In this document: piece after piece, positions 1 to 64,000 of the stretch | How the letters are laid out: the number at the start of each line of letters is the position of its first letter | How positions within the stretch are numbered: the first letter of the stretch is position 1 | Source: Loigolactobacillus jiayinensis | GTDB lineage: Bacteria; Bacillota; Bacilli; Lactobacillales; Lactobacillaceae | Direction: 5' to 3' | Length of the DNA: 64,000 nt | NCBI RefSeq assembly: GCF_003946445.1 | Contig: NZ_RHOF01000007.1 | Span: forward strand, 1 to 64,000 | The notes under the pieces: model-generated | Told to the model about the DNA's origin: nothing | Databases searched by the model: none | Seen by the model: the letters and a program-made list of their open reading frames with translations, nothing else | Translations under genes and position numbers: made by a program

Positions 1-250
<250 letters not shown>

Positions 251-351
251 TTATTTTTAAAGTTATGTAACGTGGTATCTCAATTCTGGTGCCGCTCGCC
301 TCCTTTTAGATTGTTTTTTAGTGGGCTTTTGCAACAACGCTGTAAATAAAA

Positions 352-600
352 AGCCGTCGTCCCTATGCTGAATCAGCATAAGGGACGACGGCTATCGCGT
401 TACCACCCAAATTTATATCGACCTCACGATCAATACCTTAAAAAGTACAGTTATATACTCTGCAATGTATCGCTTGCTAACGGTGCGTACGCACTGGCTC
501 CAAGTTCATCTTCATCTGGGCGGTGTTGTTTCTTTCCACCAATCGAAACTCGCTGTAAGCACGTTCCAGACTACTCTTCTTTTCGTTGCCATATATATTA
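352..600 (-). promoter_or_regulatory. T-box leader of metY (Met specifier) with terminator
   Basis: Read on the minus strand, the leader has the stem I AGTA element, an AGCGAG motif, a GGTGGAAA segment and a GAAG-ATG-AAC specifier region. The AUG lies at complement 507-509. The T-box GGGTGGTAACGC is at complement 397-408. A long perfect terminator hairpin with arms around AGCCGTCGTCCC lies at complement 352-394, followed by a T-rich tail. Uncharged tRNA-Met would be expected to stabilise the antiterminator and allow metY transcription. The specifier was assigned by comparison with the three other T-boxes in the window. Confidence 0.88.
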
Positions 601-611
601 ACTTGTGTCTT

Positions 612-640
612 AAACTATCATCATCTTTTTTTAATGTCAA
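612..640 (-). promoter_or_regulatory. Promoter of the metY T-box transcript
   Basis: On the minus strand a perfect TTGACA -35 box (635-640) is separated by 17 nt from a weak -10 box TAGTTT (612-617), just upstream of the T-box stem I. Nothing else is seen between this and the divergent promoter near 800. Confidence 0.55.
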
Positions 641-797
641 GCTCATTTTTAAAATTTGTTATTTTATATTAAACTGGTATATCAGACTAATAATGCTGAT
701 ATAATGGTAATGGTTGGTCTTGATTACGAATGTAACTGTAATTACCAATTTGGCGACCCTTTATGGTAAGAAAAAAGTTTTTTAATTTTTTTTACAC

Positions 798-827
798 TTG
801 ACAACAGTAGCTACTTTCTCGTATGCT
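798..827 (+). promoter_or_regulatory. Promoter of the lysR T-box transcript
   Basis: TTGACA at 798-803 and TATGCT at 822-827 are spaced by 18 nt. They sit immediately before the T-box leader of the LysR gene. Confidence 0.6.
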
Positions 828-832
828 AACGC

Positions 833-1102
833 TTAATTAATAGTGACGTTGAACAGAAGAGTAGTGACGCTGAGTGAGAACAGTGACCCTTGTTAAGTGG
901 AAAAAGGGCTCGATCGTGTCATGAAGATGAGCTGGGAGTCATCGCTAGGTTAACGCCTGGTGGTCGGTAGCAACCGTTATTTTGCTAGGTATCAACTGGT
1001 ACTGATCAAGGTATTTTGGCGTGAGTCAGATACGAAATAGGGTGGTAACACGATAAGCGTCCCTTTGTGAATCAATTATGGTTCATAAAGGGACGTTTTT
1101 GT
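833..1102 (+). promoter_or_regulatory. T-box leader of the LysR gene (Met specifier) with terminator
   Basis: The leader shows AGTA within AGAAGAGTAGTG, a GAGTGAGAA motif and a specifier region GAAG-ATG-AGC (AUG at 927-929). The T-box AGGGTGGTAACACG is at about 1038-1052. The terminator, with arms around CGTCCCTTT and AAAGGGACG, ends in five T at about 1058-1100. The hairpin is followed by the LysR ribosome binding site. A T-box in front of a transcription regulator is less usual than in front of a synthetase, biosynthesis or transport gene. Confidence 0.87.
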
Positions 1103-1144
1103 ATTCAATAATACAGAAACTTTTCCAGGGGAGGATGAGTTGAT

Positions 1145-2058
1145 ATGAATCTACAACAAATGCGCTATGTTTTAGCGGTCGCTGCTAATGGTAGCTTCCA
1201 TGAGGCTGCTAAAGCCTTGTATATTTCGCAACCGAGTTTGTCTCATGGGATTAAACAATTAGAACAAGAATTAGAAGCGCCATTATTTGAACGAACGCGG
1301 CAAGGGACCAGCTTAACGACGGCAGGCCAAGATTTTGTTACAAGCGCACAGAAAATCATTCAGCAGGTTGATCATTTGCAGCAGCATTTCGACACTAGTA
1401 CAACGGAACAACATTATTTTTCTGTGGCTGGACAACATTATGATTTTATTGCGATTGCTTTATGTCGGTGCTGACACAGTACAGTGATTATCGCTATATT
1501 CGTGTTTTTGAAAGTACAGCTTTAGAGGTGATCAAGGATGTGGAGCATGAACATAGTGAGCTGGGGATCCTTTTCTTAAATGATTACAATCAGTCGACCT
1601 TATTACGGTTATTTGAACAAGATGAACTGGTTTATGAGGAATTGGGTGTGTTCCAAACGCATATTTTTGTCCGAACGGGCCATCCATTAGCCAAAAAAAC
1701 AGCCATTAGTTTGGCAGACTTAGCACCGTACCCGCAAGTACGTTTTACTCAAGAAGCGTCATATCCAGATCTAGCGGAAGATCCCTTGGAGCCACCTGTA
1801 ACTGGCGCCGTGATTGCTATTAATGATCGGGCAACGATGAGCCGCATTGTCGCACGGACGGATGCCTATGGTTCTGGTTCGGGTATTTTAGAGGCACCAG
1901 GGGAACAAGGCTTGATCATGCGGCCATTGCAACATTCGCCACGCAATCGAATGATTATTTTACGTCGTAAAGGGCACGAATTATCTGAGATCGGACAATA
2001 CTTTATTACGGCCTTACGAACCTATTTTGCCACGCAACATTCTGGATTATTTAAATAG
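1145..2058 (+). pseudogene. LysR-family regulator of sulfur metabolism, frameshifted
   Basis: The first frame (1145-1474) encodes a complete LysR winged helix-turn-helix (NGSFHEAAKALYISQPSLSH, residues about 15-35), then reaches TGA. The second frame (from about 1462 to 2058) encodes the rest of the effector domain. Inserting one base near 1460 (TTA TGT becoming TTx ATG T) joins the frames into about 304 residues, the normal LysR length. No long homopolymer lies at the break. Its position between metY and the sulfate operon suggests a CmbR/CysB-like activator responding to a sulfur or serine-derived metabolite; this is inference. As written, the product would be a DNA-binding domain without a sensor domain. 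Confidence 0.85.
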
Positions 2059-2178
2059 CGTGATAGAAAATAACTATCCTGCTGCTAAACCGCTAGTGGC
2101 CATGGCTACAGCATACTTTTGATCAGCTGTTAACGATATTTTTAGGAACTAAGATAAAAATTAACTATTAGCAAGGCT

Positions 2179-2207
2179 TTGACACTGTGGTTGAAATTGA
2201 CTAGCAT
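2179..2207 (+). promoter_or_regulatory. Promoter of the sulfate operon
   Basis: A perfect TTGACA at 2179-2184 lies 17 nt before TAGCAT (2202-2207), at the head of the T-box leader. The -10 box is weak, so activation by the neighbouring LysR protein is plausible but not shown. Confidence 0.5.
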
Positions 2208-2224
2208 AACTGGTAATCAAACAG

Positions 2225-2490
2225 CAACGCAATGCCAAGATGAGTACAACTGAATCAGCGTACAGCGAGTTTCAATCAGTGTAAGGAAACCGGTGATCAG
2301 TTGGAAGATGGTCTTGATGCGCGTTTGCTTGTGAGCTTTTTAGTTAGCAAGCAACGGTGACAGTCGTTATTTTGTCGACACTTATTTCATTCAGTGTCCT
2401 AAGGTTTTAACTGTGAAGTTAGAACAAACTAAGGTGGTACCACGTGCAGGCGTCCTTTCCGATTTTCGGGAAGGGCGCTTTTTGATTAGC
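2225..2490 (+). promoter_or_regulatory. T-box leader of the sulfate assimilation operon (Met specifier) with terminator
   Basis: The leader has AGTA at GATGAGTACAAC, ACAGCGAG, a GAAG-ATG-GTC specifier (AUG at 2308-2310), and the T-box AAGGTGGTACCACG at 2431-2444. The terminator has arms GGCGTCCTTTCC and GGGAAGGGCGC plus five T at about 2448-2487. It should place the entire operon downstream (2586 to 13766) under methionine starvation control. A cysteine codon is not seen in the specifier position. Confidence 0.87.
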
Positions 2491-2585
2491 GTGTGTTCGA
2501 AAAAAGCGTAAACAGTGCGTATTTCTATTTAACACTGCTAGTTGCAGCGTATTAAGCTATGCGGCAACGTAAGGGAGGTGACCAA

Positions 2586-3638
2586 ATGTATTGGCAAAAG
2601 TCCAAATGGTGGTGGCGCTTGGGTATTGGCCTGTTATTGTTGGGTGCTTATATTGGGCTGTACCAACTACGTTTAGCCCAAGCAGCGCCGACTAGTGGCA
2701 GCGGGGCCACGGTCACATTAACCAATGTTTCCTATGATTCGACGCGGGAATTCTATCAAGCCTATAACCAAAATTTTCAGAAATATTGGCAGCGTAAAAG
2801 CGGCGAAAAAGTAGCTGTAGCAATTTCAAATGGTGGTAGTGGTAAACAAGCCAATACAGTGATCGAGGGTAATCAAGCTGATGTGGTCACTTTAGCCTTG
2901 GCGCCGGATATTACCAGCATTCAGCAGGCCGGCTTACTTAAAGCTAATTGGCAGCAACGTTACCCAGATAATGCCGCACCTTATACGTCTACCGTTGTCT
3001 TTTTGGTTCGTAAGGGCAACCCGCAGCAGATTCGCGATTGGCCTGATCTACTTAAGCCGGCGGTTAATATCGTCACACCAAATCCAAAAACATCGGGTGG
3101 CGCACGGTGGAATTATTTAGCAGCTTGGGCCTATGCCAGTAAAAAATATCACAGTACAGAAAAAGCCCGCCAATTTGTCCGGAAATTATACCAAAATGTG
3201 ACCGTCCTCGATTCTGGTTCCCGTGACGCCACCACAACTTTTGCTGAAAATGGTCAAGGCAATGTGTTATTAACTTGGGAAAACGAGGCTAAGCTAGTGT
3301 GCCAGCAACATCCCGGCGAGTACGAGATTATTACACCTAGCATCAGTATTAAGGCTGAACCTAGTGTTGCAGTGGTTGATTCAGTCGTTGCTCAGCGCAA
3401 TACAGCAACGGTGGCACAGGCCTACATTCAGCATTTGTATTCAGTTAAAGCGCAAAAAATAGCGGCACAAAACTTTTATCGGCCCACCAATCAAAAGGTA
3501 GCGCAAGCATACCGCAAAGAATTTCCGGCGTTGCAATTAGTCACTATCAACGATCCATTATTCGGTGGCTGGGCGAAAGTACAGAAGCAACATTTTGCCA
3601 ATGGTGGTATTTTTGATCAAATCTACGGAGGGGGCTGA
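2586..3638 (+). CDS. sbp: Sulfate ABC transporter substrate-binding protein
   Basis: A 350-residue extracytoplasmic sulfate/thiosulfate-binding protein of the Sbp/CysP family. The ATG at 2586 is preferred over the upstream 2559 start because AGGGAGGTG (2572-2580) sits 5 nt before it. An N-terminal hydrophobic segment (residues about 8-28, ending AQA-A) is followed by family motifs: LTNVSYDSTREFYQAYN, SNGGSGKQANTVIEGNQADVV, VTPNPKTSGGARWNYLAAW and EFPALQL near the end. No lipobox cysteine is present, so the protein is either anchored by the uncleaved segment or secreted, which is unusual for a Gram-positive binding protein. It is the first gene of the operon and would deliver sulfate to CysT/CysW. 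Confidence 0.93.
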   Translation: MYWQKSKWWWRLGIGLLLLGAYIGLYQLRLAQAAPTSGSGATVTLTNVSYDSTREFYQAYNQNFQKYWQRKSGEKVAVAISNGGSGKQANTVIEGNQADVVTLALAPDITSIQQAGLLKANWQQRYPDNAAPYTSTVVFLVRKGNPQQIRDWPDLLKPAVNIVTPNPKTSGGARWNYLAAWAYASKKYHSTEKARQFVRKLYQNVTVLDSGSRDATTTFAENGQGNVLLTWENEAKLVCQQHPGEYEIITPSISIKAEPSVAVVDSVVAQRNTATVAQAYIQHLYSVKAQKIAAQNFYRPTNQKVAQAYRKEFPALQLVTINDPLFGGWAKVQKQHFANGGIFDQIYGGG

Positions 3639-3642
3639 CAGC

Positions 3643-4467
3643 ATGCAGCAAACAAGTAAGCGATTAATTCCAGGTTACTATTTTAGCTTGGTGATTACGC
3701 TGTTAGGTGTGAGCTTGATCGTTTTATTACCCTTCGCTGCACTGGTCATTTCCGGTTGGCAAGTGGGTGCGCAACAATTCTGGCAGGAAGCAACCAATAG
3801 TCGCGTACTTGCTAGTTACTTAGTCAGTATAAAAGGGGCGCTGGTGGCGGCAATTATCAATACTGGCTTTGGTTTGTTGTTGGCTTGGGTATTGACCCAA
3901 TATGAATTTCCAGGCAAATGGTTGCTGGATAGCTTACTGGATCTACCGTTTGCTTTGCCAACTGCTGTTGCCGGAATTGCGTTGGCTTACTTGTTCTCTG
4001 ATCAAGGCTGGTTAGGACGTTTGGTCGTGCCCTTAGGCTGGAAAATTTCTTACACTTTTAACGGTATTGTGATTGCAATGATTTTTGTTACCTTACCGTT
4101 TGTGGTGCGCGAAATTCAACCAGTATTGGAACAGTTGGATTTCAGCGTTCAAGAAGCAGCCTATACCCTTGGCGGCGGGACTAGTACCATTTTACGGCGC
4201 TTAGTTTTACCAGAGATTTTACCAGCGTTAGTTTCCGGCTTTGGCCTGGTGTTTGCTCGTTGTCTTGGTGAATATGGCAGTATTGTTTTCATTGCTGGCA
4301 ATCAGCCCTATCACACTGAGATCACGCCGCTACTGATCATGTTCAAATTAGAAGCACATGATTATAGTGGCGCTACCGTTTTAGCGTTAGTGATGTTGCT
4401 TTTCTCATTTACGTTTAGTTTTATCATTCATAGTTGGCAACGCTGGTTATTACAGCGAAAGGGGTGA
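3643..4467 (+). CDS. cysT: Sulfate ABC transporter permease CysT
   Basis: A 274-residue inner-membrane permease of the CysT/CysU family with about six hydrophobic segments. The EAA-type cytoplasmic loop (QEAAYTLGGGTSTILRRLVLPEILPAL, residues about 175-200) docks to the ATPase. The ATG at 3643 follows a GGAGGGGG site and is preferred over an in-frame start at 3565 inside sbp. The gene starts 4 nt after the sbp stop and ends 4 nt before cysW, so translation is probably coupled. It forms the channel with CysW. Confidence 0.92.
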   Translation: MQQTSKRLIPGYYFSLVITLLGVSLIVLLPFAALVISGWQVGAQQFWQEATNSRVLASYLVSIKGALVAAIINTGFGLLLAWVLTQYEFPGKWLLDSLLDLPFALPTAVAGIALAYLFSDQGWLGRLVVPLGWKISYTFNGIVIAMIFVTLPFVVREIQPVLEQLDFSVQEAAYTLGGGTSTILRRLVLPEILPALVSGFGLVFARCLGEYGSIVFIAGNQPYHTEITPLLIMFKLEAHDYSGATVLALVMLLFSFTFSFIIHSWQRWLLQRKG

Positions 4468-4471
4468 GTCA

Positions 4472-5272
4472 ATGCAGTTATTACAAACTAAACCAATAAA
4501 ATGGCTGCTCTTGGTGTTAGCCTGGCTGTTTATCGGCATCGTATTGGTGTTACCAGTTGGCTTGGTTCTTGTACAAGCTTTCGCCAGCGGCTGGCATACA
4601 TATCTGACCACAATCAGCAGTCTGGTCACTTTGCAAGCTATTAATTTGACGGTGACGGCTACCTTGATCTCGATCGTATTTAATTTAGTTTTTGGTGTCA
4701 GTGCGGCTTGGTTGATTGCCTTTTATGACTTTCCGGGCAAACGACTACTAAATGCGCTGATCGACTTGCCCTTTTCCGTTTCACCAGTTATTGCTGGACT
4801 GATTTTTATTTTAACGTTTGGGCGAGGCGGTTGGCTGGCGCCGTTGTTCAGTGCAATTCATGTTCAAATTGTTTTCGCACCGCCAGCTATTTTCTTAACC
4901 ACTGTTTTTGTCACCTTTCCGTTTGTTGCCCGCGAAGTGATTCCAGTGTTAGAAGCTAAAGGCCGTGAAGAAGAGCAAACGGCCGCCTTACTTGGTGCTA
5001 GTTTTAGTCAGATTCTGTGGCAGATTACTTTTCCAGCCATTAAAGCGCCAGTAGCTGGCGGTTTGGTACTGGCGACGGCACGAGCGCTCGGTGAATTTGG
5101 CGCCGTGGCCGTAGTTTCCGGCAATATTCAAGGTAAGACGCTGACATTATCGTTGCTGGTGCAAAACTTATATAACGATTTTAAGTTCAACGAAGCTTTT
5201 GCAGTGGCAACGATTTTACTGGGTTCAACGATATTAGTGGTTTTGCTGAAACAGCGGTTACTCAAAAATTAG
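4472..5272 (+). CDS. cysW: Sulfate ABC transporter permease CysW
   Basis: A 266-residue permease, second half of the CysTW heterodimer. It is strongly hydrophobic with about six membrane spans. The family signatures AFYDFPGKRLLNALIDLPFS (residues about 85-105) and the ATPase-coupling loop EEEQTAALLGASFSQILWQI (about 165-185) are visible. The ATG follows AAAGGGGTGAG. Downstream of it, 33 nt separate it from cysA. Confidence 0.92.
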   Translation: MQLLQTKPIKWLLLVLAWLFIGIVLVLPVGLVLVQAFASGWHTYLTTISSLVTLQAINLTVTATLISIVFNLVFGVSAAWLIAFYDFPGKRLLNALIDLPFSVSPVIAGLIFILTFGRGGWLAPLFSAIHVQIVFAPPAIFLTTVFVTFPFVAREVIPVLEAKGREEEQTAALLGASFSQILWQITFPAIKAPVAGGLVLATARALGEFGAVAVVSGNIQGKTLTLSLLVQNLYNDFKFNEAFAVATILLGSTILVVLLKQRLLKN

Positions 5273-5305
5273 CCGTTTTCGCGATTATTTTGAAGGAGGT
5301 CAACC

Positions 5306-6361
5306 ATGTATATTGAATTTAAAGGGATCACCAAACAATTTCAGCAACGACAAGTTTTAAATGATATTAATTTTGGTGTCAAAGAAGGAAGTATCACCGC
5401 ACTATTAGGTCCTAGTGGTAGTGGGAAGACAACAATCTTGCGCATTCTCGCTGGCTTAGAAACGGCTACAAAGGGCTCGGTGTCAGTGGCGGGACAAGTG
5501 GTTGATGAATTAGCACCCCAAGCGCGCGGTATTGGCTTTGGTTTTCAGAATTATGCGTTATTCCGCTATTTAACCGTTTATGAAAATATCGCTTTTGGTT
5601 TAAAAACGCAGCATTGGCCAGCAACAAAAATTAAACAACGAGTAACTGAATTATTGGCGCTAACTGAATTAACAGCGTTAGCCCAGCATTATCCGCAACA
5701 ACTATCTGGCGGTCAAAAACAACGGGTCGCCTTTGCTCGTGCGATTGCGCCGCACCCAAAAGTTTTATTGTTGGATGAGCCATTCGCTGCATTAGATACG
5801 CAAATTCGGCGTGAATTGCGTAGTTGGCTGAAACAATTGATTCATCGTGTGGGGATCACCAGTATTTTTGTCACACATGATCATGAAGAAGCGATTGAAA
5901 CAGCTGACGAAATTGTGGTGATCAATCAAGGTGCTATCGAACAAATCGGTGCACCGACCACAATATATAATCAACCAACTAGCTTGTTTGTTGCTCAATT
6001 CATCGGCCATTCAAGTCAGTTATTATCGCCTAACTTACAAGGTTTTAAATTACCGGTTCGGCAGAGTTTTAAAGCTTATATTCGACCTGAACAGGTACAA
6101 GTTTTTCGACAAAATGAGCAGCCACCGACTACGGGTACATTAGAGCGGGCGTTCGTTGTCAATACAACCTTCAGCGGCGCAGTTGTCAGCGTGGCATTAA
6201 AGTGGCACGGGCAAGCTTTAATGGCTAATCGTTCTCCGTTGCAAGCACCGCTACATCACGGGGAAGCAGTTTTAATTTTTATTCAACAAGCTTTAATTTT
6301 TACAGATGGTAAAAGTGAATTACAACGTAACCTACAGCCAGCAGCGGCGTATGCCTTATAA
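5306..6361 (+). CDS. cysA: Sulfate/thiosulfate ABC transporter ATP-binding protein CysA
   Basis: A 351-residue ATPase that powers the CysTW permease. Visible motifs are Walker A GPSGSGKTT (residues about 35-43), the signature LSGGQKQR (about 133-140), Walker B VLLLDEPFAALD (about 153-164) and the switch histidine in IFVTHDHEEA. A C-terminal TOBE-like regulatory domain follows from about residue 235 (IRPEQVQVF). The start has a strong GAAGGAGGTCAACC site. The length fits the CysA/PotA class. The gene lies directly before the APS reductase genes. Confidence 0.93.
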   Translation: MYIEFKGITKQFQQRQVLNDINFGVKEGSITALLGPSGSGKTTILRILAGLETATKGSVSVAGQVVDELAPQARGIGFGFQNYALFRYLTVYENIAFGLKTQHWPATKIKQRVTELLALTELTALAQHYPQQLSGGQKQRVAFARAIAPHPKVLLLDEPFAALDTQIRRELRSWLKQLIHRVGITSIFVTHDHEEAIETADEIVVINQGAIEQIGAPTTIYNQPTSLFVAQFIGHSSQLLSPNLQGFKLPVRQSFKAYIRPEQVQVFRQNEQPPTTGTLERAFVVNTTFSGAVVSVALKWHGQALMANRSPLQAPLHHGEAVLIFIQQALIFTDGKSELQRNLQPAAAYAL

Positions 6362-6367
6362 ACGGAG

Positions 6368-8062
6368 ATGAAGCGTGTGGAAGAAAAAGTCGTTGAAACG
6401 GACTTACTAGTGATTGGTGGCGGTGCGGCTGGTTGTTACGCTGCTCGACACGCCGCCCAATTAAATCCTAAATTACACATCACAATTGTTGAAAAGGCTG
6501 ATATTCGGCGTAGTGGTTGTTTGGCAGCAGGGGTCAATGCCTTGAATGCCTACATCACTAAAGGCAAAACGCCTGACTTTTACGTAGATTATGCTAAAAA
6601 TGATGCGGCGGGAATTGTTCGGGAAGATTTATTATTAACGCTAAGTCAGCGGCTAAACAAGGTTACTGCTGAGCTGGAAAAAATCGGCTTAGTGATTTTA
6701 AAAGATGAGCATGGCGAGTATGTGGCTCGTGGTGATCGCAATATTAAAATCAATGGCGAAAATATCAAACCACTATTAGCTCGAGCTGTCCGCAAACAAC
6801 GGCAAATTAAAATCATTAATCATGTGAATATGGTCGATTATTTAGTGGCGGACCAACGAATTTATGGTGCAGTGGGTTTTAGTGTTATCGCGGAACAAGC
6901 TTATATTTTCCACGCTAAAGCCGTGATCATTGCCACAGGTGGTGCGAGTGGTTTGTATCGGCCTAACAATCCAGGCTTTTCTAAACATAAAATGTGGTAT
7001 CCGCCTTTTAACACTGGCGCCGGTTACGCCATGGGGTTACGTGCTGGTGCTGAAATGACCACCTTTGAGATGCGGTTTATCGCCTTACGTTGCAAGGATA
7101 CGATTGCACCAGTTGGCACAATCGCTCAGGGGGTCGGTGCTAAGCAGGTCAACGCATTAGGCGAAGTTTACGAGCAAAAATATGGGTTGCGGACCTCTGA
7201 GCGAGTTTACGGCACTGTGCAAGAAATGCAAGCCGGCCGTGGTCCCTGTTATTTACAAACGGATCAAATTAGTACCGTGCAAGAGCAGGATCTCTATCAC
7301 GCCTACTTAAATATGTCGCCAGCGCAAACATTGAAATGGTTGGAAGCTAAACGTGGTCCCCGACAGCAGAATGTGGAAATTGAAGGCACTGAGCCTTATA
7401 TAGTTGGCGGGCATGCCGCTAGTGGCTATTGGGTCAGTACGGAACGAGAGACCACGATCCATGGGTTATTTGCGGCTGGGGATGTTGCCGGTGGGGCACC
7501 ACAAAAATATGTGACGGGTGCGTTGGCCGAAGGTGAGATTGCAGCAGAAGCAGCAGTCCAGCAATTAGCCCAAACTGATATATCAGAGCCGGACTGTATT
7601 GCTCCTCAAGTGACGACAATTTTACAACAGGCACAACGGTATCTACAGCGAACCAGTAGCTTTTACCAGATTCGTGAAATCGAAGAAGGTATGCAAAAAG
7701 TAATGGATAGTTACGCTGGTGGGATTGCTACGCACTACGAATATAATGGCCAACAATTAGCTTTAGCTCAAGAAAAAATCATGCAATTGCAGCAATTGAT
7801 TGAACAAGTAGCCGCAGCTGATATGCATGAATTAATGAGCCTATACGAAGTGCGGGAACGGTTATTGATCTGTCAGTGCGTCATTGCCCATTTAGCCGCC
7901 CGTAAGGAAACCCGCTGGCACAGTTTTGCCGAGAATCTTGATTATCCACAACAAGATCCACGGTTTAATAAATACGTTAATTCGGTTTATCAAAATGGTG
8001 CGATCCACATTATTTACCGCGATTTAGTCAAAAGGGGGCAACACTATGAGCATCAAAATTGA
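6368..8062 (+). CDS. aprA: APS reductase flavoprotein subunit, AprA-like
   Basis: A 564-residue FAD enzyme of the fumarate reductase/succinate dehydrogenase flavoprotein fold, closest by eye to adenylylsulfate reductase alpha. It begins with the dinucleotide fold VIGGGAAGCYAARHAA (residues about 15-30), then the AprA-type stretch RRSGCLAAGVNALNAYI (about 50-66), and later the FAD segment HGLFAAGDVAGGAPQKYVTGALAEG (about 364-388). It would reduce APS to sulfite and AMP with electrons from the ferredoxin partner encoded next. It replaces the usual thioredoxin-dependent CysH, which is absent here. Its 3' end overlaps aprB by 17 nt. It starts 6 nt after cysA. Confidence 0.85.
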   Translation: MKRVEEKVVETDLLVIGGGAAGCYAARHAAQLNPKLHITIVEKADIRRSGCLAAGVNALNAYITKGKTPDFYVDYAKNDAAGIVREDLLLTLSQRLNKVTAELEKIGLVILKDEHGEYVARGDRNIKINGENIKPLLARAVRKQRQIKIINHVNMVDYLVADQRIYGAVGFSVIAEQAYIFHAKAVIIATGGASGLYRPNNPGFSKHKMWYPPFNTGAGYAMGLRAGAEMTTFEMRFIALRCKDTIAPVGTIAQGVGAKQVNALGEVYEQKYGLRTSERVYGTVQEMQAGRGPCYLQTDQISTVQEQDLYHAYLNMSPAQTLKWLEAKRGPRQQNVEIEGTEPYIVGGHAASGYWVSTERETTIHGLFAAGDVAGGAPQKYVTGALAEGEIAAEAAVQQLAQTDISEPDCIAPQVTTILQQAQRYLQRTSSFYQIREIEEGMQKVMDSYAGGIATHYEYNGQQLALAQEKIMQLQQLIEQVAAADMHELMSLYEVRERLLICQCVIAHLAARKETRWHSFAENLDYPQQDPRFNKYVNSVYQNGAIHIIYRDLVKRGQHYEHQN

Positions 8063-8369
8063 TCGTGACTTGTGCATTGGTTGCGGCCGCTGTGTTGACA
8101 TTTGCCCCGGTAACTTAATTCAAATGGTTGGCGAGGGCAAGGACCGAAAAGCTGAAATGATGTACCCCGATGAGTGCTGGGGCTGTATTTCTTGTATCAA
8201 AGTTTGTCCGGTACAGGCGATTAAGTTTTATCTGGGCGCTGATATCGGTGGTAATGGCGGTGCGTTAATTGCCAAACCAGAACGAACTGTGATCCATTGG
8301 TCGATTTATGATCAAGAAAAAGTCACGCAAGAAATCGATATTGATCGACGCAACGCGAATAAGTATTAG
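8046..8369 (+). CDS. aprB: APS reductase iron-sulfur subunit, AprB-like ferredoxin
   Basis: A 107-residue two-cluster ferredoxin. The first motif is CIGCGRCVDICPGNLIQM (residues about 11-28) and the second CWGCISCIKVCPVQAIKFY (about 43-61); each provides four cysteines for a [4Fe-4S] cluster. The GADIGGNGG stretch after the second cluster matches AprB proteins. It is shorter than dissimilatory AprB (about 150 residues), as in the compact form associated with assimilation in clostridia. It would pass electrons to AprA. The start follows AAAGGGGGCAACACT inside the end of aprA. Confidence 0.85.
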   Translation: MSIKIDRDLCIGCGRCVDICPGNLIQMVGEGKDRKAEMMYPDECWGCISCIKVCPVQAIKFYLGADIGGNGGALIAKPERTVIHWSIYDQEKVTQEIDIDRRNANKY

Positions 8370-8433
8370 CTTGTTTGATTTTTTGGCCTAGTTGAATTAG
8401 TAACTATTATAGATACACAAAGGAGCATAAAAT

Positions 8434-9234
8434 ATGGATCATTTAGACGAACTAGAAGCGGAGAGTATTTATATTTTCCGTGAAGCTTATAAAAATTTAG
8501 GTAAACTCGGCCTGCTGTGGTCGATTGGTAAAGATTCCACGGTATTACTTTGGTTAGTGCGCAAGGCCTTTTACGGGCACACACCGTTTCCGTTTATTCA
8601 TGTTGATACTAGTTTCGAAATGCCTGAAGTGCTGGAATACCGTGATCGCGTAGCTGGTGAATTAGGGCTAGATTTGATTGTGTACACGAATCAAGATGCC
8701 GTTGATCAAGGGATGAATCCAAAATTAGGGCGGTTAATGTGCTGTGGTGCTTTAAAAACCGTTGCTTTGAACCAAGTTGTCAAAAAGTACGGTTTTGACG
8801 GTTTGATCGTCGGTGTTCGTCAAGACGAGGAAGGTTCACGCTCCAAGGAACGAATTTTCTCTGAACGGAATCAGCAGGATAAATGGGATTATACCAATCA
8901 ACCGCCAGAATTATGGGACGAGTTTAAAACTGATTTTCCCAAGGGGAATCATATCCGCGTCCATCCCTTACTGCACTGGACGGAGCTAGACATTTGGGAA
9001 TATATTCAACGTGAAGGAATTCCGATCATCGATTTATATTTTGCCAAAGATCACTAGCGCTATCGCAGTCTCGGATGTGCACCTTGTACCGGGACCATTG
9101 AATCTGACGCCAGCAACGTTAGCGAAATCATTGCTGAATTGAAGCAAACCAAGATCAGTGAACGAGCTGGTCGTGCCCAAGATCAAGAAGACGCCTACGC
9201 TATGCAGAAACTACGGCAGTCAGGTTATATGTAA
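8434..9234 (+). pseudogene. cysD: ATP sulfurylase small subunit CysD, interrupted by in-frame TAG
   Basis: Sulfate adenylyltransferase subunit 2 of the PAPS reductase/PP-loop family, which makes APS from sulfate and ATP together with CysN. The PP-loop variant WSIGKDSTVLLWL is at residues about 29-41. The reading frame is open to residue 207, where TAG occurs at 9055-9057 (FAKDH-stop). The same frame then continues without another stop to TAA at 9232-9234, encoding [19 protein letters not shown] and the usual CysD C-terminus, 266 codons in all. A single substitution (for example CAG or AAG to TAG) explains it. Without readthrough, the product lacks the last 58 residues, including the conserved RYRSLGC region. 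Ribosome binding site: AAAGGAG. Confidence 0.9.
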
Positions 9235-9267
9235 CCCAAGCTTAACTTAAAAATTGATGAAAGCAGG

Positions 9268-10958
9268 ATGTTTATGGATAATTCAGAATTACACATCGTT
9301 ATGGTCGGCCACGTTGACCACGGTAAGTCGACGGTGATTGGTCGGTTACTTTACGATACGAAGTCATTACCTGAAGGGACGATCGATAAAGTTAAACAGA
9401 TTGCTAAAGAGACCGGTAAGCCATTTGAATATGCTTATTTACTCGATGCCTTTGAAGAGGAACAGAAACAAGGCATTACTATTGACACAACACAACTTAA
9501 ATTTCACACAGACAGTCGTGAATACGTCATTATTGACGCGCCTGGGCATAAAGAGTTTTTAAAAAACATGATTTCCGGTGCTTCGGACGCTGAAGTTGCT
9601 TTTTTGATCGTTGACGCCGCCCGCGGAGTCGAAGAACAAACAAAACGGCACGCCTATATTTTACGTTTACTGGGTATTCGACAGATTTATGTTTTGATCA
9701 ATAAAATGGATCTAGTTGATTATGAGCAGACACGCTTCACCGCAGTTAAAGCAGAGGTTTCGGCCTTTTTAGCTACGTTACAATTACAAGCTGCTGGGTT
9801 TATTCCAGTCTCCGCTTACTATGGTGAGAATTTACTGCAGCGTTCAGCCAAAATGCCTTGGTACACTGGTAAAAGTTTTATCACTACTTTGGACAGTATC
9901 CAAGCAAAGCCAACGCCAGTTGATCAGCCGTTACGCTTGCCAATTCAAGATGTATTCAAATTTGACGATCGGCGGATCATTGCTGGCCGAATTGAAGCTG
10001 GCGCGCTACAGGTGGACGATAAAATTAAGCTATACCCCAGTGGCCGCGAAACCGTGGTAACTGAGTTTGCCAATTGGGCCCCCGGGATGCGAAAGTTGAC
10101 GCCAAAGTCGGTCAATCGGTTGGCATTCAGCTACAAGATGAATTTTTCAATCAGCGTGGCGAAATTATCACACGCAGTAGCGACACACAGCAGCCAACAG
10201 TCGCTAATGTAGTTCAAACCAATCTATTTTGGATGGGCCAAGCGCCATTAGTTGCGGGTAAAAGTTATAAATTGAAAATTGCCACCCAACAAGTGATCGC
10301 GCGCGTATTGAAAATTTTAAAAGTGACTGATGCTAGTACTTTAGCAACGCGTGAAGATGCCACAAAAGTACAATTGAATGACGTGGCGGAAGTTGTTTTT
10401 CAAACGGAAACGCCGCTGGTTTATGACTTGTTTACCCAGCAGCAAGTGACTGGACGATTTGTGCTGGTAGATGGTTACGATGTTACCGGTGGCGGAACAA
10501 TTACGGAACATTACCAAGGCGATACTGAACTAGATGGCGCAATTTTCAGCACGGCTAAGACGGATTATCAATTGAATTTATTTGATCAATATTGCTTAAC
10601 CGCTGGTGGTCAAGTGGTGACCCGTGAGCATCAGGGTCATTATCAAATTGGTGCTGAATTGCCCCTTAAAGGATCTGGTTATACGTATCCAACTGATTTT
10701 GCGATTTTGTTGACTCGTCAAGATCGTGTGTTGATCGTGAATGATGGGCGCTTTAGTGGTGTGCGCGCCTTAAGCAACTACCATGAACAACTGCCGCTGG
10801 TCAATCAACGCGGTGCGCGGTTAAATTTATTCACTAAGACAGATTTACCGCAATATTTGATGGAACGTGAAACGCTTAATGACAAAACTAAACCAGCTTT
10901 TTATCAAAAATGGCTTGATTTTGACGCCTATCATCAAATTGTGATCGAGGATATCTAG
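9268..10958 (+). pseudogene. cysN: ATP sulfurylase GTPase subunit CysN, frameshifted
   Basis: EF-Tu-like GTPase that activates CysD. G1 GHVDHGKST (residues about 13-21), G3 DAPGHKEFL (about 91-99) and G4 NKMDLV are all present in the first frame, which terminates at 10212. The second frame carries the remaining beta-barrel domains ([27 protein letters not shown]) to 10958. One inserted C in the GGGCCCCCGGG run near 10078-10088 restores a protein of about 563 residues. That is longer than E. coli CysN (475). The extra C-terminal stretch of about 140 residues is not a CysC kinase (no P-loop seen), and its function is not recognised. The lesion sits in a five-C run, so a sequencing error is possible. 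Confidence 0.87.
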
Positions 10959-10971
10959 GGAGGCTTTAATA

Positions 10972-12585
10972 ATGGGCTATCAGATAACGTGGGCGGATGC
11001 TAAGCTCAACAAAAATGAACTAAGTAAATTAAAGAAAGATGGCTTAGATGTTTTTCAGGATCTACCTGAATTGGTCAAAAAGCCATTTACTGAGATTGAT
11101 AAAAGCTATTATATGTATTTTAAATTTGCTGGTTTAACCGTACAAAAGCCGCAGGAACAAGGTAACTTTATGCTGCGCGTAAAGATCCCAGGCGGCACGA
11201 TCAACTTGAAGCAAGCCCGACATTTGGCTGGTATTGCAACTGAATATGGCCATGGCTATCTAGATTTAACCACGCGCCAAGCCGTGCAGTATCATTGGAT
11301 TCCTTTTGCAAAGCTACCAGAGGTTTTCGCAGGGATCAATGCAGTTGGTTTAACGACACAAGGGGCAGAAGGCGATATTACCCGGAATGTGATCGACAAT
11401 CCATTATCCGGGATCGACCCTAACGAATTATTCGATACGCGGCCAGCTGTTCAACGGGTGCATCACTTATTCCAAGGAAACCGCGACTATTCTAATTTAC
11501 CGCGGAAGTTTAAGATTTCAATTAATAGTAATATCTATAATGCCGGTAATGCGGAAATTAACGACCTAGCATTTGTCCCAGCAACAAAAAGGATTAATGG
11601 CCGCACAGTTAAGGGCTTCAATCTAAAAGTTGGTGGCGGCTTAGGGATGCGGCCGTACCTTGGCTTGGGGCTTAATATTTTTGTGACGCGTTCGCAGGTT
11701 GCCGCAGTCGCTGAAGCTGTGGTCAAGCTTTACCGTGATAACGGGTATCGGCGCAGTCGTACCAAAGCGCGGTTGAAATTTTTGATTCAAGATTGGGGCG
11801 TTGCTGAGTTTGAAGCCAAATTACGTGAGCAACTACCTAAACTTGCCACGGCTGGTGATAGTGCAGTGGTTGGTTGGTCCAACGGTACTGCGCTAGGCAT
11901 TCATCCGCAAAAGCAAGCTGGGTATTATTATGTCGGTGTTAGTGTACCCGCTGGCCGAATCAGCGCTGCGGATTTCAGGGCTTTTGTTGATTTGGCGGCT
12001 AAGTATGGCCGCGATGAGCTACGTTTTGATCATGGTCAAAATCTATTGATCCCTTGGATTGCAGCTGCGGATTTAGCAGCAGTTAAGGCGGCGCCAATTT
12101 TCAATAAATTTTCTTATCAGCCACACAATTTAGTTGATTTTGGCACAACTTGTACGGGTGCTGAGTATTGTAACCTAGCCTATACCCATACTAAAGAAAT
12201 TTTTACCCCGCTGTTGGCGCAGTTAGACCAGAAATTTAGTTTTAGTCAACCAGTCCATATTACCTTGACTGGTTGCGGCAACGGTTGCGCGCATCGCAGT
12301 ATTGCGGATATTGGCATTGAAGGCTTAACGGCAAAGACTAAGGACGGTCAGCGTGCAGAAGCTTTTAAAATTGCCGTCGGTGGCAGCTTATTGGATGGTG
12401 GTCACTTTACCGAGGTTTTAAAAGGTAAATTATTCACGACTCAATTATATGGTGCCTTAGCAGCGTTATTAGCTGACTATCAAACTCAGCAATTACCGGA
12501 CGAAACTTATTACGCTTACTTTCAGCGCTTAGGTGTGGCCCATTTTCAAGCAATTTTAGATACTTATTTAGCCCAAGCTGCTTAA
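10972..12585 (+). CDS. Siroheme-dependent sulfite reductase (ferredoxin/flavodoxin type)
   Basis: A 537-residue nitrite/sulfite reductase family protein. The siroheme-[4Fe-4S] signature is complete: CTGAEYCN (residues about 397-404), then the ferredoxin-type sulfite/nitrite reductase motif TGCGNGCAHRSIADIG (about 436-451), giving the C-x5-C and C-x3-C cysteine pattern. Two half-repeats of the family are visible (TTRQAVQYHW in the first and DHGQNLLIPW in the second). It would carry out the six-electron reduction of sulfite to sulfide, probably with the flavodoxin encoded next. Nitrite reduction is the alternative, but the gene order argues for sulfite. The GGGAGGC site is 13 nt after cysN. Confidence 0.9.
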   Translation: MGYQITWADAKLNKNELSKLKKDGLDVFQDLPELVKKPFTEIDKSYYMYFKFAGLTVQKPQEQGNFMLRVKIPGGTINLKQARHLAGIATEYGHGYLDLTTRQAVQYHWIPFAKLPEVFAGINAVGLTTQGAEGDITRNVIDNPLSGIDPNELFDTRPAVQRVHHLFQGNRDYSNLPRKFKISINSNIYNAGNAEINDLAFVPATKRINGRTVKGFNLKVGGGLGMRPYLGLGLNIFVTRSQVAAVAEAVVKLYRDNGYRRSRTKARLKFLIQDWGVAEFEAKLREQLPKLATAGDSAVVGWSNGTALGIHPQKQAGYYYVGVSVPAGRISAADFRAFVDLAAKYGRDELRFDHGQNLLIPWIAAADLAAVKAAPIFNKFSYQPHNLVDFGTTCTGAEYCNLAYTHTKEIFTPLLAQLDQKFSFSQPVHITLTGCGNGCAHRSIADIGIEGLTAKTKDGQRAEAFKIAVGGSLLDGGHFTEVLKGKLFTTQLYGALAALLADYQTQQLPDETYYAYFQRLGVAHFQAILDTYLAQAA

Positions 12586-12596
12586 AGGAGAACTAG

Positions 12597-13049
12597 ATGA
12601 AAATTAAAATAATTTATACCAGCTTAACTGGTAACACCCAAGAAGCAGTGGAAGTTTTAAGTGATGCGTTAACGGCTAAAAAAATCGAAGTTGAAACTTT
12701 TGATAGTGAAGATGGTATCGAAGTAGCTGATTTTTTCACTGAGGCGGACGCCTATGTGTTAGCCACATTTACCGACGAAGATGGCGTTGTGCCGGATGGC
12801 ATTATTGATTTCTATGATGATATCGCTGATTTTGATCTGACCGAAGTACCCATTGCTGTTTTAGGTACTGGTGATACTAGTTACGTTGATTTCTGCCGTG
12901 CAGTCGAGTTATTAGCCGAACAATGTCAGGCCAGTGGCGCACAAATTACCGTGCCATTATTAAAAATTGAATTAGCCCCAGAAGCTGAAGATGTTGCGGC
13001 AATAGAAAAATTTGCCGAACAGTTAACACAGCAGGTGGCCGCAAGATAG
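12597..13049 (+). CDS. Flavodoxin
   Basis: A 150-residue acidic flavodoxin. The FMN phosphate loop TSLTGNTQE is at residues about 8-16, and the FMN-ring loops ATFTDEDGVV (about 57-66) and LGTGDTSYVDFC (about 90-101) are both in place. It lies 11 nt after the sulfite reductase, within the operon, so it is the likely electron donor for sulfite reduction. The window contains no matching NADPH-dependent CysJ. Confidence 0.9.
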   Translation: MKIKIIYTSLTGNTQEAVEVLSDALTAKKIEVETFDSEDGIEVADFFTEADAYVLATFTDEDGVVPDGIIDFYDDIADFDLTEVPIAVLGTGDTSYVDFCRAVELLAEQCQASGAQITVPLLKIELAPEAEDVAAIEKFAEQLTQQVAAR

Positions 13050-13061
13050 GGGGATGTAGGG

Positions 13062-13766
13062 ATGACCCAAGGTATTCTTTATGTATTACATGGTCGGCGC
13101 AATAAAGTGCCACAAGCTAACCTAGCATTATTGCGAACGTTGCGGCAAGAATTACCATTGCCACAAGCACTAGGATTTTTAGAAGGCGAGCAGCAAACCC
13201 TAGAAGCTGCGTTTACTCAATTACAACAGCAAGTTGATGAGGTGATCGTAGTGCCCGTTTTGCTATTTGCTGCAACCCATGTGCGGCAAGACTTACCACA
13301 ACGCTTGCAAGCTATTCAACAACCTAATGTGACGGTGACGCTACTGGAACCGTTGGCGACGACTAACGCAATTTTTGAGCACTTACAACGACAATTAATT
13401 GGCGCCTGTCAGCAAGCACCGCAGCGGCCGGTTCTATTAATTGCCCACGGGACACCGCATTTTGCGGAACCTTACCGGCAATTGCGCCAGCTCGCTAGTA
13501 AATTACAAGCGACGGTAGCAGTACCAGTGAATGCCGCTAATTATATTGGTGATCACCGTTTCACTGAATTATTAGCAACACAAGGTGAGCCGCCAATCGT
13601 GCAGCGTTTATTTTTAACTGATGGCCGCATTGCCGGCAAAATCAAACAAGCGATCCAGCAACAGGTTCCGACAGCACTATTTTTACCAACGTTAGAAAAT
13701 CAAGCTGCTGTGAAGCAGGCAATTTTAGAACGATTGACGGCAGTCCGTGTGCTGGAAAAAGTTTAA
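13062..13766 (+). CDS. CbiX/SirB-family sirohydrochlorin chelatase
   Basis: A 234-residue two-domain class II chelatase. The N-terminal half has LYVLHGRRN (residues about 6-14) and VPVLLFAATHVRQDLP (about 65-80) with a metal-binding histidine. The second half repeats the fold with LIAHGTPHF (about 126-134). Its position after sulfite reductase suggests iron insertion to make siroheme. Cobalt insertion for cobalamin, whose genes lie 45 kb away, is also possible, so ferro- versus cobaltochelatase cannot be decided. It ends the operon, just before a strong terminator. Confidence 0.8.
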   Translation: MTQGILYVLHGRRNKVPQANLALLRTLRQELPLPQALGFLEGEQQTLEAAFTQLQQQVDEVIVVPVLLFAATHVRQDLPQRLQAIQQPNVTVTLLEPLATTNAIFEHLQRQLIGACQQAPQRPVLLIAHGTPHFAEPYRQLRQLASKLQATVAVPVNAANYIGDHRFTELLATQGEPPIVQRLFLTDGRIAGKIKQAIQQQVPTALFLPTLENQAAVKQAILERLTAVRVLEKV

Positions 13767-13773
13767 GCAAAAC

Positions 13774-13806
13774 AAAAAAGAATCCGTTTTTGGATTCTTT
13801 TTTGTT
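13774..13806. terminator. Bidirectional terminator between the sulfate operon and dedA
   Basis: A perfect 12-bp hairpin with arms AAAAAAGAATCC and GGATTCTTTTTT and a 6-nt loop serves both convergent transcription units. Confidence 0.9.
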
Positions 13807-13815
13807 TGCTGCATA

Positions 13816-14466
13816 TTAATCTGTGGCTTTAGCGCTGAAACGACTCTTAATGACACCGACAATTGCGGGAATTAATGAAATAACCACGATGCCGATGATG
13901 ATTGCTGAAAAGTGAGCTTTAACAACCGGAATATTGCCGAAGAAGTAACCTGCACCGCAGCAAAGTGCAACCCAAGCGATGCAAGCGATGAGGTTATAGC
14001 GAATGAAGCGCCGATAGGAAAAGCCAGAACCAGCAGCAACAAAAGGAACAAAGGTACGAATAATCGGCATGAAGCGCGCCAAGATAATCGAAACGGCGCC
14101 ATGTTTGTCGAAGAATTCTTGGCCTTTGGCGAGGCTATCCTCGTTAATGAAGCGACGGAACCAACGAAAACGGGAAAGAATTCGTTCAGCATTATGGCCA
14201 ATCCAATAATTAGATGAGTCACCGCCGACACAGGCGATTAAAAAGATAGCAACAAAGAACCAAATATTTAGATGATATTCTGGATTAGCAGCTAAGGCAC
14301 TGGCCGCAAACAACAAGGAATCACCTGGTAGAAACGGTAAAATAACGGCACCAGTTTCGATGAAGATAATTGCAAATAAAATAAAATAAGTTGAGTTACC
14401 AAAAGTATTAACAATTGTAATTAAATGACTATCGATATGCAAAATAAAATCGATCAACATGCTCAT
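13816..14466 (-). CDS. DedA-family membrane protein
   Basis: A 216-residue integral membrane protein of the DedA/SNARE-associated family. It shows the family features ETGAVILPFLPGDSLLF (residues about 38-54) and the RFMPIIRTFVPFVAAG block (about 130-145), with several hydrophobic spans. Members are linked to lipid carrier flipping and proton-motive-force homeostasis; the substrate is not known here. The ATG at 14466 is preferred because GGGGGA lies upstream; a TTG six codons earlier is possible. It is transcribed alone toward the shared terminator. Confidence 0.88.
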   Translation of the reverse strand: MSMLIDFILHIDSHLITIVNTFGNSTYFILFAIIFIETGAVILPFLPGDSLLFAASALAANPEYHLNIWFFVAIFLIACVGGDSSNYWIGHNAERILSRFRWFRRFINEDSLAKGQEFFDKHGAVSIILARFMPIIRTFVPFVAAGSGFSYRRFIRYNLIACIAWVALCCGAGYFFGNIPVVKAHFSAIIIGIVVISLIPAIVGVIKSRFSAKATD

Positions 14467-14676
14467 AACTTCGTTTTCCCCCAATTTTAGGTCAAATCTG
14501 TTATGAGTGTAGCAGAAAAAACTTAGACTGTCTGCATTTTTTGAATTTATTTAACTTTTCGCAAGTGAAAACTTGCAAAAATATTTTTTAGGGAACATAA
14601 TAAAAAATAAGGTAAGCGATTAGTAGGATTTAAATTAACTTGTTACAATTAGCGACTTATAAAGAAGGTAGAGCAA

Positions 14677-15057
14677 ATGAATTATATTGTTGTTGGATTA
14701 TTTGCATTTTTTGGTGGCGGGTGCCGGTATTTACTAAGTAGTTGGTCGACGACATTTCCCTGGGGAACACTAATTGTTAATTTAGTTGGTTGTTTTGTGC
14801 TGGTGTGGTTGACGCAGTACTTAGCGCAAATCTTACCATTATCGGAACGTTTGGTATTAGGCGCCGGGACTGGCTTTGTTGGTGCTTTTACCACTTTTTC
14901 AACATTTAGTTTAGAAACGATTAAGTTTATTCAAACCCAGCAATACTTGGCGGCAGCACTTTATGTCGGTATCAGTCTGGTTGGTGGCCTGGCGTGTGCG
15001 AGTGCTGGTTTGTTGGTTGGTCAGCTAGCACATCGACGGGAGGGTGCTCATGATTAA
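14677..15057 (+). CDS. crcB: Fluoride channel CrcB/Fluc, first copy
   Basis: A 126-residue four-span fluoride-specific channel subunit. The hallmarks are FGGGCRYLLS (residues about 12-21), WGTLIVNLVGCF (about 29-40) with the channel asparagine, and GFVGAFTTFSTFSLE (about 66-80). It exports toxic fluoride across the membrane. The following gene is a second CrcB, and the two coding regions overlap by 8 nt, suggesting a heterodimer. The AGAAGG site is 7-12 nt upstream. No fluoride riboswitch could be recognised in the 190 nt upstream. Confidence 0.92.
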   Translation: MNYIVVGLFAFFGGGCRYLLSSWSTTFPWGTLIVNLVGCFVLVWLTQYLAQILPLSERLVLGAGTGFVGAFTTFSTFSLETIKFIQTQQYLAAALYVGISLVGGLACASAGLLVGQLAHRREGAHD

Positions 15058-15409
15058 TTTTGTTTTAGTTGGTGGCGGCGCTGCATTAGGTGCTTGTGCA
15101 CGATATCATTTAGGTGAACTGGGTAAACGCTATCTCTCAGTTAACTTTCCGATAGTGACCTTATTTTTAAATATCAGTGGTAGTTTTATTTTAGCCTATC
15201 TTTTCGGCCACAACCTAGCGACACCGCTGTATTTATTTTTAGGGACAGGAATTTTAGGTGGGTACACAACTTTCTCAACCTTTAATTCAGAAATGGTTTT
15301 GCTGTGGCAGCAACATCGCTATCAAACAATGCTATTGTATTGCGGCAGCAGCTATTTATGCGGATTGTTGGCGGCAATTGCCGGGTTATGGTTGGCAACA
15401 ATTAAATGA
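15050..15409 (+). CDS. crcB: Fluoride channel CrcB/Fluc, second copy
   Basis: A 119-residue four-span CrcB paralogue with GAALGACARYHLGE (residues about 8-21), LNISGSFILAY (about 41-51) and GILGGYTTFSTFNSEM (about 68-83). The channel asparagine is retained. The ATG at 15050 follows GGGAGGGTGCTC; a GTG six nt earlier is possible. It overlaps the first copy, as in other Gram-positive bacteria where two Fluc subunits are encoded in tandem. Confidence 0.92.
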   Translation: MINFVLVGGGAALGACARYHLGELGKRYLSVNFPIVTLFLNISGSFILAYLFGHNLATPLYLFLGTGILGGYTTFSTFNSEMVLLWQQHRYQTMLLYCGSSYLCGLLAAIAGLWLATIK

Positions 15410-15492
15410 GCAAGCTCTCATCTGATTTTTACTAGAATATTATCTGAATTTGTTATGATATCCCTTACAATAGGAGCTTGGGGGGCTTATCC

Positions 15493-15936
15493 ATGTTTAA
15501 TCGACATAATATCTTATTCATTTACTTAATATTTCTCGGCTTACAGTTTGTCGCTATCGATTCATTTTGTCCAAATGTACCAGTCGGCGATAGTTCAATC
15601 GCAATCGTCGGAGAAAGTGATGATGGTAAGGCCGGTAATAGTGGCAGCAGTGGTAAAGCTGGAAATAGTGGTCGGCGTGGTCGTTCAGGCCATTCGGCAG
15701 CAGTCATTCAGGCGGCTAAGCAGCACACTAATGAATTGCAACAACAAGTGGCTGAACTGGATAAAAGGCAACTATCAGTTAAGGGGCTGGCGATGATGGT
15801 CTTTGGCTTAGAGGCGATCTTGACTTTACCGTTAGTTGTTTTTGGGGTGATGAGTCTCAACTTAGAGGCCAAACAAGCCCGGCGACGTGAACAAAAGGCA
15901 TTGACGGCAACTGATTTTGAAAAAGCATATATGTGA
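15493..15936 (+). CDS. Two-span membrane protein with a short collagen-like segment
   Basis: A 147-residue protein not recognised as a known family. It has an N-terminal hydrophobic helix (residues about 6-23), then a short stretch with one cysteine. Eight uninterrupted Gly-X-Y triplets follow (about 44-67, beginning GKAGNSGSS), then a heptad-like stretch rich in Gln and Leu (about 72-95), a second hydrophobic helix (about 100-120) and a basic tail. The triplets plus coiled coil recall trimeric collagen-like bacterial proteins, but the segment is very short. The ATG at 15493 follows a run of G. A T-rich hairpin (AGTTTGGC to GTCAAACTT) lies just downstream at 15951-15977. Function unknown. Confidence 0.65.
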   Translation: MFNRHNILFIYLIFLGLQFVAIDSFCPNVPVGDSSIAIVGESDDGKAGNSGSSGKAGNSGRRGRSGHSAAVIQAAKQHTNELQQQVAELDKRQLSVKGLAMMVFGLEAILTLPLVVFGVMSLNLEAKQARRREQKALTATDFEKAYM

Positions 15937-16077
15937 TCATTTTGCAGAAAAGTTTGGCTATAGGAGTCAAACTTTTTTTATTAAGTTAGGCGAACGTACG
16001 TTTAAAAATAAGTCGTTTTGTGCTATGCTTTGTACAACTATTTTAGCGGACAGTATTATGTGTAGGAAGGTGCGGCT

Positions 16078-16992
16078 TTGACAACAATTAAAATTTTAGC
16101 GCTGGCTTTAGCGGCAGATCAGCCCAATACATTTACATTGACACAATCCTTTTGGCAGCATCGCTATCGGGTACAAACACAGGGCTGGTTAGCTAAATTT
16201 GAACAAGCCGGCTTGTTACAACAAGCGACTGCGCCTATGCTGAGTTTACAGCAAAAAACAGTAGCCCAATTAAAACAATTATTACGAACCTATCATTTAA
16301 AAGTTAGTGGCCGTAAAGTTGACCTACTAAACCGGCTACAAACAGAATTAACGGCAGCTGAGTTGGTTAGACAATGCCCGCAACAATTTTACCGCTTAAC
16401 TCCAGCTGGAATTGAGTTAGTACAACAGCATCGATCTGTTCAGTGGCTACATGACTATTATGTGGCTGGAATCATCGATTTTACGGCAGCAAAGCGGACT
16501 CAGTTACCAACTGATTTGACCCTTGATGCCACCTTGGCCTGGTTACTTGATGCGGCACAGGTGCAAGCGCAGCAACAAAGCAATTGGCCGCAAATTTACT
16601 ATGTCGCTCATATACGGTTTCAAATTGCTTGGCAAAGACAGCATGTTGGAACAGCGTTGAATGCGCTGTTAGATTGTATTTATTTAAAGCTGGCTGGTGT
16701 TACACAGGTAGAAAAAGCAACGCGTGCAACATTAGATTGGCAGACGACGGCCTATAAAGTTGAGCCTTTTTATAATTACATTCTGCAACAGATCATGCAT
16801 GACTATCATATGACGACTGATGATATCAGCAGCGCTTTTGCTCAACGTTGTCAACACTTAGCCGTACCCCACAAATTATTTAGCGATAGTGAGATGCAAC
16901 AATTGCTACTGTGGGCTTTAACTGGACAAGATCAGTTAAGTCAACAATTGTACCAGACTAAAAAAGCTAGGTATGAGGGCGCTGTCAGTTAG
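16078..16992 (+). CDS. SAP-motif protein of unknown function
   Basis: A 304-residue protein starting at TTG after AGGAAGG. Residues about 60-95 form a SAP motif (VAQLKQLLRTYHLKVSGRK and LLNRLQTEL), a helix-extended loop-helix usually associated with nucleic acid binding. The rest is glutamine-rich and helical, with no catalytic motif seen. SAP-motif proteins of this layout occur as uncharacterised proteins in Firmicutes. It is followed by two membrane genes that may share its transcript. Confidence 0.65.
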   Translation: MTTIKILALALAADQPNTFTLTQSFWQHRYRVQTQGWLAKFEQAGLLQQATAPMLSLQQKTVAQLKQLLRTYHLKVSGRKVDLLNRLQTELTAAELVRQCPQQFYRLTPAGIELVQQHRSVQWLHDYYVAGIIDFTAAKRTQLPTDLTLDATLAWLLDAAQVQAQQQSNWPQIYYVAHIRFQIAWQRQHVGTALNALLDCIYLKLAGVTQVEKATRATLDWQTTAYKVEPFYNYILQQIMHDYHMTTDDISSAFAQRCQHLAVPHKLFSDSEMQQLLLWALTGQDQLSQQLYQTKKARYEGAVS

Positions 16993-17068
16993 GCGCAGAA
17001 CATGGTACAATAAATGTAGTTACAAACCGGTTTTTTGGTCATTTAATTGTATAGAAGGGGCGAAGCAT

Positions 17069-17296
17069 ATGTTTAAAGAAAAGTCGACTAAGTCACAGGT
17101 ACCTGCTTGTCATGCCATGCATGGTCATCATTATTTATTAGAACATCCCCAATTATTGTTGCCATTAGCGGTTATTCATGTGGTTCCGTTAGCACTTTTT
17201 ATTCATGGTGCTTTTAAATATGCGACCTTGCGTGAAAAGCGTAAACTAGAACAAGAACGGACTAAACAAGCCAAATATGAGGCAGAAAATGCTTAG
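17069..17296 (+). CDS. Small single-span membrane protein, unknown
   Basis: 75 residues. The N-terminal part is His- and Cys-containing (ACHAMHGHHYLLEH, residues about 10-23), then one hydrophobic span (about 26-44, LLLPLAVIHVVPLALF), then a highly charged tail (LREKRKLEQERTKQ). The ATG at 17069 is set by GAAGGGGCG. The histidine cluster could bind metal, but this is not demonstrated. Likely co-transcribed with the next gene. Confidence 0.6.
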   Translation: MFKEKSTKSQVPACHAMHGHHYLLEHPQLLLPLAVIHVVPLALFIHGAFKYATLREKRKLEQERTKQAKYEAENA

Positions 17297-17319
17297 TCAG
17301 CAAAGTGAGGCCGGTGCGT

Positions 17320-17817
17320 GTGAAAAGTAGAGCCAATAAGTTTGTCGTTTATTTTTTTATGTATCTATTACCGCTAGCATTGTTTGATTTTTTTTGGATC
17401 GTAATGTTACAAAAGGCAGTGCGTTTAGGCTATCGCAATGATTTGTTGCAGATTCAAATGAATAGCTTTGAAATGTTACTTACGGCTTTGATCGTTGCAG
17501 TAGTTTTTAATTATCTATGGCAGTATGTGGTTAAGGGCGTCGCTAAGCAACATCAGGATCAGACACCTGATCATCTTGGTGGACTGTTGAAGGGGTTCTT
17601 AGGTGTGCCCGGGTGGCTTAATTTATTGGTGGCAGTGATGATTGCCTTTGTTTTAACAATTATTGTGCCACGTCATTTAGTTATTATTGAGATTCGTAGT
17701 TGGTTAGTCTTATTGTGTGCTTATGGTGCTATCGGATCGTTTTATAATGGCCAAGATGATTTGATCCATATTGTGAATGGGGTCGAACGTTGGCCTGGTG
17801 ACAATCATAACGTCTAA
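17320..17817 (+). CDS. Predicted four-span membrane protein, unknown
   Basis: About 165 residues with four hydrophobic segments (residues about 8-30, 50-68, 95-115 and 122-140) and a C-terminal tail containing GSFYNGQDDLIHIVNGVE. Not recognised by name. The GTG at 17320 is chosen because GAGG lies 9 nt before it; an in-frame GTG at 17305 is the alternative. It lies 23 nt after the small histidine-rich gene. Confidence 0.6.
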   Translation: MKSRANKFVVYFFMYLLPLALFDFFWIVMLQKAVRLGYRNDLLQIQMNSFEMLLTALIVAVVFNYLWQYVVKGVAKQHQDQTPDHLGGLLKGFLGVPGWLNLLVAVMIAFVLTIIVPRHLVIIEIRSWLVLLCAYGAIGSFYNGQDDLIHIVNGVERWPGDNHNV

Positions 17818-17843
17818 ATTCAGGTAAGTAAGGGGAAAATATT

Positions 17844-18077
17844 GTGAATAAATACTATCAAATCAGCTTTTATTTTAATGGTGGCGTTCGCGCTAGCTAT
17901 CATCAGCAATACGATTCAGTTGAATTAGCGCAACAGGCAATCAACTCGGTTTTTAAACAAAAAGAATTATTACAGATCGATGGTAGCGTCATTGATACTG
18001 GCAAAGCGCTTGGTTATGCCATTACACCGGCTAATACGGTGACGCCAGATGAAGTAGTTATCTGGGATATGCTTTAA
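17844..18077 (+). CDS. Small cytoplasmic protein, unknown
   Basis: 77 residues from GTG after AAGGGG. It begins YYQISFYFNGGVRASYHQQY and ends PDEVVIWDML, an alpha/beta pattern with no membrane span or metal motif. It closes a run of unknown genes and is followed by a clear terminator. Confidence 0.6.
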   Translation: MNKYYQISFYFNGGVRASYHQQYDSVELAQQAINSVFKQKELLQIDGSVIDTGKALGYAITPANTVTPDEVVIWDML

Positions 18078-18080
18078 TTA

Positions 18081-18110
18081 AAAAAGCTCAGGTAAAACTG
18101 GGCTTTTTTA
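18081..18110 (+). terminator. Terminator after the 77-residue unknown gene
   Basis: A hairpin with arms AAAAAGCTCAG and CTGGGCTTTTT ends in a T run. Confidence 0.85.
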
Positions 18111-18222
18111 TTTGCTTCATTATTAAAAGTAAACGTTTTACATGCACGCGAATACGTGTTACAGTCATACTGTAACACTATTAGTTACAATATAAAAATG
18201 ATTTTGAAAAGAGGTTAAAAGG

Positions 18223-19386
18223 TTGGCAAATTATACTTTTTTACAGCCGTATACTTTTCGCTCTGGTGTGACATTAAAAAATCGCATCGTGATTCCACCA
18301 ATGACAGAAACAATGAGTTTTCATGATGGTAATGTGACCAGCGATGAGTTGAATTATTTTAGTATTCATACTGGTGGGGCGGGAATGTTCATCACGCCAG
18401 TAGCTAACGTTAATGCACGGGGCAAAGGCTTTGAGGGCCAATTAAGTGTTGCTGGCGATGAGTTTATTCCCAGCTTGACACGAGTTGCGCATACTATTCA
18501 GCAAAATGGCACCAAAGCCATTCTACAAATATTTTCGGCTGGGCGGATGAGCAATAGTCAAATTTTGCGTGGTCAACAACCAGTTAGTGCCAGTGCAATC
18601 CCCGCACCGCGACCACATTCAGAAACACCACATGCGTTGACTGAAAGTGAAATTGAACAAACTATTAGTGATTTTGGTAATGCCGTACGGCGCGCAATCA
18701 GTGCTGGTTTTGATGGCGTTGAATTACATGGCGCGAATACTTATTTATTACAACAGTTTTTCTCACCACATTCTAATCAACGGACTGACCGTTGGGGTGG
18801 TAGCTTGGAACATAGAATGCTTTTTCCGATTGCTGTTATTCAGTGTGCACAACAAGTTATTGCTAAATATGCCACTAAGCCATTTTTACTAGGCTATCGT
18901 ATTTCGCCGGAAGAAGTTGAAAAACCAGGTATTCGAATTGCGGATACGTTAGCTTTTATCCATGTTTTACGGGAACAAAAGCTAGATTACTTACATGTTT
19001 CCATGGGGAACGCTTGGCGCACATCACTAAATGATAAAAGTGACCCGCAACCCTTGATTGAAAAAATCAAGGCTGTCACTGGGACACAGTTACCCTTGAT
19101 TTCAGTCGGTAATTTACAAACGCCAGCGGATGTTGAGAAGGTCATGGCTGCTGGTATTCCGTTAGCGGCGCTTGGTCGTGAAAGTTTAGCCGAACCACAC
19201 TGGGTTCAGAAAGTACAAGCTGGTGAAATTGATCAGCTACGCTACGAAATCAGTGCAGCTGATTGTGCTGAACTTGGAATTCAGCCGCCATTCTGGGCTT
19301 TTTTAGCAAAATTGATGGGGCATAGTGGCCATAGTACTAGTCAACGCCAACAGGATGCAAAGCATTTAGATAAAATGTTTAGTTGA
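18223..19386 (+). CDS. Old yellow enzyme family NADH:flavin oxidoreductase
   Basis: A 387-residue FMN-dependent TIM-barrel enoate reductase-like enzyme. It shows RIVIPPMTETMS (residues about 22-33), the substrate/FMN motif HGANTYLLQQFFSPHSN (about 168-184) with RTDRWGGSLEHR following, and a phosphate-binding C-terminal part (ISVGNLQTPADVEKVM, then LAALGRESLAEPHWV). The TTG start follows GAGGTTAAAAGG. It stands alone, so the natural substrate cannot be inferred. Confidence 0.9.
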   Translation: MANYTFLQPYTFRSGVTLKNRIVIPPMTETMSFHDGNVTSDELNYFSIHTGGAGMFITPVANVNARGKGFEGQLSVAGDEFIPSLTRVAHTIQQNGTKAILQIFSAGRMSNSQILRGQQPVSASAIPAPRPHSETPHALTESEIEQTISDFGNAVRRAISAGFDGVELHGANTYLLQQFFSPHSNQRTDRWGGSLEHRMLFPIAVIQCAQQVIAKYATKPFLLGYRISPEEVEKPGIRIADTLAFIHVLREQKLDYLHVSMGNAWRTSLNDKSDPQPLIEKIKAVTGTQLPLISVGNLQTPADVEKVMAAGIPLAALGRESLAEPHWVQKVQAGEIDQLRYEISAADCAELGIQPPFWAFLAKLMGHSGHSTSQRQQDAKHLDKMFS

Positions 19387-19447
19387 TGTTTCCACTAGCT
19401 TTTACCGTGGCTTTCTTGTATGATAATACACATAAGGTGGCGATGAA

Positions 19448-19717
19448 ATGCTTAGAAAAACAAAGAATTTTCTTAAAGCAAATGGGTACCATTATAAGAA
19501 AAAATATCTTTCGCCCTTAGTCGCGCCGGAAAACTATTACGTTTTGAAGTTCGGCAAGAATCATTTGAATAATCGTTATATCGTTCAATACAGTTATACT
19601 TGGACCGGACGAATGAAAGTAACTCAGATCGATTTGCGCTTGCACGGGCAAAAACGGCCACGAGTTTTCGCAAACGAGGCGCAGCTATTAAGTTATCTAA
19701 GGAAACATTTGAAATGA
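19448..19717 (+). CDS. Small basic protein, unknown
   Basis: 89 residues, very basic (MLRKTKNFLKANGYHYKKKY start, LRKHLK end), without a membrane span. The AAGGTGGCG site precedes the ATG. A -10-like TATGATAAT lies about 20 nt further upstream. A terminator follows. The size and charge would suit nucleic acid binding, but no motif supports this. Confidence 0.6.
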   Translation: MLRKTKNFLKANGYHYKKKYLSPLVAPENYYVLKFGKNHLNNRYIVQYSYTWTGRMKVTQIDLRLHGQKRPRVFANEAQLLSYLRKHLK

Positions 19718-19750
19718 TAACTGAGGGCACCCAAACTTTAGATGAAGAAG

Positions 19751-19780
19751 TCAGCGTTGAATTAGTCGCTGGCTTTTTTA
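19751..19780 (+). terminator. Terminator after the 89-residue gene
   Basis: TCAGCG pairs with CGCTGG across a 10-nt loop, then a run of six T. Confidence 0.65.
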
Positions 19781-20012
19781 TTAGCGCTTTTAAGTAATTG
19801 AGTAACTAATTTAACAATTTTTTTGTTATTTTTTGGATTATAAAGGATAAAAAGGTCAATTTTGAAAAGCCATTAGCTATGGTTAAGTAAGTGTTTTCTT
19901 TTACTTGCTCAGATTGTAATAAAGTTGTCATACACGGGTAATTGCGTTGTAATTTCAATGCTTTATGATAGGGATTGGTGAAAGTGATAAAAAAATATTA
20001 AGGGGTACACAA

Positions 20013-20807
20013 ATGACAACAATCAGCAAACAAAAATTAGTTAAGGGTGTCACTGCCGGCATCATTGGTATCGCAGGTGCAACTCTGCTTAGCGTTGCCA
20101 CAACTTCAGATGTAGAAGCCGCTACAACGGGAACCGTTACATACGAACCCGGCGCAACGACTGTTTGGGATAATTCAAATACACCATCACCAATTCGTTA
20201 TTTGGTGAAGGATCAAACAGTTAATATAGAAGGCCAAAAACAACAAGCTGGCGAAACTTGGTATAATATTGGAAATAATGAATGGGTACCAGGCAAGTAT
20301 TTAAATGTGACTGAAGATGGCAACACAGCTCAGGCACAGGCTTCACAGGCGCAAGCACAACAAGCTGCTGCGGCAACGACAACAACGACTGCTGCTGCAG
20401 CAACAACTGCTCCGGCTGCGACAACAACAACGACAACTTCAAGCAGTAGTGCTGTTCAAACAGCAATTAATGCTGCTAAGTCACAAATTGGGGTCCCTTA
20501 CGTTTGGGGTGGTGCAACGGCAGGTGTTGGGCTGGATTGCTCTGGGTTAACACAATATGCATTAGCACAAGCTGGTGTTCAAGTTGGACATAATACTGTT
20601 GCTCAGGAAAGTGCTGGCCAAAAAGTATCCGTTAGCCAATTACAAGCTGGCGACCTTGTATTCTGGGGTAGTGCTGGAGCCACATATCACGTTGCCCTTT
20701 ATATTGGGAACAATCAATATGTAGCTGCACCACAACCTGGTCAAAGTGTTGAAATTGAAAGTATTAGCAGTTACTACATGCCATCATTTGGTGTACGTGC
20801 CCTTTAA
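20013..20807 (+). CDS. Secreted NlpC/P60 peptidoglycan endopeptidase
   Basis: A 264-residue exported wall hydrolase. The signal peptide (residues 1 to about 35) ends at DVEA-A. A short SH3-like region follows (about 40-105, with RYLVKDQTVNIEGQ and WVPGKYLNV), then a low-complexity Ala/Gln/Thr linker (about 106-145). The C-terminal NlpC/P60 domain has the catalytic cysteine in LDCSGLTQYAL, the histidine in YHVALYIG and the third polar residue near YVAAP. It would cut stem peptides in peptidoglycan. The ATG at 20013 follows AAGGGGTAC. It is a single-gene unit with its own terminator. Confidence 0.9.
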   Translation: MTTISKQKLVKGVTAGIIGIAGATLLSVATTSDVEAATTGTVTYEPGATTVWDNSNTPSPIRYLVKDQTVNIEGQKQQAGETWYNIGNNEWVPGKYLNVTEDGNTAQAQASQAQAQQAAAATTTTTAAAATTAPAATTTTTTSSSSAVQTAINAAKSQIGVPYVWGGATAGVGLDCSGLTQYALAQAGVQVGHNTVAQESAGQKVSVSQLQAGDLVFWGSAGATYHVALYIGNNQYVAAPQPGQSVEIESISSYYMPSFGVRAL

Positions 20808-20907
20808 GTAACTGATTAAAAACGTGTATGGCGTACTTAGCTTCTTTTTGGCTTTGTATTAATTCTAAGTTAATCTAGGTACACGTTGAAAAAAAGCATT
20901 CGAAAAT

Positions 20908-20952
20908 AAAGAAGGCCATGACATGATCCACTTATGCCATGGCCTTCTTTTA
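20908..20952 (+). terminator. Terminator after the NlpC/P60 gene
   Basis: Perfect arms AAAGAAGGCCATG and CATGGCCTTCTTT with a T-rich end. Confidence 0.9.
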
Positions 20953-21122
20953 TTGCACTTATATTTCAATTTGCGAGTTATTTTGTTATTTTTGTAATAT
21001 TTTTGTAACGTTTTCGTCATTTTTATGGCATAATGGAGCTAACCTAAAATAGCAGGTACTAATTTAGGTAATATTAGTGATAACTTACTTTCCGTTAGTT
21101 GAAGTAGAGTGGAGGAATTAAC

Positions 21123-21641
21123 ATGCTGACGCAGCGGCGTGAATTGAAAAATAAGCAACATAAATTATTGGTTTATTTAGCGGATCTATATACGCAGCAC
21201 AGCACAAGTGGCGCTGATCAAGCGCATCAAGTGGGGGCTGCGGTCGCAACCTGCCAGATCTGTCACGAAATAAAAGTACTACACGAAATCATTGATGAGA
21301 TCACTGCGGAGTTAAAGCAGACAGAAGCACCGCAGCCACGGCGTAAGCGCCGGCGTACGGTGAAGGTTGATAGCCGCTTCTCGGTTTTTTGTTTATCAAC
21401 TAAAAATGGTAGTAATTATTTTGTCCGCGCGGCTAACTTAGCAGCGGCAATGGATTTAATTGTGCGGCAAGGCAAGCAGGTTGTTGCGTACACAACGGTT
21501 GGGGCTAATTTCTATACTGCAATTGCTTTAACTAATCATGGTGAACTGAAAAATATTGCGCAATTATTGCAAAAAAAGCCTGACTTTCTCGGCATTATTG
21601 CGGTCCGCTCATTACAAGAAACACCAGCAATGACTTATTGA
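21123..21641 (+). CDS. Hypothetical protein with basic linker
   Basis: 172 residues, unrecognised. The N-terminal half is helical and has a CQIC pair (residues about 41-44). A basic stretch PRRKRRRTVKVD (about 75-86) separates it from a C-terminal alpha/beta part (FCLSTKNGSNYFVRAANLAAA onward). The GGAGG site precedes the ATG. It ends just before the promoter of the metNI T-box leader and is probably unrelated to methionine uptake. Confidence 0.6.
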   Translation: MLTQRRELKNKQHKLLVYLADLYTQHSTSGADQAHQVGAAVATCQICHEIKVLHEIIDEITAELKQTEAPQPRRKRRRTVKVDSRFSVFCLSTKNGSNYFVRAANLAAAMDLIVRQGKQVVAYTTVGANFYTAIALTNHGELKNIAQLLQKKPDFLGIIAVRSLQETPAMTY

Positions 21642-21644
21642 GAC

Positions 21645-21672
21645 TTGACAAACATGAAAATACAAGTAGAAT
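21645..21672 (+). promoter_or_regulatory. Promoter of the metNI transcript
   Basis: A perfect TTGACA (21645-21650) and TAGAAT (21667-21672) are spaced by 16 nt and stand directly upstream of the T-box leader. Confidence 0.65.
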
Positions 21673-21689
21673 TAAGCTAATTATCCGGT

Positions 21690-21968
21690 AAAACAATGAA
21701 AAGATGAGTAAGTCGATAACTGATTTTTTAGCGAGTCTCAGTGAGTGTGAGGAGACAAATCTGGCCGACTGAAGATGGTCTTTTTAAAAAGCGTCAGCGA
21801 GTGGTAACACAAGGTGACGATGGGTGCGCCCATTATAGCGCCAGGGTATTAGTTTTTGGTACCTGATAAGGCCATCACTATGAAGTGGTGGTAAAACTAG
21901 GTGGTAACACGAATGCATTGGCGTCCGTCCTAGAATCGTATAACGATTCAGGCGGGCGTCTTTTTTTG
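21690..21968 (+). promoter_or_regulatory. T-box leader of metNI (Met specifier) with terminator
   Basis: The elements are AGTA in GATGAGTAAG, TTAGCGAGTCTC, the specifier GAAG-ATG-GTC (AUG at 21775-21777), the T-box CTAGGTGGTAACACG at about 21897-21911, and a terminator with arms GGCGTCCGTCCTAGAATCG and CGATTCAGGCGGGCGTC plus seven T. Since the downstream transporter is a methionine importer, this leader supports reading the AUG in all four T-boxes as the specifier. Confidence 0.9.
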
Positions 21969-22021
21969 TCTAGAGATATTGAGCAAACCAGTGGCTAAAG
22001 TAATAAACAGGAGGAATTTTT

Positions 22022-23101
22022 ATGAGTGCAGTTATTAAATTAGAGCATATTGATGTGACCTTTAAAAGTAAAACACGGACGGTGCAAGCCGTTCATGATG
22101 TTTCATTATCGGTTGAAAAAGGTGAAGTTTACGGTATTGTTGGTTATTCTGGTGCCGGTAAGAGTACATTGGTCCGTGTGATCAACTTATTGCAGCGGCC
22201 AACTAAGGGCCAAGTTGAAGTTAACCAGCAAGATTTATTAGCTTTAAAACCAAAAGCCTTACGTCAGGCACGCAAAAAGATTGGTATGATTTTCCAGCAT
22301 TTTAATTTAATGAATGCACGGACAATTGCTGACAACGTAGATTATCCATTGAAAAGTTCAAAATTAACTAAGGCGCAGCGCCGGGCTAAGGTTGCTGAAT
22401 TATTGGACCTAGTTGGGTTATCCGATAAGAAGAATGCCTACCCAGCACAACTTTCCGGTGGGCAAAAGCAGCGGGTCGCGATTGCCCGTGCCTTAGCTAA
22501 TGACCCCGAAATTCTGATTTCTGATGAGGCAACCAGTGCATTAGATCCTAAAACCACATTATCTATTTTGGAGTTATTGCGTAGTCTTAACCAACGCCTA
22601 GGGTTAACTGTTGTTTTGATTACGCATGAAATGCAGGCGGTTAAAGAAATCTGTCAAAAAGTAGCAGTGATGGAAAATGGCCAGATCATTGAGCGTGGGG
22701 ACTTGCTACATGTTTTCAGTCAACCACAAAAACAATTGACCAAAGACTTTATTAATACGGCAACACAAATTGAACAAGCTTTAGGCAAGGTGTTACAACA
22801 ACCGGCAATCAAGCACTTACGATCAAATGAGCGCTTGGTCCAGCTTTCTTATATTGGTGATAGCACAGATCAACCGATTATTACTGAATTGTACAAACGT
22901 TATTTAGTTACTGCCAATATTTTATTTGGCAATGTGGAAATCTTACAAAACACACCTGTAGGCAACTTGATTGTAACGTTAAGTGGGACGGAGAAAAATC
23001 TAAATGCGGCCACTAGTTATTTGCGTCAAGCTCAGGTCAATGTACGTGAAATTAAGGTTGGCCGTGATGTAATTCCATTAACGAAAAAAGAACACGCATA
23101 G
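22022..23101 (+). CDS. metN: Methionine ABC transporter ATP-binding protein
   Basis: A 359-residue ATPase. Walker [10 protein letters not shown] (residues about 39-47), the signature LSGGQKQR (about 145-152), Walker [13 protein letters not shown] (about 165-176) and VLITHEM are present. The C-terminal region (from about residue 265) has the NIL-type regulatory domain layout found in MetN, where methionine binding inhibits transport. The GGAGG site precedes the ATG. It is followed by metI. No metQ binding protein is next to it. Confidence 0.92.
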
Positions 23102-23130
23102 AATTTAAAAGTAGAAAAGGAGTCTTTGTT

Positions 23131-23811
23131 ATGGTAGCTATTTTTGCGCATTATTTCCCCAATGTGGTTGGTATTAGTGATGAATTTGTTCAAAGTACTT
23201 GGGAGACTATTTATATGGTTGTTGCAACCGCAATTATTGCTGGTATTATTGGTATGTTTCTCGGCGTTGCTTTGACCGTGACGGAGCCAGGACATATTTT
23301 GGCACAACGAACGGTTTACAGTGTTCTAGATAAATTAGTCAATTTATTCCGTTCAATTCCATTTATTATTTTGTTGGCCGTCATTGTGCCCTTTACTCGA
23401 TTATTAGTTGGTACTTCGATTGGGACCACAGCCGCAATTGTGCCACTAGTTTTAGGTTCAGCACCGTTTTATGCACGCCAGATTCAGAATGCGTTGGTTG
23501 AAGTTGACCCTGGTATTATTGAAGCTGCTGAATCGGTTGGTTCAAGCCCACTAGAAATTATCTTTCGTGTCTATTTAAAAGAAGGTTTATCCGAAATTAT
23601 TCGTGTTTCAGTAGTGACACTGATCAGTGTGATTGGCTTAACCGCGATGGCTGGCGCAGTTGGTGGTGGCGGCTTAGGTAATTTAGCCATCAGTGTCGGC
23701 TACAATCGTTTTCAAAATGATGTGACCTTTATTTCGATGATCATTATTTTGTTAATGGTTTTCATCGTACAAGTCGTCGGCGACTTTTTTGCCCGTAAAA
23801 CGGCCCATTAA
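23131..23811 (+). CDS. metI: Methionine ABC transporter permease
   Basis: A 226-residue permease with about five spans. It has the MetI coupling loop EVDPGIIEAAESVGSSPLEI (residues about 127-146) and the family stretch AGAVGGGGLGNLAISVGYNRF near the C-terminus. It forms the channel with MetN. An AAAAGGAG site lies upstream and a terminator follows. Confidence 0.92.
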   Translation: MVAIFAHYFPNVVGISDEFVQSTWETIYMVVATAIIAGIIGMFLGVALTVTEPGHILAQRTVYSVLDKLVNLFRSIPFIILLAVIVPFTRLLVGTSIGTTAAIVPLVLGSAPFYARQIQNALVEVDPGIIEAAESVGSSPLEIIFRVYLKEGLSEIIRVSVVTLISVIGLTAMAGAVGGGGLGNLAISVGYNRFQNDVTFISMIIILLMVFIVQVVGDFFARKTAH

Positions 23812-23828
23812 AAATACTGATATCAAAA

Positions 23829-23870
23829 GCAGGTATTGCCAATTATTTCAAAGGCGATATCTGTTTTTTT
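23829..23870 (+). terminator. Terminator after metI
   Basis: AGGTATTGCC pairs with GGCGATATCT (with G-U pairs), followed by seven T. Confidence 0.8.
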
Positions 23871-24027
23871 GGTCGAATGATGTTGGCGCTATTTGTTATA
23901 CTAAAGGCAATGATAATGTAGCTTAGCGAATGATAAAATTAGTAACACCGATTGCGAACGTATGTTTATTTTTTGCTAAATGTGCTAAAATTAAGACATT
24001 AATCAATCAATGATGGGAGTGCTTTTT

Positions 24028-27000
24028 TTGAGCCTAAAATTTGTCTATGGACCAGCGAGTACAAATCGACGAGCGGCTTTGGTTAGTCAGTTAGCACAAC
24101 AAATGCAAGCTGATCCAGAAGGTCATTTTTTTTATATCGTACCCAATCATATTAAATTCAGTTCTGAAGTTGATATTTTAACCGCGCTAAAGCAACAACA
24201 AAATAGTGCGGATCCAATTTTTGCAGCTAGTCGCTTACAGGTTTTCTCGTTTACGCGTTTGGCGTGGTACTTTATGAAAAATACCCCCTATTATCAAATT
24301 CCGCGGATTGGAACGGCGGGCCTGAATATGTTGGTCTACCAAATTATGGCGGATTTAGGGGACCAGTTAACCATTTACCGTGGTGAATTGGCGCAACCTG
24401 GTTTTGTTGCGCAATTAGTCAGACAATTATTGGCTTTAAAGTCTGGTTGTGTGACGGCCAGTGATTTACAAGAAATTGCGACTCAATTAAGTGAAGAAAC
24501 AGATCTAAGTGCTAAAACCCATGACTTAGCGTTGATCTATGAAAAGTTTGAGCAGACGTTACAGGGAAGCTATATTGAGAATACTGATTTGTTGAATGAG
24601 TTAAGCCAATATTTGGAACGTCAAGATTTAAGCCACACTTATTTCTACATTGAAGGTTTTACACAATTATCAGCACAAGAAAATCGCCTATTGTTAACGT
24701 TAATGCAAAAGGCAACGCAGCTGACGCTTAGTTTGACCTTAGATCAGCCTTATCGACAAAAAGCACCGGAAAAACAAAATCTCTTTTTTCAATCTGGCCA
24801 ACTTTATCATCAGCTTTATCAGGTGGCACGGGGCTTGCGAGTGGCTGTGCTTAAGGATGAACTGGTGACGCAAACGCGGGTGGTGCCGGATTTAATTCAT
24901 TTAGAGACTTATTGGCGGCGTTCCAATGCTGGTAGCAGTAAGCTGCAAGCAGAAGCGCTACAAAATACTAAAAGTATTCAAGTGATCCAGGCAGATACGC
25001 GGCAAACCGAAATTCGGCAAGTGGCCACACAAATTCGGCGAATGGTTGCGTTGCAGGGCTATCGTTATCAGGACTTTTTAGTATTGACACGCCATTTAGA
25101 TGCTTATGAAACAATTTTAGCACCGACGTTTAAGGAATTTGATATTCCGGCTTTTGATGATTTACAGCATCATATGACTGACCATCCGTTAGTTGAATTG
25201 ATCAATGCATTGTTTGCAGTAAAACAACATTATTATCGCTACCAAGATATGATGCGTCTATTAAAAACAGAATTATTAATCCCGCAAGTGGCGGGACAAA
25301 CGATGACTAATCAAGCTTATCGTCAGGCGGTCGATCTCACCGAAAATATGGTGTTGAAGTATGGTTTTGCCGGTAAGCAATGGTTGCGAAAAGAGGATTG
25401 GCAATTCTATCGTTTTGAGGATCAGGATTTTGGTACTGAGTCAACTAAAGACAATGATAGCGCGGCGCAGGTCAATTTAATTCGCCGCTTTATTCGTGAT
25501 ACCTTGCCACCTTTCTTTAAAAAATTAGATCACGCGGCTGACGGTCAAGCGGCGGCACAGATCATCTATAATTTTTTGATTGAGCAGGGTGTGGTAACAC
25601 AATTACAGGCTTGGCGGGAGCAGTCATTGGCCACCGGTGATTTGGTGCAAGCAGCTGAGCCGGAACAAACGTGGCAGATTTTTTGCACCATGTTGGACGA
25701 ATATGTCACTATCTTAGGCGCGGTGCCATTCCAGGCGACTGATTTATTGGCATTATTACAGGTTGGTTTTGAAGGTGCTAGTTACTCCCAAATTCCGTCA
25801 ACTCTGGATCAAGTTCTGATTTCTGAATCAGGTATGGTGCAAACTGCAATGCGTAAAGTTGTTTTTATGATTGGGAGTACTGATCAAGTGATGCCGGATC
25901 GAATCGTCAGTGACCATTTGTTATCCGACAATGATCAGGAACAACTAAAAGATTATCTAACTGACGGTGCGTACTTGGCAGATGACGCGGTTACCCAAAT
26001 GGCTAACGAACCGTTCCTGAATTATACGGCTTTTCTTGCGGCGCGTGAGCAGTTAATTTTCACTTATCCAGTGAATGATGATAGCAACGTTTTGAAGCGG
26101 TCGCCGTATGTGGAACGTATTTTGCAGCATTTCAAACTTAAAGAGCAAGTGGGACAAACACGGCCGGAGATCACGGATAACAAAATTGCACCATTTGTCG
26201 GCTCTAAGCGTAGTACCCTAACCCATTTGATTCAAGTGAGCCGTGACGCTATGGCCCAGAAGACACAATTGCCAGCAATTTGGCTCTACGTTTATCGTTT
26301 ATTGCGTAAAGACGGCGGCTATGGGGTACTGACTGAGTGTTTATTGGCCAGTCTGAATTACCGCAATGTGCCGCAAAAATTACGACCAGAGATCGTTGCG
26401 GCTTTATACGGTAAGACAATCAATACTTCAATTTCCAAGCTAGAAGAATTTTACCAAAATCAGTACGCTTATTTCCTGAAATACGGTTTGAAATTACAGG
26501 AACGCGATATTTTTGAATTGTCGCCTGCCAGCGCTGGTGAATTTTACCATATGGCTTTAGATCAATTATTGAAGCGAGTGCAGGCTCAAGGTCAGCAATT
26601 AACGGCGCTTTCTAATAGCGAAGTGGATCGCTTGATCGATAGTATTTTATTGGAGATGTCGACGTTACCGCAATTTCAAATTCTTGCCAGTTCCAGTCGA
26701 ATGGCTTATTTAGCGCGGCAGTTGACAGCCACAATTAAACAAGTGGCTCATGCGTTGCAGCATCAAGGACAGCAAACTAAGATGACGCCATTACGCACCG
26801 AGGTTTTATTTGGTCATGTCGGCAGCGACGATGGCTTAGCACCATTGCAATTTAAGTTACCCCATGGTCGGCAAGTTAAGGTACGTGGAAAAATTGATCG
26901 AATTGATCAAATGGTACTTGGTGATACACACTATTTGGGCATTGTTGATTATAAGTCGGGCACACATGATTTTGATTTTCGTGATGCTTATTATGGCTTG

Positions 27001-27582
27001 GCGTTACAAATGTTAACGTATTTGGATGCCATGATGAAAAATTCAGCCACGCTGGCAGATGTGCCAACCGTACAAACGAAGCCAGCTGGTGCCTTATATT
27101 TACATTTACAAAATCCCAAACTAAAGTTAGCTGAAGTGCTGAGCAAAGGTTTTGATGATGCTTTATTGACCAAAAATAAATACCAAGGCTTCTTATTAAA
27201 TGACGAACCGTTATTAGATAATTTAGATCATGAGTTGAATGAACGAACCGGCTATTCTAAAATCTATCCATTATATAAGGGCAAGGCCGGTTATTCGGTT
27301 AAAAGTAGTCAGTTAGTCACAGAGTCAGAATTAGCCCTTTTATTGGCTCACGATGAAGCGATGATCAAAGCGGCTGCGCTGGCGATTTTCTCGGGTGAGC
27401 TCGATTTAAATCCTGCTAAATGGCCAGATAATAGGACAGCACTACAATATTCACCATTTAAGCCGATCATGCAATTTGATGCGATGCTACCGGAAAATAA
27501 TTATCATCAACTGAAAGCATTGGATCGTGCGGCGGTTTTGGCGATGCTTAAGGCTGAACAAGAAAGTAAAGGGGACAAATAA
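24028..27582 (+). CDS. rexB: ATP-dependent helicase/nuclease subunit RexB (AddB type)
   Basis: About 1184 residues. RexB pairs with RexA to process double-strand breaks for recombination. The N-terminus SLKFVYGPASTNRRAAL is the degenerate Walker-like opening of the family. Near the C-terminus, KIDRIDQ and YLGIVDYKSG carry the RecB-type nuclease residues. The four-cysteine Fe-S cluster of Bacillus AddB is not seen, as expected for the RexB branch. The TTG at 24028, 8-9 nt after GGGAG, gives the usual family start; an in-frame ATG at 24010 is the alternative. The stop overlaps the rexA start by one base. Confidence 0.93.
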   Translation: MSLKFVYGPASTNRRAALVSQLAQQMQADPEGHFFYIVPNHIKFSSEVDILTALKQQQNSADPIFAASRLQVFSFTRLAWYFMKNTPYYQIPRIGTAGLNMLVYQIMADLGDQLTIYRGELAQPGFVAQLVRQLLALKSGCVTASDLQEIATQLSEETDLSAKTHDLALIYEKFEQTLQGSYIENTDLLNELSQYLERQDLSHTYFYIEGFTQLSAQENRLLLTLMQKATQLTLSLTLDQPYRQKAPEKQNLFFQSGQLYHQLYQVARGLRVAVLKDELVTQTRVVPDLIHLETYWRRSNAGSSKLQAEALQNTKSIQVIQADTRQTEIRQVATQIRRMVALQGYRYQDFLVLTRHLDAYETILAPTFKEFDIPAFDDLQHHMTDHPLVELINALFAVKQHYYRYQDMMRLLKTELLIPQVAGQTMTNQAYRQAVDLTENMVLKYGFAGKQWLRKEDWQFYRFEDQDFGTESTKDNDSAAQVNLIRRFIRDTLPPFFKKLDHAADGQAAAQIIYNFLIEQGVVTQLQAWREQSLATGDLVQAAEPEQTWQIFCTMLDEYVTILGAVPFQATDLLALLQVGFEGASYSQIPSTLDQVLISESGMVQTAMRKVVFMIGSTDQVMPDRIVSDHLLSDNDQEQLKDYLTDGAYLADDAVTQMANEPFLNYTAFLAAREQLIFTYPVNDDSNVLKRSPYVERILQHFKLKEQVGQTRPEITDNKIAPFVGSKRSTLTHLIQVSRDAMAQKTQLPAIWLYVYRLLRKDGGYGVLTECLLASLNYRNVPQKLRPEIVAALYGKTINTSISKLEEFYQNQYAYFLKYGLKLQERDIFELSPASAGEFYHMALDQLLKRVQAQGQQLTALSNSEVDRLIDSILLEMSTLPQFQILASSSRMAYLARQLTATIKQVAHALQHQGQQTKMTPLRTEVLFGHVGSDDGLAPLQFKLPHGRQVKVRGKIDRIDQMVLGDTHYLGIVDYKSGTHDFDFRDAYYGLALQMLTYLDAMMKNSATLADVPTVQTKPAGALYLHLQNPKLKLAEVLSKGFDDALLTKNKYQGFLLNDEPLLDNLDHELNERTGYSKIYPLYKGKAGYSVKSSQLVTESELALLLAHDEAMIKAAALAIFSGELDLNPAKWPDNRTALQYSPFKPIMQFDAMLPENNYHQLKALDRAAVLAMLKAEQESKGDK

Positions 27583-30500
27583 TGAGTGCTAAGCAAACAC
27601 ACTTCACGACGAATCAGCAACATGCGATTGACGATGCAGGACGTAATATTTTAGTGTCAGCCTCCGCTGGTTCAGGTAAAACAACGGTCTTAGTTGAGCG
27701 TGTGATCCAAAAAATCTTACACAAAATTGATGTTGACAAATTACTGATCGTCACCTTTACTGAAGCGGCTGCTAGTGAAATGCGTGAGCGTATTCAAACT
27801 GCTTTACAGCAAGCCTTGATCAACAGTGATGAGCCACAGCAACGGCAATATCTAAGTCAACAACTTAGTCAATTACCAGTGGCTCACATTAGTACATTGC
27901 ATGCCTTTTGTTTACAAATGATCCAGCGTTATTATTATGTGATCGATTTAGATCCAGTATTTCGCTTGTTAACTGATGATACGGAGACGGTGTTATTACG
28001 CGAGGATGTTTGGTCTGATTTACGGGAGCAGCTATACCAAGATCAACCAGCTTTTGCTCAACTAACGGCTAATTTTTCTAGTGATCGTAGTGATGACGGC
28101 TTAACTGATCTGGTGATGCGCTTGTATGACTTTGCTAATGCTAATCCTGAACCTGATCAATGGTTGGCACAGTTGGCGCAAGCTTATCATTTAACGACCA
28201 CCGAGCCGACGAAAGGCCAGTTTTTTGAGCAACAATTGTTGGCTATTTTACAAGAAGAGTTAACACAAGCGCAGCAAGATCTAAAGAGTGGCCAAGCGGT
28301 TGCTGAGGAGCAACAGTTGGATAAGTTAGTGACTTGTTTAGATACTGATCAGCAGCAGGTTGCAGCTTTATTAGCGCAATTAAAAACGACTTCTTGGAAT
28401 GAGTTACGCCAGCAATTTTTAGACTTTAAGTGGCAACGCGCACCATCACTAACAAAATTAGATGAGCTTGCCAAGGCGGCTAAAAATACCGCTATGGATT
28501 TTCGTAAGCAAGCTAAGACGCGCGTGGCCGCATTAGGCACGGATTACTTTGGCTTAACTGCCGAACAATTAGTCCATGTGATGGGTCAAGCTGAACAATT
28601 AGTTAAGCAATTAGTTGAAGTGGTTACAAGTTTTGGTCAGGCTTTTCGTGCCGAAAAGCAGCGCCGACATTTGCTGGATTTTAGTGATTTGGAACATTTT
28701 ACCTTGGCTATTTTAACCGCGGACAACGCCAGTGGTGTGCAAACAAGGACTGCGCTGCAGCAGCAATTTAACGAAGTATTGGTTGATGAATATCAGGATA
28801 CCAATCGCTTACAAGAAGAAATTTTAACCACTGTTGCTCAGGCTGAACCCGGGAACATGTTTATGGTGGGGGATGTTAAACAATCGATTTATGCGTTTCG
28901 GTTAGCTGATCCCAGCCTTTTCTTGCATAAGTATAACCAATTTGCACAGATGGATAATCCGAATCAGCGCATTATTTTAGCGGAGAATTTTCGCTCAGTC
29001 GCAAATATTGATGATTTTACTAATTTAGTTTTTAGCCAGTTAATGGATGAAACGGTTGGTGAGATGGTTTACGATGATAGTGCTAAATTAGTGGCGGGAG
29101 CTAAATACCCAGCTGATACTACTGTAACTGCAGAGCTGTTAGTTTATGAGGCTGATACGGCCACAACGGATGACGATACTGCTGCAGTACCTGAACAATT
29201 TATTTTAGATGATAAGGCGCAAGGACAGGCGGCTTTAGTTGGTCAACGCATTCAGGAATTAATGGCCACTGGGGAAATCTACGACCGTAAAAGTGGTGAA
29301 AAACGAAAAATTCGTTATCAGGATATTGCTTTATTAACGCCAACCCGCAAAAATAATTTGATCATTGTCGATTGGTTTAAGCGTTTAGGAATCCCGGTTG
29401 TTGTGACTGGTGCGCAAAGTTATTTTCAAACCACTGAAATTCAAATTATGATGGCCTTATTAAGTGTGGTCGATAATCCCTATCAAGATATTCCTTTAGT
29501 TAGTGTCCTGCGTTCACCAATTGTTGGTCTTGACGAAAATGAATTGGCGTTTTTGCGGATCAACCGGCGGACAGGTGACTATTATCAAGCTGTACTTGAT
29601 TTTCAACAAAACTTTTTGCCAATTGCAGCGCCAGAGTTCCAACAAAAACTGTACGCTAAGGTCGACCGTTTTCTTGGTCAGCTAAATCAATTTCGTGAAT
29701 TGGCACGTCAAAATCAGTTGGTGACGCTAATTTGGACTATTTACAACGAAACTGGTTTTCTGGATTATGTTGGTGGAATGCCAGCTGGTGCGCAGCGGCA
29801 AGCTAATTTACATGCGCTTTATGAACGCGCCCATACCTATGAAGCAAGCAGTTTCAAAGGCCTATTTCAGTTTGTTCGTTTTATCAAGCAAATGCAGGAG
29901 AAGGACAAAGATTTAGGTGAAGCACCGGCTAAAGCGATAACCGATGCCGTTTCAGTGATGACGATACATGGTAGCAAGGGATTAGAATTCCCAGTGGTTT
30001 TCTTAATGGACGCCACGCATCAATTTAACCAGGCTAATTCGCGGGGCCAGTATGTTTTGGATGATCGCTTCGGTATTGGCATTACCTACTTAGATCCGGA
30101 AAAGCGAATTGAAATTAATTTACCGCAGAAAAAGATTGCCCAAACGCTGACACAACGACGACAATCAGCTGAAGAAATGCGCTTATTGTATGTTGCGATC
30201 ACGCGGACGGAGCAACAATTATTTGTCGTTGGCAGTTATCCAAATCGTGAAAAGGCGATTGCAACTTGGGAAAAGGCGTTTCAAAGTCAGCATTTAGTGT
30301 TAAATGCGAGTCTACGCAGTAGCGTTAATAATTTTATGGATTGGTTGGGAATGTGCTTGATTCGCCACCCGAAGTTTGAGCAACAATTATTGACGCAAAC
30401 CAATCAATTTAAGGGCTTAGACAATGATAAAACGCAATTTAAGGTACGTTTCTATAGCGCCACTGACGTGTTACCAGCGGAAATGACAACAGCAGTGGAT

Positions 30501-31319
30501 AAAACGAATTGGCCGGAGAAGTTTGCACTGGCGGCGCAGCAGGGTGATTTTACTAGCTTAAATGTGGACCAGCTTGATCAAGTTATCAATTTACGTTACC
30601 CATTTCAAGCCGCAACTGAAACCACTGCCTACCAAGCAGTTTCTGAAGTGAAACGATTATTTGATGATCCCACTAATAGTGAAATGAATGCCTTAATTGT
30701 TGATGCTGACGAAAAGACACAAGGCGTTCATCGATATGTGGCGCAAGACTTCGCAGTCCCACAATTTATGCAGACAACGACACAAGTACCACCAACTGCG
30801 GTCGGCACCGCAACCCATTTAGTGCTTCAGGAAATTGATTTACACACACCGCCAACTGCTGCTAGTATTACGGCATTGATCAAGCGTTTAGTGGCGAAGA
30901 ATATTTTGACGAACACAGTCGCGGAAAAAATCAAAACCGCTAATATTCTACGGTTCTTTGACAGCGATTTAGGCCAACAGCTGTTAGCGCAGCCAGATCA
31001 ACTCGTCCGGGAAGCACCGTTTTCACTTTTACTACCAGCAACTCAATTATTTACTGATTTTGCGGCTGAAGATCCAGCACAGATCCTAATTCATGGGATT
31101 ATGGATGGCTATTTAGTTACACCAGAACAAGTGATTTTATTTGATTATAAAACGGACTACGTTCCACAAACTAACGCAGCGGCAAAAGTGCAACAGTTGA
31201 AACAGCGGTATGCCGGCCAGTTGAATTTGTACGCTGCGGCATTGTCCAGAATTCTACAGCGGCCAGTGACCCACAAATATCTTTATTTACTGGCGAGTGG
31301 CGATTTACTAGCTATTTAA
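27582..31319 (+). CDS. rexA: ATP-dependent helicase/nuclease subunit RexA (AddA)
   Basis: A 1245-residue UvrD-type helicase with a C-terminal nuclease. Walker A ASAGSGKTT (residues about 25-33), Walker B VDEYQDTN (about 398-405), the motif TIHGSKGLEFPVVFL (about 793-807) and YVAITRTEQQL (about 868-878) are intact. The nuclease motif GIMDGYL...LFDYKTD lies near residue 1175-1205. Together with RexB it degrades and resects DNA ends. The downstream terminator is shared with the convergent lipoprotein gene. Confidence 0.95.
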   Translation: MSAKQTHFTTNQQHAIDDAGRNILVSASAGSGKTTVLVERVIQKILHKIDVDKLLIVTFTEAAASEMRERIQTALQQALINSDEPQQRQYLSQQLSQLPVAHISTLHAFCLQMIQRYYYVIDLDPVFRLLTDDTETVLLREDVWSDLREQLYQDQPAFAQLTANFSSDRSDDGLTDLVMRLYDFANANPEPDQWLAQLAQAYHLTTTEPTKGQFFEQQLLAILQEELTQAQQDLKSGQAVAEEQQLDKLVTCLDTDQQQVAALLAQLKTTSWNELRQQFLDFKWQRAPSLTKLDELAKAAKNTAMDFRKQAKTRVAALGTDYFGLTAEQLVHVMGQAEQLVKQLVEVVTSFGQAFRAEKQRRHLLDFSDLEHFTLAILTADNASGVQTRTALQQQFNEVLVDEYQDTNRLQEEILTTVAQAEPGNMFMVGDVKQSIYAFRLADPSLFLHKYNQFAQMDNPNQRIILAENFRSVANIDDFTNLVFSQLMDETVGEMVYDDSAKLVAGAKYPADTTVTAELLVYEADTATTDDDTAAVPEQFILDDKAQGQAALVGQRIQELMATGEIYDRKSGEKRKIRYQDIALLTPTRKNNLIIVDWFKRLGIPVVVTGAQSYFQTTEIQIMMALLSVVDNPYQDIPLVSVLRSPIVGLDENELAFLRINRRTGDYYQAVLDFQQNFLPIAAPEFQQKLYAKVDRFLGQLNQFRELARQNQLVTLIWTIYNETGFLDYVGGMPAGAQRQANLHALYERAHTYEASSFKGLFQFVRFIKQMQEKDKDLGEAPAKAITDAVSVMTIHGSKGLEFPVVFLMDATHQFNQANSRGQYVLDDRFGIGITYLDPEKRIEINLPQKKIAQTLTQRRQSAEEMRLLYVAITRTEQQLFVVGSYPNREKAIATWEKAFQSQHLVLNASLRSSVNNFMDWLGMCLIRHPKFEQQLLTQTNQFKGLDNDKTQFKVRFYSATDVLPAEMTTAVDKTNWPEKFALAAQQGDFTSLNVDQLDQVINLRYPFQAATETTAYQAVSEVKRLFDDPTNSEMNALIVDADEKTQGVHRYVAQDFAVPQFMQTTTQVPPTAVGTATHLVLQEIDLHTPPTAASITALIKRLVAKNILTNTVAEKIKTANILRFFDSDLGQQLLAQPDQLVREAPFSLLLPATQLFTDFAAEDPAQILIHGIMDGYLVTPEQVILFDYKTDYVPQTNAAAKVQQLKQRYAGQLNLYAAALSRILQRPVTHKYLYLLASGDLLAI

Positions 31320-31326
31320 GGGCGAT

Positions 31327-31387
31327 AAAAAAGCAACTAACAGGAACTAGCGTCAAAAACTAGCGTGTTCCTAATTAGTTGCTTTTT
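31327..31387. terminator. Bidirectional terminator between rexA and the lipoprotein gene
   Basis: Long imperfect hairpin with outer arms AAAAAGCAACTAA and TTAGTTGCTTTTT and inner arms AGGAAC/GTTCCT and ACTAGCG/CTAGCGT-like repeats, with T/A runs on both sides. Confidence 0.88.
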
Positions 31388-31389
31388 AA

Positions 31390-32304
31390 TTATGAATTTT
31401 TCTGTTGTAGGTTGATGCTGATCGTACCGATTGATTCTTTGTTACTTGGATTAGTGCCAATATATTCAACGGTGCTAGTCTCATCCTTTAGCGTTAAACT
31501 AACGACAGCAGTGACTGTTTTACCAGCGGGAACTGCGGTTTTAGCTTGCGTATTTTCAGTGGCATAATCAGTTTCGCTTTGTTGATAACTAGCCGCTGGG
31601 GCGCCTTCGGTTAATTTGGTGCCATCCTGCTGGAAATCGCCATATTGTTGTAAGATAGTTGCCGGTGTTAGAGCAGTTTTGCTCTTGTTTTGGAAGGTAT
31701 ACGTGAAGAGGATCACCTTACCACTACTATCGTCGCTGACAATTTGGATCTTACTGAATTTTAATTGGAAATCTTTAGTGTTTAATGTGTTACCTGAGGC
31801 GTAAGTATTGTTAGCAGCCTGATAAGCTAATACGTCCTTTAATGAGTCAGGTTCCTCACCATTAAAATATTTTTTCGCCAGTTGTTGTGCTTCGGTATTT
31901 AAATTCAGAAAACTTTTTGAGTAGCTACTATTATCAGCGTTTTGAATATTGCTTAGCAAGCTACTACTAGTTTTGCTGTAATGCAATAACGCTTTAGTTA
32001 ATTTGGGTTGCGTACGGTTACGTTTTAAATCAGTATTGAGCTGGTCAATACTTTGCGTAGCGGTATCAAGTGCATCACTCAATTGGTTGCTAGCACTTTT
32101 TGATTGCTGATTAACTAGCGTGACTGGTTTCATGGTAGCATCAGTTAAAGCAACGTACTTACGCTGTAATTCATAGGTAGACATATTACGACTAGTACTA
32201 GAAGATTGTGCTGCATTGCCGTTACTCGATTCTTGTGAATGGCAACCAGCTAGTAATAATGTGGCACTTAATAAGGCCATTACCGTTAAACCAATTTTAT
32301 GCAT
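31390..32304 (-). CDS. Lipoprotein with DUF5067-like C-terminal domain
   Basis: About 304 residues. The signal ends in the lipobox LLAGC (cysteine near residue 21), so it is anchored to the outer face of the membrane. A Ser/Asn-rich linker and a helical region (about 40-140) lead to a C-terminal Ig-like beta domain (FTYTFQNKSKTALTPATIL, then VPAGKTVTAVVSLTL) of the kind annotated DUF5067/DUF4352 in Lactobacillaceae. Function unknown. The ATG at 32304 has GGGGGA upstream, which decides it over 32319. Confidence 0.78.
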   Translation of the reverse strand: MHKIGLTVMALLSATLLLAGCHSQESSNGNAAQSSSTSRNMSTYELQRKYVALTDATMKPVTLVNQQSKSASNQLSDALDTATQSIDQLNTDLKRNRTQPKLTKALLHYSKTSSSLLSNIQNADNSSYSKSFLNLNTEAQQLAKKYFNGEEPDSLKDVLAYQAANNTYASGNTLNTKDFQLKFSKIQIVSDDSSGKVILFTYTFQNKSKTALTPATILQQYGDFQQDGTKLTEGAPAASYQQSETDYATENTQAKTAVPAGKTVTAVVSLTLKDETSTVEYIGTNPSNKESIGTISINLQQKNS

Positions 32305-32432
32305 AAAAAATTCCCCCACAGATCATCTTTTAGTCCATTTTAGCATCTATTACTGATAGTTGGGGTAATTTTTTGCCTTTCGTGTGCTAAGCAGGTATTC
32401 TAAAATAGATAGGATCAATTGAGGTGATGAAA

Positions 32433-33032
32433 ATGCAAGCATATAAAAAAGTTGGTTTGGTAGCGGCAACTGTTGGGACAGCCTTGTTGACAACGTCACT
32501 GATTGCTTATCCAAAAGCAGCTCAACAGCGGCAGCAGCGGGCTGATGTCATTATTGTGCCTGGTCACCCGGCTACCAGAACAGGGCAGGAGACGCCGGTA
32601 TTGAAGTCGGTGCTGGATCAGGCGGTTAAGTTATATCGGCGCGGCTGGGCCTCATATATTTTAGTTTCTGGAGGTGCGATCCATACGCCGGCGGTTGAAG
32701 CTGACGTCATGGCGCAGGGCTTGATTCAGCGCGGCATTCCCCGTGCAGCAATCATTCGGGAACGGCACGCACGACATACCGGTGAAAATTTTGCTTTGGC
32801 GCAACCGTTATTAGCTGATTTACAGTTGACACGTGCGATTATCGTGACGGTACCTTGGCATATGCGCAAAGCTAGTTTTTATGCTCGTAAATATAGTATT
32901 CGGCATACGATCAGTGTAGCGCCGGCACCACGGCAAGTAACCGAATGGCAGCAGGCTAAGTACTATGCGACTACTTATGCAAAAATGCTGCTTCAAATAC
33001 CGCTAGCTTATGAATTTAAAACTAAAAAATGA
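32433..33032 (+). CDS. DUF218/YdcF-like protein
   Basis: A 199-residue protein with an N-terminal hydrophobic helix (residues about 7-24) and a DUF218 domain outside or at the membrane. Visible motifs are ADVIIVPGHPA (about 37-47), ILVSGGAIHTPAVEADVM (about 76-93), ERHARHTGENFALAQPLL (about 108-125) and VTVPWHMRKASFYARK. The family includes ElyC/SanA-like envelope proteins. The catalytic role is unsettled. GAGGTG places the start at ATG 32433; GTG 32424 and ATG 32427 are in frame. Confidence 0.82.
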   Translation: MQAYKKVGLVAATVGTALLTTSLIAYPKAAQQRQQRADVIIVPGHPATRTGQETPVLKSVLDQAVKLYRRGWASYILVSGGAIHTPAVEADVMAQGLIQRGIPRAAIIRERHARHTGENFALAQPLLADLQLTRAIIVTVPWHMRKASFYARKYSIRHTISVAPAPRQVTEWQQAKYYATTYAKMLLQIPLAYEFKTKK

Positions 33033-33063
33033 GCCGCAACCATTACTCGGTTTGCGGCTCTTT
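33031..33063 (+). terminator. Terminator after the DUF218 gene
   Basis: GAGCCGCAA and TTGCGGCTC form a perfect 9-bp stem followed by TTT. It overlaps the stop codon and also lies at the end of the convergent small gene. Confidence 0.75.
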
Positions 33064-33073
33064 AAGCATTACT

Positions 33074-33253
33074 TTAAAATTGTAAGGTTAAATGTTGACG
33101 TCCCTTGGCAGTTAGGTGATTATCTTTAATCAGTCCCAGATTCTGTGCGCTGCGGTGAAGGCAAGCGCGGAAAGAGTTGTGTTGTAGGATAATTGGATTA
33201 AAAGTACGGTCATTGATGGCCTGCAGATGCTTTTGTAAGTCAGTTTTTTGCAT
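33074..33253 (-). CDS. Small protein of 59 residues, unknown
   Basis: The reverse strand has an open frame of 59 codons from ATG at 33253 to TAA at 33074. The protein begins MQKTDLQKHLQAINDRTF and ends TAKGRQHLTLQF. An AAAGGAAG site lies about 10 nt upstream. It is predicted to be basic and partly helical, without a membrane span. Codon use resembles its neighbours. It sits convergent to the DUF218 gene and downstream of fumC on the same strand. It is too short for an automatic ORF cutoff of 60 residues. Confidence 0.6.
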   Translation of the reverse strand: MQKTDLQKHLQAINDRTFNPIILQHNSFRACLHRSAQNLGLIKDNHLTAKGRQHLTLQF

Positions 33254-33330
33254 TTTACCGTCGCTTCCTTTCTGCTATTTAGGCTTAGATTCAGTATAGC
33301 GAGAACAAGCCTAAATCGTCAAACAATATG

Positions 33331-34704
33331 CTAGTGGTGGGGATGCGTCATTGCGGCGAGATCGACCCAGCGGGCAAAATCAGCGGCACTAACAGCACCG
33401 GAAGCTAAAGCGGCTGCGCGTAACGTGAGTCCTTGTTGTTGTGCAGCTTGTGCAATTTTAGCGCTTTGTTCATAGCCAATGTGCGGTGTCAAAGCAGTGA
33501 CCAACATTAGCGAGTTCTCGACTAGCTCTTGCATCCGCGGTGCATTGATCTGTAAACCTTGGACTAACTTTTCGGTAAATGACTGCATTGAAGAGGTTAG
33601 TAGGTCAGTCGATTCCAAGAATGTCGCGATGATGATTGGTTTGTATACATTCATTTCAAAATTACCTTGGCTGGCAGCAAAGTTGAGTGTTGTATCGTTG
33701 CCCATAACGCGTGCTACCACCATGGTTAGTGCTTCAACTTGGGTAGGATTGACCTTGCCGGGCATAATTGATGATCCCGGTTCATTGGCGGGGATCGTAA
33801 ATTCTCCATAGCCGGCGCGTGGGCCACTAGCTAAGAAGCGAATATCATTACCTATTTTCAATAAATCACTAGCTAGTGTACGAAGACAGCCGTGAATTAG
33901 ATTAAGGCCACTATGATGGGCTAAACCCTGAAACTTGTTTGGTGCGACGACAAAAGGAATTTCGTAAGTGGCAGCCAGTTTGGCGATGATTTTTTGGTCG
34001 AAGCCAACGGGTGCATTTAGGCCGGTACCAACTGCTGTGCCACCCAATGGTAATTCAAGCAGGGTGGGCATATTCTGTTCTAAATACTGCTGATCATGGC
34101 TCAAGGCACTGATCCAGCCACTAATTTCTTGACCGACCGTTAGTGGTGTAGCATCTTGTAAATGTGTGCGTCCGATTTTAACCACTTCAGCGAAATCTTT
34201 TTGTTTGTGCTGTAAGGCAGTGATCAGTTCTTGTAATATTGGTAAAAGTTGCTGGCAGGCCTGATAGGCAGCAATCATCATCGCTGCTGGGAAAGCGTCA
34301 TTGGAACTTTGCGCGTGATTGACATCGTCATTAGGTGATAGTACCAGCTCAGACTGGAGTTGTGCGGCATAATGGACAATAACTTCATTAACGTTCATAT
34401 TTGTTTGCGTGCCGCTGCCGGTTTGGTAGACGACCAAAGGAAAATCAGCGCGGTGATCAGCGCTTAATAATTGATCGACAGTCTTAGTAATTAACGTTGC
34501 TTTAGCCGCGCTAAGTTCGCCTAATTCAGCGTTGACCTGTGCCGCCGCTTTTTTGATTTGTAATAACGCAGTAATCACGGGATAAGGCATCAGCCCGCCA
34601 GTTTGAAAGTTCTGTCGACTACGTTCAGTTTGTGCACCCCATAAAGCTGTTTTTGGAACCTTGACGGGACCTAGAGAATCATGTTCAAGCCGAAAGTCAC
34701 TCAT
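33331..34704 (-). CDS. fumC: Class II fumarate hydratase
   Basis: A 457-residue cytoplasmic enzyme interconverting fumarate and malate. The family signature GSSIMPGKVNP (residues about 314-324) is present, as are GSGTQTNMNVNEV (about 99-111) and GRTHLQDATP (about 180-189). GGAGGC before the ATG at 34704 fixes the start; the longer frame to 34764 lacks a comparable site. In lactobacilli it usually serves a partial reductive TCA branch or malate metabolism. No partner gene is adjacent. Confidence 0.95.
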   Translation of the reverse strand: MSDFRLEHDSLGPVKVPKTALWGAQTERSRQNFQTGGLMPYPVITALLQIKKAAAQVNAELGELSAAKATLITKTVDQLLSADHRADFPLVVYQTGSGTQTNMNVNEVIVHYAAQLQSELVLSPNDDVNHAQSSNDAFPAAMMIAAYQACQQLLPILQELITALQHKQKDFAEVVKIGRTHLQDATPLTVGQEISGWISALSHDQQYLEQNMPTLLELPLGGTAVGTGLNAPVGFDQKIIAKLAATYEIPFVVAPNKFQGLAHHSGLNLIHGCLRTLASDLLKIGNDIRFLASGPRAGYGEFTIPANEPGSSIMPGKVNPTQVEALTMVVARVMGNDTTLNFAASQGNFEMNVYKPIIIATFLESTDLLTSSMQSFTEKLVQGLQINAPRMQELVENSLMLVTALTPHIGYEQSAKIAQAAQQQGLTLRAAALASGAVSAADFARWVDLAAMTHPHH

Positions 34705-34889
34705 AAATTTAGCCTCCATTATTGATGATAAATTCATGATGAACGCTTTGGTCGTTACCGTCAAGCTAAGTTGTATTTGAAAAGGTAAATTTGTAAATGT
34801 CCGCTAAGCTTTGCGGGAAAACCCTGCTGTTATTTGGCACCACGAATCGGTAAAATAGAAGTGAATCCATTCAAGTGAGGCCTCAGGCG

Positions 34890-36041
34890 ATGTATGAAGA
34901 ATTGAAGCAAAAAATTATTGCGGCGAGTCAGGATCTAGGTATTGATAAAATTGGTTTTACCACAGCGGCGCCCTTTACAGAGATGGCGGCAAGTTTAAAA
35001 GCACAAAAGGCGGCTGGTCATACTAGTGGTTTTGAACATCAGGTGTTGGCGGAACGGTTATACCCTGATCAAATATTCGAGCAACCGCAGTCAATTATTG
35101 CGATTGCGTTAGCTTATCCCAGTAAAATGCAACAAAAAGCACCCCGTGATCGAACCCAACGGCGTGGTAGCTTTGCCCGGGCGTCGTGGGGCGAGGATTA
35201 TCACTTTATTTTACGCGATAAGATGCAACAATTAGTGGACTTTATTCAAGCTAGTGCCGATACACAGGTGCGGTTTAAACCAATGGTCGATACTGGTGAG
35301 TTAAGTGATGTTGCTGTGGCACAACGCGCCGGACTTGGTTTTATTGGGCGCAACGGGTTATTGATCACTGAAGAATTTGGCTCATTTGTTTATATTGGCG
35401 AGATTATTACTAATATTCCCTTTGCTCCGGATACACCAGTGGAAAATCAATGCGGTGCTTGTACCCGCTGTATTGACTATTGCCCGCCACAGGCACTGAT
35501 GGGGGATGGACGGTTAAATGCGCAACGCTGTTTGTCCTATCAAACGCAGACTAAAGGGATGATGGCTGAAGAGTTTCGGCCGCAAATTCGTAGTGTGATC
35601 TATGGCTGTGATATTTGTCAGTTAGTGTGTCCTTTTAATCGGGGTAAGGATTTTCACCGGCACGCGCGGATGGAACCTGAGGTAGAAGAAGTAACGCCGG
35701 TGTTACAATCGATGTTGACCATTTCCAATAAGGAATTCAAGCAGCGTTTTGGTCGTTTAGCTGGTTCTTGGCGGGGTAAAAAACCACTACAACGCAATGC
35801 AATCATTGCTTTGGCCAACGTTAAGGATCGTAGCGCGGTACCACTTTTATTAGAAGTTATCGAAAATGATCCACGACCGGTGATTCAAGCAACGGCCATT
35901 TGGGCAGTGGCTGAGTTGGCACAGCATAATAAAGCGGCGTTACAATTGTTTTTCCAAGAGCAACAAGCAGTAAGCACGGATGAAGTTGTGCAACAAGCGT
36001 TAGCTACCGCTTTAAGCAAGCTACAAGCACAATTGGACTAA
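34890..36041 (+). CDS. queG: Epoxyqueuosine reductase
   Basis: About 383 residues. QueG reduces epoxyqueuosine to queuosine in tRNA, using cobalamin and two [4Fe-4S] clusters. Cluster motifs are [12 protein letters not shown] (residues about 191-202) and [13 protein letters not shown] (about 242-254). A HEAT-like C-terminal repeat region follows ([17 protein letters not shown]). The ATG at 34890 lies 9 nt after GAGG; a GTG at 34875 is in frame. Its cobalamin dependence matches an organism with a cob/cbi locus. Confidence 0.94.
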
Positions 36042-36166
36042 ATAGTACTAAATGTAGTCAAGAAAGCACTTTTTTAGTTTGCTAAAATAGATAGTGGAAG
36101 CGGAAACACGCTAATTGAGTATCAGGGTGTTATTCTGAGGTTGAAATCATAGTGGGAGGGTATAAG

Positions 36167-37249
36167 GTGACGCAGAATGATAGTTATGCTTTTGCTCAAA
36201 TCTCTACCGAGCAAGATGTTAATGATCGAGTCGCTAGCTTATTGGAGCAGACATTACAGCAACAAGCGCCAACCGCTACGTTGCAACGTTTGCCTTACCT
36301 CGATGATGATTATCTAACTGCGATTATGACCTATTATCAGCAAGCAGTTCAAACGATGACTGTAACGGGGCCACTGAAAATGCCGGTTACCGCGCGTTAT
36401 GGTGTTTTAGCCGGTGGGAAAACGGTGGTTATCGATGTTCAAAGTCTGCTAGGACCACAACTAATTCCTGAAATTGCTCGCAGCCCATTGACCGCAACCA
36501 GCTTTGGTCTGGGTGAGTTAATGCGTAAAACACGGACAACCCAAACCACAGACTATATTTTTGTTAACTTGGTGAATATAACTAATGATATTGGTGTAGG
36601 TGCCTTGGAAGCATTAGGGGCCAAGCTGACCGATGATCAAGGCCGACCAATTCATGGTGGTGGTAAGATTGGTCGGCTGCAGCGGATCAATGTGGCGCCG
36701 TTAAGTAATTGGCAAGGATTACATTATCATTTCTATACCACTGAATCAGCACGCGGGCCGTTGTTAGGTGCAACCGGCATTACTTATAGGAATGTAGCGT
36801 TGACTGGTGCTAGTCCAGAAATTGCCCAAGTGCTGGAAGCACAGGTACAACAATTTAGTGATCAAGTGGTAGCCGCTAAGTTTACCGATTGTCGTACCAC
36901 AGCAACGGCAGGTTTAGCTGGTGGTTTAGGCTATTGTTTCCAAACTTTTTTTAAGCAAGTATCGTTTACTGATATGGCCACAGCATTTATTCAGGATACG
37001 GCGAAAATGACTTTAGTTCAGCAGACAGCGTACTATTTTGTTAGTGCTCATAATACTAGTTATCGTAGATTATTAGCTCAGTTTAATAAGCAGGTGCTTG
37101 TTTTGACGGATACAGCTGAGATCACGCTGGGGGCTAATGAGGTTGTTTTAGCTAAATATCCCCGTGATATTAATAATCATAATCAAATAAAAGTTTTTAC
37201 AGCAGCCTTAAAGCAGGCTTTACAGTTGATTTATTTCCGTCAAATTTAG
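36167..37249 (+). CDS. Divergent glycerate kinase-like protein
   Basis: About 360 residues from GTG at 36167 after GGGAGGG. The middle follows the glycerate kinase (GarK/GlxK) fold: TVTGPLKMPVTARYGVLAGG (residues about 68-87), ITNDIGVGALEALGAKLTDD (about 142-161) and a glycine-rich AGLAGGLGY (about 245-253). The usual N-terminal APDSFKGS-type opening, the GIGGSATNDGG loop and the GEGRLD motif are altered or absent (VNLVNITNDIG and VSAHNTSYRR instead). It may therefore not be an active kinase. It lies 18 nt before pduU and is probably co-transcribed, implying a link with the microcompartment. Confidence 0.7.
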   Translation: MTQNDSYAFAQISTEQDVNDRVASLLEQTLQQQAPTATLQRLPYLDDDYLTAIMTYYQQAVQTMTVTGPLKMPVTARYGVLAGGKTVVIDVQSLLGPQLIPEIARSPLTATSFGLGELMRKTRTTQTTDYIFVNLVNITNDIGVGALEALGAKLTDDQGRPIHGGGKIGRLQRINVAPLSNWQGLHYHFYTTESARGPLLGATGITYRNVALTGASPEIAQVLEAQVQQFSDQVVAAKFTDCRTTATAGLAGGLGYCFQTFFKQVSFTDMATAFIQDTAKMTLVQQTAYYFVSAHNTSYRRLLAQFNKQVLVLTDTAEITLGANEVVLAKYPRDINNHNQIKVFTAALKQALQLIYFRQI

Positions 37250-37267
37250 AAGCGAGAGGTGTCGGTA

Positions 37268-37627
37268 ATGGTAGTGAATGGGACAACAAAAAAGCCTGAA
37301 CGTATGATTCAAGAGTATGTTCCGGGTAAACAAGTGACGTTGGCGCACATTATTGCTAGTCCAGATAAAGATATTTATGCAAAATTAGGGCTAGATGACG
37401 ATAATAATGCGTTGGGTATTTTAACGATCACACCTAGTGAAGCATCGATTATCGCCAGTGATATTGCAACTAAGGCTGGTAATGTGAAATTAGGTTTTAT
37501 CGATCGTTTCAGCGGTTCTGTTGTTATTTGTGGCGATGTTTCTGATGTTGAATCAGCGTTGACACAAGTGATTGAAAAGTTGCATAGTATTCTTGATTTT
37601 TCGATACCGGCGATCACCCGTACTTAA
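37268..37627 (+). CDS. pduU: Microcompartment shell protein PduU
   Basis: A 119-residue circularly permuted BMC-domain hexamer protein. It matches the PduU layout: [19 protein letters not shown] (residues about 12-30, the N-terminal beta-barrel part), then [22 protein letters not shown] and [19 protein letters not shown], ending PAITRT. Length is close to Salmonella PduU (116). GAGAGG gives ATG 37268. It is separated from the main pdu operon by pocR, with a cobalamin riboswitch directly after it. Confidence 0.92.
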
Positions 37628-37649
37628 AATAAAACTAAAATTAAATTAT

Positions 37650-37790
37650 GACCATTCAAGTAATCCAAAGGAAACTAGTGAAACTCTAGTGCTGTACCCG
37701 CAACTGTAAGATGGACAATGCATATAACCACATTAATTTGGAAGGATATGCGGCGGTTGAAATCAAGTCAGGATATTTTGGTGAATGGAT
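37650..37790 (+). promoter_or_regulatory. Cobalamin riboswitch facing the 3' end of pocR
   Basis: The core motifs are ACTAGTGAAACTCTAGTGC, TACCCGCAACTGTAAGATGG (B12-box-like) and AAGTCAGGATATT near the 3' side. A P1 stem closes it: CCATTCA near 37652 pairs with TGAATGG near 37782. A hairpin (GCTTTTC to GAAAAGC, 37797-37818) and a terminator (37846-37880) follow. No plus-strand gene starts between it and pduA 1.3 kb away; the next gene, pocR, is on the opposite strand. It therefore probably controls a transcript antisense to pocR. Confidence 0.85.
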
Positions 37791-37845
37791 GTGCTAGCTT
37801 TTCCGGGAGTAGAAAAGCCGCAGCGTTTATTTGAGTTTATAAAAA

Positions 37846-37880
37846 GACGCAGCGGAAATCCCTCCGTTGCGCCTTTTTTT
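37846..37880. terminator. Terminator after the riboswitch and after pocR
   Basis: ACGCAGCGGA and TCCGTTGCGC pair with one G-U, with seven T on the plus side and TCTTTTTAT on the minus side, so it can stop both the riboswitch transcript and pocR. Confidence 0.85.
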
Positions 37881-37883
37881 ATC

Positions 37884-38867
37884 CTAATGTGTCTGAATCT
37901 GTTTACGATACTGGCTCGGTGAGGCGCCCACTGCCTTTTTAAAAGTTTTACTGAAATAGCTGGTTTGGGAAAAGCCAAGGCTATGCGCGATACTATCGAC
38001 TGACCAAGTTGAATCTTGTAACAAAATTCGAGCGCGATCAATTTTCTTGTTATTAACGTAGTCGACAAAATTGATCTGCATTTCTCGTTTGAATAGCTTG
38101 CTTAAGTAGTAGCTGGATAGGAAAACGTGTTCGGCAACTTCATCAAGACTAATAACTTCATTGAGATGTTTATTGATATAGTCCAACGCCTTTTTGATTT
38201 CTGGTTTCACCGACTGTGTGGCGTGTTTAGTGTGGTGCTGTTTGGTAATTGAAAAATCAATTTTAGCAACCTGTTGTTTGTGATCAGCTGGTGCCGGGCC
38301 TATTTTGGCTTTGATTTTTGCGGGGACAGGGGCCGGTGCATCGACCTCAAAGGTACCATTAACAATATTTGATAAGTAATTGTTAATGATGATTTTCAGC
38401 AATTCCGCGCCAGATTTAATTTTACTTGGCTTAACAGTTGGTAAGTTAGCATAAGCTGCACTGAGAATCGGATCTTTGTGCCAATCCGTTTGCTCATTTA
38501 AAATGGGTTGGAACTCTGAGGTGTCATCAACCTTAGCTTGGCCACAAAGAATATAGCCGACGACCTGCTCATCTAACTTGATGGGATAAGAAAAGTCAAT
38601 CAAACCAGCGTGGCAAATATATGGCTGTGATTGCTTAGCTTGAACGGCGCGCCGGCCACCAAACATATCACAGTTTTGACAAAGTTGTCGTGTTTTTTCG
38701 TTATTGCGCATTAACTGACAAAAAGGGGTGAAGCCATAGCCGTAAGTTAGTTCGTCACCACGCGTATCAACAAGAATCGTGGGTAGACCTGTTGCCTCAG
38801 CAAATTCACGTAAAATCTTATCGAGGATTTTCTGATTGTTACCAAAATAATTTTCCGGCTCGAGCAT
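37884..38867 (-). CDS. pocR: AraC-family regulator PocR of the pdu/cob genes
   Basis: About 327 residues. The N-terminal PocR sensory domain (ILDKILREFAEATGLPTILVDTR region, then CQNCDMFGGRRAVQAKQ and CHAGLIDFSYPI, residues about 10-125) is followed by a linker. A C-terminal AraC double helix-turn-helix follows (ISLDEVAEHVFLSSYYLSKLF and DSIAHSLGFSQTSYFSKTFKKAVGASPSQYR). PocR senses propanediol or glycerol and activates pdu and cob transcription in related systems. GGAGGTAATCAG sets ATG 38867. It diverges from pduA. Confidence 0.93.
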   Translation of the reverse strand: MLEPENYFGNNQKILDKILREFAEATGLPTILVDTRGDELTYGYGFTPFCQLMRNNEKTRQLCQNCDMFGGRRAVQAKQSQPYICHAGLIDFSYPIKLDEQVVGYILCGQAKVDDTSEFQPILNEQTDWHKDPILSAAYANLPTVKPSKIKSGAELLKIIINNYLSNIVNGTFEVDAPAPVPAKIKAKIGPAPADHKQQVAKIDFSITKQHHTKHATQSVKPEIKKALDYINKHLNEVISLDEVAEHVFLSSYYLSKLFKREMQINFVDYVNNKKIDRARILLQDSTWSVDSIAHSLGFSQTSYFSKTFKKAVGASPSQYRKQIQTH

Positions 38868-39138
38868 CTGATTACCTCCAAAATATTTTGTAAAAAAATA
38901 ATTTACAATTAGCAATAAACAATAAATATAATTTTAAGTATAGTCTGAAATTGATAGTTAGTAAACCTTGACTGCAAGCGCTTAAGATAAATGTAAGTGT
39001 TTTTTTGCAGTGCAAGATAATACTAATTATACACTATCATTTTTTTGACAAAGCCCAGAATTCGGCAACAATGTCGCATTCTTTTTTTTTATACTAGAGT
39101 TTGTAAACAGTTACATTCCAATCTGAGGAGGAATCGTT
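38868..39138. promoter_or_regulatory. Divergent pocR/pdu control region with cre-like site
   Basis: A 271-bp AT-rich region. TGCAAGCGCTTAAG at 38973-38986 resembles the CcpA cre consensus TGWAANCGNTNWCA with two mismatches. TATACTAGAG at 39090-39099 could be the -10 of the pdu operon. PocR binding sites are expected here but cannot be pinpointed. Confidence 0.5.
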
Positions 39139-39453
39139 ATGCAACAAGAAGCTTTAGGCTTAATCGAAACACGTGGTCTCGTCGCGTCGATCGAAGCAGC
39201 TGATGCAATGGTCAAGGCAGCTAATGTCGAATTGACTGGTCAAGAAAAAATTGGGCAAGGCCTGATCACGGTTATGGTACGTGGTGATGTCGGTGCCGTT
39301 AAGGCCGCTGTCGATGCTGGTGTTGCGGCTGCAGAAAATGTTGGTGAAGTTGTTTCTAACTACGTCATTCCACGTCCACATACAGATGTAGAAAAGATTT
39401 TACCAACGCCAGGTGCAGTTGGTGATGGCGACGTCAACGTTGAAAATGATTAG
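39139..39453 (+). CDS. pduA: Microcompartment shell protein PduA
   Basis: A 104-residue BMC-domain protein forming hexameric facets. The family pattern [20 protein letters not shown] (residues about 4-23), the pore-region stretch and [18 protein letters not shown] are intact, ending in the IPRPH...EKILP motif. It is the first gene of the operon, after a GAGGAGG site. It is very similar to PduJ at 47333. Confidence 0.95.
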
Positions 39454-39461
39454 TGATCGTT

Positions 39462-40277
39462 ATGAAAGATGAATCTGAAATTATTGACCGCGTGATGGCG
39501 CGTATCTTAGCCAATAAGCCAGTATCTACTACTAAAGAAGATACGGCGAGCACGGAAAGTGAGGCCAGTAGCTTGGCGGCAGAAGGCAAAGCATTAACTG
39601 AATTTGTTGGTACCGCACCAATCGGTGACACGATTGGGTTAGTTATCGCTAATGTTGATACTGAATTAGCAACTGCAATGGGTTTAGATCCTAAATATCG
39701 TTCAATTGGTGTTATCTCGGCGCGGACTGGTGCTAGTCCCCAAGTGATGGCCACCGATGAGGCGGTTAAAGCAACTAATACAGAAGTTATTTCTGTTGAA
39801 ATGCCACGTGATACTAAAACTGGTGCTGGTCATGGTTCCTTAATTACCATTGGTGGCGAAGATGTCTCGGATGTTCGGCGGGCCGTTGAAGTTGCCTTAG
39901 CTGCAACACCAAAGATGTTTGGCGATATTTACGCTAACGATGCTGGTGATATTGAAATGCAATATACTGCGCGTGCAAGTTACGCTTGTAACAAAGCATT
40001 CAATGCGCCACTTGGCCGTGCTTACGGACTGGTTTGTGGGGCGCCGGCTGGTATTGGCGTCATTATGGCTGATGTAGCTGCTAAAGCCGCTACAGTGGAC
40101 ATTATCTCTTATGCTTCACCTAGCAAGGGTACTAGCTTGTCAAATGAAGCCATGATCCATATTAGTGGTGATTCTGGTGCCGTTCGGCAAGCTGTAATTG
40201 CTGCACGCGAAGTTGGAATCAAGTTGTTGAGTACGATGGGTGCTGAACCAAAAAATCAACATCCTTCGTATATTTAA
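39462..40277 (+). CDS. pduB: Microcompartment shell protein PduB, long form
   Basis: A tandem-BMC trimer protein of about 271 residues. Residues 1-45 form an acidic N-terminal extension with an amphipathic helix (ESEIIDRVMARILANKP), corresponding to the Salmonella PduB segment that links cargo to the shell. The shell domain starts at about TEFVGTAPIGDTIGLVIANVD. The start is uncertain: ATG 39462 has a weak site; GTG 39453 overlaps the pduA stop. Confidence 0.92.
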   Translation: MKDESEIIDRVMARILANKPVSTTKEDTASTESEASSLAAEGKALTEFVGTAPIGDTIGLVIANVDTELATAMGLDPKYRSIGVISARTGASPQVMATDEAVKATNTEVISVEMPRDTKTGAGHGSLITIGGEDVSDVRRAVEVALAATPKMFGDIYANDAGDIEMQYTARASYACNKAFNAPLGRAYGLVCGAPAGIGVIMADVAAKAATVDIISYASPSKGTSLSNEAMIHISGDSGAVRQAVIAAREVGIKLLSTMGAEPKNQHPSYI

Positions 40278-40320
40278 TTGATAGTCATTTAAAAGAGCCA
40301 TTATTTTAGGAGGTGGCAAT

Positions 40321-41040
40321 TTGAACAATCTTGATCAATTAGCAAATAAAAAATTGACGGAATATGTTGGTAAAGCACCAATTGGCGATACGATTGGTTT
40401 AGTTATTGCTAACGTGGATCAGCAGATTTTGGACAATATGCATCTGGATAAAAAGTATCATTCATTAGGAATTTTAGGTGCGCGGACTGGTGCTGGCCCA
40501 CAAATCATGGCCGCTGATACGGCTGTTAAAGCAACTAACACTGAAGTCGTTGATATTGAATTACCACGTGATACTAAGGGTGGTGGCGGTCACGGATCTT
40601 TAATCGTCTTTGGTGGCGATGATGTATCTGATGTCCGTCAAGCTGTTAGCATTGCGCTAGAAGATGTTAAACGGACTTTTGGTGATGTTTATGGTACCGA
40701 TGCTGGCCATTTGGAATTCCAATATACAGCTCGGGCAAGCCAAGCTGTCCATAAAGCTTTTGGCGCACCATTAGGCAAAGCATACGGCTTAGTCTGTGGC
40801 TCGCCAGCTGCTATTGGTGTTGTAATGGCTGATGTTGCAGTCAAAACAGCAGCAGTTGAAGTTTTATCTGTTGCTTCACCAGCACATGGTACTAGTGTTT
40901 CTAATGAAGCCATGGTTCATATTACCGGTGATTCTGGTGCCGTTCGGCAGGCAGTTATTTCTGCTCGTGAAGTTGGTAAGGTATTATTAGCTAACTTAAG
41001 TGGTACTGAACCTAAGAACGACTTTCCATCATATATTTAA
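40321..41040 (+). CDS. Microcompartment shell protein PduB paralogue, short form (PduB'-like)
   Basis: 239 residues from TTG after TAGGAGGTGG. It aligns with PduB across the whole tandem-BMC region (LTEYVGKAPIGDTIGLVIANVD, then LGILGARTGAGPQIMAADTAVKA-type segments and EPKNDFPSYI at the end). It has only about 10 residues before the shell domain, so it lacks the cargo-linking extension. It resembles the PduB' product that Salmonella makes by internal initiation, but here it is a separate gene. Confidence 0.9.
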   Translation: MNNLDQLANKKLTEYVGKAPIGDTIGLVIANVDQQILDNMHLDKKYHSLGILGARTGAGPQIMAADTAVKATNTEVVDIELPRDTKGGGGHGSLIVFGGDDVSDVRQAVSIALEDVKRTFGDVYGTDAGHLEFQYTARASQAVHKAFGAPLGKAYGLVCGSPAAIGVVMADVAVKTAAVEVLSVASPAHGTSVSNEAMVHITGDSGAVRQAVISAREVGKVLLANLSGTEPKNDFPSYI

Positions 41041-41198
41041 TTAAGTGTTATCTAAAAGTTGTAATTCTGTGATCATTGTTTGTTGGTTACTTCAAAAATG
41101 ATAGCGTAGTTATAAATATAGCTAATATCAGGTTTAACTTGTAAGTAAGCAATTACAGATCAAGGAATTTATCCTAGTTTTAGAAGGAGGAAGCATAC

Positions 41199-42875
41199 TT
41201 GAAACGTCAAAAAAGATTTGAGGAATTAGAGAAGCGGCCAATTCATCTTGACGGGTTTGTAAAGGAATGGCCTGAAGAAGGATTTATCGCCATGATGGGT
41301 CCTAACGATCCCAAACCGTCAATTAAAATCGAAAATGGTGTTGTCACCGAATTAGATGGTAAGAAACGCGCAGATTTTGATTTGATCGATTTATACATTG
41401 CCAAATATGGGATCAACTTGGATCGGGCTGAAGAAGTCATCCAAATGGATTCCGTTAAGATTGCTAACATGTTGTGTGATCCTAATGTTAGTCGGCAAGA
41501 AGTCATCGATGTTACCACTGCCTGCACACCAGCTAAATTGGAAGAAATCATCAGTAAATTAAACTTTGCTGAAATGATTATGGCAGCCCAGAAGATGCGT
41601 CCACGGCGTACACCAGCTACACAAGGCCATGTTACCAATATTCGTGATAACCCAGCCCAAATTGCTGCTGATGCCGCTGATGCTGCATTGCGTGGTTTCC
41701 CTGAAGAAGAAACAACAACTGCGATTGCTCGTTATGCGCCATTAAACGCCATTGCGATCACAACAGGTGCTCAATCAGCTCGTCCAGGTGTTTTGACTCA
41801 GTGTTCAGTTGAAGAAGCAGCCGAATTAAGTCTAGGCATGCGTGGTTTCACTGCATATGCTGAAACAATTTCTGTTTATGGGACTGACCCTGTCTTTACC
41901 GATGGTGATGATACACCTTGGTCTAAAGGATTCTTAGCTTCATGTTATGCTTCACGTGGCTTGAAGATGCGCTTTACTTCCGGTTCTGGTTCTGAAGTTA
42001 TGATGGGCTACGCTGAAGGCAAATCAATGTTATATCTTGAATGTCGTTGTATCTTGATCACCAAAGCTTCCGGTGTTCAAGGTTTACAAAACGGTGGTGT
42101 TAGTTGTATTGGTATCCCTGGTGCCGTACCATCTGGTATTCGTTCAGTACTTGGTGAAAACCTTGTCTGCATGATGGTCGACCTAGAATGTGCTTCTGCT
42201 AATGATCAAGCCTTCAGTCATTCTGATATGCGCCGTACAGAACGGATGATGGGTCAATTTATTGCCGGTACTGATTACATTTCATCCGGTTATTCGACCA
42301 CACCTAACTACGATAACGTCTTCGCTGGTTCTAACGTTGATGCACATGATTATGATGACTACTACGTTTGGGAACGTGATTTAGCAGTTAATGGTGGCTT
42401 ACATCCTGTTCAGGAAGATGACATTATTAAGGCACGTAATTACGCTGCCAAAGCCGTACAGGCTGTCTTTGAAGATTTAGGCTTACCCGCTATCAAAGAT
42501 GAAGAAGTTGAAGCAGCAACTTACGCTGATACCTCTAAAGATATGCCAGATCGTGATATGGTTGCCGATATGAAAGGTGCTCAAGATATTCTAGATCGCG
42601 GCATTACTGGTGTTGATATTGTTAAAGCATTAAACAACCATGGTTTCACTGATGTTGCAACTGCCTATTTGAACTTGCTACGTCAACGCTTGGCTGGTGA
42701 CTTCTTACAGACTTCTGCTATTTTTGATGAGAATTGGAATGTTATTTCCGCCATCAACAATGCTAATGATTACAAAGGTCCAGGCACTGGTTATCGTCTT
42801 TGGGAAGACAAAGAAGAATGGGATCGGATCAAAGACCTTCCATTTGCCGTCGATGGTAAGAACGCTAAATTGTAA
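41199..42875 (+). CDS. pduC: Propanediol/glycerol dehydratase large subunit
   Basis: A 558-residue alpha subunit of the adenosylcobalamin-dependent diol dehydratase. It converts 1,2-propanediol to propionaldehyde, or glycerol to 3-hydroxypropionaldehyde. Characteristic stretches are MRPRRTPATQGHVTN (residues about 132-146), TGAQSARPGVLTQCSVEEA (about 189-207) and GLQNGGVSCIGIPGAVPSGIR (about 296-316). It starts at TTG after GAAGGAGGAAG. Length matches Salmonella PduC (554). Confidence 0.96.
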   Translation: MKRQKRFEELEKRPIHLDGFVKEWPEEGFIAMMGPNDPKPSIKIENGVVTELDGKKRADFDLIDLYIAKYGINLDRAEEVIQMDSVKIANMLCDPNVSRQEVIDVTTACTPAKLEEIISKLNFAEMIMAAQKMRPRRTPATQGHVTNIRDNPAQIAADAADAALRGFPEEETTTAIARYAPLNAIAITTGAQSARPGVLTQCSVEEAAELSLGMRGFTAYAETISVYGTDPVFTDGDDTPWSKGFLASCYASRGLKMRFTSGSGSEVMMGYAEGKSMLYLECRCILITKASGVQGLQNGGVSCIGIPGAVPSGIRSVLGENLVCMMVDLECASANDQAFSHSDMRRTERMMGQFIAGTDYISSGYSTTPNYDNVFAGSNVDAHDYDDYYVWERDLAVNGGLHPVQEDDIIKARNYAAKAVQAVFEDLGLPAIKDEEVEAATYADTSKDMPDRDMVADMKGAQDILDRGITGVDIVKALNNHGFTDVATAYLNLLRQRLAGDFLQTSAIFDENWNVISAINNANDYKGPGTGYRLWEDKEEWDRIKDLPFAVDGKNAKL

Positions 42876-42966
42876 TCGCTGGTTGCGTATTGCGTAATTA
42901 AGCATTGTTTACGGAAAAGGCCGTTTATCGGTCGATCCAACCTACTTAGTTGAAGGAGGAAATAAC

Positions 42967-43671
42967 ATGGCAGAAATTGATGAGTCATTACTGCGTGCCA
43001 TCATCAAAGAAGTTTTGCAAGAAGTAGATACAAACGAAACTAAAATTGATTTCAGCGATAAAAATGGTAGTGGTGCTGCGACAGCAGTAGCCGCTAAACC
43101 AGAAGCTACTGATGCGCCTAAACCACTTTCTTGGTTCAAACATGTCGGCGTCGCTAAACCAGGTACATCTAAGGACGAAGTGGTCATTGGGGTTGAACCT
43201 GGATTTGCTGAACATTTAACTCATACATTGACTGGTCTGGATCACAAAGAAGTGCTCCGTCAGGTCATTGCTGGGATTGAAGAAGAAGGTCTGCATGCAC
43301 GTGTCGTTAAGGTTTACCGGACTGCCGATGTTTCATTTGGTGGTGTTGAAGCAGATCATTTATCTGGTTCAGGAATTGGGATTTCAATTCAGTCTAAAGG
43401 GACAACTATTATTCACCAAGTTGACCAAGAACCTTTGTCTAACTTGGAATTATTCCCACAGGCACCAGTAATTGATTTGCCAACATACCGGGCAATTGGT
43501 AAAAACGCCGCTAAGTATGCGAAAGGCGAATCACCAGTACCTGTACCAACTGTCAACGACCAAATGGCGCGGGTGCAATATCAAGCACTTTCCGCACTAA
43601 TGCATATTCGGGAAACTAAATATGTTGTTATTGGTAAACCAGCTGATGAAATTCAAGTAACGTTTGATTAG
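42967..43671 (+). CDS. pduD: Propanediol dehydratase medium subunit
   Basis: A 234-residue beta subunit. The N-terminal amphipathic helix ([18 protein letters not shown], residues about 3-20) matches the encapsulation peptide of PduD, followed by a linker. The body contains [20 protein letters not shown] and the [16 protein letters not shown] segment. It contributes to cobalamin binding with PduC. GAAGGAGGAAATAAC precedes the ATG. Confidence 0.95.
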
Positions 43672-43683
43672 GAGGCGTTAAAA

Positions 43684-44211
43684 GTGGCAGAAATGGATGA
43701 ATTAGTCAAAAAGATCATGGCCCAGATGCAACAGCAAAACGATGCGCCGACAACGCAGTCAACAACTGCTAGCGCACCAACAACCGCACCTACAAAAGAA
43801 TTGGATGCATCAGATTATCCGTTATTTTCCAAGCATCCTGAATTGATCAAGTCACCAAGTGGTAAAGGTTTGGATGAAATCACTTTGGATGACGTTATGA
43901 AAGATAACGTTAAGGCTGACGATTTACGAATCACTAAAGAAACACTGCAATACCAAGGCCAAATCGCTAAAAACGCTGGTCGCCCCGCTATTCAGAAAAA
44001 CTTTGCACGGGCTGCGGAATTAACTGCAATTCCTGATGAAAAGATTTTGGCTATGTATGGTGCTTTGCGCCCATATCGTTCTTCTAAACAAGATTTGGAA
44101 GACATTGCCAAAGAATTAGAAACTAAGTATAACGCACCAATTTGCGCAGCTTGGTTCCGGGAAGCAGCAACTAATTACGAAAGCCGTAAGAAGCTAAAAG
44201 GCGACAACTAG
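43684..44211 (+). CDS. pduE: Propanediol dehydratase small subunit
   Basis: A 175-residue gamma subunit starting at GTG after TAGGAGGCG. It begins with a short amphipathic helix (EMDELVKKIMAQMQQQ), then a Thr/Ala-rich linker, then the helical body (AGRPAIQKNFARAAELTAIPD). It completes the PduCDE enzyme. Confidence 0.94.
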   Translation: MAEMDELVKKIMAQMQQQNDAPTTQSTTASAPTTAPTKELDASDYPLFSKHPELIKSPSGKGLDEITLDDVMKDNVKADDLRITKETLQYQGQIAKNAGRPAIQKNFARAAELTAIPDEKILAMYGALRPYRSSKQDLEDIAKELETKYNAPICAAWFREAATNYESRKKLKGDN

Positions 44212-44511
44212 CACATACGAAAAAGGCGTTCTCCCATTAGCTTAATTTGGTGATCGATAGGCATTTTAACTATCGATCAGCAGTAAGCTTGGAATCTGTC
44301 TTTTTTGGTCATGTTTACGCTGACATAGTTGTAAAATGTTGGCGTGAATGCGTTAGTTTGTTACTGAAACGAGATTTTTATGTTAGGCTGATCTTGATTT
44401 TTGTAATGGTCCGTTCCGTTAAGCTGATAATAGCTGGGAAAGGACTTTTGCAATTAATCAAGGTTTACTAGCATGAAAATCAGGTTTAAATTCTGAGTAG
44501 GAGGAGTTCTC
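44212..44511 (+). other. 300-nt gap inside the pdu operon with hairpin
   Basis: No convincing gene. A 10-bp inverted repeat TGATCGATAG/CTATCGATCA with a 9-nt loop lies at 44251-44279, without an immediate T run. It splits the dehydratase genes from the reactivase genes and may be an RNA processing or stability site. An internal promoter is possible but not clear. Confidence 0.5.
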
Positions 44512-46344
44512 ATGGAAAAAGTAATTGGTGTCGATATCGGGAACTCATCAACTGAAGTTGCTTTAGCCAATGTTGATACAGATGGTTCAGTTGAATTCAT
44601 CGCTTCAGCTATTGCCGAAACGACCGGAATCAAAGGTACGTTGCGCAATCTAATTGGGATTCGCAGTGCGCTAAATGGTGTCTTGCATAAGGCTCATTTA
44701 GAAATGACCGACGTAGATTTGATTCGGGTCAACGAAGCAACACCAGTTATTGGTGATGTCGCAATGGAGACCATCACAGAAACCATTATTACTGAATCAA
44801 CCATGATTGGACATAATCCGCGGACACCTGGTGGCTTAGGCTTAGGTATTGGTTATACAATTAACATTGTTGATTTGATTAAGCAAACGGATAAGGAACG
44901 TGGCTATATTGTTCTGATTCCGCGCAGTGTCGATTTTGCTGATGCTGCTAAGTTGATCAATATGTACATCGGTTGTGGTTATAAAGTCACCGCCGCCGTA
45001 ATGCAAGGTGATGATGGTGTCTTAGTTGATAATCGTTTGGATACTAAAATTCCGATCGTCGACGAAGTTGCCTTTCTTGACAAGGTACCGGTTGATATGT
45101 TGGCTGCTGTTGAAGTTGCTGAACAAGGCCGCGTTATTTCCGAATTATCGAATCCTTACGGGATCGCAACAGTTTTTGGTTTAAATTCCGAGGAAACGAA
45201 GAACATTGTACCAGTTGCGCGGGCCTTGATAGGCAACCGTTCGGCAGTTGTCATCAAAACACCAAAAGGCGATGTTAAAGCGCGGGTCATTCCAGCTGGA
45301 ACATTAGAAATTCATGGTGATAATGGTCGAACTGAAAAGGTTGGTATTTCCGATGGTGCAGATAAGATCATGAAGGTTATTTCCAGTTTCAAAACGATCG
45401 ATGACGTTACTGGTGAAGCAGGCACCAATATTGGTGGTATGTTGGAGCGAGTACGGCAAACGATGGCAGAGTTAACTGGTAAACAATTAAATGAGATTGC
45501 CATTCAAGATTTACTAGGGGTCAATACCTCCGTACCAATCAACGTCAAAGGCGGGTTAGCTGGTGAGTTCTCAATGGAACAAGCTGTCGGAATTGCCTCG
45601 ATGGTTAAGTCTGATCGGTTACAGATGTCACGAATTGCCAAAGAAATTGAAAAAGAACTCAACGTTAAGGTCGATATTGGCGGTGCCGAAGCTGAAGCTG
45701 CTATTTTAGGTGCTTTAACGACACCAGGGACTACCAAACCAATAGCTATTTTAGATCTTGGCGCTGGTTCAACCGATGCTTCAATTATCAACAAGGAAAA
45801 TAAGATTGTGGCGATCCATTTAGCCGGTGCTGGCGATATGGTGACCATGATCATCAATTCAGAGCTTGGTTTGGACGATACTTACCTAGCAGAGGATATC
45901 AAGCGCTATCCGTTAGCCAAAGTGGAAAACTTGTTCCAATTGCGGCATGAAGATGGCTCGGTACAGTTTTTTGAAAAGGCTTTGCCGGCTGATATTTTTG
46001 CTAAGACAGTGGTTGTTAAACCAACTGGCTATGAACCTATTCCTGGTGAATTATCGATTGAAAAGATTCGTATTGTTCGGCAAACAGCGAAGAAACGAGT
46101 CTTTGTAGCCAATGCCATTCGGGCTTTGCAACATGTTAGTCCAACTGGTAATATTCGCGATATTCCATTCGTTGTCATCGTTGGTGGCTCAGCGCTTGAT
46201 TTCGAAATTCCACAGTTAGTAACTGATGAGTTGTCTCATTATAACTTAGTTGCTGGCCGGGGTAATGTACGATCAGTCGAAGGGCCACGAAATGCTGTGG
46301 CAACTGGCTTGATTTTACGTTACGCCGATGAAGTAAGGGGGTAA
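44512..46344 (+). CDS. pduG: Diol dehydratase reactivase large subunit
   Basis: A 610-residue Hsp70-like ATPase that exchanges damaged cobalamin from PduCDE. It begins with the phosphate loop VIGVDIGNSSTEVAL (residues about 3-17) and has the second nucleotide-binding stretch AILDLGAGSTDASIINKE (about 413-430). GTAGGAGGAG precedes the ATG. It acts with PduH, encoded 4 nt later. Confidence 0.95.
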   Translation: MEKVIGVDIGNSSTEVALANVDTDGSVEFIASAIAETTGIKGTLRNLIGIRSALNGVLHKAHLEMTDVDLIRVNEATPVIGDVAMETITETIITESTMIGHNPRTPGGLGLGIGYTINIVDLIKQTDKERGYIVLIPRSVDFADAAKLINMYIGCGYKVTAAVMQGDDGVLVDNRLDTKIPIVDEVAFLDKVPVDMLAAVEVAEQGRVISELSNPYGIATVFGLNSEETKNIVPVARALIGNRSAVVIKTPKGDVKARVIPAGTLEIHGDNGRTEKVGISDGADKIMKVISSFKTIDDVTGEAGTNIGGMLERVRQTMAELTGKQLNEIAIQDLLGVNTSVPINVKGGLAGEFSMEQAVGIASMVKSDRLQMSRIAKEIEKELNVKVDIGGAEAEAAILGALTTPGTTKPIAILDLGAGSTDASIINKENKIVAIHLAGAGDMVTMIINSELGLDDTYLAEDIKRYPLAKVENLFQLRHEDGSVQFFEKALPADIFAKTVVVKPTGYEPIPGELSIEKIRIVRQTAKKRVFVANAIRALQHVSPTGNIRDIPFVVIVGGSALDFEIPQLVTDELSHYNLVAGRGNVRSVEGPRNAVATGLILRYADEVRG

Positions 46345-46348
46345 GCTA

Positions 46349-46702
46349 ATGGCAGTTAAACCTGTGATTGTAATCGCAAGCGGGAATGATGACCAACGCT
46401 TACAACCGTTGCTTCATGGTATTGAAGAAGAACAGATCCCATATGATATTCGTCCCTTAGAGACAGAGGGTTCATTGGCGCGTATTGCGCATGAAGCAGC
46501 AATTGCTTCACCGCTATCGGTAGGTATTGCGTACGATCAACAGCATATTGTTGTTCATTACAAAAACTTACCGGAAGCTGAACCACTATTTAATGAGACT
46601 TGGGGCGATGTTCAGAAGTTACGGGCACTTGGTGCTGATGCTGCACGTTTGGTCAAGGGTGTACCGTTTAAAAAGATAGAGGGAGGAACCGGCAATGAAT
46701 GA
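46349..46702 (+). CDS. pduH: Diol dehydratase reactivase small subunit
   Basis: A 117-residue subunit related in fold to the dehydratase medium subunit. Motifs include PVIVIASGN (residues about 4-12), LARIAHEAAIASPLSVGIAY (about 43-62) and LRALGADAARLVKGVPF near the end. It overlaps pduK by 8 nt. Confidence 0.93.
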   Translation: MAVKPVIVIASGNDDQRLQPLLHGIEEEQIPYDIRPLETEGSLARIAHEAAIASPLSVGIAYDQQHIVVHYKNLPEAEPLFNETWGDVQKLRALGADAARLVKGVPFKKIEGGTGNE

Positions 46703-47270
46703 AGCACTTGGCATGGTCGAAGTTATCGGATATGCCTGTGCCGTTAGCGTCGCCGATACAATGGTAAAAACTGCAGCCGTTGATATTCAAGGCTTGCAGC
46801 GCGCTAAAGGTTCTGGCTGGCTCACCATCAAAGTTACAGGTTCGGTTTCAGCAGTAGAGGCTAGTGTGAATGCTGGTACAGCACAGGCACAGCGTAATCA
46901 TCTTTATGTTGCATCCAAAGTGATTGCTCGTCTGGGTACTGGCCTTGATTCAACTTTCCTGCCGCAACCGAAGCCACCGGTGACGCCAACACCAACGCCA
47001 GTAACATCGGCCGCACCGACAGTAGTGATCCAACCCGCTAGTGTAGCCAATTCGGTAGCATCAACGAGTACGAGTGCTATCGCTGAACCAAGCTCTGCGA
47101 CGGCAACGTCAGCGGCTAATTCAGCGGCACCCAAGGCTACAGACCACTATACGTGTAACTTATGTAAAGATCCTGCTTGCCCACGCAAAAAAGGTGAGCC
47201 GCGCGCTTCATGTATTCATTTTAATGAAACTGAAGCTGAGCAAAAAAATAATTCAACACACAAAAAATAA
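46695..47270 (+). CDS. pduK: Microcompartment shell protein PduK with cysteine-rich tail
   Basis: 191 residues. Residues 1 to about 88 form a BMC domain (ALGMVEVIGYACAVSVADTM). A Pro/Thr/Ala linker of about 60 residues follows, then a tail with CNLCKDPACPRKKGEPRASC (residues about 153-172). The four cysteines plus His could bind a [4Fe-4S] cluster or zinc, as proposed for PduK proteins. GAGGGAGG precedes the ATG inside the pduH end. Confidence 0.92.
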   Translation: MNEALGMVEVIGYACAVSVADTMVKTAAVDIQGLQRAKGSGWLTIKVTGSVSAVEASVNAGTAQAQRNHLYVASKVIARLGTGLDSTFLPQPKPPVTPTPTPVTSAAPTVVIQPASVANSVASTSTSAIAEPSSATATSAANSAAPKATDHYTCNLCKDPACPRKKGEPRASCIHFNETEAEQKNNSTHKK

Positions 47271-47332
47271 GCTGCTTGCTAAGCCGTTTTTAGCAGCAAC
47301 AAATTTTAAACAATAATCAGGAGGTTGTCATT

Positions 47333-47614
47333 ATGAACAACGCATTAGGTATGATCGAAACAAAAGGTTTAGTCGCAGCAATTGAAGCAGCAGATGCTAT
47401 GGTCAAAGCAGCTAACGTTAGCCTAACTGGTTACGAACGGATTGGTTCCGGTTTAGTTACAGTTATGGTTCGTGGTGATGTTGGTGCCGTTAAGGCTGCC
47501 GTTGATGCTGGTACTTCATCTGCTGAACAAGTCGGCGATGTTTACGCTTCATACGTTATTCCTCGTCCACACAGCGATGTTGAAAAGATTTTACCAAGCA
47601 GCACAGAAAAATAA
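47333..47614 (+). CDS. pduJ: Microcompartment shell protein PduJ
   Basis: A 93-residue BMC hexamer protein nearly identical in pattern to PduA ([20 protein letters not shown], then [19 protein letters not shown] and [13 protein letters not shown]) without the longer PduA tail. CAGGAGGTTG precedes the ATG. Confidence 0.94.
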
Positions 47615-47640
47615 TTTAGATAAAAGCGGTGTATTGACTT

Positions 47641-48279
47641 ATGAATGAAGAAGAATTACGTAAAGTTATTCGCAGAATTATTAAAGAAGAGACAGAACCA
47701 GGGATTCCAGTGGCTGTTTCTAACCACCATGTCCACTTAACTGAAGCGGATTACAAGGTCCTCTTTCCCCATGAAGAAATTTCACCGCGGAAATGGCTGA
47801 CACAACCTAAAGAATATGCAGCTAACCAAGTGGTCACAATTGTTGGCCCAACTGGCAATGAAATTCAGCATGTTCGGGTTATGGGTCCATGTCGCAAACA
47901 TTCGCAAGTTGAATTAGCACGGTCTGATGCCCGTACATTAGGTATCAATGTACCAACTCGTTTGTCAGGTGAACTTGATGGTACACCATCGATCAAAGTT
48001 AAGACCAACGACGGTGAAATCACGATTCAAGGTGTGATTGCAGCTAAGCGTCATATCCACATGAGTGATAAGGATGCAGCACGTTTTGGCGTTAAGTATG
48101 GTGAAACTGTTGAAGTTGCCATCGAAACTGATGGTCGGCGGACGATCTATGATGATGTCATTGCACGGCCAAATCCAGACTTTGTTTTGGAAATGCATAT
48201 CGATGTTGACGAAGCCAATGCCGCATGCGTTGGACCTGGTACAGTTGGACATATCATTCCCAAAGACAAGCGAATCTAA
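47641..48279 (+). CDS. pduL: Phosphate propanoyltransferase PduL
   Basis: A 212-residue enzyme converting propionyl-CoA and phosphate to propionyl phosphate and CoA, so CoA is recycled inside the shell. It has an N-terminal helix (NEEELRKVIRRIIKEE) resembling an encapsulation peptide, then the zinc-site histidines in VSNHHVHLTEAD (residues about 22-33) and AAKRHIHMSDKD (about 136-147). The start has only a weak ribosome binding site. Confidence 0.94.
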   Translation: MNEEELRKVIRRIIKEETEPGIPVAVSNHHVHLTEADYKVLFPHEEISPRKWLTQPKEYAANQVVTIVGPTGNEIQHVRVMGPCRKHSQVELARSDARTLGINVPTRLSGELDGTPSIKVKTNDGEITIQGVIAAKRHIHMSDKDAARFGVKYGETVEVAIETDGRRTIYDDVIARPNPDFVLEMHIDVDEANAACVGPGTVGHIIPKDKRI

Positions 48280-48304
48280 TCATTAAATGAAGAGGTGTAC
48301 TCAG

Positions 48305-49153
48305 ATGCAGACAGGAAAGAAACAGTGGTCGCTAGATACCACAAATCAAACATTGAAAGAGTTTGCTAAATTAGTCAATGGCGATAAAGCCGCCCGTAAA
48401 GTGCGCAAAAATGAGCCTTTGAAGGTTGGTGTGGATCTAGGAACATCTTCAATTGTTTTAACTGTTTTAGATCAACATGATCAACCCTTATATGGGGCAT
48501 TTGAGTACGCCAAAGTTGTTCGTGATGGCATTGTTGTGGACTACATTGGATCAATTCAGATTTTGAAGCGATTAAAAGCGCAGGCCGAAAATGTGTTAGG
48601 CCAGACGTTAACCAGTGCTTGTGGGGCCATTCCCCCGGGTACTGGGGAAAATAGCGCTAATGTGGTGGCTAACGTGATTGAGGCTACAGAAATGGAAGCT
48701 AAGGAAATTGTTGATGAACCAACTGCGGCGGCGAAGTTTCTTCGCTTAACGACAGGTACGGTTGTTGACATTGGTGGTGGTACAACTGGTATTAGTGTCT
48801 TTAAGCAAAAGCGGTTAGTTAAGGTTGTTGATGAACCAACTGGCGGCTCGCATATGACATTGGTTCTAGCTGGCTATCATCACATTCCAGCGGACGATGC
48901 AGAACTCATGAAGCGTGACCCCAAGAAAGATAGCGCTAATTTCCCGATTATTCGGCCGGTTGTGGAAAAAATGGCGACAATTACTAAGAACGTAATGGCC
49001 ACACAATTAGCTGAGCCAGTAATCGTGGTTGGTGGGGCGACTAATTTTAAAGATTTTGTCAAGGCCTTTAGTCATACATTAGGTCGTTCTGCCCTGAAAC
49101 CTGCCTTTCCACAATTTGTAACACCACTAGGCATTGCCATGTACGATAAATAG
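48305..49153 (+). CDS. eutJ: EutJ-family chaperone-like protein
   Basis: A 282-residue Hsp70/actin-fold protein. The phosphate loop VGVDLGTSSIVLTVLD (residues about 42-57) and TVVDIGGGTTGISVF (about 156-170) are visible, with GGATNFKDF near the end. EutJ genes are found inside several pdu and eut loci; the client is unknown. AGAGG before ATG 48305 favours this start over ATG 48287. Confidence 0.9.
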   Translation: MQTGKKQWSLDTTNQTLKEFAKLVNGDKAARKVRKNEPLKVGVDLGTSSIVLTVLDQHDQPLYGAFEYAKVVRDGIVVDYIGSIQILKRLKAQAENVLGQTLTSACGAIPPGTGENSANVVANVIEATEMEAKEIVDEPTAAAKFLRLTTGTVVDIGGGTTGISVFKQKRLVKVVDEPTGGSHMTLVLAGYHHIPADDAELMKRDPKKDSANFPIIRPVVEKMATITKNVMATQLAEPVIVVGGATNFKDFVKAFSHTLGRSALKPAFPQFVTPLGIAMYDK

Positions 49154-49311
49154 AAATTTATTAGCGCACTGAGCTAATAAACAACCGTATTCAGTGAAGT
49201 AGAGCCATGTTTCAACTAGGCGGTTTGAGCCGTAGTTGAATGGACATCGCCCGAAACATAGAAGTTTATTAGCGCACTGAGCTAATAAACAACCGTATTT
49301 GTGAAGTAGAG
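49151..49311 (+). repeat. Two 53-54-nt direct repeats, each with a hairpin, between eutJ and pduM
   Basis: Copy 1 is 49151-49204 and copy 2 is 49259-49311, start to start 108 nt. They differ by one substitution and one small length change. Each contains the inverted repeat TTATTAGC/GCTAATAA around GCACTGA and ends GTGAAGTAGAG, which in copy 2 supplies the pduM ribosome binding site. Between them is a further structure: ATGTTTC near 49207 pairs with GAAACAT near 49253, enclosing CAACTA/TAGTTG. Confidence 0.85.
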
Positions 49312-49320
49312 GTGGTTGCG

Positions 49321-49827
49321 ATGAATGAAGAACTCATCCAGCAAGTGCTGGCACGTTTAAAAAAACGCCAACAACAGAAGATCGATTTTTTCTATCAATC
49401 CGATCAGCCAGCACCAAGCGCAACAATCTATTATGATTACGCTAGCGTCACCGTTCAAAACGTTTCCCTTCCCTTGATTCGTGATCTTTATCGAATGGAT
49501 ACGACTAATCCTTGGGTACAGTGGTTATTGACTGGCCTTGGGTATCGTGTACAGATCACGTTAGCGGTTAGTTTTAAACAACTAGACTTTATCCCGTTAC
49601 CAATGTTGACTGCGTGGGCCCTGAAGTTTAGGACTTATCAGCAACAACCAATCGTTGCGTTCGAGCAAACACAGATCACACGGCGTGACTTAGTTTTATT
49701 ACCACAAAAAAGTGTTGTGCTAAAAACACATGCACAAAAAATTACAATGTTGGGGCAAGAAGAATTGGTCAAACGCCAGCTCGTCCTCCAAGAAAGGTCG
49801 AATCGCACATGTATATGGGAAAAGTAG
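49321..49827 (+). CDS. pduM: Microcompartment protein PduM
   Basis: 168 residues from ATG 49321 after AGAGGTGG. It starts with an amphipathic helix (NEELIQQVLARLKKRQ) and is otherwise poorly characterised as a family. Salmonella PduM is needed for normal compartment assembly. The assignment rests on position between eutJ and pduN and the PduM-like body (LPLIRDLYRM, then WVQWLLTGLGYRVQITL). It overlaps pduN by 19 nt. Confidence 0.82.
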   Translation: MNEELIQQVLARLKKRQQQKIDFFYQSDQPAPSATIYYDYASVTVQNVSLPLIRDLYRMDTTNPWVQWLLTGLGYRVQITLAVSFKQLDFIPLPMLTAWALKFRTYQQQPIVAFEQTQITRRDLVLLPQKSVVLKTHAQKITMLGQEELVKRQLVLQERSNRTCIWEK

Positions 49828-50078
49828 TCGGTAGCGTGGTTTCCTCACAAAAGGATCCTTCGTTGATTGGCCGCAAATTAATGATCGTGCGCCAAGTTGA
49901 TAGTAAGGGTAACCCGATGAATCGTGAAGAGGTTGCTGCGGATACGGTTGGTGCTGGTATCGGTGAATATGTTTTGATGGTTAAGGGTGCCGGTGCGCGC
50001 CATAGCTCAAAAGAAGATATGCAGCGCGACGTAATGGATGCAGCAATTGTTGGGATTATTGATCGTTTTGATCAGTGA
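49809..50078 (+). CDS. pduN: Pentameric vertex protein PduN
   Basis: An 89-residue EutN/CcmL-family pentamer that caps shell vertices. Motifs are GKVVGSVVSSQKDPSLIGRK (residues about 4-23), VAADTVGAGIGEYVLMVKG (about 42-60) and AIVGIIDRFDQ. It starts within the end of pduM. Confidence 0.93.
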   Translation: MYMGKVVGSVVSSQKDPSLIGRKLMIVRQVDSKGNPMNREEVAADTVGAGIGEYVLMVKGAGARHSSKEDMQRDVMDAAIVGIIDRFDQ

Positions 50079-50096
50079 TGGATAGGGATGTGAATA

Positions 50097-50675
50097 ATGG
50101 CAATCTATACTAAAACCGGTGATAAAGGCAGCACAAGTCTGTTTGATGGCGGCCGCGTTAAAAAGTATGATCTACGGGTTGAAACCTATGGGACTTTTGA
50201 TGAGTGTAACGCTCAAATCAGTGTTGCTGAAAAATATTGCCAAATGCCTGAAAACAAAGAATTACTGAAACAAATTGAATACAAAATGTTCTTTCTCCAA
50301 GGTGAGATTGCAACTCAAGATACTGATAAATTCTACGGTAAAAGTCAACGAATCGAAGCAGAAGATATTCATCTGTTAGAACGGACGATTGATAAATATA
50401 CCGCTGAATTACCACCAGTTGATACCTTTATTTTACCGGGTATGAGTTTGGCGGGGGCGCAGCTACATGTTTGCCGAACTTTATGTCGGCGAGCAGAGCG
50501 TCGGTTGGTTCAACTAAGTGAGACGGTTAAGTTCCGTCCTGAAGTTGAGCAATACGCTAATCGGTTATCTGATTTTATGTATATCATAGCGCGAGCGGAA
50601 GATCATTATGCGCAGCAACAGAAATTGGTTGATGAAGTTGTTAAACGCTACCGCAAAGCAATTGAATCAAAATAG
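50097..50675 (+). CDS. pduO: PduO-type ATP:cob(I)alamin adenosyltransferase, first copy
   Basis: A 192-residue enzyme making adenosylcobalamin from ATP and cob(I)alamin. It has the PduO signature IYTKTGDKGSTSLFDGG (residues about 3-19), YGTFDECNAQIS and the C-terminal RTLCRRAERRLVQL (about 124-137) with FMYIIARAEDHYAQ. Here the protein has only the transferase domain; the second domain of Salmonella PduO appears as the next gene. Confidence 0.92.
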   Translation: MAIYTKTGDKGSTSLFDGGRVKKYDLRVETYGTFDECNAQISVAEKYCQMPENKELLKQIEYKMFFLQGEIATQDTDKFYGKSQRIEAEDIHLLERTIDKYTAELPPVDTFILPGMSLAGAQLHVCRTLCRRAERRLVQLSETVKFRPEVEQYANRLSDFMYIIARAEDHYAQQQKLVDEVVKRYRKAIESK

Positions 50676-50692
50676 AAACGAAGTGAGTCAGA

Positions 50693-51175
50693 GTGAATAC
50701 AGAAGAAATTCGTCGAGTTGTTAAAGCCGTTTTGGCAGAAACTAACGCCGAACGTTTCTTTACTCGGCAAAACATGCAGCGGGTATTTGATGTTGCTGAG
50801 GCTAAGGCTAACGAGCTAAAAGTGGGCGTCACCATGTGTGTCGCCGATGAGGCTGGCAATGTGCGCATGATGTACCATATGCCTAATGCAAACATGGTAT
50901 CACGGACTTTAGCGCCTAAAAAGGCATGGTCAGCGATTGCTATGAAAGAACCGACAATGCAGATTGGTCCCGATATTCAACCAGGTGGACCACTTTACGA
51001 AATGAGTGGTAATCTCGATGGCCGTTTGGTTTCATTTTCTGGCGGTATTCCATTGACTTGGAATGATAAAATTGTGGGTGCCGTCGGTGTTAGCGGTGGC
51101 TTAGTCGAAGAAGATCAACTGATCTGCGAAACAGCAGTCAACGCATTTTTCAAAGGAGACAAAGATAATGGCTAG
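50693..51175 (+). CDS. PduO C-terminal-like (GlcG/HbpS family) protein
   Basis: 160 residues from GTG. After an N-terminal amphipathic helix (NTEEIRRVVKAVLAET) comes a GlcG/HbpS domain (VGVTMCVADEAGNVRMMYHMP, then AWSAIAMKEPT and GGIPLTWNDKIVGAVGVSGG). In Salmonella this domain is fused to PduO; here it is separate and carries its own putative encapsulation helix. The domain binds heme or corrinoid in some relatives. It overlaps pduP by 8 nt. Confidence 0.87.
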   Translation: MNTEEIRRVVKAVLAETNAERFFTRQNMQRVFDVAEAKANELKVGVTMCVADEAGNVRMMYHMPNANMVSRTLAPKKAWSAIAMKEPTMQIGPDIQPGGPLYEMSGNLDGRLVSFSGGIPLTWNDKIVGAVGVSGGLVEEDQLICETAVNAFFKGDKDNG

Positions 51176-52580
51176 TTTAGAAGAGCAAATTAGAAAGATT
51201 TTAGCAGAAGAATTACAAAGTGGGGCAACTGATAGTGCTCCAGCCGCTACTAACGGCGATCATGGTGTTTTCAAAACAGTTGATGAAGCAATTGCTGCGG
51301 CTAAAGCAGCACAAGAACACTTTGCTGACTGCACAATTGAAACTCGTGAAAAAGTTATCGATGCAATTAAAGAAGGCTTCCGGCCACATATCCAAAAAAT
51401 TGCTGAAGATATTCTTGCCGAAACCGGTATGGGTACAGTTGAGGCCAAAGTTGCTAAGCTGAATAATGCTTTGTACAACACCCCTGGTCCTGAAATTTTA
51501 CAACCAGAAGCTGAAACTGGTGACGGTGGTCTGATTATGTACGAATACGCACCATTTGGTGTTATTGGTGCAGTCGGCCCATCAACGAACCCTGCTGAAA
51601 CAGTTATTGCCAATGCAATTATGATGTTAGCAGGCGGTAACACATTGTTCTTCGGTGCTCATCCTGGTGCTAAAAACATCACGAAATGGACGATTCAAAA
51701 ATTAAATGAATTCGTTGAAAATGCAACTGGTTTAACTAACTTAGTTGTTACATTGGAAACACCATCGATTGAATCCGTTCAACAAATGATGCAACATCCT
51801 GATATCGCTTTGTTAGCCGTTACTGGCGGCCCTGGTGTTGTCCATCAAGCCATGATCAGTGGTAAGAAGACAATTGGTGCCGGTGCTGGTAACCCACCTG
51901 CAATTGTTGATGCAACAGCTAATCTTGATTTAGCCGCACATAACATTATTGATTCTGCTTCATTTGATAATGATATTTTATGTACTGCTGAAAAAGAAGT
52001 TGTTGTTGAAGCTTCTGTTAAGGATGAATTAATTCGTAAAATGCAGGCTGAAGGTGGCTTCTTAGTCACTGATCCAGCTGACATTCAAAAGCTAGTTGAC
52101 ATGACGATCACAGCTAAAGGGACACCAGATCGTAAGTATGTTGGTAAGGATGCAACCTTCATTATGGATGCAGCCGGTATCAGCTATACTGGTAAGCCAA
52201 AAGAAATCTTGTTGGAAGCAAAAGCTGATCATCCATTAGTAACAACAGAAATGTTGATGCCAATCTTACCAGTTGTTTGTTGCCCTGATTTCGCTAGTGC
52301 CTTGAAGACTGCTGTTGTTGTTGAAGGTGGCAATCATCATACTGCTTCAATTCATTCCGAAAACTTGCCGCACATCAATCAGGCAGCACATCGGATGAAC
52401 ACATCGATCTTCGTTGTTAATGGTCCTACTTATGCCGGCACTGGTGTTGGCCATACTGGGGCATCAGCATTAACAATCGCTACACCAACTGGTGAAGGTA
52501 CGACTACAGCTAAGTCATTCACTCGTCGTCGTCGTTTGAATTCACCGGAAGGATTTTCACTGAGAAGCTGGAGGGATTAG
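51168..52580 (+). CDS. pduP: CoA-acylating propionaldehyde dehydrogenase
   Basis: A 470-residue aldehyde dehydrogenase converting propionaldehyde (or 3-hydroxypropionaldehyde) and CoA to the acyl-CoA with NAD. The N-terminal helix SLEEQIRKILAEELQSG is a classic encapsulation peptide. The catalytic cysteine is in FDNDILCTAEKEVVVE (residue about 270), and the glycine-rich TGGPGVVHQAM lies at about 219-229. AAAGGAG precedes the ATG. Confidence 0.95.
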   Translation: MASLEEQIRKILAEELQSGATDSAPAATNGDHGVFKTVDEAIAAAKAAQEHFADCTIETREKVIDAIKEGFRPHIQKIAEDILAETGMGTVEAKVAKLNNALYNTPGPEILQPEAETGDGGLIMYEYAPFGVIGAVGPSTNPAETVIANAIMMLAGGNTLFFGAHPGAKNITKWTIQKLNEFVENATGLTNLVVTLETPSIESVQQMMQHPDIALLAVTGGPGVVHQAMISGKKTIGAGAGNPPAIVDATANLDLAAHNIIDSASFDNDILCTAEKEVVVEASVKDELIRKMQAEGGFLVTDPADIQKLVDMTITAKGTPDRKYVGKDATFIMDAAGISYTGKPKEILLEAKADHPLVTTEMLMPILPVVCCPDFASALKTAVVVEGGNHHTASIHSENLPHINQAAHRMNTSIFVVNGPTYAGTGVGHTGASALTIATPTGEGTTTAKSFTRRRRLNSPEGFSLRSWRD

Positions 52581-52581
52581 T

Positions 52582-53706
52582 ATGGAAAAAATTTCAATTC
52601 CAACTACGATCTATTCTGGTGACGATAGTTTGACCGTGTTGCAAACAGTCAAACAATCAGCAGTCCTGTTGGTTTGTGATCCATTCTTACCAGGAACACC
52701 TGGGTTGAAGTCGATTGAAGGCCAGCTTGATAGTAGTAATCAAGTCACGATTTTCTCTGATGTTAAACCTAATCCACCATTGACGAATATCATGGCTGGG
52801 GTCGAGGTCTTTAATCAGGTTAAACCACAAGTTATGATTGGTGTCGGTGGCGGTTCTGCAATCGATACAGCCAAGGCGATTCGTTTCTTCGGTGAAAAGC
52901 TGAATAAATGTGAAGTTAAATGTTTTATTGCTATTCCAACAACTAGTGGAACTGGCTCTGAAGTAACGAACACAGCGGTGGTTTCTGACGAAAAAAATGC
53001 CACTAAAATGCCAATTATTAAAGATCATTTAACACCAGATATTGCATTGCTTGATCCACGTTTGGTTATGAGTGCACCTGCTAGTGTTTCGGCTTTTTCT
53101 GGGTTAGATGTTTTGACCCATGCTTTAGAATCATTAGTTGCCGTCGATCCTGGCGCTAACGTGATTTCAACGGCCTTATCAGAAGAAGCTGTTGACATTA
53201 TTGTGCATAACTTAGTCACTTGCTATCAACATCCTGATGATTATGAAGCACGTAAAATTGTGCATGAAGCATCGAATGCTGCTGGGATCGCCTTTAATAC
53301 AGCTGGTCTAGGGATTGCTCATTCAATTGCTCATCAATTAGGTGCGCAGTTCCATATGCCACATGGTTTAGCTTGTGCCATGATGTTGCCATTAGTGATC
53401 GAATTCAACGCTCAAGATCCTAAAGTTCGCGCAAAGTATTGTAAAGCTGCAGTTAAGGCTGGCATTGGTAATGCTAACTTAAGCCCACGCCTAGAGGTTA
53501 AACGCCTGCAAAATACGATTTATAAGATGATGGATCAAATGAGGTGCCCACGGACTTTGAAGGCCTTCGGGATTGACCCAGCTGAAGCTAAAGCAAAAAC
53601 TGATGTCGTTGTTAAAGCAGCACGGGCCGATGGTACCTTCCCTGGTAACCCAATCGTTCCAACAGACGAACAGTTAGCAGCCGTTTACCAAGCAGTGATT
53701 GGTTAA
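52582..53706 (+). CDS. pduQ: Propanol dehydrogenase, iron-dependent
   Basis: A 374-residue iron-containing alcohol dehydrogenase reducing propionaldehyde to 1-propanol (or 3-hydroxypropionaldehyde to 1,3-propanediol) and regenerating NAD in the compartment. Motifs are GVGGGSAIDTAKAI (residues about 92-105), IPTTSGTGSEVTN (about 118-130) and the iron histidines in GIAHSIAHQLGAQFHMPHG (about 249-267). It starts one base after the pduP stop. Confidence 0.94.
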   Translation: MEKISIPTTIYSGDDSLTVLQTVKQSAVLLVCDPFLPGTPGLKSIEGQLDSSNQVTIFSDVKPNPPLTNIMAGVEVFNQVKPQVMIGVGGGSAIDTAKAIRFFGEKLNKCEVKCFIAIPTTSGTGSEVTNTAVVSDEKNATKMPIIKDHLTPDIALLDPRLVMSAPASVSAFSGLDVLTHALESLVAVDPGANVISTALSEEAVDIIVHNLVTCYQHPDDYEARKIVHEASNAAGIAFNTAGLGIAHSIAHQLGAQFHMPHGLACAMMLPLVIEFNAQDPKVRAKYCKAAVKAGIGNANLSPRLEVKRLQNTIYKMMDQMRCPRTLKAFGIDPAEAKAKTDVVVKAARADGTFPGNPIVPTDEQLAAVYQAVIG

Positions 53707-53760
53707 AAATCAAACGGCGGTTAAACTAACTGCCGAACCTGTATGGAACAGAGGAGGGTT

Positions 53761-54471
53761 ATGTTTATGGATGCCTATTTAGGTGAGTTTGTTGGCACCA
53801 TGATCTTGATTATTTTAGGTGCCGGTGCTGGTGCCAGTATCAACTTGAATAAAGCTTACGCTAAGGGGCAAGGCTGGTTGTATGTGGCCTTTGCTTGGGG
53901 TATGGCCGTTGCGTTTGGTGTCTATGTGGCTGCATCTTTTGGTGCACCAGGACATTTAAATCCGGCCTTTACCATTGCCGCAGCTATTTCTGGGATGATC
54001 AAATGGTCACAAGTAATAGGATTTATTGTTGCACAAATGTTGGGGGCATTTGTCGGCGCAGCAATCGTTGTTATTCATTTTTATCCCCATTTCAAAGCTA
54101 GTAAAAATGAAGCAGAAGGTAACACAGTTGGTATTTTTGCGACTAAGCCAGCTATCAACAATCCAGTTTTTAATTTTCTAAGTGAAGTTATTGCAACTTT
54201 TACGTTTACTTACATTACGTTTAATCTTGGTAATTTTACAACTGGCTTAAAACCATTTATTGTTGGCTTTGTTATCTTTGCAATTGGCGCCAGCCTAGGT
54301 TCGACCACTGGATATGCATTAAATCCAGCTCGTGACTGGGGTCCACGGTTTGCTTATACAATTCTACCGATTCCACACAAGACAGTAGCGCATTGGGAAT
54401 ATGCGTGGGTGCCAATGTGTGGCCCAATCGTTGGTGCAGCAATTGCCGCATTCTTGTTTAATCTACAGTAA
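53761..54471 (+). CDS. pduF: Aquaglyceroporin, propanediol/glycerol facilitator
   Basis: A 236-residue MIP-family channel with six spans. The two pore motifs are HLNPAFTIA (residues about 62-70) and ALNPARDWGPR (about 182-192); the second, with D after R, is the glycerol-facilitator pattern. It admits the diol substrate. GAGGAGGGTT gives ATG 53761. It may equally be called glpF. Confidence 0.9.
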   Translation: MFMDAYLGEFVGTMILIILGAGAGASINLNKAYAKGQGWLYVAFAWGMAVAFGVYVAASFGAPGHLNPAFTIAAAISGMIKWSQVIGFIVAQMLGAFVGAAIVVIHFYPHFKASKNEAEGNTVGIFATKPAINNPVFNFLSEVIATFTFTYITFNLGNFTTGLKPFIVGFVIFAIGASLGSTTGYALNPARDWGPRFAYTILPIPHKTVAHWEYAWVPMCGPIVGAAIAAFLFNLQ

Positions 54472-54509
54472 TTAAAATGTGGGGTATCAGGGAATTTAGC
54501 TCAAATCTA

Positions 54510-54533
54510 GTCTAGATTGGTAGCAACCAATCC
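54510..54533 (+). other. Hairpin and palindrome before ackA
   Basis: ATCTAGTCTAGAT (palindromic, 54506-54518) overlaps a stem GATTGGT/ACCAATC. Together with the downstream terminator this gives a structured 120-nt leader between the channel gene and the kinase gene. Confidence 0.45.
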
Positions 54534-54540
54534 TCTCTTA

Positions 54541-54567
54541 GTGAGCAACCTGAGCCTCACGTTTTTT
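54541..54567 (+). terminator. Terminator between pduF and the kinase gene
   Basis: GTGAG and CTCAC with a 10-nt loop, followed by GTTTTTT. It could separate the pdu operon from the kinase or attenuate read-through. Confidence 0.6.
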
Positions 54568-54593
54568 ATTTAATAAAATTTTGAGGTGATTCG

Positions 54594-55787
54594 ATGTCTA
54601 AAAAGGTTATGGCGATTAATTGTGGTAGCTCATCGCTAAAATTTAAATTATATGAAATGCCCGCCGAAACAGTAATGGTCGAAGGGGTAATTGAACGTGT
54701 TGGTAAAGATGATGCAATTTTTAGTTACGATTATCAAGGTAAAAAGCACGAAAATGTACAACCGGTAGCTGATCATGATGTTGCCGTTCATTTGGTATTA
54801 GATACATTATTAGCAGAAAATATTATTGCTGATTACAATGAAATTGCTGGTGTTGGCCATCGCGTTTCCAATGGTGGTCGTTACTATAGTGACGCCACAA
54901 TAATTGATGCCGATGTTGAAAAACGAATCGATCAACTAAGTGTATTGTCACCTTTACACAATCCAGTTAATTTGGTTGGGATCAAGGCCGTTGAGTCTGC
55001 ATTACCACACGCCAAAGAAGTTGCTGTTTTTGATACAGCATACCATCACACAATGTCAAAAGTTAATCAAATTTATGGTATTCCGTATAAGTATTATGAA
55101 AAAGATGGCATTCGGCGGTATGGTTTTCATGGCCCAAGTCATAAATATATTGCCTTAAAGACAGCTGAATTATTCCCAGAAAAAAGCCAAAAAATCATTT
55201 CATGTCATATTGGTAACGGTGCTAGTATCACCGCTATCAAAGATGGCAAATCGGTGGTTAATTCGATGGGCTTTACGCCATTAGCTGGTTTGGTTATGGG
55301 TACACGCAGTGGTGATATCGATCCACAAATTATTCCTTATCTAGAACAGCAAGAAAATATGTCGGCGCAAGAAGTCAAGGATATGCTAAATAAGCAATCT
55401 GGTTTACTGGGCTTATCGGGTATTTCTAATGATGTACGTGATTTAGCTAAAATTGCCGGTGACGAATCTGATGCGCGGCACGAACGAGCTGATCTTGCCT
55501 TAAACGTTTTTGCACATCAAATCCAATTTTACATTGGTGCCTATGCCGCTGAATTGAATGGTGTAGATAGTATTGTCTTTACAGCTGGTGTTGGTGAGCA
55601 TTCTGCCTTAGTACGCCAATTAGCTTGTCAAAATCTCGGCTATTTAGGGGTTAAAATTGATGATCAAAAAAATGAAGCTAATGCACTGTCAATTGAGACA
55701 TCAGATAGCACAACTAAAGTATTAGTTATTCCAACTGATGAAGAAATTATGATTGCACGTGATGTTATGCGGGTAGCACAGTTATAA
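54594..55787 (+). CDS. ackA: Acetate/propionate kinase
   Basis: A 397-residue kinase making ATP from acyl phosphate. The signatures are VMAINCGSSSLKFKLYE (residues about 5-21) and GFHGPSHKYIA (about 182-192), with MGTRSGDIDPQI (about 237-248). Position at the end of the pdu genes suggests propionate kinase (PduW role) capturing the PduL product, but a housekeeping acetate kinase role cannot be excluded. TTGAGGTG precedes the ATG. Confidence 0.93.
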   Translation: MSKKVMAINCGSSSLKFKLYEMPAETVMVEGVIERVGKDDAIFSYDYQGKKHENVQPVADHDVAVHLVLDTLLAENIIADYNEIAGVGHRVSNGGRYYSDATIIDADVEKRIDQLSVLSPLHNPVNLVGIKAVESALPHAKEVAVFDTAYHHTMSKVNQIYGIPYKYYEKDGIRRYGFHGPSHKYIALKTAELFPEKSQKIISCHIGNGASITAIKDGKSVVNSMGFTPLAGLVMGTRSGDIDPQIIPYLEQQENMSAQEVKDMLNKQSGLLGLSGISNDVRDLAKIAGDESDARHERADLALNVFAHQIQFYIGAYAAELNGVDSIVFTAGVGEHSALVRQLACQNLGYLGVKIDDQKNEANALSIETSDSTTKVLVIPTDEEIMIARDVMRVAQL

Positions 55788-55794
55788 TTTTTGC

Positions 55795-55828
55795 GAGTCT
55801 ACATTGTAACCCAGTGTAGGCTCTTTTT
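55795..55828 (+). terminator. Terminator after ackA
   Basis: GAGTCTACA and TGTAGGCTC pair with one G-U, then five T. Confidence 0.85.
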
Positions 55829-55874
55829 GTACTATTTTGTGATTAACACTATTTTGCACTAAATGAGTATTAGC

Positions 55875-55888
55875 TGAAAGCGCTATAA
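55875..55888. promoter_or_regulatory. Catabolite control (cre) site before pduV
   Basis: TGAAAGCGCTATAA matches the cre consensus TGWAANCGNTNWCA with one mismatch. It is about 30 nt upstream of TATGAT (55919-55924), a likely -10 box, so CcpA could repress pduV and the second adenosyltransferase when sugar is present. Confidence 0.6.
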
Positions 55889-55944
55889 AATATTATATTT
55901 TTTCACTGTTAGATAGTGTATGATGAACTTATCCGCTATAACAA

Positions 55945-55980
55945 GGAGGTGGACGATCGAATTTTGATCGTTAATTTATG
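55945..55980 (+). promoter_or_regulatory. Unusual pduV ribosome binding site with hairpin spacer
   Basis: GGAGGT (55945-55950) lies 27 nt before the ATG, far beyond normal spacing. An inverted repeat ACGATC/GATCGT (55953-55958 and 55966-55971) lies between. If it folds, the effective distance falls to about 8 nt. An in-frame TAA at 55972 excludes any earlier start. Confidence 0.65.
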
Positions 55981-56427
55981 AAGAAACCAATTTTTGTTGG
56001 GGCCATTGGCTGCGGTAAAACAACACTTTGCCAGCGACTACAAGGAGCGGCCCTTGATTATCGGAAGACACAAGCGGTAGAATTCTATCAGAACATGATC
56101 GACACACCAGGTGAATTTGTGGAGCATCATCAGCTCTATAATGCATTGACGGTGACGGCAGCTGAAGCAGATGTAATTGTTTTATTACAGAGTGTCAGCG
56201 ACCGGCGGCAGACTTTTTCACCTGGTTTTGGCAGCATGTTCCCGAAACCAAAAATCGGCATTGTGACCAAGATTGACTTGGCTAAGGATCAGAAGCAGAT
56301 CGATTGGGCGATGCAGCAGTTACGGATTGCTGGCGCAAAAAAGATTTTCTCAATTTCGGCTGCTGATGGCAAAGGCGTTCAAGCGATCATTGATTATCTT
56401 GGTATTAGTCAATCACAAACGGCATAA
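55978..56427 (+). CDS. pduV: PduV/EutP-family GTPase
   Basis: A 149-residue small GTPase-like protein. The P-loop is GAIGCGKTT (residues about 8-16), G3-like IDTPGEF (about 42-48) and G4-like TKIDLA (about 97-102). In Salmonella PduV attaches to the compartment surface via PduU and influences its movement. The start is fixed by the hairpin-spaced ribosome binding site. Confidence 0.9.
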   Translation: MKKPIFVGAIGCGKTTLCQRLQGAALDYRKTQAVEFYQNMIDTPGEFVEHHQLYNALTVTAAEADVIVLLQSVSDRRQTFSPGFGSMFPKPKIGIVTKIDLAKDQKQIDWAMQQLRIAGAKKIFSISAADGKGVQAIIDYLGISQSQTA

Positions 56428-56451
56428 TGCAGCACAATATAGGAGGACATT

Positions 56452-57018
56452 ATGGTTAGAATTTATACAAAAACAGGTGACAAAGGACAGACGCGGATTA
56501 TCGGTAAGCGAGTTGTTGATAAGGATGATGTACGGGTCAATGCTTATGGTTCCGTTGATGAATTGAATTCTTGGGTTGGCTATACTGATAGTCAATTGAC
56601 AGAAAAAACGGCAGAATTACATGCCGAATTACAAGAAATTCAGCAGTTGTTATTTGATGCTGGTACTGATCTAGCGACACCAGCTGATGATCCTAAACAT
56701 GATTACATTTTTGACGCTAAGTCGACTAAATGGTTGGAAGGCAAAATTGATCATTACACCGAAGTGGCACCGCCAGTTCAAAAATTCATTTTACCTGGTG
56801 GTTCACAAGTAGCTAGTGCGTTACATGTTGCACGGACAATCACACGACGGGCTGAACGTGAAGTTGTTTCTTTACAAGGAACAGCAGAAATTAATAAGGA
56901 TGTGCTGGTTTTTATCAATCGTTTATCTGATTATTTCTTTGCGGTAGCGCGTTATGCCAATGTTTTAGAAGGTACTGAAGACGTGCTGTATCGTAATAGT
57001 CGGCCGGTATTTAGGTAG
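56452..57018 (+). CDS. PduO-type ATP:cob(I)alamin adenosyltransferase, second copy
   Basis: A 188-residue paralogue with VRIYTKTGDKGQTRIIGK (residues about 2-19), YGSVDELNSWVGYT (about 32-45) and HVARTITRRAEREVV (about 125-139), ending YRNSRPVFR. It resembles the structurally known L. reuteri PduO more closely than the copy at 50097 does. It lies 24 nt after pduV behind ATAGGAGG. Which copy serves the compartment is not known. Confidence 0.92.
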   Translation: MVRIYTKTGDKGQTRIIGKRVVDKDDVRVNAYGSVDELNSWVGYTDSQLTEKTAELHAELQEIQQLLFDAGTDLATPADDPKHDYIFDAKSTKWLEGKIDHYTEVAPPVQKFILPGGSQVASALHVARTITRRAEREVVSLQGTAEINKDVLVFINRLSDYFFAVARYANVLEGTEDVLYRNSRPVFR

Positions 57019-57087
57019 GCTAAGCCCGTTTATCATATTTTGTCGTCTTATCATTATATTAAATATTGTTCACTTACCCGCTGGCCG

Positions 57088-57115
57088 TTACAAGGTTGGT
57101 GGGGTGCAGTATAAT
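57088..57115 (+). promoter_or_regulatory. Promoter of the ECF-cobD-pduX unit
   Basis: TTACAA (57088-57093) and a perfect TATAAT (57110-57115), 16 nt apart, precede the gene at 57161. Confidence 0.55.
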
Positions 57116-57160
57116 GAAAGTGTTATGGTTACAGTTTGATTGGAGAGGAGTATTAAGCAA

Positions 57161-57661
57161 ATGAAGATTCGGAAACTAACCACCGTGGCTGTTTTGCTAG
57201 CCTTATGTGTTGTTGGGGCTAACGTTAAGCTAATGGGCTCAATTGCCTTAGATTCCTTTCCCGCCTTTTTAGGTGCACTATTATTCGGGCCATGGGTCGG
57301 GGCTTTTCTAGGGGCATTTGGTCATTTGATATCATCAATGTTATCGGGGTTTCCGTTAACAATACCGATTCATCTGATCATTGCCGCTTTGATGGCGATT
57401 TGTATGGCCGTGTTTGGTTTTATTCGGTTACGGCTAGGTAAATCGCGCTGGTATAGTATTTTATTAGCTGATGTCTGTGGTTATTTGATCAACGTCCCAC
57501 TGGATTTATTATTCTTGTATCCATTGATGCATCAAGCGGTAATTGCGTTGTTTATTCCGTTGACCATTGCCACTGTGGCTAATTTAGTGTTAACAGAAGT
57601 CGTTTATGTGGCTTTACCACAGCGAATCAAGTCGTTAAGCTTTCTTGGGGTGACAAGATGA
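57161..57661 (+). CDS. ECF transporter S component, probably corrinoid-related
   Basis: A 166-residue membrane protein with about five to six spans and the S-component pattern (TTVAVLLALCVVGANVKL at the N-terminus, FPAFLGALLFGPWVGAFLGAFGHL, residues about 34-57). It binds a vitamin or precursor and uses a shared energising module encoded elsewhere. Overlap with cobD by 4 nt points to cobalamin, cobinamide or alpha-ribazole as ligand, but this is inference. GGAGAGGAG sets ATG 57161. Confidence 0.82.
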   Translation: MKIRKLTTVAVLLALCVVGANVKLMGSIALDSFPAFLGALLFGPWVGAFLGAFGHLISSMLSGFPLTIPIHLIIAALMAICMAVFGFIRLRLGKSRWYSILLADVCGYLINVPLDLLFLYPLMHQAVIALFIPLTIATVANLVLTEVVYVALPQRIKSLSFLGVTR

Positions 57662-58740
57662 AGGTTGCACATCATGGCGGTAATTTAGCTGCAGTTAGTC
57701 GGACACAGTCAGTTTCGCTGCAACAGCTAGTTGACTTTAGTGCCAATATTAATCCATTAGGTTTGGCACCAGAACTGCGTCAGTTACTGACGACTGGGCT
57801 AGACGAACTGACTCAATATCCAGATACAACTTACTTTACTTTACGGACACAATTAAGTCAGCATTTTCAGGTGCCAGTTGATTGGGTATTTGTTGGCAAT
57901 GGTGCAGTTCAACTTTTGTTTGACGTAGCGGCAACCTTAGCCATTAAAAATGTTCTGTTGTTAGCGCCAGCGTTTGCGGAATATGAGCGGGCGTTTACGC
58001 GAATTGGTGCGACGGTGACTTATTTTGATTTACAGCCGGAGCAGCAATTTCGGATCGATGTTGCTGCGCTGATTGAAACATTGCGGCAACAGCCAGAGAT
58101 CGAAGCAGTTTGTCTCGGTAATCCCAATAATCCAACGGGACAAGTTTTGAGCCGGCAAGCAATGCAACAATTACGAGCGTATTGTCAGCAACAACATATT
58201 TGGTTGTTGGTTGATGAGGCCTTTATGGATTTTTTGCCTGATGCAGCGGCAGTTAGTTTGGTGCCAACGTTACAGGCAAACGATTGCGTTGTGATTGTTC
58301 GTTCTGCAACCAAGTTTTTTGCGATCCCAGGTTTACGCTTAGGGTATGCGATCGTTCCCCACGTTCAATTAGGTCAGCGTTTATTGGCTTATAGCGAACC
58401 ATGGGCTTTAAATAGTTTAGCTGATATTGCTGGGCAGCACATTTATCAATTAACGGATTATATCCAGCAAACGCGTCACTGGTTTGCTACTGAACAGCCT
58501 TGGTTGCAGGCCCAATTAGTACAGATCCCACAGTTGAAGGTTTTTCCTAGTCAGGTAAACTACATTCTTTTTTGGGCACCGCTCACTGATTTAGCTACTC
58601 GGTTAGTAAAATTAGGAATTGTGATTCGAACTTGTGGTGATTATCGGCAGCTAGATGAGCATTATTATCGAGTAGCGGTTAAGGATCATGGCGCTAACCT
58701 GCGCTTACTAGCGGCATTGAATCAGGTGCTGAATCAGTGA
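57658..58740 (+). CDS. cobD: L-threonine-O-3-phosphate decarboxylase
   Basis: A 360-residue PLP aminotransferase-fold enzyme making (R)-1-amino-2-propanol phosphate for the cobalamin lower linker. It has HHGGNL at residues about 5-10, FSANINPLG (about 27-35), NPNNPTGQVLS (about 154-164) and the PLP lysine in RSATKFFAIPGLRLGY (about 218-233). It overlaps both neighbours by 4 nt, a tight operon with PduX, whose product it uses. Confidence 0.93.
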   Translation: MKVAHHGGNLAAVSRTQSVSLQQLVDFSANINPLGLAPELRQLLTTGLDELTQYPDTTYFTLRTQLSQHFQVPVDWVFVGNGAVQLLFDVAATLAIKNVLLLAPAFAEYERAFTRIGATVTYFDLQPEQQFRIDVAALIETLRQQPEIEAVCLGNPNNPTGQVLSRQAMQQLRAYCQQQHIWLLVDEAFMDFLPDAAAVSLVPTLQANDCVVIVRSATKFFAIPGLRLGYAIVPHVQLGQRLLAYSEPWALNSLADIAGQHIYQLTDYIQQTRHWFATEQPWLQAQLVQIPQLKVFPSQVNYILFWAPLTDLATRLVKLGIVIRTCGDYRQLDEHYYRVAVKDHGANLRLLAALNQVLNQ

Positions 58741-59603
58741 ATTTACGATCAATAAGTGCCAGTTGTCCAGCTACTTGCGGCGAATTATTGCAGGGCTGGT
58801 TAGCTGGTTCAGAAAAATTAGTTGCTTACGGCATTGATTTAGCTAGTCAAGTGACGGCTGAATTAGTGCCAACATGGCCAGTAATTCCAGTAACACAACA
58901 AAAAATGTATCAGCTTTGTCGGTTGTTGTTGGGGTATTTGCAGCAGCCACACGCTAAAATCAGGTTAACCCGATCTAGTAAGATTCCAATCGGTAAAGGG
59001 ATGGCTAGTAGTACCGCTGATTTAGTGGCGACTTGTCGTGCTGTTGCTAGATTATTCGAGTGTACGCTAACGGCTGCGGAAATTACCGCTTTATGTGTGC
59101 AAGTGGAAGCTAGCGATGCCTCTGCCTACTTGGCCCAAGGCTTAACCGTGATTGATGCGCATACTGGGCAGGTTTATTGGCAAACTGATTGGCGGCCACT
59201 ATTTGCCAGTTTGATTTTGGAACCGGCACCGCAATTATCAACTGCACTGGTTCATCAGCAACTATCCGTGTTACAATTACAGAGACAGGCAGATGTGTTT
59301 GCACAAACCTATCAAGTTTTTGTGCAGGCTGTACAGACGCATTCATTATCGTTATTAGGTCAGGCAGCAACTCGCAGTGCCCAGCTACGACAACAGATAT
59401 TGCCGAAACCATACTTTGCAGAAATTCAGCAGTTTGCGCAGACTCAGCCATTTTTTGGTTTAAATGTGGCGCATTCTGGCACGGTGATTGGTTTGTTGTT
59501 TGATCCGCAGCGAGTTGTTGCAAAAGTATTATTGCAGCAACTTAGGCAGCAACCGTTTAGTCGTTATTATCGAAGTTATATTCAAGTAACACAATTTAAT
59601 TAA
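58737..59603 (+). CDS. pduX: L-threonine kinase PduX
   Basis: A 288-residue GHMP-family kinase producing L-threonine phosphate for CobD. The N-terminus SCPATCGELLQGWLAGSEKL (residues about 9-28) and the ATP loop KIPIGKGMASSTADLVAT (about 81-98) are diagnostic. The start overlaps the cobD stop. Confidence 0.92.
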   Translation: MNLRSISASCPATCGELLQGWLAGSEKLVAYGIDLASQVTAELVPTWPVIPVTQQKMYQLCRLLLGYLQQPHAKIRLTRSSKIPIGKGMASSTADLVATCRAVARLFECTLTAAEITALCVQVEASDASAYLAQGLTVIDAHTGQVYWQTDWRPLFASLILEPAPQLSTALVHQQLSVLQLQRQADVFAQTYQVFVQAVQTHSLSLLGQAATRSAQLRQQILPKPYFAEIQQFAQTQPFFGLNVAHSGTVIGLLFDPQRVVAKVLLQQLRQQPFSRYYRSYIQVTQFN

Positions 59604-59615
59604 GACAAAATAAAT

Positions 59616-59759
59616 GTTGATCAGAACCGGGAAAAAGGTGCAAAGCCTTTGCAGACCCTAGCTACTGTGATGTGGACGAACGCGACAAGACCCACTGGTA
59701 AATTTACTGGGAAGGGCAGCTAGTAGGATGAAACTAAGCCAGAAGACCGGCTGATCAAC
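59616..59759 (+). promoter_or_regulatory. Cobalamin riboswitch of the cbi operon
   Basis: A 9-bp P1 stem GTTGATCAG/CTGATCAAC closes the aptamer. Inside are GGGAAAAAGGTGCAAAGCC, GCAGACCCTAGCTACTGTGA, CCACTGG, CTGGGAAGG and AAGCCAGAAGACCGGC, the conserved core of the B12 element. The terminator at 59840-59877 lies just before cbiA, so cobalamin should shut off the operon. Confidence 0.92.
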
Positions 59760-59839
59760 TACATGTTCGGGAAAACTTCTGAGGGTATTAGTTTTGCTAT
59801 TTCTGGCGTACAGTCAAATACTGTCTTGCTGGGTAGTAC

Positions 59840-59877
59840 AGCGCTTATCTTTTTTCAGATAAGCGCTTTTATTTTTC
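59840..59877 (+). terminator. Riboswitch-controlled terminator before cbiA
   Basis: Perfect arms AGCGCTTATCT and AGATAAGCGCT followed by TTTATTTTT. Confidence 0.9.
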
Positions 59878-59891
59878 AGAAAATTTAATGG

Positions 59892-61274
59892 GTGGTGGCT
59901 AATTTGCGTAAATTAATGATCGCCGGCGTGACCAGCGGTGCTGGTAAAACTAGTGTCACGTTAGGCTTATTGAAGCTGTTGGTCCAGCAAGGTTATCAGG
60001 TGCAGCCATACAAGGTTGGGCCTGACTATGTGGATACTAAATTCCATACGCGGATCACGGGGCGGCCGTCACGTAATCTTGATAGTTTCTTAACACCACA
60101 GCGCGCGACCTTAGCTTATTTATTTAAACAAAAGACGGCGGATATTGATTACGCTGTGGTTGAAGGCGTGATGGGCTTATACGATGGCTTAGGCACGGAT
60201 AAAGATTGTGCTTCTAGTTCGGCAATTGCCAAGCTACTGGATTTGCCAGTAGTACTGGTGTTGGATGGTAAAGCAACTTCCACGTCAACCGCGGCAATCG
60301 TTCAGGGCTACGTTAACTTTGATCCTGCGGTAAATATTGTCGGTGTGGTCGTCAATAATGTTTTAAGTGCCAATCATTTCAAATTGATCAAAGGTGCGAT
60401 TGAACGTTACACCGATATACCAGTACTGGGTTGCTTACCGCGTGATCCACAAATTAGTTTGCCTTCGCGCCAGTTAGGTTTAGTACCAGATGCTGAATTA
60501 GCGAATATTGATCAGAAAATTGAACGCATCGCCAAGTTATTAGGTGACCATCTGGATTTACCACAATTATTAAAACTAGCAGCGTTGGATCAGACACCAG
60601 CGCAAGTACCTTTTCAGTTACCAAAGTATCAATTGCGCCTAGGTATTGCCCGTGATGACGCGTTTAACTTTTATTATCAGGATAATTTAGATTTACTACA
60701 GCGTTGTGGCGTAACCTTGGTGCCATTTAGTCCAATGCACGATCAGCATTTGCCAGCAGTCGATGCGCTTTATCTTGGCGGTGGCTATCCGGAAGAATTT
60801 GCCGCGGAATTAGCTAATAATCAGACAATGCGTCAAGCAATTGCTGATTTCTCACAACAGAATCGGCCAATTTATGCTGAGTGTGGTGGCTTGATGTACC
60901 TTGGTGAAAAGTTAAAAACGACTGCTGGTGAATTTCCGATGGTTGGCGTTTTAGCTGGTCATAGTGAAATGACACCACGGTTGAAGCGCTTTGGCTATTG
61001 TTATGCGACGGCACAACAAGATACATTGTTGGTGGCCAAGGGACAACGAATTGCGGGTCATGAATTTCATCATTCCCTTTTCCACGCAACGGGGGTGCAA
61101 CCTTTACTTGAACTAACTAAGGAACGCGATGGTCAGGTTGTTGATCATTGGACTGGTGGCTATCAAGTTCGGCGGACCTTTGCTAGTTACGTTCACGTTC
61201 ACTTTTATCAAAATCCACAATTACTGCAGCATCTTTTGCAGGAAATGGGGGCGGTGACCCGTGGAACTGATTAG
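59892..61274 (+). CDS. cbiA: Cobyrinate a,c-diamide synthase
   Basis: A 460-residue glutamine-dependent amidase/ATPase amidating the a and c side chains. The P-loop region MIAGVTSGAGKTSVTLGLL (residues about 9-27) and the glutaminase nucleophile in YAECGGLMYLGE (about 334-345) are present, with FASYVHVHF near the end. GTG 59892 and TTG 59901 are both possible starts; the nearby site is only GGGTGGTGG. Confidence 0.94.
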   Translation: MVANLRKLMIAGVTSGAGKTSVTLGLLKLLVQQGYQVQPYKVGPDYVDTKFHTRITGRPSRNLDSFLTPQRATLAYLFKQKTADIDYAVVEGVMGLYDGLGTDKDCASSSAIAKLLDLPVVLVLDGKATSTSTAAIVQGYVNFDPAVNIVGVVVNNVLSANHFKLIKGAIERYTDIPVLGCLPRDPQISLPSRQLGLVPDAELANIDQKIERIAKLLGDHLDLPQLLKLAALDQTPAQVPFQLPKYQLRLGIARDDAFNFYYQDNLDLLQRCGVTLVPFSPMHDQHLPAVDALYLGGGYPEEFAAELANNQTMRQAIADFSQQNRPIYAECGGLMYLGEKLKTTAGEFPMVGVLAGHSEMTPRLKRFGYCYATAQQDTLLVAKGQRIAGHEFHHSLFHATGVQPLLELTKERDGQVVDHWTGGYQVRRTFASYVHVHFYQNPQLLQHLLQEMGAVTRGTD

Positions 61275-62214
61275 TATGATTGGTCTAGCTTTTGTGCTTG
61301 ATCTGCTGATCGGCGATCCTTACAGTTGGCCGCATCCAGTTAAAATAATGGGTCGTGCAATTGCGGCTTACGTTAAAAAGTTTGATCGCACCACACGTTC
61401 GCCACGGCAACTATTTTGGTCGGGCGTGGGGCTGTGGTTGCTGATTGTCGGCGGGACGGCCGTAATTGGGGGTGCAATTATGGGACTGACACAACACTGG
61501 TTTTGGTTGCATTATGCGCTTGGCGTTTACTTGTGCTACACCACTTTATCAGTTAAGGGATTGGCGCATGAAGGGCGCAAAATTCAACAGAGTTTGCAGA
61601 AACAACAGTTAAAGCAAGCCCGGCAGCAGGTCGGTATGATTGTTGGCCGTGATACGCAGCAATTGTCGGCGGAAGGTGTTTGCAAAGCCACCATCGAGAC
61701 GATTGCGGAAAATACCAGCGATGGTGTGATCGCGCCGTTATTTTATCTTTTTATTGGCGGACCGGTACTGGGTTTGATTTATAAAGCCGTCAATACTTTA
61801 GATTCGATGGTCGGTTACCGTAATCAAAAATATCGTGATATCGGTCGTATTTCCGCGCAGCTTGACGATGTTTTTAATTGGCTACCAGCACGGCTGACCT
61901 GGTTATTCTTGTTGGCTGCAAGCTGGCTCTTGCGTTTAAATGTGCGTGGTGCTTGGCAAATTGGTCGGCGTGATCGACTGCAGCACTTAAGCCCAAACAG
62001 CGCCTTATCCGAGTCGGTGGTCGCTGGTGCATTAGATTTACGTTTAGGTGGGCCACACGATTACTTTGGCGAGCGTGTCGATAAGCCATTTATCGGTCGC
62101 GTTGACGCCCGCGCTGCAGTTGCTGCTGATATTGGCACTACGAATCAATTGCTTTATGTTAGTGCAATTTTAGGCTTACTAATTTTTGCCGGTTGCCGTT
62201 GGTTAATTTTTTAA
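61261..62214 (+). CDS. cbiB: Adenosylcobinamide-phosphate synthase
   Basis: A 317-residue membrane protein attaching the aminopropanol phosphate made by PduX/CobD. Motifs are DLLIGDPYSWPHPVKIMG (residues about 14-31), IAENTSDGVIAPLFY (about 147-161), KAVNTLDSMVGYRNQKY (about 176-192) and RLGGPHDYFGE (about 260-270). GTG start, overlapping cbiA by 14 nt. Confidence 0.94.
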   Translation: MELISMIGLAFVLDLLIGDPYSWPHPVKIMGRAIAAYVKKFDRTTRSPRQLFWSGVGLWLLIVGGTAVIGGAIMGLTQHWFWLHYALGVYLCYTTLSVKGLAHEGRKIQQSLQKQQLKQARQQVGMIVGRDTQQLSAEGVCKATIETIAENTSDGVIAPLFYLFIGGPVLGLIYKAVNTLDSMVGYRNQKYRDIGRISAQLDDVFNWLPARLTWLFLLAASWLLRLNVRGAWQIGRRDRLQHLSPNSALSESVVAGALDLRLGGPHDYFGERVDKPFIGRVDARAAVAADIGTTNQLLYVSAILGLLIFAGCRWLIF

Positions 62215-62236
62215 AATTTCAAGGAGGTTACTTCCT

Positions 62237-62890
62237 TTGACAGAATATATTACAACACCTAATTTAATTACAGAAAAAAGTTTCCGTATGATTCATGATG
62301 AAATTGCCGCAACACGACCAGATTATAAATTCAATAATCCAGTTGAAAAGGCAATTATCACACGAGCAATACATACCACTGCTGACTTTGACTATTTAGA
62401 CAGCTTGACCTTCACCCATGATGTGATTCGGAAAATTAAGGCCGTAATGACTCAAGGTGGGACGATCTATACCGATACCCATATGGCATTATCAGGTATT
62501 AACAAACGTAAATTAGATGAACTAGGTTGTCACTATCATTGCTACGTCAGCGATCCTGAAATCTTTACTTACGCCAAAGCACATGATATTACGCGTTCAA
62601 TGGCTAGTATTGAAGTCGCCGCAAAGGGTGACACTAAGAAATTGTTCGTTATCGGCAATGCGCCTACAGCTTTGTACAAGATTTTGGAAATGCAAGCAGC
62701 TGGTCAATTACATGCCGATGCAGTGATTGGCGTACCAGTTGGCTTTGTGGAAGCCAAGGAAAGTAAGGAAGCTTTGTTTGAAAGTGATCTTCCAGCAATT
62801 GTTGCCCATGGCCGCAAGGGTGGTAGTAACTTGGCGGCTGCTTTGACCAATGCAGTTTTGTATAATTTAGATCAGATTGACGGTGATTAA
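62237..62890 (+). CDS. cbiC: Cobalt-precorrin-8 methylmutase
   Basis: A 217-residue enzyme moving the C-11 methyl group to C-12. The stretches AIIHTTADFDY-like (RAIHTTADFDYLDSL, residues about 48-62), IYTDTHMALSGIN (about 80-92) and IGVPVGFVEAKESKEAL (about 173-189) identify it. Starts at TTG after AAGGAGG. Confidence 0.94.
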   Translation: MTEYITTPNLITEKSFRMIHDEIAATRPDYKFNNPVEKAIITRAIHTTADFDYLDSLTFTHDVIRKIKAVMTQGGTIYTDTHMALSGINKRKLDELGCHYHCYVSDPEIFTYAKAHDITRSMASIEVAAKGDTKKLFVIGNAPTALYKILEMQAAGQLHADAVIGVPVGFVEAKESKEALFESDLPAIVAHGRKGGSNLAAALTNAVLYNLDQIDGD

Positions 62891-64000
62891 TTTGGCAGAT
62901 GAAGAAAAGTACGTTTATTATAACGGTCGCGCATTGCGTAAAGGCTTCACCACTGGCACTACGGCAACTGCCGCAGCAGTAGCGGCGACGAAAGCGTTAC
63001 TTGATCAAACGGCGCAGGATACAGTACGGGTCACGGCAGCCAATGGCCAACAAGTTGATTTTGAAATCAAGGATTGTCATTTTGATGAGCATGAAGCAAG
63101 CATTGCTATCCAAAAAGATGGTGGTGATGATCAAGATGCGACTGATGGCATGCTGATCTACGCCACAGTGACGTTACGAGACGATAATCAAATCGTGCTT
63201 GACGGCGGTAAAGGGGTTGGCCGTGTGACGCAAGCGGGCTTAGCTAACCCAGTTGGGATGGCTGCTATCAACCCAACACCACGAAAAATGATCAAGCAAA
63301 GTGTTCGCGCAACCTTAGGTGAGGATCGCGGTGCTAATGTAATTATTTCTGCACCAGAAGGCGAAGAGGTCGCTAAGTTAACCTACAATCCTAAATTAGG
63401 GATTGTTGGTGGTATTTCAATTTTAGGTACCAGTGGTATTGTGACACCGATGTCTGAAGAAAGTTGGAAGCATTCGATCACAATTGAAATGAATATCCAT
63501 CGTAAACGTGGGGACAAGGATCTTATTTTGACGCCTGGTAATTACGGTGAAGATTTTCTCAAGGATCAAATGCATATTCCCGTCACTAAACAAGTGCAAA
63601 TGAGTAACTTTGTTGGCTACGTCTTACATGAAGTTCAGCGGCTCCAATTTGAAAAATTGTTAATTGTTGGCGATCTAGGCAAGCTGATCAAAGTATCGGC
63701 GGGTATCTTTTCTACACACAGTAAGGACGCCGATGCCCGGGCAGAAATCATGGTGGCTAACTTAGCATTAATGGGGGCGCCAACCGAACTATTGCAAAAG
63801 GTCTATCAATGTTTGACCACGATTTCAATGATTGAATTGATCAATCAAGCTGGCTATCAAGGCGTTTATCAAATGATCGTGGACAAGATCAAATTACGAG
63901 CGGATAAGCTATTGGCGCATCGTAAACCATATGTTGATATTGATGTGGTTATTTTCTCCAATAAAACTGGCTTTTTGGCGGCAACTAAACCATTAGCAGA
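62883..64000 (+). CDS. cbiD: Cobalt-precorrin-5B C1-methyltransferase, cut by window end
   Basis: Over 370 codons are open to the window edge. CbiD motifs are RKGFTTGTTATAAAVAA near the N-terminus, GGKGVGRVTQAGLANPVG (residues about 105-122) and GGISILGTSGIVTPMSEES (about 176-194). It methylates C-1 of the corrin ring. The start is GTG 62883 overlapping cbiC, or TTG 62892; neither has a strong site. Confidence 0.92.
   Translation, partial: MINLADEEKYVYYNGRALRKGFTTGTTATAAAVAATKALLDQTAQDTVRVTAANGQQVDFEIKDCHFDEHEASIAIQKDGGDDQDATDGMLIYATVTLRDDNQIVLDGGKGVGRVTQAGLANPVGMAAINPTPRKMIKQSVRATLGEDRGANVIISAPEGEEVAKLTYNPKLGIVGGISILGTSGIVTPMSEESWKHSITIEMNIHRKRGDKDLILTPGNYGEDFLKDQMHIPVTKQVQMSNFVGYVLHEVQRLQFEKLLIVGDLGKLIKVSAGIFSTHSKDADARAEIMVANLALMGAPTELLQKVYQCLTTISMIELINQAGYQGVYQMIVDKIKLRADKLLAHRKPYVDIDVVIFSNKTGFLAATKPLA

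Follow-up and report, generated by a model that had tools for sequence, protein, structure and literature searches.

A cobalamin riboswitch predicted to control an antisense RNA to pocR in Loigolactobacillus jiayinensis

A cobalamin (B12) riboswitch that faces the 3' end of pocR in Loigolactobacillus jiayinensis very probably controls an antisense RNA of about 1.4 kb to this gene, so that PocR would be made only when B12 is present. The riboswitch lies on contig NZ_RHOF01000007.1, in a stretch of 64,000 nucleotides analysed as a whole and referred to here as the window (its genome is G000). The sequence elements, their positions (Table 1) and their conservation are direct observations. The first-pass annotation had suggested that the logic of the Listeria antisense RNA AspocR exists in a lactobacillus. 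This is borne out for the layout, P13 with its loop L13, the predicted antiterminator and the two terminators T1 and T2, all of which are conserved, while the B12 logic is what we infer from them.

Table 1. Features of the pocR region, in window coordinates
Feature	Position	Strand	Remarks
Glycerate-kinase-like gene	36152-37249	+	PF02595, E 5.1e-36; under the NCBIfam TIGR00045 cut-off
pduU/EutS-like shell protein gene	37259-37627	+	BMC domain PF00936
Weak promoter-like site (uncertain)	37601-37630	+	TCGATA-18-TAAAAT; 9/12 matches
Cobalamin riboswitch aptamer including P1	37652-37788	+	RF00174
L5	37694-37701	+	Inside the aptamer
P13 stem, 7 bp	37797-37818	+	Loop L13 CGGGAGTA at 37804-37811
Predicted antiterminator strand	37818-37827	+	CCGCAGCGTT; pairs with the T1 5' arm or lower P13
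Terminator T1	37846-37880	+	Arms 37846-37855/37864-37873; T run 37874-37880
pocR	37884-38867	-	PF10114 PocR sensory domain, E 1.8e-38; AraC HTH (HTH_18, 1e-21)
Terminator T2	39057-39089	+	-8.6 kcal/mol; 1/60 and 4/200 shuffles as good
pduA, first pdu operon gene	39139-39453	+	BMC domain, 1.3e-30

On the plus strand, the RF00174 match spans 37668-37778. It covers positions 45-169 of the 189 in the model, with E 2.3e-9 and 49.5 bits against a gathering score of 31.5. P1 falls outside this local match but is present as a perfect 7 bp helix (37652-37658/37782-37788), and CGGG in L13 is complementary to CCCG in L5, as read from the sequence by eye. With a score above gathering, the conserved core, P1 and the L5-L13 complementarity, the RNA belongs to RF00174, and we read it as a cobalamin riboswitch that would bind its ligand. 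It had been described as a complete aptamer, which is true of the core only; no P2 was seen by eye in the pocR-side aptamer. In a sister Loigolactobacillus species (G123) the aptamer is identical at 129/137 positions (94%), compared to 181/327 (55%) and 60/118 (51%) at the third codon positions of pocR and pduU, respectively. The spacer between pocR and T2 is identical at 138/189 positions (73%). Because of this difference between aptamer and third codon positions, and because the layout recurs in other families, the pocR-side riboswitch is not considered a chance match.

The riboswitch adjoins genes of propanediol utilization (pdu). The pduU-like product scores 116.9 bits against NF012012 (EutS), slightly short of the cut-off of 123. 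The pocR product matches NF047788 with an E value of 2e-80 and 270.3 bits and does not reach the equivalog cut-off of 500 bits. Since this cut-off is reached in none of 395 Lactobacillales genomes, 15 Listeria-like ones among them, it carries little information here. pocR is divergent to pduA and its product combines the PocR sensory domain with an AraC HTH, as is characteristic of PocR regulators; it is the regulator of pdu and the proposed target of the antisense RNA. Past pocR the plus strand carries pduA, pduB, a second pduB-like frame (40321, by eye), pduC (41199) and pduG (44512), and beyond these pduV/eutP-like, pduO and cobD-like genes. That the riboswitch has no plus-strand gene to regulate for about 1.3 kb was confirmed: the ORF list of the window holds no plus-strand ORF of at least 60 aa between 37628 and 39138, and pduA, the next plus-strand gene after the riboswitch, starts 1.26 kb beyond T1. 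A hidden plus-strand gene over pocR was also considered and dropped; the nine ORFs between 37880 and 39138 are short (24-41 codons, starting with TTG in eight cases and GTG in one) and none is gene-like by eye. The window contains a second cobalamin riboswitch (59586-59767, 72.9 bits) which precedes cbiA/cobB, cbiB, and cbiC in the canonical sense arrangement. It shares the aptamer family with the pocR-side riboswitch but acts in sense, and its response to B12 is expected to be opposite in sign. A third B12 riboswitch of the AdoCbl family (RF01482, 99.2 bits) is found elsewhere in the genome, on contig C49 (L003 1514-1662).

A terminator directly at the 3' end of the minus-strand pocR had been claimed, and T1 is found exactly there. 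Its hairpin has a predicted energy of -17.1 kcal/mol, its T run stops 3 nt short of the pocR stop codon, and the gap between the aptamer match and this stop codon is 105 nt. A run of A on the 5' side makes T1 terminator-shaped on the minus strand too, therefore T1 can double as the terminator of pocR itself. The T1 sequence aligns poorly with that of G123 (13/28), and the hairpin is present in both species. Upstream of T1, the predicted antiterminator strand can form a duplex with the T1 5' arm (nine pairs, one mismatch, -13.2 kcal/mol), which is equalled by 13/500 shuffles of the upstream stretch. In a fold that stops at the T1 loop, the antiterminator duplex forms with a probability of 0.85 and the lower P13 pairing with 0.03; once the T1 3' arm is added, T1 forms with a probability of 0.999. 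As T1 wins in the full-length fold regardless, switching would depend on co-transcriptional kinetics. The nascent fold suggests that read-through is favoured without ligand, and that P13 stabilized by the L5-L13 interaction would favour T1. In the same nascent fold, GGGA of L13 (37804-37811) is paired with the complementary UCCC in the T1 loop (37856-37863); the T1 loop of G123 has no such complementarity.

The antiterminator was compared across 14 loci, several of which are close relatives and therefore not 14 independent cases. In 13 of them, all but Vagococcus humatus, the stretch that pairs best with the T1 5' arm has a constant offset from L13, while 32-99 of 300 shuffles per locus also hit that offset. 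The offset is kept although T1 sequences vary between lineages. Taken singly, the pairing energies are modest: five of the 14 loci (two of the five nearly identical) stand at 25/500 shuffles or fewer, and four others stand at 59 (G123), 111 (V. humatus), 146 (G539), and 230 (669A) of 500. An intrinsic terminator between aptamer and pocR together with a competing antiterminator, one of the marks of an AspocR-type unit, is thus predicted for the window.

The second terminator, T2, directly abuts TATACT (39090-39095), the putative -10 box of pduA, and 32/33 of its positions (97%) are identical in G123. Of the loci in which a riboswitch lies close to pocR, 17 were examined (16 convergent loci and G569, with one of 15 Listeria-like genomes included), and all 17 have a T2-like element. 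In 15 of these loci none of 60 shuffles was as good, compared to 1/60 and 3/60 in the two Loigolactobacillus loci. The hairpins of the window (-8.6 kcal/mol) and G123 are also the weakest, against -13.7 to -23.6 kcal/mol elsewhere in the set. Only two riboswitch-less pdu genomes are valid controls, and T2 is missing from both (G033, -2.0 with 30/60 shuffles as good; G691, -4.0 with 16/60). L. iwatensis (-6.7 kcal/mol, 11/60 shuffles as good) was rejected as a control because no pduC was found in its genome, and L. backii, also without pduC, was left out. The distance from hairpin to pduA is 44-56 nt in 15/17 loci (46 nt in G528 and G644, 44 nt in G692), 87 nt in Listeria, and 129 nt in G569. 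For covariation, 14 of the 17 hairpins were used, 11 of them distinct (Listeria, G569, and G644, which is identical to G528, were left out). Each of 13 stem positions forms a standard pair in 9 to 11 of the distinct stems, and changes on both sides occur at eight positions (1, 4, 5, 6, 8, 9, 10, and 11).

In Listeria cossartiae, the T run of the hairpin (from 4768 downwards) coincides with the 3' end of the Rfam family rliH (L048 4765). According to the available part of PMC8079631, RliH is probably a processed fragment of AspocR, which is 1,400 nt long. The span from P1 to T2 in the window is approximately 1,440 nt, and T2 is likely to be the 3' end of the antisense RNA, which predicts a transcript of about 1.4 kb. 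The loop-proximal motif of T2 resembles GACAAAAATGTC. In G033 it is kept as CGACAAAAATGTG in the absence of hairpin and riboswitch, from which it is suggested that the inner motif may also be a PocR operator. A search of the window for this candidate operator was uninformative (47 matches versus 43 expected), and the sole exact match is the T2 copy itself, from which the pattern was derived.

How plus-strand transcription reaches the riboswitch is less clear, and both a promoter of its own and read-through from pduU are possible on the sequence. In the region around 37601-37630, promoter-like sites are no commoner than in shuffles, and the weak site listed in Table 1 has no counterpart in G123 by eye. 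The best-scoring site of the window, TTGACA-18-CATAGT (2/200 shuffles), lies inside pduU, 81 nt upstream of the aptamer core, and G123 has no counterpart of it either. Across 16 scored loci, a set which does not include G569, a near-consensus promoter was found 25-46 nt before the aptamer core in ten (at most 2/200 shuffles as good), and none in G123, CSURQ0835, Listeria, G474, and G692. Listeria makes the RNA, as stated in the available part of PMC8079631, yet scores none, so the scan misses real promoters. There is no terminator-like site between pduU and the aptamer. As neither of the two Loigolactobacillus loci has a convincing or conserved promoter, read-through from pduU may feed the riboswitch.

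The distribution of the layout was examined in 37 more genomes, selected because they contain a PocR match (33 through an order-wide profile search and four through a Lactobacillaceae search). A convergent RF00174 match directly 3' of pocR was found in 24: 15 Listeria-like genomes, G123, G472, G492, G539, G540, G474, G692, G644, and G528. The pocR gene of Vagococcus fluvialis was missed by the order-wide search and recovered through locus L045; G492 is taken as this species since its RF00174 matches stand at positions identical to those of G721. Among the 13 without such a match, the riboswitch of G569 precedes pduUV, pocR of G584 lies at a contig end, four (G033, G691, and G068 and G097, which are listed under Loigolactobacillus) have no riboswitch 3' of pocR, and seven (G494, G552, G546, G713, G659, G618, and G638) have distant PocR-like matches only. 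Named Lactobacillales loci, which overlap in part with the 24 genomes, carry the convergent riboswitch in 11/13 cases: six Enterococcus (CSURQ0835, 669A, E. avium, E. pingfangensis, MJM16, and E. raffinosus), V. humatus, V. fluvialis, and three Listeria. In the remaining two, the contig breaks off 157 and 336 nt after the pocR match. The gap between aptamer and pocR stop is 96-578 nt in 14 measured loci, where the value of 578 nt is from E. raffinosus (L104, counted among the 11) and was measured from the early stop of a frame-shifted pocR. In the record of E. raffinosus DSM 5633 this frame-shifted gene is at L104 4959-5855, and riboswitch, T1 and T2 are present. Twelve CRISPR repeats (RF01335) were observed near the V. 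humatus pocR locus (L044 7897-8658).

Outside Lactobacillales, seven of 13 loci (Salmonella, Klebsiella, Citrobacter, Escherichia, Yersinia, Aeromonas, and Vibrio) have a riboswitch downstream of pocR on the pocR strand, and the other six have none within the locus. The enterobacterial sRNA STnc230 was found immediately upstream of pocR on the opposite strand (L051 4838-4920, with equivalents in L053, L058, and L064). A search for the same layout in other Lactobacillaceae, as the first-pass annotation had called for, succeeded in G123 and went no further: among 397 sampled genomes, with the best few candidates per genome scored, the convergent layout occurs only in the window's genome and G123. 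Matches beyond Loigolactobacillus in this PocR search were mostly partial HTH. On this sampling the layout seems not to be a general feature of the family, though loci beyond the few candidates scored in each genome may have been missed. In G033 (L006), the order glycerate-kinase-like gene, pduU, pocR, pduA is kept and pduC is present, while the pocR riboswitch, T2 and a cobB match are absent. In G569 (L166 2223-3421) the order is riboswitch, pduU, pduV and a convergent pocR, with the riboswitch 1.07 kb from pocR; this may represent an intermediate layout, where B12 would control pduUV as well. A connection of the antisense switch with B12 synthesis was considered and abandoned. It fits inside the genus (cobB in G000 and G123, none in G033) but fails outside it: cobB is found in 8/14 antisense-switch genomes (absent from CSURQ0835, E. 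pingfangensis, G474, G692, G528, and G644), and G691 has cobB but no antisense switch.

AspocR/Rli39 of Listeria monocytogenes reportedly goes back to Mellin and colleagues in 2013. The available text of PMC8079631 and PMC7154746 describes it as a B12 riboswitch that controls an RNA antisense to pocR. The window resembles it in the convergent B12 riboswitch 3' of pocR, the transcriptional terminator, the regulator and pathway, and an antisense RNA that reaches almost to pduA (reported there, predicted here). The differences are that lmo1149 is the upstream gene in Listeria and pduU, after the glycerate-kinase-like gene, in the window; that the window has no evident promoter of its own; that T1 is also terminator-shaped for pocR; and that the window unit is from Lactobacillaceae and known here from sequence. 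A 2023 survey, as far as its accessible part extends, reports antisense cobalamin riboswitches at pocR computationally for other Listeria and for Vagococcus carniphilus, with a layout equal to that of the window, and by its own account just two riboswitches acting in antisense were on record until then (PMC9943018). From the parts available of PMC9943018 and PMC7154746, the S-box antisense control of ubiG-mccBA in Clostridium acetobutylicum is similar in that a riboswitch drives an antisense RNA and the genes are expressed in the presence of the ligand, and different in its ligand (SAM) and its genes. The main text of PMC9943018, as available, contains neither "lactobacill" nor "enterococcus", and its supplementary tables may list such cases. 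A pocR antisense riboswitch is likewise not described in the accessible parts of PMC5064896 (L. coryniformis), PMC4122935 (L. reuteri), and PMC8123684, and the main text of PMC11784251 contains neither "riboswitch" nor "pocR". In the literature searched, which lacked most subscription papers, no report of an AspocR-type unit in Lactobacillaceae was found. The unit is possibly the first of this type to be pointed out in the family, the kind itself being known from Listeria.

Ligand binding, switching, the transcript, and the effect on PocR can be put together as follows. Plus-strand transcription would start at a promoter close to 37.6 kb or continue from pduU. Once (adenosyl)cobalamin is bound, L5 would pair with L13, and the extended P13 would sequester the antiterminator strand and allow T1 to form; the RNA would then end at about 37880 and pocR would be expressed. 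Without B12, the antiterminator strand would pair with the T1 5' arm, and polymerase would cross all of pocR in antisense and stop at T2, just short of the pduA promoter. PocR would drop and the B12-dependent pdu enzymes would not be produced, with T2 preventing the antisense transcript from itself turning on the pdu genes.

Other explanations were weighed against this one. Since pduA is the next plus-strand gene, the riboswitch could directly control the pdu operon from a long leader, with pocR embedded antisense in a 5' UTR of 1.5 kb. The position of T2 between riboswitch and pduA argues against this sense leader, which was dropped: in 17/17 riboswitch loci T2 intervenes and read-through is expected to stop, and the sign would be wrong, as B12 would switch off B12-dependent enzymes. 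Such a leader is very improbable. It seems improbable, too, that the riboswitch merely tunes the 3' end of the glycerate-kinase-like/pduU operon, with T1 mainly the terminator of pocR and any antisense effect incidental. That reading would accommodate a riboswitch in tandem after pduU, with no terminator-like site between them and no clear promoter of its own, as well as a T1 shaped for both strands. However, ten of the 16 scored loci have their own promoter-like site before the aptamer, E. avium and E. pingfangensis have an extra hairpin past T1 near the pocR stop which resembles a terminator of pocR's own, and T2 is left without a role.

The gene order of G569 and the position on the pocR strand in 7/13 loci outside Lactobacillales would agree with a riboswitch that once acted in sense, like the one preceding pduUV in G569, and was stranded by rearrangement. 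A relic is not expected to keep 94% identity in its aptamer where third codon positions keep 51-55%, nor to have P1, P13, antiterminator, and T1 all present; this reading was dropped on the aptamer conservation and is extremely improbable. As for the short terminated RNA of approximately 230 nt being a trans-acting sRNA itself, there is a parallel in the Listeria eut operon, where Rli55, which is under the control of a B12 riboswitch, binds EutV (available part of PMC8079631). This would leave the placement against pocR and T2 unexplained, and is scarcely credible. The B12-controlled antisense RNA to pocR is the reading preferred here. An extension of it, offered tentatively and rather unlikely in its full form, is a two-terminator antisense module of Lactobacillales in which T2 overlaps a PocR operator and, in Loigolactobacillus, read-through from pduU would leave B12 to decide whether the shell transcript becomes a pocR silencer.

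That the unit, including its second terminator, is conserved in Listeria, Vagococcus, Enterococcus, and a lactobacillus supports the mechanism known from Listeria on evolutionary grounds. The conserved unit supplies covariation data, and a non-pathogenic food bacterium offers a place to test the mechanism, with G033, which has the same gene order and neither riboswitch nor T2, as a natural comparison strain.
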